This document shows, one piece after another, positions 1 to 42,432 of a DNA stretch of 42,432 nucleotides (position 1 is the stretch's first letter; every line of letters starts with the position of its first letter). Under the pieces are notes generated by a model, which had not been told where the DNA came from, did not search any database, and worked only from the letters and a program-made list of their open reading frames with translations. The stretch lies in the NCBI GenBank assembly GCA_902790475.1, contig CADASG010000018.1:1-42432 (forward strand), in the 5' to 3' direction. The translations under genes and the position numbers were made by a program. This DNA is from an uncultured Ruminococcus sp. GTDB lineage: Bacteria; Bacillota; Clostridia; Oscillospirales; Acutalibacteraceae.

Positions 1-81
1 TGCGTAAAGGCAAATCTCGATAAAATGTAGTAAAAATGGGTTCAATCTGCTATATTGTACTGTGCTTTTCCGAAGATTAAG

Positions 82-1701
82 TTACTGTACCATGGAAGCG
101 ACTTCGGCTGCGAAGTCGTCCTGGCGCTTCTCGATACCTTCGCCCTTTTCAAAGCGAACGAATTTAACGATATCAATATTGCCGCCGAGTTCTTTAGCGG
201 TGTTTTTGGTGTACTGAGCTACGGTAAGCTTGTTGTCCTTAACAAACTCCTGATCAACCAGGCAGTTTTCCTTGTAGTACTTGTTGATCTTACCCATAAC
301 GATCTTATCTGCGATCGCTTCGGGCTTGCCCTCGTTGATAACCTGCTGACGCATTACTTCCTTTTCGTGCTCAATAACGTCTGCGGGAACATCATCTCTG
401 GTGAGGTAAGGAGTGTTAAGCGCTGCGATCTGCATTGCTACATCCTTGCCGAAAGCAACAAACTCGGGCTTATCTGCTACATCGGTAGCGAAGTTGACCA
501 GTACGCCGATCTTGCCGCCAGCGTGAACGTAAGCTACGCAAGCACCTTCCATGCGCTCAAAACGGCGGATCTGGATATTCTCGCCGATTGTGAGAACCTT
601 CTCCTGGAGAAGCTCTGCTACAGTCTGCTCGGTACCGTCAGCCTTCATTGCGAGGAGCGCCTCAACATCGGCGGGGTTCTCCTTGATAACGGTGTTTGCG
701 CAAGCCTTTACAAAATCCATAAAGGAATCGTTCTTAGCAACAAAGTCTGTCTCTGCGTTTACTTCGATAACTACGCCAACGCTGAGGTCGTCGGTGGTGG
801 TAGCGAACGCTACGCCCTCTGCGGCAACTCTGCTTGCCTTTTTAGCCTGCTTAGCCAGACCCTGCTCTCTTAAAAAGTCAACTGCTTTATCCATATCGCC
901 GTCAGCCTGAGTGAGTGCCTTTTTGCAGTCCATCATGCCGCAGCCTGTTTTTTCTCTGAGTGCTTTTACATCCTGAGCTGTGGTCTCGGCGGGCTCTTCC
1001 GCTGCAGCGGCGCCCATCTGACCCTCTTTACCCTCGATAACCGCGTTAGCCATTGCGCCTGCAATAAGCTTAACAGCGCGGATAGCGTCGTCGTTACCGG
1101 GGATCACATAGTCGATTTCATCGGGATCGCAGTTGGTATCAACGATAGCTACGATGGGGATATTCAGCTTCTTTGCCTCTGAAACGGCAATTCTTTCTTT
1201 TCTGGGGTCTACGATAAAGAGAGCGCCGGGCATCTCGGTCATATCCTTGATACCGCCCATAAATTTCTCGAGCTTTTCAATTTCGAGGTTGAGCTTGATC
1301 ACTTCTTTTTTGGGAAGCAGATCAAAGGTTCCGTCCTCCTGCATAGCACGGAGCTGCTTTAAACGCGCGATTCTTCTGCGAATGGTTGCAAAGTTGGTGA
1401 GCATACCGCCCAGCCATCTTGCGTTTACATAGAAAGCGCCTGCGCGCTCAGCTTCTTCCTTGATGGAATCCTGAGCCTGCTTTTTGGTACCTACGAACAG
1501 AACGTTCTTGCCCTCTGCGGAAAGCTCACGAACGAAGCTGTATGCTTCCTCGAGCTTTTTAACGCTCTTCTGAAGGTCGATGATATAGATACCGTTACGT
1601 TCGGTGAAGATGTATTCCGCCATCTTAGGGTTCCATCTTCTTGTCTGGTGACCGAAATGTACGCCGGCCTCCAGAAGCTGTTTCATAGAAACTACTGCCA
1701 T
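82..1701 (-). CDS. rpsB-tsf: Ribosomal protein S2 - elongation factor Ts fusion
   Basis: One uninterrupted 539-aa frame encodes two translation proteins that are normally separate genes. Residues 1-228 are a full S2 (start [20 protein letters not shown], then [17 protein letters not shown] and [12 protein letters not shown]). After an Ala/Glu-rich linker (about 229-240), residues 241-539 are a full EF-Ts: UBA domain with [15 protein letters not shown], then the EF-Tu-contacting TDFVAKND motif at 318-325. S2 sits on the 30S subunit and EF-Ts recycles EF-Tu-GDP. The genes are usually adjacent in the order rpsB-tsf, so loss of the S2 stop and spacer would yield this fusion. The start is well placed behind AAGGAGG with about 8 nt spacing. 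The stop is TAA at 82-84. Met229 in the linker is a possible internal start that would give a 311-aa free EF-Ts. Nothing recognisable lies in the 81 nt downstream. Alternatives are protease processing or an assembly error, but no frameshift signature is visible. Confidence 0.95.
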
Positions 1702-1811
1702 TTTGAATTTCCTCCTTAGGTTAAAACCTCCGCTGTGCCTTGGATTTTATCGGCGCAATCAACGGTGGATTCTCACCGCCACCCTGCCGACAAGCATCAG
1801 CGTGCGAATTG
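1702..1811 (-). promoter_or_regulatory. rpsB-tsf 5' leader with hairpin
   Basis: About 110 nt separate the predicted transcription start from the S2 start codon. The leader can fold a hairpin with CGGTG pairing to CACCG around a 6-nt loop, enclosed by CGGC pairing to GCCG, near 1750-1790. Long structured rpsB leaders that mediate S2 autoregulation are known in other bacteria. Whether this one works that way is an inference; I did not match it to a named leader family. Confidence 0.4.
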
Positions 1812-1818
1812 CTCTAAT

Positions 1819-1846
1819 ATTATACCATAAAAATAAAAAAAATCAA
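1819..1846 (-). promoter_or_regulatory. SigA promoter of rpsB-tsf
   Basis: TTGATT (1841-1846), a 16-nt spacer rich in T, and TATAAT (1819-1824), reading toward the fusion gene. Confidence 0.7.
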
Positions 1847-1904
1847 GTGTTTTTCTGCAAAAACACTTGATTAATTATGTATTATTTTTTCAAAAAACAA
1901 GCTG

Positions 1905-2789
1905 TTAAGCCGAAACCAGATCGAAGAACCTTACGCCGCCCATCTGATAGAGGAAGGTTTGGGTTTCGTGCCAGTCGCTGGTACCGATATAGAAGCAGAG
2001 TACCCTGTGCTGGATAGCAACGCCGTCCTGATCAAAGATAAAGGAAACTGCGTCCTTGACATCCTGATTGGGCTCGTAATCGGTGGAACCGAAGTACTGA
2101 TACTCCGAAATGATCTGATCAATGGAAGATGTGCCCGAACGAACCATCGCGTCACGGATCGACTGAGCGATCAGCGCGCATCCTTCAAAGCCCATTACTC
2201 CGCCTTCGCCCATTACAAGACGCTCTGTCTTAGCTCTGTCGTAATCGGAAAGCGCTACGTGTGAAGGAGTGTAGCTCGGGTCTGTAACAGCGCCGTAAAC
2301 CAGCGGCTCTCCGCCGTAGCTTACGCTTTCTGTAGTCTCGGGTTCGGTGTTTGCCTGAGAAGACTCTGTCTGCTTTTCGGCAGACTTTGTTGTCTCGGTC
2401 TTCTTTGTTTCCGTCTTAGTTGTCTTTTTGGTCTCTGTTTTCTTTGTCTCTGCCTTTTTAGCAGCAGCAGCCTGTTCCGCTTTTTTCTCCTGCTTTACAG
2501 CCTTTAAGGTTTCAGCAGCGGGGGTTGTGGGTGTTTCAACGCAGTTACTGGTGATAACGGCGGAAAACTTATCAATATCGCCAACCGAATAGGAAGCCAC
2601 TCTGCTGTCGGCATAAGCGTCTACTCCCGGAGCAAGCGTTGTTGTGGGAACGATAAGGGCAGCCGCGGAAGCCGTAACTGCGATCGCGAGTGACAGAGCC
2701 TTGAGACCCTTGCGCGTCTTTGAAGTCTTTCTTGACGCTCTCGCCTCCCTGCCGAAAGCGTTGTAGTGCTTATTATTTGTAGCTCTCAA
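1905..2789 (-). CDS. Secreted cell-wall hydrolase (SleB-like, Hydrolase_2 type)
   Basis: Predicted exported peptidoglycan hydrolase of 294 aa. I start it at the TTG codon at 2789, not at an upstream ATG (2861), because GGGAGG lies 8 nt before this TTG while the upstream ATG has no ribosome binding site. The N-terminus is basic (RKTSKTRKG), followed by a hydrophobic signal segment (LKALSLAIAVTASAAALIV) with a likely AYA cleavage site. A long Lys/Glu/Thr-rich low-complexity linker follows. The C-terminal ~115 residues contain TERLVMGEGGVMGFEGCALI, which resembles the E-GE...EG...A.V..N signature of SleB/CwlJ-type hydrolases. The family call is moderate; the exact bond cleaved cannot be read. 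Regulation may involve the WalR-like repeats upstream. Confidence 0.65.
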   Translation of the reverse strand: MRATNNKHYNAFGREARASRKTSKTRKGLKALSLAIAVTASAAALIVPTTTLAPGVDAYADSRVASYSVGDIDKFSAVITSNCVETPTTPAAETLKAVKQEKKAEQAAAAKKAETKKTETKKTTKTETKKTETTKSAEKQTESSQANTEPETTESVSYGGEPLVYGAVTDPSYTPSHVALSDYDRAKTERLVMGEGGVMGFEGCALIAQSIRDAMVRSGTSSIDQIISEYQYFGSTDYEPNQDVKDAVSFIFDQDGVAIQHRVLCFYIGTSDWHETQTFLYQMGGVRFFDLVSA

Positions 2790-2940
2790 AAATTTGTCCT
2801 CCCTTTGATTAGCTCTGCCGACTACTGTATATAGAGTATATAATATGCCGAAACACATCATATAGAAGATTTACATACAGCTTGTGCAGTCAGCAGCGCG
2901 ACGTCTGAGTCGTTAAAATTTTATCAAACACACAATTTCA

Positions 2941-2967
2941 ACTATAGTAAAACATACTTTTCGTCAA
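2941..2967 (-). promoter_or_regulatory. Candidate promoter of the cell-wall hydrolase
   Basis: TTGACG (2962-2967) and TATAGT (2941-2946) with a 15-nt spacer, which is shorter than the usual 17. It would give a leader of about 145 nt before the TTG start. Between 2790 and 2940 I see no gene. Confidence 0.4.
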
Positions 2968-2995
2968 AATGCAAGTCACACCCCTTGAAACTCCT

Positions 2996-3021
2996 TGTAA
3001 CCTTTGTAACCCCTCTGTAAC
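2996..3021 (+). promoter_or_regulatory. Three TGTAAC repeats, WalR-box-like
   Basis: TGTAAC occurs at 2996-3001, 3005-3010 and 3016-3021. The last two are separated by exactly 5 nt, which fits the known WalR (YycF) consensus TGTWAH-N5-TGTWAH. The site lies just upstream of the predicted promoter of a cell-wall hydrolase, the class of gene WalR controls in Bacillus and Staphylococcus. The repeats read on the + strand, opposite to the hydrolase. Confidence 0.45.
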
Positions 3022-3109
3022 AAGTCGGTTTGTTATTTCACTTAAGAAAAAATGACTTGTGCAATTTAGACAAATTATAATTCTTCAAATAGTATAAAGT
3101 GCCGATTTG

Positions 3110-3415
3110 TTAGAAAGTGAAAAAATTACGATTTTTCCAGAAAAATAGCCGTTTTTGAGGCTTTTTTTCTTGTTTGGAAATTTTACACGAGATGATTATG
3201 GTGTCCTCGCCGATCAAATCAATTTTCTCCCACGGAATTATATAATCTTCTCCTTTTCCGAATATTCCAAATAAGAAATTTCGTCCAAATATTACAAAAG
3301 CTACAATACATGCCGTTTTTGTTTCCACAATTATGTCATCCACATAACCGATACGCGCTCCGTCAACCGCGCTTATGACCTCTTTTTTCCTCAGATCGGA
3401 AAGCTTGCATTTCAC
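3110..3415 (-). CDS. YlmC/YmxH family PRC-barrel protein
   Basis: A 101-aa protein starting MKCKLSDLRKKEVISAVDGARIG, with a PRC-barrel beta-strand pattern (VDDIIVE, IVAFVIFG, DYIIPWEKIDLIGEDTIII). This is the small YlmC/YmxH family often linked to sporulation in Firmicutes; its molecular role is not established. The start is GTG at 3415, preceded by a purine-rich GGTGGTGAT. A basic aromatic tail (KKPQKRLFFWKNRNFFTF) extends past the barrel. It is divergent from degV across a 108-nt region with a perfect 9-bp inverted repeat. Confidence 0.8.
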   Translation of the reverse strand: MKCKLSDLRKKEVISAVDGARIGYVDDIIVETKTACIVAFVIFGRNFLFGIFGKGEDYIIPWEKIDLIGEDTIIISCKISKQEKKPQKRLFFWKNRNFFTF

Positions 3416-3431
3416 GTGATCACCACCAATG

Positions 3432-3462
3432 GAATAATATGCCTGTTCGCAAAATATTATTC
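3432..3462. promoter_or_regulatory. Inverted repeat between ylmC-like gene and degV
   Basis: GAATAATAT (3432-3440) and ATATTATTC (3454-3462) are perfect inverted copies separated by 13 nt. The right arm ends two bases before the degV -35 hexamer, a position suited to an operator. Confidence 0.4.
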
Positions 3463-3463
3463 A

Positions 3464-3492
3464 TTGACTTTTGAGCCGTGATTTGATAAAAT
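3464..3492 (+). promoter_or_regulatory. SigA promoter of degV
   Basis: TTGACT (3464-3469), 17-nt spacer, TAAAAT (3487-3492), with the GTG start 32 nt further on. Confidence 0.6.
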
Positions 3493-3523
3493 TATATAAA
3501 CAAAGTATTACGGAGATGATCTT

Positions 3524-4402
3524 GTGAAATATGTTTTTATGACTGACGCTTCATGTGATCTGACTCAAAAGCAGGTTGATGAGATCGGCGTAGAAGTGCT
3601 CCCGATGGAGTTTCAAATCAATGAGAATATTTACCAACACTATCCCGACTGCCGCATGATGCCGCTCAGCGAGTTTTACGCAGGCATCAAGGAAGGCATT
3701 GTCCCTAAAACGACACAAATCAATTTTGAGAGCTTTAAGAACTACTTTGAGCCTTATTTGAAGGCAGGCAAGGATATTATATTCACCGGCATCGCAACGG
3801 GACTGAGCGGCACCTATAACACCTGTCTGATTGCCGCGAACGAGCTAAAGGAAAAGTATCCGAAGCGCAAGATCTATATTATAGATTCCTGCTGTGACAG
3901 CGCCGGACTTGGTTTGCTTGTTTATTTGGCAGGAAAAAAGTATAAGGAAGGCGCCGGGATTGAGGAGTTAAGGAAATATATCGAGAAAACCAAGGGCAGT
4001 ATCTGTCACTGGTTTGTGGTTGACGACCTTGATTTGCTTAAAAAGGGCGGCAGGATCTCCGCGCTTACCGCGACCTTCGGCAAAGCGCTGCAAATAAAAC
4101 CGCTGATAAGCGCCGACGAAACAGGAAAGCTTGTCAATGTCGGCAAAATCAGAGGCAAAAGCAACGTTATACCCACGCTTTTAAACTGTGTGAAACGCGA
4201 CGCTGATAAAAACTCAAAAAAGCAGATCGCTTTTGTCGCGCACGCAAATGACCCATCGGGCGCTAAGGAACTGAGAAAAGCAGTCAAGAGCTGCTTTAAG
4301 GAAGTGCAAATCTGCGATATCGGTCCCATCATAGGCTCTCATGTAGGCTCCGGTATGCTGGCGGTCGTTTTTCAGGGTAACCGCAGTGCAGGATTAAATT
4401 AA
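3524..4402 (+). CDS. DegV family protein (fatty-acid-binding, FakB-like)
   Basis: The protein is 292 aa, the usual DegV length. It opens with the family pattern VFMTDASCDLTQKQVDEIGV, has the TTQIN segment (the TTSQ position) near residue 63, GIATGLSGTYNT near 88-99, and DDLDLLKKGGRISA near 167. DegV/FakB proteins bind a single fatty acid and present it to the kinase FakA. No FakA-like gene is in the window, so the partner is unknown. Start is GTG at 3524 behind GGAG with an 8-nt gap. It is convergent with the Rrf2 gene; the hairpin at 4419-4484 lies between. Confidence 0.9.
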   Translation: MKYVFMTDASCDLTQKQVDEIGVEVLPMEFQINENIYQHYPDCRMMPLSEFYAGIKEGIVPKTTQINFESFKNYFEPYLKAGKDIIFTGIATGLSGTYNTCLIAANELKEKYPKRKIYIIDSCCDSAGLGLLVYLAGKKYKEGAGIEELRKYIEKTKGSICHWFVVDDLDLLKKGGRISALTATFGKALQIKPLISADETGKLVNVGKIRGKSNVIPTLLNCVKRDADKNSKKQIAFVAHANDPSGAKELRKAVKSCFKEVQICDIGPIIGSHVGSGMLAVVFQGNRSAGLN

Positions 4403-4418
4403 ACAGAAAATAAAAAAT

Positions 4419-4484
4419 CAGGGAACCTCTAAAATCCCTTGCCGAGAATAAAAACGGCATTGGGTTTTTAGAGGTTCCCTATTG
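4419..4484. terminator. Long hairpin between degV and the rrf2 gene
   Basis: GGGAACCTCTAAAA and TTTTTAGAGGTTCCC form the outer arms; an inner pair (TTGCCG/CGGCA with flanking CCC/GGG) closes a second stem. On the minus strand it is followed by a T-rich run (GATTTTTTATTTT), so it can terminate the Rrf2 transcript; the + side is less T-rich. Its length and two-tier symmetry also allow a dispersed repeat element. Confidence 0.6.
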
Positions 4485-4495
4485 TAATAATATTA

Positions 4496-4891
4496 TCATA
4501 TCAAATCGGAAAGCTTCTTGCTGTAGAGAAAATCGTGTATCATTTGATTCAGCTCCGACCACATCGGAAGGGTATCGCACTCGGCAGCTCTCGGGCAGAT
4601 CTCGGCTCCGTTTTCCAAACAGGCAACCACTGCCATAGAGTTTTCCATGACGTCAAGTATCTCTCCGACGGGGTATTCCTCGGGGCTGCGGTTGAGCTTA
4701 TAGCCGCCTCCCTTGCCGCTGACGCCCTTGAGCAGTTTTGCGCCGACCAGCTCCTTAGCTATTATTTCGAGGTATTTTTTTGAAATACCCTGCCGCTCTG
4801 CAATGTCCTTGAGCGGAACATAGCCGTCGCTGTTTTGCCGCGCAAGATCGATCATCACTCTCAGCGCGTACCTTCCTTTTGAAGAGATCAT
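4496..4891 (-). CDS. Rrf2 family regulator, IscR-like
   Basis: A 131-aa winged-helix regulator. Met at 4891 is the start: AAGGAG lies 10 nt upstream, whereas the in-frame GTG at 4900 is only 1 nt from it, and MISSKGRYALRVMIDLA matches the family start. The recognition region is PLKDIAERQGISKKYLEII, followed by SGKGGGYKLNRSPEEY. Cys91, Cys99 and Cys105 (VACLENGAEICPRAAECD) are close to the three Fe-S-ligating cysteines of IscR (92, 98, 104 in E. coli). It is divergent from the cysteine desulfurase/scaffold operon, so it probably senses Fe-S status and represses that operon; this is inference from family and position. Confidence 0.88.
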   Translation of the reverse strand: MISSKGRYALRVMIDLARQNSDGYVPLKDIAERQGISKKYLEIIAKELVGAKLLKGVSGKGGGYKLNRSPEEYPVGEILDVMENSMAVVACLENGAEICPRAAECDTLPMWSELNQMIHDFLYSKKLSDLI

Positions 4892-4914
4892 ATGCTTCAC
4901 ACTCCTTATCGCCT

Positions 4915-4944
4915 ATTATACCACAGGATAAATAGAAAAATCAA
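4915..4944 (-). promoter_or_regulatory. Promoter of the rrf2 gene
   Basis: TTGATT (4939-4944 on the minus strand), 18-nt spacer, TATAAT (4915-4920). Transcription would start only ~10 nt upstream of the ribosome binding site, so the leader is very short. Confidence 0.6.
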
Positions 4945-4957
4945 GAATTTTTATTTT

Positions 4958-4991
4958 ACCTATTGACATGGTAGGCGAATATGGTTATAAT
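4958..4991 (+). promoter_or_regulatory. Consensus promoter of the isc operon with overlapping dyad
   Basis: TTGACA (4963-4968), exactly 17 nt, TATAAT (4986-4991): a perfect SigA consensus. A dyad CCTA...TAGG (within 4958-4975) straddles the -35 element, a sensible place for the divergent Rrf2/IscR-like repressor to bind. Confidence 0.75.
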
Positions 4992-5020
4992 AGAAAAAAA
5001 TGATTCAGGGAGTTGACATA

Positions 5021-6211
5021 ATGCAGATATACGCAGACAACGCCGCCACCACCAAAATGAGCGATGCGGCGATTGAAGCCATGACCGACTGTATGAGGAA
5101 TTGGTACGGAAATCCTTCCAGCCTGTACACCATTGGACAAAAGGCAAAAGAAAAGCTTGAAGAAGCGAGAGAAGAAATAGCCAAGGTAATCAATGCCGAG
5201 CCGAGGGAGATCATCTTCACCTCGGGAGGAAGCGAATCGGATAACCAAGCGCTTTTAACCGCCGCGATCGACGGTAAAAGCAAAGGAAAAAAACATATAA
5301 TATCAAGCGCTTTTGAACATCACGCGATCCTTCACACCCTGAACAAACTGGAAAAGAACGGCTTTGAGATCACGCTCCTTCCGGTTCACGAAAACGGGAT
5401 CATCCGCTTAGATGAACTGGAAGCAGCTATTCGAGAGGACACCTGCCTTGTCACGATAATGACAGCAAACAACGAGATCGGCACCATCCAGCCAATATCG
5501 GAGATCGGCGCTATATGCAAAAAGCACGGCGTGGTTTTCCATACCGACGCGGTTCAGGCGGTCGGTCATCTTCCGATCGACGTGAAAGCGCAAAATATCG
5601 ACATGCTCTCCGCGTCCGCTCATAAATTTCACGGTCCCAAGGGAACGGGATTTCTGTATGTACGCAAGGGCATTATTCCGAAAAATCTGATTGAAGGCGG
5701 AGCCCAGGAGCGCGGAAAAAGGGCAGGTACCGAGAATCTACCGGGAATCATGGCAATGTCGGCGGCGTTAAAAGAAGCTGTAGCCGGTATGGAGCATAAT
5801 AACGATCACATGTCGGAGATCCGTGATTATCTGATTTCGGGCTTGTCAGAGATCCCGCACAGTGCTCTTAACGGAGACGCAAAGCAGAGACTCGCGGGAA
5901 ATGTGAATTTCAGTTTTGAGGGCATTGAGGGCGAAGGAATCCTGCTTTTGCTCGACCAAAGGGGGATTTCCGCTTCATCCGGCAGCGCATGCACATCAGG
6001 CGCGCTCGACCCGAGCCATGTGCTCTTAGCTATAGGAAGGATACACGACGTTGCTCACGGCTCATTAAGGCTTTCTGTCGGCGAGGATATCACCAAAAAA
6101 GAAGCTGATTATATCATCACGTCTGTTAAAGAGGTAGTTGCTCATCTCAGAAGCTTCTCCCCTGTCTGGCGCGACCTTACGGACGGAAAAAAAGAATTTA
6201 TTTTGCAGTAG
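5021..6211 (+). CDS. Cysteine desulfurase (NifS/IscS family)
   Basis: PLP enzyme that removes sulfur from cysteine for Fe-S cluster assembly. The 396-aa start at 5021 is chosen because GGGAG precedes it by 8 nt and MQIYADNAATT matches the family start; the ATG at 5000 falls at the predicted transcription start. Landmarks are SGGSESDNQAL (68-78), HTDAVQAVGH (174-183), the PLP lysine Lys202 in SASAHKFHGPKG, and the sulfur-carrying Cys324 in SSGSACTSG. The IscU-type scaffold gene follows 12 nt later. An IscR-like gene is divergent upstream, so the three form a compact isc module without HscA/HscB/Fdx, as in many Clostridia. Confidence 0.93.
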   Translation: MQIYADNAATTKMSDAAIEAMTDCMRNWYGNPSSLYTIGQKAKEKLEEAREEIAKVINAEPREIIFTSGGSESDNQALLTAAIDGKSKGKKHIISSAFEHHAILHTLNKLEKNGFEITLLPVHENGIIRLDELEAAIREDTCLVTIMTANNEIGTIQPISEIGAICKKHGVVFHTDAVQAVGHLPIDVKAQNIDMLSASAHKFHGPKGTGFLYVRKGIIPKNLIEGGAQERGKRAGTENLPGIMAMSAALKEAVAGMEHNNDHMSEIRDYLISGLSEIPHSALNGDAKQRLAGNVNFSFEGIEGEGILLLLDQRGISASSGSACTSGALDPSHVLLAIGRIHDVAHGSLRLSVGEDITKKEADYIITSVKEVVAHLRSFSPVWRDLTDGKKEFILQ

Positions 6212-6223
6212 GAGGAAATCAAC

Positions 6224-6607
6224 ATGGCATTATACAGCGATAAAGTAATGGATCACTTTTTACAGCCCCGAAACCTCGGAGTGATCGAAAACGCGGACGG
6301 TATCGGCGAAGTCGGCAACGCAAAATGCGGCGATATCATGAAGATGTATCTGAAAATCGACGATGACACCATCACTGATGTAAAATTTGAAACCTTCGGA
6401 TGCGCAAGCGCTATCGCGTCCAGCTCAATGGCGACAGAGCTTATCAAGGGACAGCGCGTTGAGGACGCGTTAAAGCTCACCAACAAAGCCGTAGCAGAGG
6501 CTCTCGACGGCTTGCCTGCTTACAAAATGCACTGCTCAGTCCTCGCAGAGGAAGCAATCCGGGCGGCGCTGGAGGACTACAAGAAAAAGAAATCGGAGAA
6601 AGAATAA
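6224..6607 (+). CDS. iscU: Fe-S cluster scaffold, IscU/NifU N-terminal type
   Basis: A 127-aa scaffold protein on which [2Fe-2S] clusters are assembled. Ligands are visible: Cys35 with Asp37 (KCGDIMKMYL), Cys60 (FGCASAIASSSM), and His103-Cys104 (KMHCSVLAEEAI). The ribosome binding site AGGAGG lies 8 nt upstream. It shares a transcript with the cysteine desulfurase and is closed by the hairpin at 6642-6676. The charged tail (DYKKKKSEKE) is typical of clostridial forms. This is the IscU rather than the SufU type because no SUF genes are nearby; the distinction is not certain. Confidence 0.92.
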   Translation: MALYSDKVMDHFLQPRNLGVIENADGIGEVGNAKCGDIMKMYLKIDDDTITDVKFETFGCASAIASSSMATELIKGQRVEDALKLTNKAVAEALDGLPAYKMHCSVLAEEAIRAALEDYKKKKSEKE

Positions 6608-6641
6608 ACCCGACCTAAAATTTATTCCACAGTAACAGAAG

Positions 6642-6676
6642 GGCGACGGAGTGTGCAAGCGTCATACTCCGTCGCC
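6642..6676. terminator. Bidirectional hairpin between iscU and the phosphatase gene
   Basis: GGCGACGGAGT (6642-6652) pairs with ACTCCGTCGCC (6666-6676), an 11-bp stem between two convergent genes. Short T-rich sequence follows on both sides. Confidence 0.7.
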
Positions 6677-6706
6677 TTAAATCTTTGTCTATTGAGTTTA
6701 TTACAG

Positions 6707-8290
6707 TCAGGTTTCAGTTTTCGCTTCCAAATGAAGCTCCTTGTTAAAACGGGAGTTTACTCTGAGCGTAAGCATAGTGATATCGTCAGCCTGTTCAGCG
6801 TCTCCCGTAAACTCTTTAAGCTTTTTCAAAACGTGAGAGATCACTTCGTCATTATCCGCGTTTTTCAGGTTTCTGAGCTCCTGTTCAAGCGCGTCATCAC
6901 CGAACATCTCTTCCCTGCTGTTTTTCGCTTCCGTTACGCCGTCGGTAAAGAGGAAAAGCAAGTCGCCCGGATCCATTTTTACCGTGTGTTCAGGATAACC
7001 GATATCATTGAAAACACCTGCCGCCACACCATGCTCTCCGTCAAGCTTTATCAGCTTGTCGGAAATGATATACGGATCGTTATGTCCTGCGTTGGAGTAA
7101 ACCAAAAATCCCGTTTTGGGGTCTAAGATACCCACAAAGGTAGTAATGAACATCATATTGGGGTTGCGCGCGGCAAGGTGATTATTGTACTCAAAAAGGA
7201 TTTTTCCCGGTGAAAGACCCTCCTCAGCGTATTGGTTGATAAGCGTGACGGCGCGCGACATAAACAGCGCCGCCGAAACACCCTTGCCCGAAACGTCGGC
7301 TATAACCACGCAAAGCCTGCCGTCGGAAAGCGTCTGATAATCGTACAAATCGCCGCCGACATCCTTTGCAGGAAGCATATATGCTTTGATCACAACCGCT
7401 TCATTTTCAAAATCCGCAGGCTCAAGGAGTCCTATCTGTATGTCTCGTGCTATGCTGAGCTCTGCCTTTTGACGGTTCAGCTCGGAAATGCTCTTTAGAT
7501 ATCGGTCGATATCCTCCGCCATCGTGTTAAACGCCTCTGTCATTTCGGAAAACTCTCGGCTTCCCTTAAAGCGAAGAGGTTCAAAATGTTTTTCATGTTC
7601 ACGCACAAAGCCGCTCATTTTCCTGCTTATCGCCTTTGCCGGCTTGGAAACCTTAAAATGAAAAACTGTCGCGAACAACAAAACGACAAACAGAACAAAC
7701 AACAGCGTGGCGAATGCCATGAAATTGAAATCACGCTGTATTTTTTGTGTATAATCCGTGATATTGATTTCAGCGCACACAAGCTGGTTTTTATAGCTGT
7801 CGCCCGTTCTCTTTAAATAATAAACCATCGTGTCGCCGAAATTGTTCACTATATGCTCTACGTTATTGTCATCTCTTCCGTTCAAAGCGGCAATCTGGTG
7901 TTCATTGATATTCTCTTTAACTACATAGCCGATATCTCTTGAATCAATAAACTCCTTCGACGCACCCTCACCAATTCCGATGGCAAGATATTTCAACGTG
8001 TTTTCCGCTTCATTGATTTCGACCACATAGATATAGGGGATCTCCAACAACTCACATAGCTTGTCGAGGGTATCCGAATAAACCGCAGACACCTTCTCAT
8101 CAATCAGATCAGTGTCTTCGAGTATTTCATCAGTGAGTTCAGCCGCCTGCCTGATATCATGCACACTGTGATGATAAGTTAGATTGTAAACATAGTTATA
8201 GGAAATCACCAAAACAACTGCTGCTGCCAAAATAACAACAGGTAAGATTATTATCGTTGTGCTCCAAAAAACAGAGTATCTCTTTTTCAT
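6707..8290 (-). CDS. Membrane-anchored PP2C-type Ser/Thr phosphatase with HAMP domain (RsbU/SpoIIE-like)
   Basis: A 527-aa sensor phosphatase. The start is Met at 8290, with AAGGA 7 nt upstream; an ATG at 8350 lies on the predicted -10 and is discarded. Order: TM1 (about 6-31), extracytoplasmic sensor (about 32-190), TM2 (about 192-217), HAMP and coiled coil (to about 285), then the PPM/SpoIIE domain. Metal and catalytic motifs are intact: KDVGGDLYDY, VIADVSGKGVSAALFM, NAGHNDPYI, LFTDGVTEAKN and QADDITML. Such enzymes dephosphorylate anti-sigma-factor antagonists to trigger stress or envelope responses. No anti-anti-sigma gene is next to it, so the target is unknown. The gene stands alone with its own promoter and terminators. 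Confidence 0.9.
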   Translation of the reverse strand: MKKRYSVFWSTTIIILPVVILAAAVVLVISYNYVYNLTYHHSVHDIRQAAELTDEILEDTDLIDEKVSAVYSDTLDKLCELLEIPYIYVVEINEAENTLKYLAIGIGEGASKEFIDSRDIGYVVKENINEHQIAALNGRDDNNVEHIVNNFGDTMVYYLKRTGDSYKNQLVCAEINITDYTQKIQRDFNFMAFATLLFVLFVVLLFATVFHFKVSKPAKAISRKMSGFVREHEKHFEPLRFKGSREFSEMTEAFNTMAEDIDRYLKSISELNRQKAELSIARDIQIGLLEPADFENEAVVIKAYMLPAKDVGGDLYDYQTLSDGRLCVVIADVSGKGVSAALFMSRAVTLINQYAEEGLSPGKILFEYNNHLAARNPNMMFITTFVGILDPKTGFLVYSNAGHNDPYIISDKLIKLDGEHGVAAGVFNDIGYPEHTVKMDPGDLLFLFTDGVTEAKNSREEMFGDDALEQELRNLKNADNDEVISHVLKKLKEFTGDAEQADDITMLTLRVNSRFNKELHLEAKTET

Positions 8291-8338
8291 AACCTTTTCC
8301 TTTTTCACGGTTGGTCTTTTTTCAGGCTTGCCTTTATT

Positions 8339-8367
8339 ATTATACAACATCAGCTATATAATATCAA
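8339..8367 (-). promoter_or_regulatory. Promoter of the PP2C phosphatase gene
   Basis: TTGATA (8362-8367), 17 nt, TATAAT (8339-8344) on the minus strand. Confidence 0.65.
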
Positions 8368-8440
8368 GACGCAGCTCAAAAAGCAACAGCAATCAAGTAA
8401 CCCTCACCTGCTGTTGTTCGATCTGTTCATTCAGATCAGG

Positions 8441-8472
8441 ATAAAAACAAGGCTCCCTCTGACGAGGGAGCC
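8441..8472 (-). terminator. Intrinsic terminator of the dockerin protein gene
   Basis: GGCTCCCTC (8451-8459) pairs with GAGGGAGCC (8464-8472); on the minus strand the stem is followed by TTGTTTTTATC. It lies 21 nt past the stop codon of the gene at 8494. Confidence 0.85.
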
Positions 8473-8493
8473 TCTATAGTGTATAGCTTTAAA

Positions 8494-11373
8494 CTACACG
8501 TTGATCTTGATAAAGTATTTGCTGAGGTTGGGCCAGCCGGATACATAGCGGTTGAGCAAGCCTGCGTCCTGACCGTTGACCTTTCCGTCACGGTTTACGT
8601 CAGCTGCTTCCCAATCCTTGATATTCTTGTCGTAGCCGCTCCAGCCGGAAACGTAACGATTAAGAATACCTGCGTCCTGACCGTTAACTTTGCCGTCGAG
8701 GTTAACGTCGCCGATCAGAACGATTCTGCCGAGCTTCTCAATTACCTGCTGCTCAAGGAGCCATTCTCCGCAGCGTGTGCAGCGAACGCCCTCGGTAAGA
8801 CCTGTATGGTCATGAGTTGCGGGTACAGCAGGTACAACCTGATAGTCGTGACCCAGAGCAGGGATAGACTTGCGTGTGCTGATAACCTGTCCGCAGGTCG
8901 AGCAGTGGCTGCCGTCGGTGAGACCTGACTTGGTGCAGGTTGCCGCGTAGCCCTTGTCAACTACAACAGTATGAGAAAGCTTGGGAGTGACCTCCTGCTT
9001 GGTGAATACGGTACCGCAGATGGAGCAGTGAACGCCTGCGGTAAGACCTGTGTGCTCACAGGTAGCAGGCACGGCTGCGTCCATAACGGGATTATGACCC
9101 AGCGCGGGAATAAAGGTCTGCGCCTTGATAACGTCGCCGCACAGCGAGCAGTGGCTGCCTTCGGTTTTACCGACGTTTGTACATGTAGGTGCAACAGCCT
9201 TGTCTACTACGATCTTGTGTTCAAGCTTAGGAGTGACCTCCTGCTTCTTGATCACGGTGTTACATACGGAGCAGTGGCTTCCCTCGGTAAGACCTGTGGA
9301 GTGACATGTTGCGGCAACCGCTTTGTCAACTACCACGGTATGTGCTTTCTTGGGCACTACTTCCTGAGCCTTTATAACTGTGTTACATACGGAGCAGTGG
9401 CTTCCCTCGGTAAGACCTGTCTTTTTGCAGGTTGCGGCTACTGCCTTGTCTACTACTACGGTATGACCTGTTGCAGGCACTACCTCCTGCCTCTTGATAA
9501 CGCCCTTACATACGGAGCAGTGACTTCCTTCGGTAAGACCTGTCTCTGTACATGTAGCAGGTACTGCGGGATCGATTACTACGGTGTGAGCCTTCTTGGG
9601 CACTACTTCCTGAGCCTTTATAACTGTGTTACATACGGAGCAGTGGCTGCCTTCGGTAAGACCTGTCTTTTTGCAGGTTGCTGCTACTGCCTTGTCAACT
9701 ACTACGGTATGACCTGTTGCAGGCACTGTCTCCTGCTTCTTGATAACAGTCTTACATACGGAGCAGTGACTTCCTTCGGTAAGACCTGTCTCGGTACATG
9801 TAGCAGGTACTGCAGGATCGACTACTACAGTGTGAGCCTTTTTGGGCACTACTTCCTGAGCCTTGATGACCTCACCGCATACGGAGCAGTGGCTGCCCTC
9901 GGTAAGACCTGTTTTTTTACATGTTGCAGCTACAGCCTTGTCGATAACAACAGTGTGCTGATGAACAGTAGGCTGTGTGGGTGCAGTTGTAGGCACAACC
10001 ACGGCGGGACTGCTGAATACTACCTTGGGAATCAGATTGTCAAGCACATCCTGACCTGCCTCAAGGGTACTCTTGCGAACAATATATACCGAACTGTTTT
10101 CGGGGAGCTGATTTGACGGGCAAATTCTGAAATATTTAAGCTGTAAATCCATGAACGCTGTGCCGGTTTCACCGTCTTTAACGTCGAATACAACCTTTAA
10201 GAAATCAACAGGATTGCCGTTTTTGCTCAGCGAAAGCTGATTCATAATATTCGAGAAGTTACCGCTGATGATGCCCTCCTCACCGAACAACGGCGTACCG
10301 GGCGTTGTGATCGTGATGTTTCCGTTGGAAACGGGACATACGCCTGCGTCGGTATTCTCTGTCTTGTTGTAGGTGAGTTTGGAGCTGTCATAGGTGAATT
10401 CAAAGTCAGCGTTTACCAGCGAGTAGCCGGGATAGTTGACCTGATAACAAACGGTAAGCTTCTTGGTAGAGGGGTCAAACTCCTGCTTAGTAACAGGGAA
10501 CATGTTTGACGTTGCCTCAACACTGAGCTTGGGAGTCTCTTCCTGAGGCTCGGTAGGCTCCTGAGGCTGAGGATTGGGGTTTGAGGGAGTTTTTACGGTA
10601 ATTGTGACCTTAGCACCCTCTTTGGTATTGTAGTCAAAGTTTGACAAATCAAGTCTTGCTACTACGGTTGCGTCGCTCTCGTCAACGTGAACATAGATGT
10701 TCTTGCCGTTGAAAGCAGCGTCAAACGGAGTGGCGTTGGGGCATACGTAACCGTCAGAGGGAGCGCCGAAGTTGTTTGCCCAACCGCCGTTGATGGCAAA
10801 CTTGATCTGATAGTTCAGGTCTTCTTCAACTTCGTCGAAGGTGATCTCATAAACCTTCGGAGCGACCTCTTTCATGTTGTTGATGTCGTCGTCGGGATCC
10901 CAGTTGGAATCGTTGAGCCAGGTGTCCTGACCGTTACCTACAGCACGGACGACCTTGATCTCAAGTCCCTTGGGCTGCTCTACATGAGCACCGGAAACGG
11001 TGACTTCTTTGGTGTCGGGATCGAAGGTAACGGTAACGTCACATTCCTCGGTCACATTGAACACCACGTTGTTGCCTTTTTCGTCGCCGTAAGCTTCGTT
11101 GTCCCAGCTGTGGTTGGTTACAACCTTGAATTCAGCGTTTTCAACGGGCTGTACAGCAGGCAGGGTGATTGAATACTTGCCGTCTTTGCCGAGCGCCATA
11201 TCGGTTGAGATGTTGGAAGCGTCCCATGTTCCGCCGAATATCTCCTCGGGAGTACCGGCAAGACTGTAGGTCACTTCCTCCGCGCCAACGGATACGACCG
11301 GTAATCCTATAAAACAGGAAATTACCATCAGCACCGACAGCAGTAGACTGATGCCTTTTTTTGTTCTTTTCAT
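8494..11373 (-). CDS. Secreted dockerin protein with X25-like modules, cohesin-like domain and Cys repeats
   Basis: A 959-aa exported protein. Residues 1-31 are a signal peptide (KGISLLLSVLMVISCFIGLPV). Residues 35-128 and 136-262 look like two X25-type starch-binding modules (GGTWDASN...KDGKYSITLP...FKVVTNHSWDNEAYGD, and a second copy with FAINGGWANNFGAP). A Pro/Gln/Glu linker follows, then about 282-455 has a cohesin-like beta pattern (ADFEFTYDSSKLTY...FLKVVFDVKDGETGTAFMDL). Residues 473-882 are ten 41-aa repeats. Residues 886-950 are a type I dockerin with two calcium loops (DVNLDGKVNGQD, DVNRDGKVNGQD), which would plug into a cohesin scaffold. X25 plus dockerin recalls R. bromii amylosome proteins such as Sas20. 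No catalytic domain is visible, so a substrate-adhesion or scaffold role is likely. The X25 and cohesin-like calls are by pattern only. Confidence 0.8.
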   Translation of the reverse strand: MKRTKKGISLLLSVLMVISCFIGLPVVSVGAEEVTYSLAGTPEEIFGGTWDASNISTDMALGKDGKYSITLPAVQPVENAEFKVVTNHSWDNEAYGDEKGNNVVFNVTEECDVTVTFDPDTKEVTVSGAHVEQPKGLEIKVVRAVGNGQDTWLNDSNWDPDDDINNMKEVAPKVYEITFDEVEEDLNYQIKFAINGGWANNFGAPSDGYVCPNATPFDAAFNGKNIYVHVDESDATVVARLDLSNFDYNTKEGAKVTITVKTPSNPNPQPQEPTEPQEETPKLSVEATSNMFPVTKQEFDPSTKKLTVCYQVNYPGYSLVNADFEFTYDSSKLTYNKTENTDAGVCPVSNGNITITTPGTPLFGEEGIISGNFSNIMNQLSLSKNGNPVDFLKVVFDVKDGETGTAFMDLQLKYFRICPSNQLPENSSVYIVRKSTLEAGQDVLDNLIPKVVFSSPAVVVPTTAPTQPTVHQHTVVIDKAVAATCKKTGLTEGSHCSVCGEVIKAQEVVPKKAHTVVVDPAVPATCTETGLTEGSHCSVCKTVIKKQETVPATGHTVVVDKAVAATCKKTGLTEGSHCSVCNTVIKAQEVVPKKAHTVVIDPAVPATCTETGLTEGSHCSVCKGVIKRQEVVPATGHTVVVDKAVAATCKKTGLTEGSHCSVCNTVIKAQEVVPKKAHTVVVDKAVAATCHSTGLTEGSHCSVCNTVIKKQEVTPKLEHKIVVDKAVAPTCTNVGKTEGSHCSLCGDVIKAQTFIPALGHNPVMDAAVPATCEHTGLTAGVHCSICGTVFTKQEVTPKLSHTVVVDKGYAATCTKSGLTDGSHCSTCGQVISTRKSIPALGHDYQVVPAVPATHDHTGLTEGVRCTRCGEWLLEQQVIEKLGRIVLIGDVNLDGKVNGQDAGILNRYVSGWSGYDKNIKDWEAADVNRDGKVNGQDAGLLNRYVSGWPNLSKYFIKINV
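8728..9957 (-). repeat. Ten 123-bp (41-aa) tandem repeats with three cysteines each
   Basis: The repeat core is TGLTEGSHCSVC followed by a VI..QE.VP tail and a leading HTVVVDKAVAATC. Each unit has Cys at positions 13, 24 and 27; the last unit replaces the first Cys by His. Units 1, 3, 5 (KAVAATCKKTG) alternate with 2, 4 (PAVPATCTETG), so an 82-aa dimer was duplicated; units 7-10 are more diverged. Similar units are common in surface proteins of gut Firmicutes. The CxxC spacing suggests a zinc-ribbon or disulfide fold, but this is unproven. Confidence 0.95.
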
Positions 11374-11411
11374 TTTTGGTTGATTCCTCCTTAAAAAAAC
11401 CTATTGTAACT

Positions 11412-11440
11412 ATTATATAATATTTCTAAGCAATGTGCAA
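11412..11440 (-). promoter_or_regulatory. Promoter of the dockerin protein gene
   Basis: TTGCAC (11435-11440), 17 nt, TATAAT (11412-11417) on the minus strand, about 40 nt before the ATG, which has a strong AAGGAGG site. Confidence 0.65.
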
Positions 11441-11460
11441 TCCAAAATATCAACCTGTTA

Positions 11461-11652
11461 TTTGTATAATTTATACAAAGCAAAATAGCAGTCTTACAAT
11501 CAAATGACGAAAAAAACTTGTATTTTAGGTATACTTGATAAAGAAATGCACAACGAGTTGTATAACAAGTCAAAACAAGTATACAAATGTTAAAGATTTT
11601 CAAAAACTATTATTTCTATACGGTTTTAACTTGCTGTATCAATCTTGTACAA
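11461..11652. promoter_or_regulatory. Cluster of TTGTATA-type palindromes upstream of the dockerin gene
   Basis: A perfect palindrome with 9-bp arms TTTGTATAA/TTATACAAA lies at 11461-11479, 21 bp upstream of the -35. Related sites follow: TTGTAT at 11518, GTATACTTG (11529-11537) mirrored by CAAGTATAC (11576-11584), TTGTATAACAA (11558-11568), and TTGTACAA (11645-11652). Repetition of one half-site through 190 bp points to a dedicated transcription factor. No gene is seen in this stretch. Confidence 0.5.
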
Positions 11653-11680
11653 TTTCAATCTATGCAAAATAGACAAAACA

Positions 11681-11707
11681 GCCGTGAACATCATGGAGTT
11701 CACAGCT
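11681..11707 (-). terminator. Second terminator downstream of the YbeY-like gene
   Basis: On the minus strand GCTGTGAAC pairs with GTTCACGGC across an 8-nt loop and is followed by TGTTTTGTCTATTTTG. Confidence 0.55.
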
Positions 11708-11729
11708 ATGGATACGGAATAACTAAAGA

Positions 11730-11752
11730 GGCCGGCTAAAAACAGCCGACCC
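11730..11752 (-). terminator. First terminator downstream of the YbeY-like gene
   Basis: On the minus strand GGTCGGCT pairs with AGCCGGCC (one G-T pair) around a T-rich loop, 7 nt after the stop codon. Confidence 0.55.
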
Positions 11753-11758
11753 CGTATA

Positions 11759-12229
11759 TTAAGAATTATTTAATACATAAGCGGTGGACGTGGGTAAACC
11801 AAGCTGATACATTATGTATTCTTCCTTATCTCTCAGCTTTGATTCCTCCGCACTTCCGTCAGGTATGTCGTCCATCAGCAGCATGACCCCGTGAACAACG
11901 CAGGCACCTACTTCCTGTTCTAACGTATTTGAATGCATCTGTGAAAGCTCCTGCGCGCCTTCCACAGAAAGATATAAAGTGCCGATGCTGTTTTTTTCGT
12001 CGGAGTCGGGAACTATGATGTAGGATGACGAGCCGTCAACACTGAGCTCACTGCTTAATTCCGCTAAACGGTCGTTGTCTACAAACTCAACCTTGACCTG
12101 CGTATCTTCCTCAACGCCATGATTATGAATAACCGCAATGCAGCTGCGACGGATCAGCATACGCAGACCTTTTGGGATCCGTACAGCCTTTTGTGTATCG
12201 GAAATAATTACCTTAACTTTTCCCGGCAT
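11759..12229 (-). CDS. Degenerate YbeY-like protein (zinc motif lost)
   Basis: A 156-aa protein with the overall plan of YbeY, the single-strand endoribonuclease of rRNA maturation: VKVEFVDNDRLAEL near 45-58, IGTLYLSVEGAQE (82-94), EVGACVVHGVMLLM (106-119), and a C-terminal EEYIMYQLGL. Functional YbeY has HGxLHLxGYDH. Here it reads HGVMLLMDDIP: His113 is kept, but the second and third His become Leu117 and Pro123. The family's RGKDKPTDVLSFP segment is also replaced (S-V-D-G-S-S-S-Y-I-I-V-P). It should therefore lack the metal site and be a pseudo-enzyme or a repurposed relative. The gene is intact with AAAGGAG 8 nt from the ATG, and it is not next to phoH or era as true ybeY usually is. Confidence 0.6.
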   Translation of the reverse strand: MPGKVKVIISDTQKAVRIPKGLRMLIRRSCIAVIHNHGVEEDTQVKVEFVDNDRLAELSSELSVDGSSSYIIVPDSDEKNSIGTLYLSVEGAQELSQMHSNTLEQEVGACVVHGVMLLMDDIPDGSAEESKLRDKEEYIMYQLGLPTSTAYVLNNS

Positions 12230-12604
12230 AATACATACTCCTTTCCATATATAACATATATAACACGATTGTGTTGCCTCATCTTCTTTATGTTATAATT
12301 TTAACATACTGTCAATTAAATGTAAATTAGCAATTTGCATAATTAGCTTAATAAATTATCTATATTTTTAATAAGTTTTGAATACCGTTGCTCATTTGTG
12401 ATTATATATTGCTTAAAAAAGTGCCTAAAATTGCATAATCGGCAGATCAGTCGAGCGATAAATGCTCAAAATCAATCAAAATCACGCAATCATCACACCT
12501 AATGAAATTGTGATAAAGCGTGTCAAATATTGTCCTAATCGTCAATTGCGCAAAATATCAACAGTATAGCAACTTATTAATGGTTTCTTGCCGCAGAAAT
12601 TATA
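12230..12604. other. AT-rich gene-free stretch
   Basis: No credible gene on either strand. The right-hand AT-rich part carries the leader of the YbeY-like gene, with small repeats (AACAC...GTGTT, ATATATAACA twice). It ends at a strong + strand terminator with no + strand gene before it, which leaves room for a small RNA. I found no match to 6S, SRP, tmRNA or a known riboswitch. Confidence 0.5.
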
Positions 12605-12605
12605 A

Positions 12606-12646
12606 AGACAGGAGCCGACGCACTGCCGGCTCCTGTCTTTGTTTTT
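12606..12646. terminator. Strong bidirectional terminator hairpin
   Basis: AGACAGGAGCCG (12606-12617) pairs perfectly with CGGCTCCTGTCT (12627-12638), followed by TTGTTTTTATTG on the + strand. It may have served the deacetylase gene on the minus strand before the repeat element inserted between them, or it ends an unannotated + strand RNA. Confidence 0.75.
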
Positions 12647-12652
12647 ATTGTA

Positions 12653-12787
12653 TAGGCAATACCGCATAATTCAGGTGTGCGGATTGCGCAGTAAGATTTT
12701 TCGTCAGGTTGTACAAATAAATTGAGGTAAGGCTGTCGCCTTGCCGAGCAAGCAAGCCGTGCGCCTTGAATTGTGCGGTGTTGCCTA
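12653..12787 (+). repeat. MITE-like element, copy 1 (short form)
   Basis: 135 bp from TAGGCAA to TTGCCTA. The ends are imperfect terminal inverted repeats of about 29 bp (AGGCAATACCGCATAATTCA against TGAATTGTGCGGTGTTGCCT). An internal hairpin AAGGC-TGTC-GCCTT sits in the middle. It is flanked by TA on both sides, consistent with a TA target duplication. It lies 12 bp past the deacetylase stop codon. Confidence 0.8.
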
Positions 12788-12799
12788 TATTATATTAGT

Positions 12800-14182
12800 T
12801 TACATTCGCGAATACTGTTTGCCTGCTTCCGGCGGATTTCCGCTTTTTGCCTGTACCAAATCGCTGCATGTCACCAGTTGATAACCCTTGTCGATGAGCG
12901 CAGGAACTATCTTTGCCACAGCATCGGCGGTCGAATCATAGATTTCGTGCATCAGAATGATATCGCCGTCCTTAACCTTATCAACTGCGGCGTGATAAAC
13001 CTTATCCGCATCTCGAGTCTTCCAGTCCTCGGTGTCGATCGACCAGTGGTAGACTGCCATTCCCTCTGCGGCGCATTCGCTGAGGATGCCGTCGGTTGAC
13101 AAGCCGCCGGGAGAACGAAACGCCGTGGGAGCTTCTCCTGCTACCTTGCGTATCGCTTCGCTTGCCTTGCTGATATCCTCGGCGGTGACCTTATCGCCGT
13201 AGTGAGTATGATCCCATGTGTGATTTCCAAGCTCCATTCCCAGCTTCTTTTTGCGCTTGATATTATCGGAATGATCCAGCGCACCGCTGCCTATCATAAA
13301 GAATGTCGCTTTGGCTTTGTACTTTTCAAGGACATCTAAGATACGCTCTCCCGAGGAGCCGTTGAGCGGTCCGTCATCAAAGGTGAGAGCCACCATCGGC
13401 TTGTCGGGATCGACGCCCTCGCTCAGAGTTTTTTCATTCGATTTTTCCTCAGGTTCTTCGTCTGTCACCTCTACGGTTTTCTCCTCTGAGGGCTTGCCCG
13501 TGAGACGTCCGTTGCTGTTTACGAATGACGATACGCGCACACACAGCTCCGTCTTGGGAAGCAGCTCGGTAATATCGTTGAAACACTCGTCCGTGCGCTC
13601 AATGATCACCTTGCTGTCCTCGCGATAGTCATAACCGACTGTTTTGAATTCCAAAATATAGCCGTCCGCCCTGTCGTTTTGACTCCATTCAACATGAACC
13701 GTCCCCTTTTTCGGAGAGGTCATCTTTGTTATTTTCGGAGGAGACGGTAGGGTACATGAAATCGGAAAAGCCGTTTGCCGTTCGCTGTGGGCAAACCGAT
13801 TGTAAGCGGAAACCGAAAAAGCGTATTCCTTAGCCTGATCAAGCTTTGTAACGGTGTATGAGTTTTTTCCGTTGACGTCCGCTATCTTTTCAAAGACTCT
13901 CTTATCGTTCATTTGATAAACGATGTAGCCGTCCGCCCTTGGAGTGCTGTCCCAGTTCAGCGTTAATCCGCTTTGGGTAACGTCGGTAACGGTCAAGCCG
14001 CTCACGTCGTCGATTTTAGTCAATACGAACGCGTAAGCCGCTACTCCTGCCAATGCGATCACCACTACAGTAAGGCAGATTATCAGCGTTATCAGCGCGG
14101 CTTTGGATTTTTTTTGCGGCGGTTCGCCTGTTTCATTTTGCGGAAGCTGATACTCTTCCCTCTCTTCCCTATTCTCTGTCAT
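12800..14182 (-). CDS. Membrane-anchored polysaccharide deacetylase with two FN3-like domains
   Basis: A 460-aa protein. Residues 28-53 form one membrane segment after a charged cytosolic tail. Two fibronectin-III-like domains (about 58-140 and 147-238; note LTLNWDSTPRADGYIVY and VHVEWSQNDRADGYILEF) lead to a NodB domain (about 262-445). NodB motifs are TFDDGP (267-272), the metal HTWDH (321-325), RSPGG, and DIILMHE in the LHD position. It probably deacetylates peptidoglycan or another extracellular GlcNAc polymer. GAGGAG lies 7 nt before the ATG. It follows the lipase-like gene by 23 nt in the same direction and is likely co-transcribed. Confidence 0.88.
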   Translation of the reverse strand: MTENREEREEYQLPQNETGEPPQKKSKAALITLIICLTVVVIALAGVAAYAFVLTKIDDVSGLTVTDVTQSGLTLNWDSTPRADGYIVYQMNDKRVFEKIADVNGKNSYTVTKLDQAKEYAFSVSAYNRFAHSERQTAFPISCTLPSPPKITKMTSPKKGTVHVEWSQNDRADGYILEFKTVGYDYREDSKVIIERTDECFNDITELLPKTELCVRVSSFVNSNGRLTGKPSEEKTVEVTDEEPEEKSNEKTLSEGVDPDKPMVALTFDDGPLNGSSGERILDVLEKYKAKATFFMIGSGALDHSDNIKRKKKLGMELGNHTWDHTHYGDKVTAEDISKASEAIRKVAGEAPTAFRSPGGLSTDGILSECAAEGMAVYHWSIDTEDWKTRDADKVYHAAVDKVKDGDIILMHEIYDSTADAVAKIVPALIDKGYQLVTCSDLVQAKSGNPPEAGKQYSRM

Positions 14183-14205
14183 TGTCTAACTCCTCATTTT
14201 TACAG

Positions 14206-15573
14206 TTATAGTGAGTAATAATTATCATCAGCCTTCACTGCCGCCAATACCGATTCGGGAACATGAGCTTTCAGCAGCTCGCCGCAGCCGAGCGCAAAAG
14301 TCATAAAGTGATAAAATGAAACCTCTTCGGCTCCCTCTTCCGGTGCGCAGCACAGATCCGCCTCAACAGCAGGCGCCAAAAATGTCATAAAAGCACGCAG
14401 CGTAGTTTTAACGATACGCGTTTCATCATCGTTGAGTGGCAAATTGTCCTTATGTCTGATTTTATCCAAATGCTCAAATATCAGCGAAGCGGTATCGCCG
14501 AGCACTGTTTCATCACAAGGCTCCGCAAGCAAAGACATCATTGCAGGTATAAAACGTTCGTCGGATTGAAAGGACTCCGCTATTTTGGGGACGGCGCGCA
14601 TCAGCTTGCCCTGATCGACATAGGATTTGCCGAAAAACAGTACAACAAACTCGCGCAGGGGTTCCTGAATGATCGCGTTATAACATTCTCTGGTCATATA
14701 CCGTGCCGTGAACGCGGAAAAGCGCTCAATGAACTCAGCCTTGCCGATTTGAGAGTAATCCGCAGTAAAAGAACCGTCGTCGCCTAAACACATTATCTTT
14801 CCCGTTATCTTTTCTCCGCCTCCGATGGTTTCCTCAACGCCGTTGAGACCGAGCCCCCACTGAGAGGGAAACAGATAAGCTACCAAATCGTCGGGATCGT
14901 ATACGTTATGGATATTGCCGTATACTGTCTTGTCTGCGGAACAGCGCAGCGCTTCAAAGGTATAGACGAAAATATCTTCTTTTGCCGAAGCAAACGCGCC
15001 CGGGTCTTCATTAAGAGCGCGTCCCACCAAATTCGCAACACTGCCTGCGCGGCTGTATCCTGTCACCCAAAGCTTGGCACGTAGGATCTTATTAGACTGT
15101 AGATATTCTGAAAGCCTTTTCAGCACCTTTTCGGCTGAACAAGCAAGTCCCAGGATATCGCCGCTCTCACCTGCCGCAACGTTGGTGTTCCATTCGGTAC
15201 CATAGCGCTGACCGCGAAGCACCACCGCCACCAGCACCGCATCTTCAAGCGGTTTACAGGCGATGATCGAACCGAGCGAATCGGGAGTTACCGAGTCGGT
15301 TTCATCAAAGCGGAAGCTGTCCGCATCAAAGCCGAGCGCCGATAAAAACTCCTCAGCATATTCGGTTTTATCGCTAAGGCACAGCGCCGCAGCAAGCGAA
15401 AACATTCTGAGGTGAGGATCGAAAACCTCTCCCCCGTGCAAAAAAAACGCGTCGTCATAAAAGAACCTTTCGCTGAGCGCGTCCGCGCTGAATGTATCGT
15501 AACGAAACATACCGCTGATCAAGCCGCATGTATCGCTGTCAAAAGTCTGTTTTTTTGAATCGTTCAAAGACAT
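14206..15573 (-). CDS. Lipase-like alpha/beta hydrolase (Mbeg1-like/DUF2974 type)
   Basis: A 455-aa protein with the nucleophile elbow GYSRAGS at 172-178 (Ser174), preceded by AVLVAVVLRGQRYGTEWNTN and followed by HNVYDPDDLVAYLFP, which supplies a likely acid residue. This arrangement matches class-3-lipase-like proteins of the Mbeg1/DUF2974 family. No signal peptide is visible, so it is probably cytoplasmic. The substrate is unknown. AGGAG lies a few bases before the ATG. It is the first gene of an operon with the polysaccharide deacetylase. Confidence 0.7.
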   Translation of the reverse strand: MSLNDSKKQTFDSDTCGLISGMFRYDTFSADALSERFFYDDAFFLHGGEVFDPHLRMFSLAAALCLSDKTEYAEEFLSALGFDADSFRFDETDSVTPDSLGSIIACKPLEDAVLVAVVLRGQRYGTEWNTNVAAGESGDILGLACSAEKVLKRLSEYLQSNKILRAKLWVTGYSRAGSVANLVGRALNEDPGAFASAKEDIFVYTFEALRCSADKTVYGNIHNVYDPDDLVAYLFPSQWGLGLNGVEETIGGGEKITGKIMCLGDDGSFTADYSQIGKAEFIERFSAFTARYMTRECYNAIIQEPLREFVVLFFGKSYVDQGKLMRAVPKIAESFQSDERFIPAMMSLLAEPCDETVLGDTASLIFEHLDKIRHKDNLPLNDDETRIVKTTLRAFMTFLAPAVEADLCCAPEEGAEEVSFYHFMTFALGCGELLKAHVPESVLAAVKADDNYYSL

Positions 15574-15674
15574 TGGAGCTCCTGTTGCTGTTTTTATGAG
15601 TCTCCGAAAATTCTACACCATGCAAATGCGCTGCCGGGAATCACCGGAGATTACATTATTATATTTCCTTTCCT

Positions 15675-15703
15675 ATTATAGCACAGTTGACTGAGAATTC
15701 CAA
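15675..15703 (-). promoter_or_regulatory. Promoter of the hydrolase-deacetylase operon
   Basis: TTGGAA (15698-15703), 17 nt, TATAAT (15675-15680) on the minus strand. Confidence 0.6.
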
Positions 15704-15749
15704 TACTTTTTCAAGGAGATTTTCTGACGTATTTACGACGTATTACAAA

Positions 15750-16253
15750 CTAACAAATAAGCGACATCATACAGGCTATACTGTTGCGCTCCTCCTCCGG
15801 ACACGCGTCAATAATCAGCGTCAACGCAAGAATATCAACCGGGTCGGCTCCCTCGCATACATTAACGATGTAACAGGTGTTGATCGTCGTCCATCGTTTT
15901 TGAACCGAGGCGATCTCCTCACCATTGCGGCTGATCAAATAATAATGACCCATTTGACTGCCGTGTATAGTCCATCCAAGCTTGCTCACGTCAAATTCCT
16001 TAACAGGCGAGTTGATGTTCTTTGAGATTTGCGCCACCTCTTTGCCGTCCCGAATAATACTGAACACCGGAGTTTCGCTGTTTGTCTTTTGTCTGATCAG
16101 GGCAATTTCCTCGTGATTACCGTTATAGAAACGCAGCAGACGACCGACGGAAATACCCTCCCCTTCTACAGTATAAACTCTGTTGCCGTAGATATCCCTG
16201 ACTGTAAAATCGTCCTGACGGGATAACAGCTTTTGTTTCATGTAAAATTTCAT
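15750..16253 (-). CDS. LURP-one-related (YxjI-type) protein
   Basis: A 167-aa protein that starts MKFYMKQKLLSRQDDFTVRD and shows repeated short strands (YTVEGEGISVGRLLRF, EIALIRQK, PVFSIIRDGKEVAQISK) typical of the LURP-one/Tubby-like fold. Family function is poorly defined; lipid or membrane association is suggested for Tubby relatives. ATG at 16253 is preferred over the adjacent GTG at 16256 because GGAGG is then 8 nt away. It is a single gene. Confidence 0.8.
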   Translation of the reverse strand: MKFYMKQKLLSRQDDFTVRDIYGNRVYTVEGEGISVGRLLRFYNGNHEEIALIRQKTNSETPVFSIIRDGKEVAQISKNINSPVKEFDVSKLGWTIHGSQMGHYYLISRNGEEIASVQKRWTTINTCYIVNVCEGADPVDILALTLIIDACPEEERNSIACMMSLIC

Positions 16254-16391
16254 CACATATTCCTCCTTTGCCCAATGATTTAAAATATTGAGTTTTTGTG
16301 TACCATTATTTTACTACACATATTGTGACAAAAATATGACAAAGAAAGCAAAGTTAGCTGAATTTTCACCGTATTATTCCTATATAGAATC

Positions 16392-16435
16392 AAAAGCACT
16401 GACGGCAGCCCTTTTAGACTGCCGTCAGTGCTTTT
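16392..16435. terminator. Strong bidirectional terminator
   Basis: AAAAGCACTGACGGCAG (16392-16408) pairs perfectly with CTGCCGTCAGTGCTTTT (16419-16435). It closes the histidine phosphatase-leuB-PHP group on the minus strand. The stretch 16436-16510 holds nothing else recognisable. Confidence 0.85.
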
Positions 16436-16510
16436 CAAGCGCTTGTTTAACGCTGTTGCTTAATTCATCTTTAGAATTATAAACTAATAACGCGCCGCAA
16501 TGCCGTAGGT

Positions 16511-17236
16511 TTATTCGCCCAAAGCCGCGTTAAAAATCGTTTCAGCCGTTTCCATCATTCTGTCAATGACACCCGCGCCGCATTTTTCCTTTATTGTATT
16601 TATTGCCTGGGTGAATACCTCGGGGGTATTGTGAGTGAATGAATGCGCGTCAGAGCCGAGAATATCAATGTATCCGCCTGAGATCAGCTTCAACAATTTT
16701 CTCTTACGGAAAAACGGCGCTTTGTCGGTGTAATTGGAAATATTAGTTTGAATTATCACGCCGAGTTCCTGGAATTCCTCGATCAAATCGGGATTTTCAA
16801 TCAGATAAGGATAGCGCTCAACATGCGGCATAACGGGAATCAGTCTGTGATTCTGCATGATCGAGTAGAAATTGTGCATGGTCTTTTCTCTGAAATGAGA
16901 GTTATACGGATACTCGGTCAGAATGTATTTCGATTTACCGTAGGTTATACCTTTCAGATTATTGTTATTAAGCAGATAATCCGTTACATATACCTCCGTT
17001 CCCAATACAATGCGCACATTATCGGGAATATGCGGAGCAAACTTTTGAAACGCCTCTTCCCTTTTTGCGATGAAATCCTCAAGACTTCTTTCGTTGGTGT
17101 AGAAATGCGGCGTCAGGCATATGTTGGAAATACCCTGTTTTTGCAGACATTCAATCATCTTAAGACTATCCTCAACGGTTTTTGCGCCGTCGTCAAATCC
17201 GGGCAAAATGTGGGAATGCATGTCGTATAGCTGCAT
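16511..17236 (-). CDS. PHP-family tyrosine phosphatase (CpsB/CapC/YwqE type)
   Basis: A 241-aa metal-dependent protein tyrosine phosphatase. PHP motifs are present in order: DMHSHILPGFDDGA (His7, His9, Asp15), TPHFY, LGTEVYV, MPHVERYP and GSDAHS. The family removes phosphate from tyrosine kinases that control capsule or exopolysaccharide synthesis. No polysaccharide cluster or kinase is nearby, so its target is elsewhere. GAGGAGG precedes the ATG. It follows leuB by 56 nt and probably shares its transcript. Confidence 0.88.
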   Translation of the reverse strand: MQLYDMHSHILPGFDDGAKTVEDSLKMIECLQKQGISNICLTPHFYTNERSLEDFIAKREEAFQKFAPHIPDNVRIVLGTEVYVTDYLLNNNNLKGITYGKSKYILTEYPYNSHFREKTMHNFYSIMQNHRLIPVMPHVERYPYLIENPDLIEEFQELGVIIQTNISNYTDKAPFFRKRKLLKLISGGYIDILGSDAHSFTHNTPEVFTQAINTIKEKCGAGVIDRMMETAETIFNAALGE

Positions 17237-17292
17237 AAGCTACCTCCTCGGGAATTGATTCTAAATCTCGGAAATAAGTGCAAAAGCTACGA

Positions 17293-18351
17293 TTAAAGCG
17301 CTTCACACACCAAATCACCCATTTGTGAACAGGACACCTTATTCATGCCGTCCTCGTAAATATCGGGAGTTCTGTTAGTTTTCAGAACTTCTGATACTGC
17401 CGCTTCGATCGCGTCCGCAGCCTGAGGCTGACCCAATGAGTAACGAAGCATCATCGCTACCGACAAAATTGTTGCCAGAGGATTCGCGATGCCCAAGCCT
17501 GCGATATCGGGAGCGGAGCCGTGGATAGGCTCATAAAGTCCCAGCTTACCGCCCGAAAGACTTGCGGAAGCGAGCATACCGATGGAACCTGCTATCATGG
17601 AAGCTTCGTCGGAAAGAATGTCGCCGAAGATATTTGAGGTAACGATCACGTCGAACTGCTTTGGATTTCTAACAAGCTGCATCGCGCAGTTGTCAACATA
17701 CATATGATTAAGCTCTACCTCGGGATACTCCTTCGAAACCTCAATTACGGTTTTTCTCCACAGACGTGAGGATTCAAGAACGTTTGCTTTATCCACACTG
17801 GTGAGCTTTTTGTTTCTTTTCATTGCCATATCAAAGGCTACGCGTGCAATGCGCTCGATTTCGGCAACAGAATATTTCTCGGTATCCCACGCCGCGTCCT
17901 CACTCTTGCCGCGCTCGCCGAAATAGATTCCGCCTGTCAGCTCACGGACGATCATGATGTCCATATTATCTCCGATGATCTCGTCCTTGATGGGAGAAGC
18001 GCTCTTTAAAGGTCCGAAAATCACGGAGGGACGAAGGTTAGCGAACAGTCCGAGTGCGCCGCGAATACCCAAAAGACCTGCCTCCGGACGGTTGTTGCCG
18101 GGCTGATCGTCCCACTTGGGACCGCCCACCGCGCCTAAGATAACGCTGTCGCTCGCCTTGCACTTGGCAACCGTTTCTTCGGGAAGAGGTACGCCCGTCG
18201 CGTCGATAGCACAGCCGCCGAGAAGCGCCTCGTCATAGGTGACGCCGAATCCGAATTTATCAGCCGCCTTGTTAAGCACCTTTACCGCCTGATCGACGAT
18301 CTCGGGTCCGATGCCGTCGCCCTTTAAAAGAGTAATCTTGTAATCTGCCAT
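17293..18351 (-). CDS. leuB: 3-isopropylmalate dehydrogenase
   Basis: A 352-aa NAD-dependent decarboxylating dehydrogenase of leucine biosynthesis. Signatures are [12 protein letters not shown] at the N-terminus, [44 protein letters not shown], and [22 protein letters not shown] near the C-terminal half, followed by [12 protein letters not shown]. Length is normal. leuA, leuC and leuD are absent from the window. It lies 38 nt after the histidine phosphatase gene. Confidence 0.95.
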
Positions 18352-18389
18352 TATATGTACTTCCTTTCAGATATTTTACCAAACAAAGA

Positions 18390-19019
18390 TCATTCCTGCT
18401 CCTCACGAAGAAGCGGTACCTTTTGAAAAACCTCGCACACCTTGCCGCGCTGCCACAGCATAGGGGTTACCCGAACGGAATAACCGAATCCGTTATCCAT
18501 CGTCCACTCAAAGGGCTTCGCCTGCGGAAGTCCGTAGACCGCGAGCAACGTCATGATAACGCCTCCATGAGTGATGATAACGCTTTCGGTGACGCCTGTT
18601 TTCATCAAGCCCTCAACGATGCTTTCAAACATAAGGCAAATGCGGCGCACAAAGTCAGCATTGCTCTCTCCGCGCGGAGGTTTAACGCTATTGTCGCCTG
18701 CCAGCCACTTTTGGAAATCCTCGTCGTTCTTTAATTCATCGGCTGTTTTGCCCTCCCACTCACCGAAGTTACACTCGCTGAGATTTGCGATCACCAGCGG
18801 CTTTAGGTCGGGATACAGCAGCTGCGCGGTCTGCGTGCAGCGTTTTAACGGAGAAGTAAACAGCGCCTGTGCGCCGGGATAGCTGTAATCATAATCAAGC
18901 TTGCGAAGCGCGGTCTTTCCCTTGTCGGAAAGCGGAACATCGGTGGTGCCGATGTATTTTCCCGAAAGGGTCTCGTCTATCGAGCCGTGACGTATGAAAT
19001 GGATGACATAGGATTTCAT
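18390..19019 (-). CDS. Histidine phosphatase family protein
   Basis: A 209-aa protein of the phosphoglycerate mutase/CobC superfamily. The phosphohistidine motif is IHFIRHGS (His11); SPLKRCTQTAQL, NFGEWEGKTADEL and the second histidine in VIITHGGVIM complete the active site. The GxWEGK pattern is seen in CobC-like and broad phosphatases; the substrate cannot be read. GGAG precedes the ATG. It heads the leuB group and is divergent from the XRE regulator gene. Confidence 0.88.
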   Translation of the reverse strand: MKSYVIHFIRHGSIDETLSGKYIGTTDVPLSDKGKTALRKLDYDYSYPGAQALFTSPLKRCTQTAQLLYPDLKPLVIANLSECNFGEWEGKTADELKNDEDFQKWLAGDNSVKPPRGESNADFVRRICLMFESIVEGLMKTGVTESVIITHGGVIMTLLAVYGLPQAKPFEWTMDNGFGYSVRVTPMLWQRGKVCEVFQKVPLLREEQE

Positions 19020-19054
19020 AAAAACTCCGTGAAACAGGTTTACAAATAGTTATT

Positions 19055-19110
19055 TATATATTATACTAATAGTATAATATATATTCCTTATAATATTATA
19101 CTATTATTTA
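19055..19110. promoter_or_regulatory. Operator palindromes between histidine phosphatase and XRE genes
   Basis: A palindrome centred at 19069 has arms of 13 bp ending ATTATACT and starting AGTATAAT around AAT (19055-19083). A second, partial copy (ATATTATACT at 19092-19101) follows nearer the XRE gene. Both overlap likely -10 elements. The divergent XRE protein is the obvious candidate ligand. Confidence 0.55.
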
Positions 19111-19127
19111 TACCGAGGTGTCAAGTT

Positions 19128-19796
19128 ATGAATAACGATTTCCCACGAATTCTGACATTTTTGCGAAAGGAACGCGGTTTGACTCAAAAGCAGGCAGCGG
19201 CTGAGCTCGGGATTTCACAGGCGCTGCTGTCACATTATGAAAAAGGGATACGCGAGTGCGGATTGGATTTTTTGATCAAAGCGGCTGATTATTACGAGGT
19301 GACCACCGACTATTTGCTCGGAAGAACGCTGCAGCGCTCCGCTGTTCCTCAGGCGGAAAGCACAGACGATGAAGCCGAACAGGAACGCGTAAGCGGCAGC
19401 ATGATCAACCGTATCAACCGAAAGGTGATCGCTAACGCAGGAACGGTTATTTATGATCTGCTGGCGCAGGTCGGCAGCAGACGGCTGACGAACAGCGTGA
19501 GCAATTATCTGATGTGCGCCCACTATGAGGTGTTCCGCCTGATTTACAGCGCCGAACCCACCAACACGCAGACGCTTTTTTCACTGGAACAGAACCGCTA
19601 TAAGAGCTGCGCCTCGGCAGCTATGATACTTGAGCTTGAGGTTGCGGAAAACATAATAGCGGAGGAGCATATCGCACCTGCGCTGTCTCCCGATATCTTG
19701 TCGGGATATTTTGATAAAGCGGCTGCTTCCCTGTTCAGTTTGATACAGTTTTCCGAACGAAACATCCGCAGCTGCATCAATCAGAATCTAAAGTAA
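19128..19796 (+). CDS. XRE-family transcriptional regulator
   Basis: A 222-aa DNA-binding protein. Residues 7-62 are an HTH_3 domain (RKERGLTQKQAAAELGISQALLSHYEKGIREC), followed by a DYLLGRT segment usual in Cro/C1 types. After a charged linker, a mostly helical C-terminal region (about 100-220) has no family I recognise and could be a dimerisation or ligand domain. The ribosome binding site is GAGGTG. It probably represses its own promoter and the divergent leuB group through the palindromes between them. Confidence 0.85.
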   Translation: MNNDFPRILTFLRKERGLTQKQAAAELGISQALLSHYEKGIRECGLDFLIKAADYYEVTTDYLLGRTLQRSAVPQAESTDDEAEQERVSGSMINRINRKVIANAGTVIYDLLAQVGSRRLTNSVSNYLMCAHYEVFRLIYSAEPTNTQTLFSLEQNRYKSCASAAMILELEVAENIIAEEHIAPALSPDILSGYFDKAAASLFSLIQFSERNIRSCINQNLK

Positions 19797-19856
19797 ACCG
19801 AATATACCTTTTGAATGCACATCATGTTTTTCATAAGAAAAATCCTGTCTGCAGTA

Positions 19857-19901
19857 TTGACATTTTTTATATTTGTGGTATGATTTGTATAACTAATCAT
19901 A
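19857..19901 (+). promoter_or_regulatory. Promoter and inverted repeat of the abrB-UGT operon
   Basis: TTGACA (19857-19862), 16 nt, TATGAT (19879-19884). TATGATT (19879-19885) and AATCATA (19895-19901) are inverted copies with 9 nt between, so an operator overlaps the -10. Autoregulation by the AbrB-like product is plausible. Confidence 0.55.
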
Positions 19902-19918
19902 CTTTCGAGGTGAACACT

Positions 19919-20137
19919 ATGGGTGATTTAAAGGGAAAACACGTTTGGACGGCTACTGTCGGCGAAAAAGGGCAGATCGTGATTCCAAAGCAGGCACGCG
20001 ATATTTTCGGGATAAAGCCCGGAGACGTGCTTATGCTGTTTGGAGACGAAAAACGCGGGATCGCTATCCCGCCGAAAAACACTTTTGACAGCATGTTCAA
20101 CATCGCTTTCAGTGAGGAGGAAGGTGAAGCAGAATGA
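19919..20137 (+). CDS. AbrB/SpoVT-type swapped-hairpin regulator
   Basis: A 72-aa protein. The start is ATG at 19919, with GAGGTG 6 nt upstream; the frame extends further up but without signals. The core WTATVGEKGQIVIPKQARDIFGIKPGDVLMLFGDEKRGIAI is the AbrB N-terminal DNA-binding fold. It ends in an acidic tail (FSEEEGEAE). Its stop overlaps the next start (ATGA at 20134-20137), so the pair is translationally coupled and it likely controls the glycosyltransferase. Confidence 0.88.
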   Translation: MGDLKGKHVWTATVGEKGQIVIPKQARDIFGIKPGDVLMLFGDEKRGIAIPPKNTFDSMFNIAFSEEEGEAE

Positions 20138-21537
20138 AAAAGATCGCGTTCTTTTGTATTCCGGCTCACGGTCACACTAATCCCATGCTCCCCGTAGCGG
20201 CTGAGTTAGTCAAAAGGGGGCACTCCGTTCGGTTCTATTCCTTTGATGAATTCCGTGAAAAAATCAAAGCCGCAGGTGCCGAGTTCGTGTCCTGTGACCG
20301 TTTTCTTCCTGAACTGACAAAAAAGGAAGAAAAAAAGCTGATGAGCGTCAGCACAACAGAAATGACTATCCAGGATATCCGCACCACGCTCAAAATGAAT
20401 GACTTTCTTGAAAAGGAGTTCACGGATTTCAAGCCCGACGTCATATACACAGATTCGGTATGCTTTTGGGGCAAGCTGAACGCGCGGAAGTTTGATATAC
20501 CTATGGTCTGCTCCACCAGCACCTTCGCTTTTAATCAAATGTCCTCAAAATATATGAAGCTAAGCAAGGGCGAATTATCGGATATGATTTTCGGTCTGCC
20601 GAAGATCTCAAAGGAACTGAAAACACTTGAGCCCTTCGGATATCATGTAAAAAGCGCGATGTCGCTGGTACAAAACGACAACCACACCGATACGGTTGTT
20701 TACACTTCAAGGAGCTTTCAGCCTTATGCGGAGAGCTTTTCCGACCACTACGCCTTTGTCGGTCCGTCGGTATTCTCAAAGCTGAGCCCTAACAAAGAAA
20801 AGGAACGACCGCTCGTATACATCTCCCTCGGCACTGTCATCAACGACAGACCTGACTTTTATCGAAAGTGTACCGAAGCGCTCAAAGATATTAACGCAGA
20901 CGTGATAATTTCCTACGGTAGATACATGGATAAAAAGCTTCTCGGAAAGCTTCCGGGCAATGTTCAGGCGTTTCCGTATGTCGATCAGCTTGAAGTGCTG
21001 TCAAAAGCTGACGCGTTTATCACACACTGCGGAATGAACAGCGTTTCGGAAAGTCTGTATATGGCGACGCCGTTGGTGCTGTACCCTCAGACAAACGAGC
21101 AGCGTGCCGTGGCAAAACGAGCCGAGGAAAAAGGCGCGGGCGTTGTGCTGAGCGACGATTCTACGGAAGGTATCAAAAAAGCGGTCACGGAGATTTTGGA
21201 AAATCCAAGCTACGCCGCTGCCGCAAAAGAAATATGTAACGATTTCCGCTCCTGCACAGGTGTTGAGGGTGCTGCGGATTTTATCGAAAACGCACCGCAT
21301 ACCTCAAACGGCGTGGATCTGCTCGCCGAGGTGAACAAGGGCAACAAATGGTTCCATATGTGCTACTGGCTTATTGTCTGTGCGCTTATCGTTTTATTCG
21401 GCGTATTTGTCAGCTGGAAATATTTTTGGATAATCGGAGCCGCCGCAGGTATTCTGTCCTATCCGATAAGCACTGTATTTTGGAAAAAACGGTATGATAA
21501 AACCGTAAAAAAGCTTTTTGATAAGCTGCCTGAATAA
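20134..21537 (+). CDS. UGT/MGT-type glycosyltransferase with C-terminal membrane hairpin
   Basis: A 467-aa GT-B fold enzyme of family GT1. The N-terminal AHGHTNPMLPVAAEL carries the catalytic-type histidine (His14). The donor-binding region is ITHCGMNSVSESLYMATPLV with PQTNEQ behind it. YISLGTV marks the interdomain strand. Beyond the normal GT1 end, about 405-450 has two hydrophobic segments (CYWLIVCALIVLFGVFV and YFWIIGAAAGILSYPIS), which would anchor the enzyme in the membrane; typical macrolide or flavonoid glycosyltransferases lack these. A lipid acceptor is therefore possible. It is coupled to an AbrB-like gene. Confidence 0.88.
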   Translation: MKKIAFFCIPAHGHTNPMLPVAAELVKRGHSVRFYSFDEFREKIKAAGAEFVSCDRFLPELTKKEEKKLMSVSTTEMTIQDIRTTLKMNDFLEKEFTDFKPDVIYTDSVCFWGKLNARKFDIPMVCSTSTFAFNQMSSKYMKLSKGELSDMIFGLPKISKELKTLEPFGYHVKSAMSLVQNDNHTDTVVYTSRSFQPYAESFSDHYAFVGPSVFSKLSPNKEKERPLVYISLGTVINDRPDFYRKCTEALKDINADVIISYGRYMDKKLLGKLPGNVQAFPYVDQLEVLSKADAFITHCGMNSVSESLYMATPLVLYPQTNEQRAVAKRAEEKGAGVVLSDDSTEGIKKAVTEILENPSYAAAAKEICNDFRSCTGVEGAADFIENAPHTSNGVDLLAEVNKGNKWFHMCYWLIVCALIVLFGVFVSWKYFWIIGAAAGILSYPISTVFWKKRYDKTVKKLFDKLPE

Positions 21538-21540
21538 AAT

Positions 21541-21585
21541 AAACAGCTCCGCACTTTCTCTTTCGGAAAAGCGGAGCTGTTTTTT
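21541..21585 (+). terminator. Terminator of the abrB-UGT operon
   Basis: AAACAGCTCCGC (21541-21552) pairs with GCGGAGCTGTTT (21571-21582) and runs into six T residues. MITE-like copy 2 starts two bases later. Confidence 0.85.
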
Positions 21586-21586
21586 A

Positions 21587-21751
21587 TAGGCAATACCGCA
21601 TAATTCAGGTGTGCGGATTGCGCAGCAAGATTTTTCGTCAGGTTGTTCAAATAAATCGAGGTAAGGCTGTCGCCTTGCCGAGATTTTTTGGGCAAGCTGA
21701 CGGAATAATAATCAAGCAAGCCGTGCGCCTTGAATTGTGCGGTGTTGCCTA
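21587..21751 (+). repeat. MITE-like element, copy 2 (long form)
   Basis: 165 bp, same ends and core as copy 1 but with about 30 extra bases (TTTTTTGGGCAAGCTGACGG and following) between the internal hairpin and the right arm. It lies between two convergent genes. Confidence 0.8.
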
Positions 21752-21771
21752 TAGTTTAATGAAACACCGGT

Positions 21772-22545
21772 TTATTTCGGTTCGGCACAAATAAGCGTAA
21801 AGCTGTCAATCGCTTCAGCCTTGCATTTGTATTCAGTGCCGTCTGCTTTAAGATCCAAAGAACCATTTTTCACGTCATCGGCTTTGATCCCCAAATCTTC
21901 CGCTTTATCTCCTGCCTTGACCTTTTCAAGGGTAGAGCTCAATACAACGTCGTCCTTGAGCACGATCGTATTGACGCCGCATTCATCTGCAAGATTTTCG
22001 CCCGTGACTGTAGCGTAGTCGGTAGTTTTAAAACCGATAATGACCGCTCCGCCCTCTTCGCCTCTGTTGATTCCTGCGAAAAGACTGTAGCTTCCGTCGT
22101 CGGCAGGCTCGGGAACTGACATCTGCTTAACGTTCATTCCCTTAGCCAAGGGGCTGAATTCCTTTTTGTCCTTGGATTCCTTAAGAGTCTTTCCTTTTTC
22201 GTCCTCGGGATAGCAGGCGACGATCTTTCCCGTTCCGTCAGCTACGGTAATGCTGTCAGCAAACAGGTACTGCGCAAGCTTCTCAAAATCCTCCTGCGAG
22301 GTTTTCTCATTCACCATCATAGCCGCAGCGCCTGCCTTTGAGAACGCAGCGTCGGAGAAATCAGCGTCGAGCAAAACCTGACTCTCGTTATAGTCTTTAA
22401 CCTTGCTTTCGGCGAATTTGAACGAAGCTTCAAGCCCTTTTGAGTCGCCTCCGGAGTTGCCCGAACAGCCCGTCATAACGGCGGCGGACGTCGTCACAAC
22501 CAAAGCGCTCATTAAAACTGTCTTTAAAAAACTGTGTTTTTTCAT
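21772..22545 (-). CDS. Lipoprotein with Cache-like sensor domain
   Basis: A 257-aa predicted lipoprotein. Met at 22545 is the start since AAAGGA is 8 nt upstream. The signal segment TVLMSALVVTTSAAVMTGC ends in a lipobox with Cys27. The rest resembles an extracytoplasmic Cache fold (LADADF-like LLDADFSDAAF, ADSITVADGTGKIVACYPED, SLFAGINRGEEGGAVIIGF). No TM or signalling output domain is attached, so it would be a free sensor or ligand binder. It is separated from the upstream ABC transporter by its own promoter. Confidence 0.65.
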   Translation of the reverse strand: MKKHSFLKTVLMSALVVTTSAAVMTGCSGNSGGDSKGLEASFKFAESKVKDYNESQVLLDADFSDAAFSKAGAAAMMVNEKTSQEDFEKLAQYLFADSITVADGTGKIVACYPEDEKGKTLKESKDKKEFSPLAKGMNVKQMSVPEPADDGSYSLFAGINRGEEGGAVIIGFKTTDYATVTGENLADECGVNTIVLKDDVVLSSTLEKVKAGDKAEDLGIKADDVKNGSLDLKADGTEYKCKAEAIDSFTLICAEPK

Positions 22546-22587
22546 AAATTTCATCCTTTCAGTTTATAATGATTATTGATTTATACC

Positions 22588-22616
22588 ATTATAACTCATT
22601 TTCGGAGAAATGTCAC
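22588..22616 (-). promoter_or_regulatory. Promoter of the Cache lipoprotein
   Basis: GTGACA (22611-22616), 17 nt, TATAAT (22588-22593) on the minus strand. The -10 forms one arm of TATAATG...CATTATA. Confidence 0.5.
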
Positions 22617-22645
22617 CACCTAAACAGCAATTTTTTTAAATTTTT

Positions 22646-23389
22646 TTATCCTCGAATCTTGTCTGTAATACTTCGTTTGTAACGCATAAACTCATCGGTA
22701 AGCGTGAAGTCGGCGCTGCGCGGCTTCGGCTCGCGTATGATGATCTCATCGGTGATCGTTCCGGGGTTTCCTCCGAGTAGACAAATACGGTCGGAAAGCA
22801 ATATCGCCTCGTCAACATCATGCGTGATAAAAATGGTAGAAAGCCGGATATTGTTCATAACATCAAGATACCAACGGTGCATCTCACCCTTAGTGATGGT
22901 ATCAAGCGCGCTGAACGGCTCGTCAAGCAGTGCGACTTCACCCGAAAACATGTACGTTCTAAGCAAAGCAGCACGCTGGCGCATTCCTCCCGACAGCTCC
23001 GCAGGGTACCTTTTTTGAGTGCCGTCTATGCCGAACTCGGCAAAGTACTTGTCGGCTTCCAAACGTGCCTCACGCTTTTTCATGCCCTTGATCAACAGCG
23101 GAAGTATGACATTGTCCTCTATTGTTCGGTACGGTAGGAGCAAGTCTTTTTGAAGCATATAACTGACCCTGCCTGTTTGTCCCGTGATATCCTCACCGTT
23201 GAGCAAAACACTTCCCTGCTGCGGTCGGTTAAGCCCCGCAATGACATTGAACAGGGTGGTCTTACCTCTTCCGCTCACTCCCAGCAAACAAACGAGCTCT
23301 CCGTCATTAAGCGTTAGATTGATATTTTCCAATACATTTGTGACATTATCATAGGAAAACGTCACGTTCTTAACCTCAAGCGCCGCCAT
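22646..23389 (-). CDS. ABC transporter ATPase for thiamine precursor uptake (ThiZ-like)
   Basis: A 247-aa ABC ATPase. Walker A is GVSGRGKTT (37-45), the Q-loop is YMLQKDLLLP, the signature is LSGGMRQR (132-139), and Walker B is VALLDEPFSALD (152-163), with the switch histidine in FITHDVDEA. It resembles SsuB/TauB/ThiZ ATPases. Its ATG overlaps the last base of the substrate-binding protein stop, with no good ribosome binding site, so coupling is expected. It is the last gene of the TPP-riboswitch operon, which fixes the substrate class. Confidence 0.88.
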   Translation of the reverse strand: MAALEVKNVTFSYDNVTNVLENINLTLNDGELVCLLGVSGRGKTTLFNVIAGLNRPQQGSVLLNGEDITGQTGRVSYMLQKDLLLPYRTIEDNVILPLLIKGMKKREARLEADKYFAEFGIDGTQKRYPAELSGGMRQRAALLRTYMFSGEVALLDEPFSALDTITKGEMHRWYLDVMNNIRLSTIFITHDVDEAILLSDRICLLGGNPGTITDEIIIREPKPRSADFTLTDEFMRYKRSITDKIRG

Positions 23390-24414
23390 TATTTCGGGAG
23401 GTAATCATTGGTAAAGCCTGTGTTTTCAGGAACCTTTACATCAAACAGATCATTGTTGTTTATCCAGTTGTAAAACGCGTTCCAGCGCTTGGGATCCATG
23501 TAACCCCACTTGGCGTCATCCGCCTTATATTGCTCTGAAATATACTCCTGGCTGGCAACGACCAGCTTTTTGTCAAGCTCGGGAGCGTTTTTCAGCAGGA
23601 TCTCCGCGCCATCCCCGGGTTTATCTGCTGCAAACTTATATCCCTTTTCAAGCGCGGCAAGAAAGGCTTTTGCCGTGTCCGTGTTTTTCTTCATCCAGTC
23701 GGTGTTGCCGATGATAACGGGCGTGTAATAGTCAAACACCGGGTCGATATCCTTGAAAGCGAAATAATCGGTTTCCAGTCCGGCGACCTCTGTAGCAATA
23801 CCTGCCCATCCGTAGAAAATCCAAATAGCGTCCACTGAACCCGACTGCAAAGCGGAAACCTCGTCGGTAACGGTCGAAGGGATCAGCTTGACCTTGCCGA
23901 AATCACCGCCGTCCGCTTCAACAACCTCCTTGAGCGTAGCTTTTTCGATCGGTAAGTCCCATGTAGCGTACTTTTTATTTTCCAACCCCTTGGGTCTGTC
24001 CATGCCTTTTCCTTTCAGGGAAATGATGCCCGAGGTGTTGTGCTGCATCAGCGCCGCAACCGCCTCGACCGGCATTTTATTATCGCCTGCAACAACAGGC
24101 AGCATGGAATCCTGGAAAGAAACACCGAATTGAGCCTTGCCTGAGCCTACAAGCATTTCGGCGCCGTCCTCGGGAGGCTGCACTATTTCAACATCCAATC
24201 CTGCATCGCTGAAATAGCCCTTGTCCTTAGCGACATACAGTCCCGTATGGTTGGTGTTCGGAGTCCAGTCGAGCACGAATGTGATCTTGGTTTTATTCTC
24301 TGATTTCTCGTCGGAGGTTGCTTTTGAACCCGTATCGTTTTTAGGCGATCCGCAGCCTGCGGCAGCTCCCAGCGCCATTGCGCAGGTGAGAAGGATTGCA
24401 ATTATTTTTTTCAT
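23389..24414 (-). CDS. Substrate-binding lipoprotein for HMP/thiamine precursor (ThiY-like)
   Basis: A 341-aa lipoprotein with signal KKIIAILLTCAMALGAAAGC (lipobox Cys21). The NMT1/ThiY hallmark DWTPNTNHTGLYVA lies at 49-62, where ThiY proteins bind formylaminopyrimidine or HMP. Further landmarks are FGVSFQDSMLP and SVDAIWIFYGWAG. It starts 5 nt after the permease stop with AGGAG inside the permease end. Its place in a TPP-riboswitch operon supports uptake of a pyrimidine precursor; the exact ligand is not determined. Confidence 0.9.
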   Translation of the reverse strand: MKKIIAILLTCAMALGAAAGCGSPKNDTGSKATSDEKSENKTKITFVLDWTPNTNHTGLYVAKDKGYFSDAGLDVEIVQPPEDGAEMLVGSGKAQFGVSFQDSMLPVVAGDNKMPVEAVAALMQHNTSGIISLKGKGMDRPKGLENKKYATWDLPIEKATLKEVVEADGGDFGKVKLIPSTVTDEVSALQSGSVDAIWIFYGWAGIATEVAGLETDYFAFKDIDPVFDYYTPVIIGNTDWMKKNTDTAKAFLAALEKGYKFAADKPGDGAEILLKNAPELDKKLVVASQEYISEQYKADDAKWGYMDPKRWNAFYNWINNNDLFDVKVPENTGFTNDYLPK

Positions 24415-24419
24415 TGTTG

Positions 24420-25202
24420 TCAGCTCCTGTTTTTTTTATTTTGTCTGTCCCACGGCATACACACATGCTGCAGCATAACGGTAAGCCAAATGAGGATCAA
24501 GCTTATTACGGAAATCAAAATGATCACCGCAAACATTTTATCTGCCGAAAAAGATTTGCGCACGCGCGTCATGTAACAGCCGAGTCCTTCGGTACCTCCG
24601 ATCCACTCGGAAACTACCGCTCCCACTACCGCGTATGTAACCGAAATCTTCAAACTGGAAAAGAAATGACCAAGCGAATTGGGCAGCTTTACGTAGCGAA
24701 AAATCTGCATACGTGAGGCGCCCATGGAACGCATCAGATTGATCGTATCCGCATCCGATGAAGAAAAGCCCTCAAGCAAACTGACGGAAATCGGAAAAAA
24801 TACAACTAAAACGATCAAAACTATTTTCGGAAGCATTTGATATCCCAGCCAAATCACCAGCAGCGGCGCGATAGCAACGGTTGGAATCGTTTGGCTTACG
24901 ACGATCAACGGATAGATCATCTTGCGCACAACGGAAAATCTGTCCATTATCACCGCCGTTAAAAAGCCTGTCAGTATTCCGAAAAACAGTCCGATAAAGG
25001 TTTCTGTAAGAGTAACGCGCGTGTGACTCATCAGCAGCTGCCAATCGTCCCGAAACGCCTTCGCGACATCGGAAGGCGAAGGCAGCATGAATTTCGGAAC
25101 ATCGCAAAAGCTGCATATCGCCTGCCAAAGCAGAAGCAAAAGCAGCAGCGCGGCGGCAGGAAAGGCTATTTTACTGATGGTGCTTCGTAACCTTGCGTTC
25201 AA
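24420..25202 (-). CDS. ABC transporter permease for thiamine precursor (ThiX-like)
   Basis: A 260-aa membrane protein of the SsuC/TauC/ThiX type with about six membrane segments (AFPAAALLLLLLLWQAI first). The ATPase-contact EAA loop is seen as TINLMRSMGASRMQIFRYVKLP. The start is TTG at 25202, which overlaps the end of the thiamine-binding gene by 32 nt; GGGAG is 11 nt upstream and there is no later ATG before the second helix. Overlap implies coupled translation. Confidence 0.88.
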   Translation of the reverse strand: MNARLRSTISKIAFPAAALLLLLLLWQAICSFCDVPKFMLPSPSDVAKAFRDDWQLLMSHTRVTLTETFIGLFFGILTGFLTAVIMDRFSVVRKMIYPLIVVSQTIPTVAIAPLLVIWLGYQMLPKIVLIVLVVFFPISVSLLEGFSSSDADTINLMRSMGASRMQIFRYVKLPNSLGHFFSSLKISVTYAVVGAVVSEWIGGTEGLGCYMTRVRKSFSADKMFAVIILISVISLILIWLTVMLQHVCMPWDRQNKKNRS

Positions 25203-25467
25203 TCGTCAGCACGTCTCCCTCCGGTCGGTAATCGACCTTGATATAGGCAAGTACCGAGGGCGCGCCTGCGCGAATGGCGATATGCTGGCACTCCTTGACA
25301 ATATCCATCAGCTCGTCATAGTCTCCCTCGATAGCGGTTTCAAAGGGACCAACATAGCATTTCAGTCCCGTGCTTTTGATGTAGGCGATAACCTCATCTA
25401 CAATGCGAATGAGCTCCTCGTCGTTTTTTGCTTCCGGCAGCGTTTGGATCGCTACACTTGCGTTCAT
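25171..25467 (-). CDS. Thiamine-binding protein, MTH1187/YkoF-like (DUF77)
   Basis: A 98-aa ferredoxin-like-fold protein. ASVAIQTLPEAKNDEELIRIVDEVIAYIKS and CYVGPFETAIEGDYDELMDIVKECQH match the DUF77/MTH1187 family, whose members bind thiamine or its pyrimidine. It is the first gene after the TPP riboswitch, with GGAGGT 6 nt upstream. It probably buffers or presents the imported ligand in the cytoplasm. Confidence 0.85.
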   Translation of the reverse strand: MNASVAIQTLPEAKNDEELIRIVDEVIAYIKSTGLKCYVGPFETAIEGDYDELMDIVKECQHIAIRAGAPSVLAYIKVDYRPEGDVLTIERKVTKHHQ

Positions 25468-25479
25468 AATGACACCTCC

Positions 25480-25511
25480 AAAAAATTAAGCACTGCGCAA
25501 AACGCAGTGCT
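25480..25511 (-). terminator. Riboswitch expression-platform terminator
   Basis: AGCACTGCG pairs with CGCAGTGCT (25489-25511), followed on the minus strand by AATTTTTT and then directly by the GGAGGT of the first gene. It would stop transcription when TPP is bound. Confidence 0.85.
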
Positions 25512-25526
25512 CTGTTACAAAATATA

Positions 25527-25617
25527 GCTGAGCTTCCTACGTCGGCATGATCCGAATCAGGTTAAAGGGTCAAGGCACACAGCCTAATCTCAGCCCGCTT
25601 CGGCGGACTCCCCTGCT
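25527..25617 (-). ncRNA. TPP riboswitch (THI element)
   Basis: On the minus strand the conserved THI blocks appear in order: GGGGAG, GGCTGAGA, ACCCTTTAACCTGAT, CGGATCATGCCG, CGTAGGAAGC. Spacing and order match the aptamer. It controls the DUF77-ThiX-ThiY-ThiZ operon by transcription termination. Confidence 0.97.
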
Positions 25618-25672
25618 TCATTTATATTGTATTCTCTTTTTTTATAAAAGTCAAGTCCAAATCTGTAATTAT

Positions 25673-25698
25673 CCCCCTCAGCCCGAAGGCGGAGGGGG
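25673..25698 (-). terminator. Hairpin downstream of the GGGtGRT gene
   Basis: CCCCCTC and GAGGGGG form a 7-bp G/C stem on either side of a loop of about 12 nt. The T-run after it is weak. Confidence 0.5.
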
Positions 25699-25729
25699 TA
25701 TAAAAGCTTATTTTAGGATAAAAGGCTTA

Positions 25730-26725
25730 TTAAAGGCTGTTCTGAACAGCAACGGCTACAGCTACGGTAGCGCCTACCATGGGGTTGTTACCCATGCCGA
25801 GGAAGCCCATCATCTCTACGTGAGCGGGTACGGAAGAGGAACCTGCGAACTGAGCGTCGGAGTGCATACGACCCATAGTATCGGTCATGCCGTAGGAAGC
25901 AGGACCTGCAGCCATGTTATCGGGATGCAGAGTACGTCCTGTGCCGCCGCCGGAAGCAACGGAGAAGTATTTTTTGCCCTGTTCGTTGCATTCCTTCTTG
26001 TATGTGCCTGCAACAGGATGCTGGAAGCGGGTGGGGTTGGTGGAGTTACCTGTGATGGAAACGTCTACGCCCTCCTGATGCATGATAGCAACACCTTCGC
26101 GAACATCGTCAGCGCCGTAGCAGCGAACGTTAGCGCGCTCGCCGTCGGAATAAGGAGTTTCCTTAACGATCTTCAGCTCGCCGCTGAAATAGTCAAACTG
26201 AGTCTGAACATAGGTGAAGCCGTTGATACGGGAAATGATCTGAGCGGCGTCCTTGCCGAGACCGTTGAGGATAACGCGCAGGGGCTGCTCTCTTACTTTG
26301 TTTGCGTTGCGAACGATGCCGATAGCGCCTTCCGCAGCTGCAAAGGATTCATGACCTGCAAGGAAAGCAAAGCACTTGGTATCATTGCTCAGCAGCATAG
26401 CTGCGAGGTTGCCGTGACCGATACCGACCTTACGGGACTCGGCTACGGAACCGTCGATGCAGAAGCTCTGCAAGCCGATGCCGATAGCGCGTGCTGCTTC
26501 CTCAGCGTTCTTAACGCCTGATTTCAGTGCGATAGCTGCGCCCACACAGTAAGCCCAGCATACGTTTTCAAAGCAAATGGGCTGAATGCCCTTGGCGATC
26601 TCATAGGGGTCAAAGCCTGCCGCCTTACAAATCTCGCGGCTCTCTTCTACGGAAGCAATGCCGTACTGAGCCAAAACGCCGTTGATTTTTTCAATACGTC
26701 TGTCATAGTTTTCAAATAAACTCAT
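25730..26725 (-). CDS. GGGtGRT protein
   Basis: A 331-aa protein of the family named for its motif, seen here as ASGGGTGRTLHPD (GGGTGRT at 259-265). Other conserved-looking blocks are GIGHGNLAAMLLSNDTKCFAFLAGHESFAAAEGAIG and VDVSITGNSTNPTRFQHP. Biochemical function is unknown to me. It lies 15 nt after a NifU-like scaffold gene in the same direction, a pairing I believe is conserved across Clostridia, which suggests an Fe-S-dependent or Fe-S-delivering process. GGAGG precedes the ATG. Confidence 0.85.
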   Translation of the reverse strand: MSLFENYDRRIEKINGVLAQYGIASVEESREICKAAGFDPYEIAKGIQPICFENVCWAYCVGAAIALKSGVKNAEEAARAIGIGLQSFCIDGSVAESRKVGIGHGNLAAMLLSNDTKCFAFLAGHESFAAAEGAIGIVRNANKVREQPLRVILNGLGKDAAQIISRINGFTYVQTQFDYFSGELKIVKETPYSDGERANVRCYGADDVREGVAIMHQEGVDVSITGNSTNPTRFQHPVAGTYKKECNEQGKKYFSVASGGGTGRTLHPDNMAAGPASYGMTDTMGRMHSDAQFAGSSSVPAHVEMMGFLGMGNNPMVGATVAVAVAVQNSL

Positions 26726-26740
26726 TACTGCATACCTCCT

Positions 26741-27433
26741 TTATTCTTCACGCGGGTCAATGTATTTGGCAGCGTTGTCAAACTGACCGTAATGACCTTT
26801 TGCCTTTTCAAGAGCCTCGTTAGCGTCCATGCCGCCCTTGATGAAGTCCATCATCTTGCCGAGGCTGACAAACTCATAGCCGACGATCTCATTGTCGGCG
26901 TTGAGCGCAACGCGTGTGCAGTAGCCCTCTGTCATCTCCAAATAACGGGGACCCTTTTCCTTGGTGGCAAACATTGTGCCGACCTGTGAACGCAGACCCT
27001 TGCCCAGATCCTCGAGCGAAGCGCCGACGAGCAAGCCGCCCTCGGAAAATGCGCTCTGGGTTCTGCCGTAAACGATCTGCAAAAACAGCTCTCTCATTGC
27101 GGTATTGATAGCGTCGCAAACGAGGTCGGTGTTAAGTGCTTCAAGAAGTGTTTTGCCAATCAAAATCTCGGACGCCATTGCGGCGGAGTGAGTCATACCC
27201 GAGCAGCCGATGGTTTCAACCAGCGCCTCCTCGATGATGCCGTTCTTTACGTTGAGCGTCAGCTTGCAGGCGCCCTGCTGAGGCGCGCACCAACCGATGC
27301 CGTGTGTAAAGCCGGAAATGTCCTTGATTTCTTTAGCCTGAACCCACTGACCTTCTTCGGGAATAGGGGCCGGGCCGTGATATGCGCCCTTGGCAACGGG
27401 ACACATATTCGTTACTTCTGCAGTGTAATACAT
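26741..27433 (-). CDS. NifU-like iron-sulfur scaffold partner of GGGtGRT
   Basis: A 230-aa protein with a NifU N-terminal-like domain: GWCAPQQGACKLTL (Cys49, Cys56), ETIGCSGMTHSAAMASEIL (Cys77), plus Cys11. Compared with IscU in this window it is longer, has a different N-terminal block (CPVAKGAYHGPAPIPEEGQW) and lacks the HCSVLAEEA segment. It is thus a specialised scaffold or regulator, not a second general IscU. It has its own promoter and a 100-nt leader. Confidence 0.8.
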   Translation of the reverse strand: MYYTAEVTNMCPVAKGAYHGPAPIPEEGQWVQAKEIKDISGFTHGIGWCAPQQGACKLTLNVKNGIIEEALVETIGCSGMTHSAAMASEILIGKTLLEALNTDLVCDAINTAMRELFLQIVYGRTQSAFSEGGLLVGASLEDLGKGLRSQVGTMFATKEKGPRYLEMTEGYCTRVALNADNEIVGYEFVSLGKMMDFIKGGMDANEALEKAKGHYGQFDNAAKYIDPREE

Positions 27434-27541
27434 AAGCCTTTCTCCTTTGGAAAAAATTGAAAGCCGACAATCCGCCGCGTGAAAGTGACCGCCGTCAGCT
27501 CACGATTGGGTTTTTCGCACGGTACAGCTTTCGTTGCTATA

Positions 27542-27570
27542 ATTATAGACCATATAGTAAGAAACGTCAA
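27542..27570 (-). promoter_or_regulatory. Promoter of the NifU-like/GGGtGRT operon
   Basis: TTGACG (27565-27570), 17 nt, TATAAT (27542-27547). The ~100-nt leader can fold nested stems (CAATC/GATTG enclosing CGTGA/TCACG near 27465-27515), so leader regulation is possible. Confidence 0.65.
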
Positions 27571-27593
27571 GAGATAAAATTGTTTTTTCGCCT

Positions 27594-28049
27594 TTATTGT
27601 ACAGTTTTTCCTAATAGCTGCGCAGTTATCTCCGCCGCTTCACGCACGAGCTCGGGGCAGGGTCGTTTTCTGTAGTAGCTTTCCGTGCGCGGTTCGGGAT
27701 CGTCACCCTTGACAACAGGGGCGCCGCTGAGAAGCTCACGACAGATAATCGAGCCGTTTTTCTCTCGAAAAACGCTTGCAAACTCCTGCACCAAATGATA
27801 ATGACCGCGCTTTGCCTGCACATCTTCCGGGTCGGAATAACCCTTGAGGATCCCAAGCACCATAGCCGCTCCGCTGACAGCGCCGCAGACCTCTCTCATT
27901 CTTCCCAGTCCTCCTCCGAACGAGGAGCCTATTTTCGCCGCAAGGTCATGCTCCAGTCCTGTAAGATCGTCAAAAGCGCACAGCACCGCCTGTGAGCAGT
28001 TGTAGCCTTGGCGAAACAAAGCCTCCGCTTTATCTCCGTATTTTGACAT
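27594..28049 (-). CDS. C_GCAxxG_C_C family protein
   Basis: A 151-aa protein with the family cysteine pattern: GYNCSQAVLCAF (Cys18, Cys24), MREVCGAVSGAAMVLG (Cys55), SIICRELLSG (Cys103) and RPCPELV (Cys131). The family is predicted to be redox-active or metal-binding and is common in anaerobes; no activity is established. Met at 28049 is the start because GGGGAGG lies 5 nt upstream. Confidence 0.88.
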   Translation of the reverse strand: MSKYGDKAEALFRQGYNCSQAVLCAFDDLTGLEHDLAAKIGSSFGGGLGRMREVCGAVSGAAMVLGILKGYSDPEDVQAKRGHYHLVQEFASVFREKNGSIICRELLSGAPVVKGDDPEPRTESYYRKRPCPELVREAAEITAQLLGKTVQ

Positions 28050-28170
28050 AATGTCCTCCCCTTTCAATTTTTATTTTTCCCGTTTTTATAATTCTAAAAC
28101 AGAAAAATCCATTCAGTTTAACGAGAGCCTCCGATAATACAATTTTAGGATCATGCGCGGCAGGAAATCA

Positions 28171-29379
28171 TCAGAGGTTCCCTTTATATTCTTCCAGCAG
28201 ATCGTAAATACCGTCCTCAGAGAGAACTCCGCGTTTCAGGTTTTTCGGAAGAAGTCCGGCGTCATCTCTTTCAAAATCCTTCCGCCATTCTGCTCCGGTA
28301 TAATACTTTTCCAGCTCGCCGATAAGAAACCGCAGCTTCTTGTTTTCTTCACCTGTGAGCTTTTCGGCTTTGAGCAGGCGTTTAGCTTCACACATGTAGC
28401 TTTCGTATTTTTTGATACGGCTTATCTGAGGATGCTGCCAAAGGTACAACCCTTTTTCTTCAACTGCATTTTGCAGCACGGATAGGAGCTCCTCGTCCGG
28501 ATCGTAGACGGTAAGATACAGATCCCGGGCATTCAAAGTCAGAAGTGTGCGCTCTTTCGGCAAGAGCAAATCAACGCAGCCTCCCCTTGTGCAGTCGAAA
28601 ACCGCGCTTTCGATTTTTTCGGCATCGGGACTGTATGTCCATTTATCCTCGGATGAACAGTACAAAGCGGAGTCATACCGATCGTTCAGCAGTTTCATAA
28701 TATCGGCATATTTTTGATACAGCTCCCTAAGCTTTTTGTCGCTCAGATACTCCCTCTCAACGGAAAAATAACTCTCCGCTTCGTTTTCGGGAATCTGCGA
28801 CGGAAAAATATCAATGAGCCAATACTCATCCTCCAACGTCTGCTCGACCATAATATCCAACTCCGCCATTTGAATAAACCGTTCCCTTACCTCCTGCGGG
28901 TTTTGGTATTCGCATTTTACGTCACTGAGCAGGTTTTTATAATCGCCGTTCAGCTCCTCCGGCATTAGCTGATGGAATTCCATGGACAGCATCAGGTCGT
29001 CTATTTCAATAATGATCCTGCGCTCGTCCTCCGTCAGCTCTCTGCCGATAAAATGCTTATAGATCTCGTTTTGCAATTTTTCTTCCGCCTTCAAATACTG
29101 CGGCAGTTCCTTTTTTACAGGGCGCGTCACGTCTGAGAGATACGCTTCGCTCGCGTCGTGAAGCAAACAGCCGAGAATCACTTCCCACGTACACCCTCTC
29201 GCGATCGCTTCCTCCGCACAGGCAATGCTGTGCTGCGCGACGGAGTAAAAGAATTTGATATGCCCGTTTCCCCGGCAAATCAGGGACAGTGCGTGCGCAA
29301 TGTCATAAATATCCATCTCCTGCTCCGCAGGATCCATCGGGTCGAAATGCTTCCCGGTTACTGTTGTGATATAGCTCAT
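28171..29379 (-). CDS. HD-domain phosphohydrolase fused to DUF4298
   Basis: A 402-aa three-part protein. Residues 1-200 are an HD domain of the YfbR-like type (RGNGHIKFFYSVAQHS, His50; CLLHDASEAYL, His74-Asp75; IDDLM, Asp127), expected to remove phosphate from nucleotides. Residues about 205-320 are unassigned. Residues about 325-400 (RIKKYESYMCEAKRLL...YYTGAEWRKDFE...LKRGVLSEDGIYDLLEEY) match DUF4298, usually a stand-alone small protein. The fusion is unusual to my knowledge. It is a single gene. Confidence 0.8.
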   Translation of the reverse strand: MSYITTVTGKHFDPMDPAEQEMDIYDIAHALSLICRGNGHIKFFYSVAQHSIACAEEAIARGCTWEVILGCLLHDASEAYLSDVTRPVKKELPQYLKAEEKLQNEIYKHFIGRELTEDERRIIIEIDDLMLSMEFHQLMPEELNGDYKNLLSDVKCEYQNPQEVRERFIQMAELDIMVEQTLEDEYWLIDIFPSQIPENEAESYFSVEREYLSDKKLRELYQKYADIMKLLNDRYDSALYCSSEDKWTYSPDAEKIESAVFDCTRGGCVDLLLPKERTLLTLNARDLYLTVYDPDEELLSVLQNAVEEKGLYLWQHPQISRIKKYESYMCEAKRLLKAEKLTGEENKKLRFLIGELEKYYTGAEWRKDFERDDAGLLPKNLKRGVLSEDGIYDLLEEYKGNL

Positions 29380-29490
29380 ATAAACGCTCCAAAAACTTTT
29401 TCATCTCTGATGATTCTATTCTACAGCAAGCAGCGGTTTTGTCAAGCGTATCATCCTGTTTTTTATAGTAGAGCCCAATATATTAAGGTC

Positions 29491-29520
29491 TTGATTTTTC
29501 TTCTTCGGATATAGTATAAT
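29491..29520 (+). promoter_or_regulatory. Promoter of luxS
   Basis: TTGATT (29491-29496), 18 nt, TATAAT (29515-29520). Confidence 0.55.
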
Positions 29521-29588
29521 AGCGTTAATGAACATGAATAAGCAGAAGCATTATAAATGTGCTAAAAATTTTACAGGAGAGAAAAAAC

Positions 29589-30113
29589 ATGAAAATGATA
29601 CAGAGTTTTTCGGTAGATCACAGACTTATCGTTCCCGGCATTTTTGTCAGCCGTGAGGATCAGGTTGGCGAAGGAACGGTCACAACTTATGATATCAGGC
29701 TGAAAAAGCCAAACAGAGAACCGGTGATCGACGTTGCCGCCATGCATTCGCTCGAGCACCTCATCGCCACCTTTCTTCGCAATGATCCCGATTGGAAAGA
29801 TGACATTATCTACTGGGGACCCATGGGATGTCTGACCGGCTTTTATCTTATTTTGAAAGGCAGCCGTTCTTCGCGGGATATTTATGATTTGGTTCTCAGA
29901 GCCTTTCGATCGGTGAACGATGCGCAGGAGGTTCCCGGTACCGCGCCGGAAAACTGCGGTCATTACCTTATGCATAATCTCGGAATGGCAAAATGGTATG
30001 CTGCGGAGTTTGCGCAATACCTTGAAGCAAACGCTGAAAAACCCGAAATCTTTGAGTATCCGAGAACAGAACGGCTCGTAACTGATGACGGAAGGCGGTT
30101 TTTCGATTCGTAA
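29589..30113 (+). CDS. luxS: S-ribosylhomocysteine lyase
   Basis: A 174-aa enzyme that splits S-ribosylhomocysteine into homocysteine and DPD, the AI-2 precursor, in the activated methyl cycle. Metal ligands are His53 and His57 (HSLEH) and Cys123 (ENCGHY); the catalytic cysteine is Cys81 in WGPMGCLTGFY. The start at 29589 has AGGAG upstream and matches MKMIQSFSVDH; an in-frame GTG at 29559 has no support. An inverted repeat GCACAAAAT/ATTTTGTGC (30123-30153) follows the gene but lacks a T-run. Confidence 0.95.
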   Translation: MKMIQSFSVDHRLIVPGIFVSREDQVGEGTVTTYDIRLKKPNREPVIDVAAMHSLEHLIATFLRNDPDWKDDIIYWGPMGCLTGFYLILKGSRSSRDIYDLVLRAFRSVNDAQEVPGTAPENCGHYLMHNLGMAKWYAAEFAQYLEANAEKPEIFEYPRTERLVTDDGRRFFDS

Positions 30114-30192
30114 CGCTTTATGGCACAAAATATAAAAAACAGTGATTTTGTGCAATGTGCAAAACAATCTGATGACAAGATTGTAATTTATA

Positions 30193-30221
30193 TTTACTTT
30201 TATTATTCTTACTGATATAAT
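30193..30221 (+). promoter_or_regulatory. Promoter of the membrane protein gene
   Basis: TTTACT (30193-30198), 17 nt, TATAAT (30216-30221). Confidence 0.5.
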
Positions 30222-30269
30222 ACAATTGGTTAGAAAACCAAAAAATTTATGTTCCGAGGAGGTTATTTT

Positions 30270-30719
30270 ATGGAACAAAACGGGTCAAAGCTTTTAAAGG
30301 TATCGAGCATTTTGATGATCATCGGCGGCATCTTCGGCGCTATCGGCAGCGTTTTGATGGCTGCTTTGGCAGGCGTGATGACTGCTGTATCGGGTAACGC
30401 CGATGTACAGCAGGCTGCGTCCGAATCCAACGTAGATATGGGTTCTGTTAATGCCATTCTGTGGATCGCGGTTGTTGTATTGGTCGCCTCTGCTGTTATC
30501 GAGATCATCGCAGGCATCAAGGGCAAAAAGAACTGGAATAATCCCGCTATGGCAAAAACCCTTATGGTTTGGGGCATTGTATGTGCTGTTATCTCTGTTA
30601 TCGGTAACATTCTGTTCGCAACAAGCGGCGGTTCTGCAGCATTCTCCATCATCTGCGGCTTGGTGATCCCCGTACTTTACATCATCGGTACTGTACAGCT
30701 TAAGAATCAGGCTAATTAA
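30270..30719 (+). CDS. Four-helix membrane protein of unknown function
   Basis: A 149-aa integral membrane protein with four hydrophobic segments: about 9-38 (VSSILMIIGGIFGAIGSVLMAALA), 56-78, 93-113 and 118-140. I recognise no family motif with confidence. Met at 30270 is the start since GAGGAGG lies 7 nt upstream. It has its own promoter and terminator. Confidence 0.75.
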   Translation: MEQNGSKLLKVSSILMIIGGIFGAIGSVLMAALAGVMTAVSGNADVQQAASESNVDMGSVNAILWIAVVVLVASAVIEIIAGIKGKKNWNNPAMAKTLMVWGIVCAVISVIGNILFATSGGSAAFSIICGLVIPVLYIIGTVQLKNQAN

Positions 30720-30753
30720 TTCTGTTTCCTGTTTTCAAACGACAAAATCAACA

Positions 30754-30803
30754 GAGCTGTGAGGAACAAAGGTTCAGACCTTGTTCTTCACAGCTCCTTT
30801 TTT
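30754..30803. terminator. Bidirectional terminator
   Basis: GAGCTGTGAGGAACAA (30754-30769) pairs with TTGTTCTTCACAGCTC (30781-30796) with one mismatch, then CTTTTTT. It separates the membrane protein gene from the convergent helicase gene. Confidence 0.85.
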
Positions 30804-30828
30804 ATATGGTCTCTCAGAAAAGTGGTTT

Positions 30829-33060
30829 TTATCGGTCGTTCCATCCGAGAACTCGGTTTTTCATTCCTTTTATGTCGAGCACGCCGTGTGCAAAGCCCTT
30901 GCGGATCAGCTCGGGCGGCACATATTCGTCGTATTTTTCAAAAACAGGTACTTCCTTTTCGTATACCAACTCGATCGGATCAAAATCCGCCGCTGCTTCC
31001 TCGGCTGTGATACGGTAAAACTCATCTTCACTGACCTGCATGGTGAACTGTAAATAATAAGGTCGTGAGGGACTAAGCCCTTTCAGTCCGAGACGTCTGC
31101 CGCAGCGCAGTTTTAAAAAGCGTTCCAGTGCCAAAAAGGCGTAGCTTCCAAGCCACGGGAACAGCGCCCACATCTTACCGCCGAGGTGTATCAGAGGTTT
31201 GCCCGTCATTCCGGACTTTCGGAAGGTTTCTCTCGCCTCCGCCAATCGGCAGACAGCATGGCGCATCAAATAGGGATAGGATTTGTCCTCGGCAAGAACT
31301 CCGTACATCCTCTCCAGGATACGCGTGTTGATATCCCCTGCAACGTCTCCGAAGTACGCAGGGATATTGCCCTTGACGAGAGTGCAGTATACGTCTCTGC
31401 GCTGATGATCTACCTCGTCAACGACCCAAACACGGCCTGCTATTGCGATCTTATCGCCAACGGGCGGCGGTTTTACTATCGTACCGAGCTCCTCGCTTCC
31501 CGAGTGAACGGAGTATTCGATGTTCTCCTGAAACACAGCGTAGAATTTATAGTTGTTCACTATCCGCTCGCCCGTGATTCCGAGTATCAAGCCTCCGTTT
31601 TCGGTTTGGTTGATGTGGTCGGTTTTGATCAAATGGCGAAGCAGCACCCGATAATCATCCTGCGTTATCCTGCGGAACACCGACAGAGGAAGCACGCGCG
31701 AGGCGAGCTCCGCCGGAGTCATTTCTCCGCAGGAAGCAAGCGTGCTCATCGTTTGGTGATAGAGCAGGCTGAACGGCAGCTTTTCAGTTCGCGGAGGTTC
31801 CACATAGCGCTCCTCTATATAAAGCTGGACAAGCGCTGTTCCCTGTATCAGGTACCACGGTATCAGCTCCGGCAGAAGCGCTCTCGGTTCGGGATGATCC
31901 TCGCGCATGACAAACCACATCTCCGACGGCGCGCCCCTTCTTCCCGTCCGTCCCATACGCTGCAAAAAGCCGGAAACGGTGAACGGAGCGTCGATTTGAA
32001 AAGCACGTTCCAATCTTCCGACGTCGATACCGAGCTCAAGCGTTGCCGTCGCGCATACGCTCATCAGGGAATCGTCGTCCTTCATCTCCTCCTCGGCGCT
32101 CTCCCGGTAAGACGCGGAAAGGTTGCCGTGATGTATAAGGAAGCGGTCGGGCTCGTGATTTGCTTCGCAGTATTGCCGCAAATGCTGACAAACCGACTCG
32201 CATTCTTCGCGAGAATTGGTGAAGATAAGGCATTTTTTGCCCCTCGTATGCTCAAAAATATAACCCATTCCGGGATCCGCCGCCTTTGGTGTAGTATCGG
32301 TGGGAGCTTCCTCGGCTGCGGATTCAATGTATTCGGGTTTTCCCTCATCTGCCTGCGGAGCTGTGTTGAAAAAATGCTCCATCGACAAGCGCCATACTTC
32401 CTTGCCGCCCTCGAATTTCGGAATGATCGTTCCTCTTCCGCTTCCCGCCGCAAGAAATCTTCCTGCTTCCTCGGGATTGCCGATGGTCGCGGACAGACCT
32501 ATCCTGCGCGGGTCACACCCTGCGAGCCTGCACAGTCTTTCTATCAGACAAAAAGTCTGGCCTCCACGATCGGCACGCAGAAGTGAATGTATCTCGTCAA
32601 TGACGATGAATCTCAGATCGGAGAACAGCGAAGGGATCTCCATATGCTTGTTGATCATCAAGGATTCCAAGGATTCGGGCGTGATCTGCAATATGCCCGA
32701 AGGCTTTTTGAGCAGACGGCGTTTTTGACTCTGCGGAACATCTCCGTGCCAGCGTGTCACTGGTATATCCGCTTCCTCGCATAACTCATTCAACCTTCCG
32801 AACTGATCGTTTATCAGCGCCTTTAAGGGAGCTATATAAAGCACTCCGACCGAGCGCGACGGCTCCTCCTCAAGCAGGCTGAGGATAGGAAAAAACGCCG
32901 CCTCTGTCTTGCCCGACGCAGTAGACGCCGTAAGCAAAACATTGTCGCCTGTATTAAAGATCGCGTCTCCTGCCGCGTTCTGTACCGCGCGTATGCTTTT
33001 CCAGCCCGAGCGGTAGATATAATCCTGAATAAACGGGGCGTATCGGCTAAATACTTCCAT
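30829..33060 (-). CDS. sngC: Lhr-like DEAD/DEAH helicase, probable Shango SngC
   Basis: A 743-aa superfamily 2 helicase. Motif I is TASTASGKTEAA (44-55), Ia is IAPLKALINDQ, II is DEIH (155-158), III is LSATIGNP, and VI is FLQRMGRTGRRG. An Lhr-like C-terminal half follows with a winged-helix-like stretch. It starts 11 nt after the DUF2791 ATPase and is the third gene of the TerB-ATPase-helicase set. Shango (SngA, SngB, SngC) has exactly this composition. A BREX brxHI-type helicase is a related alternative, but no other BREX gene is present. Confidence 0.78.
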   Translation of the reverse strand: MEVFSRYAPFIQDYIYRSGWKSIRAVQNAAGDAIFNTGDNVLLTASTASGKTEAAFFPILSLLEEEPSRSVGVLYIAPLKALINDQFGRLNELCEEADIPVTRWHGDVPQSQKRRLLKKPSGILQITPESLESLMINKHMEIPSLFSDLRFIVIDEIHSLLRADRGGQTFCLIERLCRLAGCDPRRIGLSATIGNPEEAGRFLAAGSGRGTIIPKFEGGKEVWRLSMEHFFNTAPQADEGKPEYIESAAEEAPTDTTPKAADPGMGYIFEHTRGKKCLIFTNSREECESVCQHLRQYCEANHEPDRFLIHHGNLSASYRESAEEEMKDDDSLMSVCATATLELGIDVGRLERAFQIDAPFTVSGFLQRMGRTGRRGAPSEMWFVMREDHPEPRALLPELIPWYLIQGTALVQLYIEERYVEPPRTEKLPFSLLYHQTMSTLASCGEMTPAELASRVLPLSVFRRITQDDYRVLLRHLIKTDHINQTENGGLILGITGERIVNNYKFYAVFQENIEYSVHSGSEELGTIVKPPPVGDKIAIAGRVWVVDEVDHQRRDVYCTLVKGNIPAYFGDVAGDINTRILERMYGVLAEDKSYPYLMRHAVCRLAEARETFRKSGMTGKPLIHLGGKMWALFPWLGSYAFLALERFLKLRCGRRLGLKGLSPSRPYYLQFTMQVSEDEFYRITAEEAAADFDPIELVYEKEVPVFEKYDEYVPPELIRKGFAHGVLDIKGMKNRVLGWNDR

Positions 33061-33071
33061 GACTCTTCTCT

Positions 33072-34400
33072 CTATAGGGTAAATTCGACATAATTTTTGT
33101 CGGCGTTGTCTGACACAGCGCCGCTCTCGGCATATGAGAATTCGTCCGAGTTAAGCAGCTCGGAAACGCTCATCTCGGGGTGCTGGTACAGCAGGTCAAG
33201 CAGCTCAATAAAATCACGGATCACCTCGCGCGGAGTGATATTAAGATCCGCTCCTACGCGCTCGAACTCAATTTTTATGAACACCGCCAAATCTTCGGTA
33301 GTCAGCGCGCGCTCATATCCGTAAAGAGAGGCATGCATATCGCTGAGCTTCTCACACAGTATCAGCATTTCCTCGGCAGTCAGCGGCTCCAGTCTGATGA
33401 CGGGAGCGAGCAGGTCGCGCGCTCCGGGGCGTGAAAACTTGCCCTCAGCCAAACGTGAACGAAGCGCTTCGTAGCTGTATACGCCGCGCCGTTTGTCCTC
33501 TATCGCCTGAGGCGTCGCGCCCATTATGATGCCGAGATACTTTGCCTTGCCCTGCAAGGTATCATTATACATAGTCAGCATTTTTTCATAGTTGTATCTC
33601 CGTGTGACAGAGTTTGGTATCTTGTATATATTGACAAGCTCATCTATCATTATCATCATTCCCTTATAGCCTGCCAAACGAAAAAATACCGCGAACAGCT
33701 TTAGGTAGTCGTACCAATCGTCATCGGTGATTATGATATTGACGCCGAGCTCCTCCTTTGCCTCACGCTTCAAAGCATATTCGCCCCTGAACCAGCGCGC
33801 GACCTTCGCTTTTGTCTCGTCGTCGCCGCTTAGATAAGCGCGGTAGTACGCTGACAGCAGACGAGCGAATTCAAATCCGTGTACCAATTCACGGATAGAC
33901 GCGGTCACTGCGTAAATCTTCTTATCGGTCAGTTCAGCCAAAGCAGCGTCACCCGGCAAAAGTCCGCTCTCCTGTATCGCTTCATTTTGAACGGCGCTTA
34001 TCCATCTGTCCAAAATCAGCGTCAGCGCACCGCCCTCCGGCTTGGTCTTGGTTGAGAGATTGCCGATCAGCTCGCGGTAAGTCGCAAGCCCCTGACCTCT
34101 TGTTCCCTGCAAGCGGCGTTCAGGCGACAGATCCGCGTCTGCGACGATGAAGCCCCTGTCCATGACATAGTTGCGAATTGTTTGTATCAAAAAACTCTTT
34201 CCCGAACCGTATCGTCCGACGATGAACCTGAACGACGCACCGCCCTCTGTAATGATATCTACGTCATGCAGCAGAGCTTCTATCTCCGCTTTTCTGCCTA
34301 CAGTGATATAAGGCAAGCCGATCCGCGGAACTACGCCGCCTTTCAGTGAATTGATGACCGTCTGCGCGATCCTTCTCGGAACCTTCTTGTTTTCCTCCAT
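33072..34400 (-). CDS. sngB: DUF2791/BrxD-like P-loop ATPase, probable Shango SngB
   Basis: A 442-aa ATPase. The start at 34400 has GGGAGG 5 nt upstream; longer frames would run into the SngA-like gene. Walker A is VGRYGSGKSF (61-70), Walker B is GMMIMIDELVNI (247-258), and the arginine-rich GVYSYEALRSRL (307-318) is characteristic of DUF2791 proteins. Two nucleotides separate its ATG from the previous stop codon. In BREX type 2 a similar ATPase (BrxD) pairs with an Lhr-like helicase; here the TerB protein in front points to Shango. Confidence 0.78.
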   Translation of the reverse strand: MEENKKVPRRIAQTVINSLKGGVVPRIGLPYITVGRKAEIEALLHDVDIITEGGASFRFIVGRYGSGKSFLIQTIRNYVMDRGFIVADADLSPERRLQGTRGQGLATYRELIGNLSTKTKPEGGALTLILDRWISAVQNEAIQESGLLPGDAALAELTDKKIYAVTASIRELVHGFEFARLLSAYYRAYLSGDDETKAKVARWFRGEYALKREAKEELGVNIIITDDDWYDYLKLFAVFFRLAGYKGMMIMIDELVNIYKIPNSVTRRYNYEKMLTMYNDTLQGKAKYLGIIMGATPQAIEDKRRGVYSYEALRSRLAEGKFSRPGARDLLAPVIRLEPLTAEEMLILCEKLSDMHASLYGYERALTTEDLAVFIKIEFERVGADLNITPREVIRDFIELLDLLYQHPEMSVSELLNSDEFSYAESGAVSDNADKNYVEFTL

Positions 34401-34401
34401 A

Positions 34402-36243
34402 CTAACCTCCCAACAGCTCATTGATATTTTCAATATAATCTTCGATCAGGCTCAAATCGTCTCCGTCGCACTCCAAAACCGTATCGCCTATTTCGTCAAA
34501 CAGCGCTTCATTGATACCATCGGCAACGACAGACGGCATGAGATGATTTTCGCTGATAAACGAACGGGGGCTTTCTCCGTTTAACAACATCCGCATGATT
34601 TGCAGCTGTACATCATTCAATAGATCCGATGGCAATTCACCGTGATCGTTTTCGGGCTCGGTTTCCGATTCCCCGGGCTTGGTTCCCGATTCATCGGATT
34701 CGGTTTTTTCTTCCTCTGTCAGCAGACTGTCCCGTGTTTCGGACGCGTCGCGCCTTATCTTATCCAACTGTGAGAATTGAATGCTGATCTTCGGCTTTGC
34801 TGCTTCGATTTTTGCCTGCCTGTCCGCTTGAATAAACGCGCTTATATATGGAGTCGCCCATACCGCGCCGGGACGCTGCTTCAAGCTTCGCCCTGTTTTC
34901 AAATAGGCTCTGAGCAGCCTGTCCGCTTCGTGTAAAAAGTTGTTCAAAAGCTCCTTGACAAAATACAGACGGGGATATGTTCGCTCGTACCATACTCCGC
35001 CTTTACAAATAAAGCTGTGATTTCCGGATAACACATATTCCGTGTCCTCATGCGGCTCAGGCTGCCAATACACAGCGTTGCGCAGCGGATACCACCGCAG
35101 CTCTCTTTGCGTACCGAAGCACATATTAAAGAAATTGCCGCCTTCCGTTGACAGATGGACGAGCATATAACGCCACAACTCGGCAAACAGCCGCCTGCCC
35201 TCTCCGCTGAGTTTTGTTACCACTGGTGATTTGTTCAGCTTTACATTTGTCATTTCACACAGCGCATCGAACACTTCGCTGTCATTGTGTGTGTCGGGGT
35301 GCTCCAAAACTGCGAGAGCCTTGTCCTGATCCGATTCTTTTTTGTCAAAGAACTGACCTGCAAACTCGTGATCTACATTCTTGACAACAGCAAGCTCCGT
35401 CATCCAGCGGTGCAGATTATGCTTCATGCCGCTGTCGCATATCCCCGAATCAAGATAATCGGTTTCAAAAGCCTTTAGTTTTATCAGTCTTTCCTCCGGA
35501 GAATCGGCTCCGATACCGTTTAGAAGCTCATAAACATATATGTAAGCAAGCGAGGTAGAGATCGGCTGTCTGTTCCCCTTTCTCAGCTCGGTGCGCCATG
35601 TAAAATAGCCGCGAAGCTCCGCGAGCCGCAGGTCGTGGTAGGTAGGGAAATAACGATGAAAATCTCCGCACCACGGCTGATCATCCTCGTAGTCCTCCAT
35701 GAATTTTGCCTGCGTGTAAAAATTCTTGCTCTTTTGACTCAACGAACCGTCGCCGTACTCGTACAGCTCGATCATCTCCTGAATCTTTTGAGGGATCGAA
35801 TCACGCACCGGTATACGAACGGTTCCGCGTATCGGCAACGCGGTTTCACTGTAGCTTTTTTCCTGCGGTCTCGGCAGCTCGCTTGCCAATACGATCGTCG
35901 CACCGTGCGGCTTTATTCTTTCTATCGCACGGTCAAACAGCCGAAATACGATATCCTCACCGCAGTTGTCCGTCCTAACACCGATCCAGCTGTCGCCATG
36001 CATACGAAACGGTTCGCACAGATACGGAGATTTGAATTCGGCTAACGCTCCGCGACCGCATCTTATGTCGCAGAGCTCTGTCATCGTTCCTCTCTCACCG
36101 TCCCAATGGCGCATCAAAAGCGCCGCCCACTTACCTGTGGACGGATCGCACAGTACCGAAAACCCTTTAAAATGATCCCACTTGAATTCTTCGGTGATAT
36201 TATACTTTTCCTCGGCATAAGCCGCAAGCTGCGATAGTTTCAT
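34402..36243 (-). CDS. sngA: TerB-N/TerB-C domain protein, probable Shango SngA
   Basis: A 613-aa protein. The TerB-N pattern is clear around 210-275 (RLAELRGYFTWRTELRKGN, then SLAYIYVYELLNGIGADSPE). A central region (about 290-510) is mostly helical. After a Glu/Ser-rich linker, the C-terminal part reads like TerB-C (ADGINEALFDEIGDTVLE). This is the sensor or adaptor type protein found first in Shango loci. The ribosome binding site is weak (GGGAAAAAG). It is 100 nt downstream of the flavoprotein gene and may be read from that transcript. Confidence 0.75.
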   Translation of the reverse strand: MKLSQLAAYAEEKYNITEEFKWDHFKGFSVLCDPSTGKWAALLMRHWDGERGTMTELCDIRCGRGALAEFKSPYLCEPFRMHGDSWIGVRTDNCGEDIVFRLFDRAIERIKPHGATIVLASELPRPQEKSYSETALPIRGTVRIPVRDSIPQKIQEMIELYEYGDGSLSQKSKNFYTQAKFMEDYEDDQPWCGDFHRYFPTYHDLRLAELRGYFTWRTELRKGNRQPISTSLAYIYVYELLNGIGADSPEERLIKLKAFETDYLDSGICDSGMKHNLHRWMTELAVVKNVDHEFAGQFFDKKESDQDKALAVLEHPDTHNDSEVFDALCEMTNVKLNKSPVVTKLSGEGRRLFAELWRYMLVHLSTEGGNFFNMCFGTQRELRWYPLRNAVYWQPEPHEDTEYVLSGNHSFICKGGVWYERTYPRLYFVKELLNNFLHEADRLLRAYLKTGRSLKQRPGAVWATPYISAFIQADRQAKIEAAKPKISIQFSQLDKIRRDASETRDSLLTEEEKTESDESGTKPGESETEPENDHGELPSDLLNDVQLQIMRMLLNGESPRSFISENHLMPSVVADGINEALFDEIGDTVLECDGDDLSLIEDYIENINELLGG

Positions 36244-36269
36244 GATCGCTTTTTCCCGATGTATTTTAC

Positions 36270-36337
36270 TAAGTAAACCTCTGACGCATTAACGCTCGGC
36301 GGCGTCGCCTTTAATTCAAAACGAAAGTGAGCGCGTC
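36270..36337. promoter_or_regulatory. Imperfect inverted repeat between flavoprotein and sngA-like genes
   Basis: CTGACGC and GCGTCAG are the outer arms, with inner GCTC/GAGC pairing and a GGCGACGCCGCC core. It could weaken or end transcription from the flavoprotein gene, or act as an operator. No T-run follows, so I do not call it a terminator. Confidence 0.35.
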
Positions 36338-36343
36338 AGGCTG

Positions 36344-37459
36344 TTATTTTTCGTTTTTATAATCGCTGTACATTTTTCCGACGCTGCGATAATCATAACG
36401 ATATTCGTCAACCATATTATCATAAAAGTACGCAACCAAATCACGTTTATCCTGAACCTTTTTCAAAAATGTTTTCTGAACTCCTGAATTAAAGAACAGC
36501 TTTTGAGCCTTTTTGCCGTTCTTCACAATGGACATCACAGGCTGTATGCTTTTCAGATATGCTTTTTTTGGCTCGCTTGACGATAAGGCATCAGCCGCAA
36601 GCATACCGGTACGCAGCGCCATATACAAGCCCTCGCCCGATATCGGGTCGGTAAACCCTCCTGCATCGCCTGCAAGGATAGCATTGTCGGGCAGCTTTTC
36701 CTGATTGACAACATAGCCATAAGGCAAAAACGCTCCGACGTAACGCTGTTTTTCGGGATCAACGCCGTTGCTCCTCAAAAAATCAGATACTGTTTTTTTA
36801 TAATCAGTGCTTTTGTTATACATATTTGCGGCTCCGACACAAACGGTCTTGCCGTGAGGGAACGCCCAAAGATAACCATCCTCAATACAGTCAAAATAAA
36901 TATCCACGCTCGAGGTGTCAAACTGTTCGGACGGAACGTATGCTTCGATGCCGAAGGCAAGTTTTCTTTTATCGACCTTCAACAGCTTATGTGAAATGCT
37001 TAGCGCACCGTCCGCAAACACGATATGATTATAGCCGATAATATCGCCGTTTGAAAGAACAACTCGGTTTTGGTCATAATCAACGCTGATATTTCGCTCT
37101 CCCTCAAGTATTCTTCCTCCGAGAGATTTGTATTTTTCCACTAAAGAATTATCAAAATCAATGCGGTCAACAAGCCTTGCGGAGTTTTTTATCGGAGCCT
37201 CAACCAACAGCTGATTTCCGCGGTACAGCTTTATAAAGGAAGATGTATAGCAGAATAAACCGTCAACTTCCTCATTATCAAAAAGCATATTTATCAGCTT
37301 AAACGTTTTGCCGGTCACAAGACCCGCGCAGGTTTTGTTTCTCGGAAAGACCGCCTTATCTATCACACAGACCTTGTGATCGTTTTTTTGCAATATAATT
37401 GCACAGCCCATCCCTGCCGGTCCGGCTCCGATGATAACCGTATCAAAACTATGATTCAT
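36344..37459 (-). CDS. Geranylgeranyl-reductase family FAD oxidoreductase
   Basis: A 371-aa flavoprotein. The dinucleotide motif is DTVIIGAGPAGMGCAI (6-21), followed by PRNKTCAGLVTG. The second FAD motif is ILAGDAGGFTDPISGEGLYM, the hallmark of the GGR/FixC group. The family reduces prenyl double bonds or other lipophilic substrates; the substrate here is unknown. GGAGA precedes the ATG. MITE-like copy 3 sits about 50 bp upstream, in what should be its promoter or leader. Confidence 0.85.
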   Translation of the reverse strand: MNHSFDTVIIGAGPAGMGCAIILQKNDHKVCVIDKAVFPRNKTCAGLVTGKTFKLINMLFDNEEVDGLFCYTSSFIKLYRGNQLLVEAPIKNSARLVDRIDFDNSLVEKYKSLGGRILEGERNISVDYDQNRVVLSNGDIIGYNHIVFADGALSISHKLLKVDKRKLAFGIEAYVPSEQFDTSSVDIYFDCIEDGYLWAFPHGKTVCVGAANMYNKSTDYKKTVSDFLRSNGVDPEKQRYVGAFLPYGYVVNQEKLPDNAILAGDAGGFTDPISGEGLYMALRTGMLAADALSSSEPKKAYLKSIQPVMSIVKNGKKAQKLFFNSGVQKTFLKKVQDKRDLVAYFYDNMVDEYRYDYRSVGKMYSDYKNEK

Positions 37460-37510
37460 AACAAATCTCCATAATTAAACGACTGCTTTTCCGATCGTCC
37501 GAAAACGATT

Positions 37511-37649
37511 AAGGCAATACCGCATAATTCAGGTGTGCGGATTGCGCAGTAAGATTTTTCGTCAGGTTGTTCAAATAAATCGAGGTAAGGCTGTCGCCTT
37601 GCCGAGAATTCAAGCAAGCCACGCGCCTTGAATTGTGCGGTGTTGCCTT
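37511..37649 (+). repeat. MITE-like element, copy 3 (short form)
   Basis: 139 bp from AAGGCAA to TTGCCTT, flanked by TT/AA so that TTAAGGCAA and TTGCCTTAA mirror each other. It has the same core as copy 1 with four more bases near the right arm. Confidence 0.8.
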
Positions 37650-37739
37650 AACTCACTGTCAGCGTTTTTAATACTATTCTCTGAACTATTCTCTGATTTT
37701 TATTGTATCAAATCTGCACGTATTCTTCAAGATGAAAAT

Positions 37740-37878
37740 GCAAAACAAGAAATGAATAAAGAATAGTGAATAAAGAATAACGAATAATACAGAAACGCCC
37801 CAAAGGTTCATTTATTATAAATTATTCACTATTCTTTATTCACTATTCATTGAGCCTCAAGTCAGTGAGGCGTTTCTG
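37740..37878. repeat. AT-rich inverted and tandem repeats beside tRNA-Gln
   Basis: Units of the type GAATAGTGAATAAA occur in direct order at 37752-37786 and as their complement (TATTCACTATTCTTTATTC and similar) at 37822-37852. An outer pair, CAGAAACGCC (37790-37799) and GGCGTTTCTG (37869-37878), touches the tRNA CCA end. Upstream, TCAGAGAATAGT is repeated twice (about 37677-37700). The stretch contains no gene. Confidence 0.6.
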
Positions 37879-37951
37879 GCTGGGCCGGCGGGATTCGAAC
37901 CCACGGATGACGGAGTCAAAGTCCGTTGCCTTACCGCTTGGCGACGGCCCA
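37877..37951 (-). tRNA. tRNA-Gln (anticodon TTG)
   Basis: The cloverleaf reads on the minus strand: acceptor TGGGCCG/CGGCCCA, D-arm with AAGCGGTAAGGC, anticodon loop CTTTGAC inside ACGGA/TCCGT, T-arm GGGTTCGAATCCC, discriminator G and an encoded CCA. Anticodon TTG decodes CAA/CAG. Confidence 0.96.
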
Positions 37952-38004
37952 ATATTTTTGGTTCGTATACTGAATATACGCAAAACCATAATAAAACTGT
38001 AGAC

Positions 38005-38033
38005 ATTATACCATCAATTATTCCAATTGTCAA
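38005..38033 (-). promoter_or_regulatory. Consensus promoter of tRNA-Gln
   Basis: TTGACA (38028-38033), exactly 17 nt, TATAAT (38005-38010), about 50 nt before the tRNA. From 38034 to 38181 I see only a direct repeat TTTGATTCA. Confidence 0.85.
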
Positions 38034-38181
38034 CTACCGATGTTTTGATTCATAATGCCTTTAGCCTATGGCGTAATCATACCGTAGGCTTTGATTCAAA
38101 ATTGTTCTGCGATACTTCGGAACTACCCTTCTCTTATTCCGATACCGAGTCTTGAACAAAAGTACAAGCAACAGAAAATTT

Positions 38182-38323
38182 AAGGCAACACCGCACAATT
38201 CAAGGCGCACGGCTTGCTTTTTCTTATTCCGTCAGCTTGCCCAAAAAATCTCGGCAAGGCGACAGCCTTACCTCAATTTATTTGTACAACCTGACGAAAA
38301 ATCTTACTGCGCAATCCATGCGG
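38182..38323 (-). repeat. MITE-like element, copy 4 (long form, inverted, damaged)
   Basis: The element reads on the minus strand relative to the other three. Its AAGGCAACACCGCACAATTCA end and the long-form insert are intact. The opposite end is broken: after GCGCAATCC a short segment is missing, ATGCGG remains, and homology then stops. Confidence 0.75.
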
Positions 38324-38338
38324 CGCCTTCTGATAAAT

Positions 38339-38355
38339 GCAGGCAAAAAGCCTGC
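38339..38355 (-). terminator. Terminator of the lipoprotein-GNAT-DUF5684 operon
   Basis: GCAGGC and GCCTGC pair around a 5-nt loop directly after the stop codon of the DUF5684 gene; ATTTATC follows on the minus strand. Confidence 0.6.
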
Positions 38356-38359
38356 TTAT

Positions 38360-38872
38360 TTATTGAACCCTCTGCGAATTGCCGAAAGCGAGGATAGGAT
38401 AGAAAATCACAGATAAAAAAGCCAGACCGAGAGCAAAACCTGTTCCTTTTCCGAAAGCCCTTGCGAGACGTAAATTCATCTTGATGCTGATCACTATTGC
38501 AATCGTAACTAATGAAATCGTCAGCAGTAAGAATACCACAGCAAAAGCCAAAAAATAAGCGGCGCTTTCATAAGGGTTAACAATATAGATCACGAAAAAC
38601 AGGAGCAATGATGCAGTTATAGTAATAATATAAACTCCCGAAGAGATAACAAGCGCCCAAAACGGTCTTGTTTTCCATACGGTTTTATACAGCTTATAAT
38701 CGCCGTAATAAGGGATTATCCCTTCCCACCCCTGCAAGCCGAGCTTCTGAAAAATAAACCAGCGCGACACATAAACCAACGCAGTCGTCGCCAAGCTGAT
38801 CAAAGATGAAATAAGGTTTATTATCAAAATACCTGTTTCGATATTGTCGCCGTTATGTAATAAATTGATCAT
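38360..38872 (-). CDS. DUF5684-type membrane protein
   Basis: A 170-aa protein with four hydrophobic segments. The block RWFIFQKLGLQGWEGIIPYYGDYKLYKTVW and the late ARAFGKGTGFALGLAFLSVIFYPILAFG match the DUF5684 pattern of clostridial membrane proteins. Function is unknown. Its ATG overlaps the stop of the upstream GNAT gene (ATGA at 38869-38872), so it is coupled and ends the operon. Confidence 0.78.
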   Translation of the reverse strand: MINLLHNGDNIETGILIINLISSLISLATTALVYVSRWFIFQKLGLQGWEGIIPYYGDYKLYKTVWKTRPFWALVISSGVYIITITASLLLFFVIYIVNPYESAAYFLAFAVVFLLLTISLVTIAIVISIKMNLRLARAFGKGTGFALGLAFLSVIFYPILAFGNSQRVQ

Positions 38873-39312
38873 CTTTTCTCTCCTTTACACATTCTCACGC
38901 AGTCAAAGCTCCAGCTTTTGATAACCTCGTTATCCATTCGTTTGTAGCCGAGTTTTTCGTAGAAACCGACTGCTTCCAAACGGCTGTCTATACGGATCTC
39001 GCCATAGCCGAGCTCTTCTATCCACTTCTCTGCTTCTTTGATCACTCTGCTGCCGAGGTGATGTCCGCGATACTCGGGCAAAACCACCACGCGCCCCAGC
39101 AATACGCTTTTGTCGCCGATTTCAAAAAAACGGCAGGTCGCAATGGGATAAGTGTCGTCCAGCAGAACTATGTATTTGCTTTCGCTTCCGTCATGCTCGT
39201 CAAATTCTTCTCTTAAAGGAATATGATACTGACGGTTCATTCCCTGTATCCTGACTGAATACGCTCCTGCGCGCTGCCACGTTTCCGTTGCTCTTATTAC
39301 TTTGATATCCAT
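38869..39312 (-). CDS. GNAT family N-acetyltransferase
   Basis: A 147-aa acetyltransferase. The acetyl-CoA-binding segment is VVVLPEYRGHHLGSRVIKEAEKWIEEL, followed by GFYEKLGYKRM. The substrate is unknown. It is the third gene of a four-gene minus-strand operon and overlaps the next gene by 4 nt. Confidence 0.9.
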   Translation of the reverse strand: MDIKVIRATETWQRAGAYSVRIQGMNRQYHIPLREEFDEHDGSESKYIVLLDDTYPIATCRFFEIGDKSVLLGRVVVLPEYRGHHLGSRVIKEAEKWIEELGYGEIRIDSRLEAVGFYEKLGYKRMDNEVIKSWSFDCVRMCKGEKR

Positions 39313-39345
39313 TGATCTACTTCCCCCGAACGTCTTTTGATTCTT

Positions 39346-39822
39346 TTACAGAATTTTCTCCATGCAGATTCTCTGAGGAACAAGTCCCATTGCCTCGTAA
39401 AATTTCATTGCGGACTGATTGCAGCACCACACATTCAGGGTGATATTATAAAATCCATGATTTTTTGCGTAAGCTGTTACATATTCATAAAGTGTTTTTC
39501 CTACGCTTTTTCCCCTCAACTCGCTGTCAACGCAGATATCATCAATATAGAGGGTTTTTATATCAGTTAACACGGAATCATCTGTAACCTGTTTATGAAT
39601 GCAAAAAGCGTGTCCCAAAGGGATATCTCTTTCATCCACGCAAACGAACACGGGAGTTCCTTCGTTTTGTAAAATATCCTTCAATTCTTCCCCACTGTAT
39701 TTTGTCGCGGGTCCCTTGAAAATATCCGGCCGTCCCAAATGATGCACCATATCGACCTGTACGAGTAAATCCAATATTCTCGGTATATCCTTTTCGGACG
39801 CTTTTCTAACCGTTAAGCTCAT
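39346..39822 (-). CDS. GNAT family N-acetyltransferase
   Basis: A 158-aa acetyltransferase. Met at 39822 is the start since AGGAGAAG precedes it and MSLTVRKASEKDIPRILDLL is a normal GNAT opening; a longer frame overlaps the lipoprotein gene. The CoA site is IDDICVDSELRGKSVGKTLYEYV, with NQSAMKFYEAMGL after it. The substrate is unknown. It lies 19 nt after the lipoprotein gene. Confidence 0.9.
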   Translation of the reverse strand: MSLTVRKASEKDIPRILDLLVQVDMVHHLGRPDIFKGPATKYSGEELKDILQNEGTPVFVCVDERDIPLGHAFCIHKQVTDDSVLTDIKTLYIDDICVDSELRGKSVGKTLYEYVTAYAKNHGFYNITLNVWCCNQSAMKFYEAMGLVPQRICMEKIL

Positions 39823-39841
39823 AAAACACTTCTCCTGTTTT

Positions 39842-40300
39842 TCAATTTGCGCCGAGCACTCCCTGAAACACCTCGGTTGTTGAAACAGCCTCTCCGTTTT
39901 GGTCGAGGGTAACAAGCTCCGCTTCATACTTTGTTTCGTCGGTTTTGAAACGAATGATATAATTCTCTTTTAGAATAATATCATTCGCTGAATAATAGGC
40001 TTTATCGTCGTCAATTATCCTGACGATGTATCGTCCTTCTTCAAAGTCATTGATACTTATCGTTTTCTTTTCTCCGGATTTAAGCTTAGAGATCGTTGCC
40101 GTTCCCCACAAAGAGGTTTTCAGATTTTCCTTAGTTTGAGGAAGGATCCAAATATCCGCTTTTTCTACATCGTTGATAAAGGTGACAGATATCGTTTTAT
40201 TCGACTCGCTTTTCAATTCCGATCCACCGTCCTTTTCTTTACAGGAACACAGCAAAAAACACATTGTGACAGATAGTAAAAGCAGTAATAATCTTTTCAT
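39842..40300 (-). CDS. Small predicted lipoprotein
   Basis: A 152-aa protein with signal LLLLLLSVTMCFLLCSC, a lipobox ending in Cys20. The mature part is rich in beta-type segments (TISVTFINDVEKADIWILP, RYIVRIIDDDKAYYSANDIIL); I recognise no family. It is the first gene of a four-gene operon with two GNATs and a DUF5684 protein. Confidence 0.7.
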   Translation of the reverse strand: MKRLLLLLLSVTMCFLLCSCKEKDGGSELKSESNKTISVTFINDVEKADIWILPQTKENLKTSLWGTATISKLKSGEKKTISINDFEEGRYIVRIIDDDKAYYSANDIILKENYIIRFKTDETKYEAELVTLDQNGEAVSTTEVFQGVLGAN

Positions 40301-40335
40301 ACCATTTCACCCATTATCCGTATTCACTAATAAAG

Positions 40336-40364
40336 ATTATAACAGATTATCATTCGGTTGTCCA
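40336..40364 (-). promoter_or_regulatory. Promoter of the lipoprotein-GNAT operon
   Basis: TGGACA (40359-40364), 17 nt, TATAAT (40336-40341) on the minus strand. Confidence 0.6.
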
Positions 40365-40468
40365 CATTATTCCTGCAACTGTTTGATAAAACTCTTTCAT
40401 AAAAACGATTTACGCAAGAGCTTTTTGGACGTTTAACAACAGAAAAGAATGATATTACAATATCTGTC

Positions 40469-40497
40469 TTGAAATTCGCGGAACACTGTAGTAGAAT
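40469..40497 (+). promoter_or_regulatory. Promoter of the BASS transporter gene
   Basis: TTGAAA (40469-40474), 17 nt, TAGAAT (40492-40497). Confidence 0.5.
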
Positions 40498-40521
40498 TAT
40501 AGCAAGAAAGGTTGTGAGAAA

Positions 40522-41466
40522 ATGAAAGTCATGGAAAAAATCGGCGAATTCTTCGGAAGATTTATGGCGCTTATCGTGCTCGCTGTTGCGGCGCTCGCGC
40601 TGTTTGTGCCTCAGTCCTCACTGTGGATCGACACTTCGTGGGTCAATTATCTGCTGATGGTCATCATGTTCGGCATGGGACTTACAATGAAACCAAAGGA
40701 CTTCGCTCTTGTTATTACCCGTCCTAAAGAAATAATAATCGGATGCGCGGCACAGTTTGTTATAATGCCGCTGCTTGCCTTTGAGCTCAGCGCCGTGTTT
40801 CATCTTGACCCTGCCCTGACGGCAGGAGTTGTACTTGTGGGAACCTGCCCCGGCGGAACATCAAGCAACGTCATTACGTATTTTTCAAAAGGAGACGTCG
40901 CGCTCTCTGTAGGCATGACCAGCGTCAACACACTGCTTGCACCTCTGCTCACCCCTGCTATTACATGGCTGCTACTCCAAAAAACCGTAGCTGTCGATGT
41001 GTGGACTATGTTTTGGAGTATCATAACTGTGATCCTGATTCCGATAGCGCTGGGATTCCTGATCAACAAGCTTTTTTCCGCATTCACACAAAAAATCATC
41101 TCTCTCCTTCCTGTGATTTCGACCATAGGTATCTGCATGATCGTAGCGACGGTAGTTTCGCACAACGCCGAAAAAATCTATACAAGCGGCGCTTTGGTTT
41201 TGATCGTAGTGATACTGCATAATCTTCTCGGATACGCGTGCGGATTCGGTATAGGCAAGCTTTTCCGCATGACTCCTGCAAAGACAAAGGCACTCTCAAT
41301 AGAAATCGGTATGCAAAACTCGGGACTTGCCACAAGTCTCGCAGGTTCCGCCTTCCCTAATCTTGCAATGGCAACCGTTCCCGGAGCAGTTTTCTCTGTA
41401 TGGCACAACATTTCCGGCGCTGTCTTAGCTGCTTTTTACCGCAAATGGACCAATACCGATCGTTGA
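40522..41466 (+). CDS. Bile acid:sodium symporter family transporter (BASS)
   Basis: A 314-aa membrane transporter with about nine or ten helices. Family signatures are FGMGLTMKPKDFALV, LVGTCPGGTSSNVITYFSKGDVALSV (sodium-site region) and EIGMQNSGLATSLA. Bacterial BASS proteins move bile salts, pantoate or other organic anions; the substrate cannot be read from sequence. The membrane protein gene follows 86 nt downstream. Confidence 0.9.
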   Translation: MKVMEKIGEFFGRFMALIVLAVAALALFVPQSSLWIDTSWVNYLLMVIMFGMGLTMKPKDFALVITRPKEIIIGCAAQFVIMPLLAFELSAVFHLDPALTAGVVLVGTCPGGTSSNVITYFSKGDVALSVGMTSVNTLLAPLLTPAITWLLLQKTVAVDVWTMFWSIITVILIPIALGFLINKLFSAFTQKIISLLPVISTIGICMIVATVVSHNAEKIYTSGALVLIVVILHNLLGYACGFGIGKLFRMTPAKTKALSIEIGMQNSGLATSLAGSAFPNLAMATVPGAVFSVWHNISGAVLAAFYRKWTNTDR

Positions 41467-41552
41467 TCTTACTTTAAATATCTGTGCGGTAAAACTGCAT
41501 AACCGTGCGAAGGTTGCCGAAAGACCTGCAAACGCTCAAAGGAAGTTTTGGT

Positions 41553-42368
41553 ATGAGTATTGAAATCAAAAAACTATTTAGTCAGCGAAATGACCGAACA
41601 ATGCTTATCATCGGTCTGCTTCCGGCTGTAATATTTCTGCTGAACAGCTTTATTTCATCGGATATTCTTTATGTATTTAACAGAATCTCCTTCCCTGTCG
41701 TCATTATTCTGATTGGTATTTTTTCAAGCAAATACCTGCAAGCAATTATTTGTGGGTCGATTGCTTTTGCTTTACAAAAGCTGGTGATACTGCTTGAACT
41801 GATGTTGAATAATTCTGAAATGAACTTACCGGATTTTTACTTTTTCTGCTCCGCGTTTACTTTGGGGACCTTCGCAATCAGAGGTATGGTCGCACTGTTT
41901 ATGAAAACGGGAAAGAAATATCAAACTCCTGCCCGTCATAATAAGAGCACGCGTGGTGATAAAAAATCCGCGAAAGCCTCACTTATTATCTTAAGCGCGG
42001 TCAATATAGCAACATTGCTTATCTCTCTTTTATTTTGGCATGGAGTACAAAGCGAGAGATCCGCTTATGCCCTTTTAATCCTTGCTTTCGCTGCTTTTTC
42101 AGCCTTCCCGATAGAACTGATGATCGTTATTCTGCCTAAAAGTCTGCGATTATCAATTATTCTTTCAGCGGTCTATTTGATACCGTTTTTGATCATTTAT
42201 TTCATTTTGCTTTTTGTATACACAATACTTCCAAGTCATTCGTTTTCAGACGGGGTATCACGCGGAGTTATTTGGATAGCGGTTTTTCTCGCTGCCGAAG
42301 CCGTCGGAGGACTCTTGATAAAAACAGTCTGCCAAACACGTCAATCTAATTCTGAAATAATTCTGTAA
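41553..42368 (+). CDS. Multi-pass membrane protein of unknown function
   Basis: A 271-aa protein with about seven hydrophobic segments and a basic loop near the middle (RHNKSTRGDKKSAK). Met at 41553 is the start since AAAGGAAG lies 8 nt upstream. I recognise no family. It may be co-transcribed with the BASS transporter. Confidence 0.7.
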   Translation: MSIEIKKLFSQRNDRTMLIIGLLPAVIFLLNSFISSDILYVFNRISFPVVIILIGIFSSKYLQAIICGSIAFALQKLVILLELMLNNSEMNLPDFYFFCSAFTLGTFAIRGMVALFMKTGKKYQTPARHNKSTRGDKKSAKASLIILSAVNIATLLISLLFWHGVQSERSAYALLILAFAAFSAFPIELMIVILPKSLRLSIILSAVYLIPFLIIYFILLFVYTILPSHSFSDGVSRGVIWIAVFLAAEAVGGLLIKTVCQTRQSNSEIIL

Positions 42369-42389
42369 TAGAAATTACAAAGAAGATAT

Positions 42390-42413
42390 GTTATCATATA
42401 GTAGGGTGATAAC
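42390..42413. promoter_or_regulatory. Inverted repeat before the last, partial gene
   Basis: GTTATCA and TGATAAC are 7-bp inverted copies 10 nt apart and include the ribosome binding region (GGGTGAT), a position typical for an operator of an autoregulated gene. Confidence 0.4.
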
Positions 42414-42432
42414 ATGGAAGTATTTGAAAGAT
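42414..42432 (+). CDS. Start of a gene cut by the window end
   Basis: ATG with GGGTGAT 4-9 nt upstream, followed by six codons (MEVFER) to the end. Too short to identify. Confidence 0.45.

Follow-up and report, generated by a model that had tools for sequence, protein, structure and literature searches.

The window analyzed in this work is a stretch of 42,432 nucleotides, corresponding to positions 1-42432 of contig C18 of a draft genome (G000; 2,735,277 bases in 174 contigs, 93.96% complete and 3.64% contaminated) whose nearest named records are drafts of uncultured Ruminococcus sp. (RUG11304, RUG11207, RUG14448, and others). On its minus strand, a single open reading frame (82..1701), with an ATG start, 539 codons plus a stop, and no internal stops, embeds the sequences of ribosomal protein S2 (uS2; residues 1-226, 1024..1701), a linker (residues 227-238, Gly227-Ala238, 988..1023), and the elongation factor EF-Ts (residues 239-539, 85..987). 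The S2 half matches the Pfam family Ribosomal_S2 at residues 9-224 (profile 1-216 of 216, E = 2e-102), the NCBIfam model rpsB_bact (TIGR01011) at residues 3-226 (profile 1-224 of 225; 361.4 bits vs. a cut-off of 76.3), and the solved ribosomal S2 chains 3j9w (residues 1-241) and 5njt (6-228). The C-terminal half matches Pfam EF_TS at residues 309-521 (profile 1-204 of 204, E = 2.1e-71) and NCBIfam tsf (TIGR00116) at residues 239-538 (profile 3-291 of 293; 306.8 bits vs. a cut-off of 104.05); the match to EF-Ts_N (residues 242-281) lies under the cut-off of that family (29.2 of 33.2 bits). In addition, residues 238-537 correspond to residues 1-278 of the EF-Ts chain 1efu_B, from the first residue of the chain, and the translated frame keeps the N-terminal EF-Tu-binding segment and the TDFVAK motif. 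With two full-length homologs, in the order known from the operon and in a single frame, the fusion is more than a chance reading of the sequence. The in-frame fusion claimed by an earlier note on this DNA is thus borne out by one stop-free frame of 539 amino acids covering the full profiles of both proteins. That note also described both halves as apparently complete and joined by a 12-residue linker; this holds for the profile-matched parts, but both halves are trimmed at the join: the acidic S2 tail of close relatives, of which the linker is a remnant, has lost roughly its final 4-7 residues, and the MAF or MAAF with which their EF-Ts begins is absent.

Both halves look constrained. Indeed, in the comparison with a close relative (L140), dN and dS are 0.0095 and 0.637 for the S2 half and 0.0238 and 0.709 for the EF-Ts half. 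Among 47 aligned rows (seven of them partial, one locus, L045, left out, and some representing one genome twice), no residue unique to G000 was found in S2 and only one, F417, in EF-Ts outside the join. This lack of an excess of unusual residues in either half gives no sign of adaptation to the fused state, and it cuts both ways, as it also leaves no mark of a long history as a fusion.

The gene is preceded by a conserved, structured rpsB 5' leader (1702..1803, minus strand), at the end of which AAGGAGG is separated from the ATG by a short stretch. In an alignment of 42 of the 56 distinct leaders collected, a GGTG motif is nearly invariant and AGGAGG is invariant, 14 pairs are formed in 97.6% of the cells, and eight pairs are changed on both sides. 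None of 500 shuffles reached the covariation score of these stems (0.281 against 0.151), although related sequences can beat shuffles even without structure; slid versions attained at most 0.068, a comparison that favours the structure because it was derived from the same alignment. The two main stems can form in the sequence of the window. The search against Rfam revealed no family at its gathering score; with E allowed up to 5 there were five hits, all far below the scores required. In E. coli, rpsB-tsf is under autogenous control by S2, and by analogy the leader may be regarded as a candidate S2-sensing autoregulatory element.

The closest known arrangement is represented by the separate rpsB and tsf genes of members of the same genus (G519/L140 and G487/L034) and of RUG11304 (L060), which share with the window the order of the genes and have products about 98% (S2, as also in L141) and 91-96% (EF-Ts) identical to its own; the leaders of L140 and L060 also resemble that of the window, the L034 sequence being cut short. 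These loci differ from the window in that they retain the S2 tail, a stop codon, a spacer of about 30-50 nt with a ribosome-binding site, and an ATG. The spacing was measured in 38 close relatives with 34 distinct junctions; rpsB and tsf share a frame in 20 of these relatives. The pattern common to close relatives consists of EG(K/R)..., an acidic tail, the stop, a spacer with AAAGGATG or similar, and then, in most of them, ATGGCAGCATTTACAGCTCAGGATG, while the window reads ...GCGGAAGAGCCCGCCGAGACCACAGCTCAGGATG... at the join. The linker residues are identical or similar to those at the start of the S2 tail, before the stop, in close relatives. The distance between S2 residue 226 and the first shared EF-Ts codon is 42 nt in the window vs. 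101-129 nt (median 108) in the 38 relatives, so that about 60-87 nt are missing, in frame; the lost segment runs from the final residues of the S2 tail through the stop and the spacer, ribosome-binding site included, to the first EF-Ts codons. The junction can be placed at 979..990 (minus strand), and blastn alignments with 11 relatives are broken there, ending at 985-1004 on the S2 side and resuming at 981 on the EF-Ts side. Since the relatives keep the spacer that the window does not have, the fused state is the derived one. The longest words that occur both in the S2 tail and at the start of tsf are of only 6-10 nt in the 38 relatives, which would fit either slippage or a false short-overlap join. 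An ordinary k-mer assembler is not misled by words as short as these.

To what extent is the fusion shared by related bacteria? Using the 539-aa protein as the query, a full-length stop-free match over residues 1-539 was found only in G000, both in a family sample (398 genomes, 370 of them matched) and in a genus sample (101 genomes, 87 matched), among the matches listed. The same result was obtained in a second look at the genus (162 genomes), and samples of the order (394 genomes), class (391), and phylum (398) revealed no fusion besides that of G000. These samples overlap and all lie within the phylum of G000; the E thresholds (1e-170 for the 162 genomes of the genus, 1e-143 for the order, 1e-135 for the class, and 1e-115 for the phylum) were set strictly, so as to pass a fused gene and to drop most matches to one half, with the consequence that fusions with linkers much longer than about 50 aa might appear as two matches and escape notice, as not every pair was read. 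The loci carrying both genes on one strand were 200, and the only two fused ones (L001 and L002) are the window itself, seen twice. In all of the 198 loci from relatives (190 distinct junctions, as some genomes are represented by two loci), the EF-Ts match comes after a stop; an in-frame start lies just before EF-Ts in 195 of them (ATG in 191), and in 184 of these 195 its Shine-Dalgarno duplex is at least as strong as -6 kcal/mol. The exact junction sequence also gave no match in viral contigs. By the related-genome check proposed in the earlier note, the fusion is thus not a trait of the group: a conserved family of bacterial S2-EF-Ts fusions would be expected in more than one genome, whereas G000 alone carries a stop-free fusion in the samples of this phylum. 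In many genomes of the family, what looked like open frames of roughly 580-640 aa had suggested a widespread fusion, but the loci of this kind that were read (L023, L029, and L031) exhibit intergenic stops, so the length of an open frame is no proof of fusion.

A stop in 198 of 198 relative loci leaves two possibilities: an event that occurred in a single genome or an artefact. The latter reading, according to which rpsB and tsf are really separate and the spacer was lost through a chimeric read, a short-overlap join at an AT-rich gap, or the assembly of a minority variant, or else through binning, must be regarded as a serious one, even if we consider it short of probable. It is favoured by the universal presence of the stop in the relatives, by the fact that the junction is known from one draft genome only, and by the short words common to the S2 tail and the start of tsf, which permit a short-overlap join. 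It is at odds with the finding that the join is in frame and creates no stop, and with the context of the gene. Indeed, on the upstream side, blastn revealed collinearity with L060 and L062 up to window positions ~4365-4380. Moreover, seven of the ten window proteins scanned with Pfam match a family over nearly their full length, the other three showing domains in part of the length, a partial profile, and no match, respectively. No N was found in the window or in the 19 readable 20-kb stretches of the draft, and the join does not lie at a visible scaffold gap.

The 3' side of the gene tells in the opposite direction. The fused gene ends 81 nt from the end of the contig, and these last 81 nt gave no match to the other contigs of the draft at E up to 1. 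In eight of ten relatives (L038 and L060 being apparently one genome), a hairpin of the GTGCG...CGCAC type followed by a run of T, as judged by eye, lies after tsf; the post-tsf hairpin of L062 is of a different type and L053 has none of this kind. The 84-nt folds of the hairpin-bearing relatives range from -22.0 to -26.7 kcal/mol vs. only -5.8 for the 84 nt of the window, where positions 1-81, 3' of tsf, are shared with the relatives for the first ~15 nt only and lack the intrinsic terminator found in them. The tsf end and terminator of four close relatives have a counterpart of 77-82% similarity instead on another contig of the bin (G000:C69 ~8620-8706; L212:1023-1107), behind an unrelated promoter-like stretch and without the tsf coding sequence; the same query in nine relatives matched the 3' end of tsf in four of them (five places), with no match in the other five. 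Either the 3' flank has been rearranged or the bin is mixed, and the GC content of the 19 stretches (0.426-0.524) leaves the latter possible. The comparison of 41 contig ends revealed no suffix-prefix overlap of 15-300 nt; a common 25-mer, running the same way in both ends, was seen in three pairs.

The earlier note had named separate rpsB and tsf genes elsewhere in the same genome as what would overturn the fusion. The draft holds one place for S2 and one for EF-Ts, both inside the frame 82..1701, and no second rpsB or tsf was found in it. However, a match to ribosomal protein L4 is also missing from the draft, so that parts of the genome are absent from it and the lack of a second copy is weak evidence; both L4 and the spread of GC indicate that the bin may be mixed or incomplete. 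Overall, we put the chance that the fusion is present in a living genome at slightly better than even.

The explanation that we prefer, to which we give just short of an even chance, is that, in a single lineage of a Ruminococcus-type gut bacterium, rpsB and tsf became one gene for an S2-EF-Ts protein when about 60-87 nt between them were deleted in frame. We infer both this deletion in a living genome and every step from translation onward. With the S2 stop codon and the last part of the S2 tail gone, together with the ribosome-binding site and first codons of tsf, ribosomes starting at rpsB would read on through both genes and yield a protein of about 59 kDa. Its S2 part would enter the 30S subunit; its EF-Ts part, held on the solvent side by a short and flexible linker, would still be able to bind EF-Tu and to carry out nucleotide exchange on it. 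An inherited internal start would probably supply some free EF-Ts as well. A stronger version, in which the cell has no S2 and no EF-Ts apart from this protein and each 30S subunit thus brings along its own EF-Tu recharger, with a variable amount of free EF-Ts besides, is doubtful and is offered only tentatively.

The putative internal start is an in-frame ATG (M229; 1015..1017, minus strand) which sits in the S2 tail, 36 nt before the first EF-Ts codon shared with the relatives, and is preceded by a Shine-Dalgarno-like GAGGG (1022..1026, minus strand), as indicated by sequence and duplex energies. Its duplex of -8.7 kcal/mol is the strongest of the 19 internal in-frame ATG, GTG, and TTG codons; for comparison, the value is -11.1 kcal/mol at the rpsB start and has a median of -10.4 at the tsf starts of the 38 close relatives, from which M229 is not far off. 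An ATG occurs at the position of M229 in 32 of these 38 relatives with separate genes, with a median of -8.7 kcal/mol, so the codon, about 15 codons before the S2 stop in close relatives, is inherited. After the deletion, M229 could serve as a substitute start for EF-Ts. The earlier note maintained that the fusion would tether EF-Ts to every 30S subunit and fix a 1:1 ratio; this expectation is weakened by the presence of M229 and its Shine-Dalgarno sequence, from which free EF-Ts could be produced.

If taken further, the same codon leads to a second alternative, in which the genes are fused in the DNA but give two proteins in practice, EF-Ts being translated from M229 and the full-length product being minor or unimportant. 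The rank of M229 among the internal starts speaks for this possibility; however, duplexes of -8.7 kcal/mol or lower are fairly common in the fused gene, where 19 of 522 codon positions have one, the similar ATG in the relatives with separate genes argues that it was not selected for the initiation of EF-Ts, and ribosomes arriving in frame do not terminate before M229, so that the full-length protein should persist. We consider it improbable. We know of no protease site for the Ala/Glu linker. It is very unlikely that the product is a polyprotein whose S2 and EF-Ts parts are released by cleavage in this linker, the fate proposed for the S1-domain/EF-Ts precursor of chloroplasts, since, even though the linker derives from the variable acidic tail of the relatives and the plant and algal precedent is described as likely processed (PMC12156993), a deletion in a single lineage would hardly have gained a protease site.

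In the S2-EF-Ts protein expected from the deletion, the 5njt S2 chain is matched up to residue 228 and the homology with EF-Ts starts at 238, so about ten residues, presumably flexible, would join them. An E. coli strain with chromosomal mEos2-labelled S2 is said to "grow normally" (PMC4488752), and an S2-YFP protein, joined at the C-terminus of S2, serves as a ribosome reporter (PMC11578582); on the basis of these two cases, S2 fusions are tolerated in E. coli. The solved EF-Ts fusions 3mmp, 4r71, and 3agp were also considered as precedents and set aside: EF-Ts comes first in them (chain residues 2-279), and they thus provide no precedent for an N-terminal partner on EF-Ts. EF-Ts is normally a separate factor, mostly bound to EF-Tu. 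S2 is located on the solvent side of the 30S subunit, away from the site of tRNA delivery by EF-Tu, and a tethered EF-Ts would therefore serve EF-Tu after its release. According to an estimate cited in PMC8530515, only 6-48% of the cellular EF-Ts is free, so that ribosomes with S2-EF-Ts would often carry EF-Tu along.

In agreement with the earlier note, which knew of no characterised bacterial S2-EF-Ts fusion, none was seen in the PMC papers searched, as judged by titles and the beginnings of abstracts. The automatic annotation of UniProt names some multi-domain fusions. To our knowledge, the protein, if real, would be the first natural bacterial translation factor built into the ribosome. The nearest kind is that of the chloroplast polyproteins of EF-Ts (PETs), for which Beligni et al. 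(2004) is cited as the original paper. PETs of algae and plants combine the S1-domain protein PSRP-7 with EF-Ts and are described as likely processed (PMC12156993). Like the protein of the window, those of Chlamydomonas and plants consist of a 30S-associated ribosomal protein followed by EF-Ts in one frame; they differ in having an S1-domain partner rather than S2, two EF-Ts domains, and conservation in algae and plants vs. one genome here. In the window protein, Pfam recognises S2 and one EF_TS, with no S1 domain. The parallel with Chlamydomonas is indeed loose, as the earlier note called it, given the S1-domain partner and the likely processing of the product described there (PMC12156993). 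S2 proteins extended at the C-terminus, as modelled by NCBIfam PRK12311 and the "sunset domain" S2, offer a further comparison. The alignment to each of these models continues beyond the S2 core here, with scores of 291.5 and 330.9 bits that fall far short of the respective cut-offs of 526 and 710, and the extension of the window protein, unlike theirs, is a whole EF-Ts.

If the fusion is true, it would represent a natural test of whether the recycling of EF-Tu works when EF-Ts is tethered to the ribosome in a ratio that is nearly fixed; as an artefact, it would warn against reading gene fusions from single draft genomes.

Some other features were observed during the analysis. Another draft of the same genus, with 5% contamination, carries two differing rpsB-tsf loci (G481:C167 and G481:C106; L033 and L150), which might be due either to a mixed bin or to a real duplication. 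A dispersed repeat of about 100 nt occurs in the window at 21658-21764, 38182-38274, 12749-12796, and 37508-37649 and on contig C69 (L212:1141-1246); the two better copies of the window and the C69 copy are 94-97% identical, the pieces elsewhere in the window being shorter or weaker. Lastly, positions 8494-11373 of the window (minus strand) encode a secreted-type protein of 959 aa with a C-terminal dockerin (Pfam X25 and Dockerin_1), in which about ten Cys-containing repeats of some 35-40 residues (SHCSVC) can be recognised by eye.
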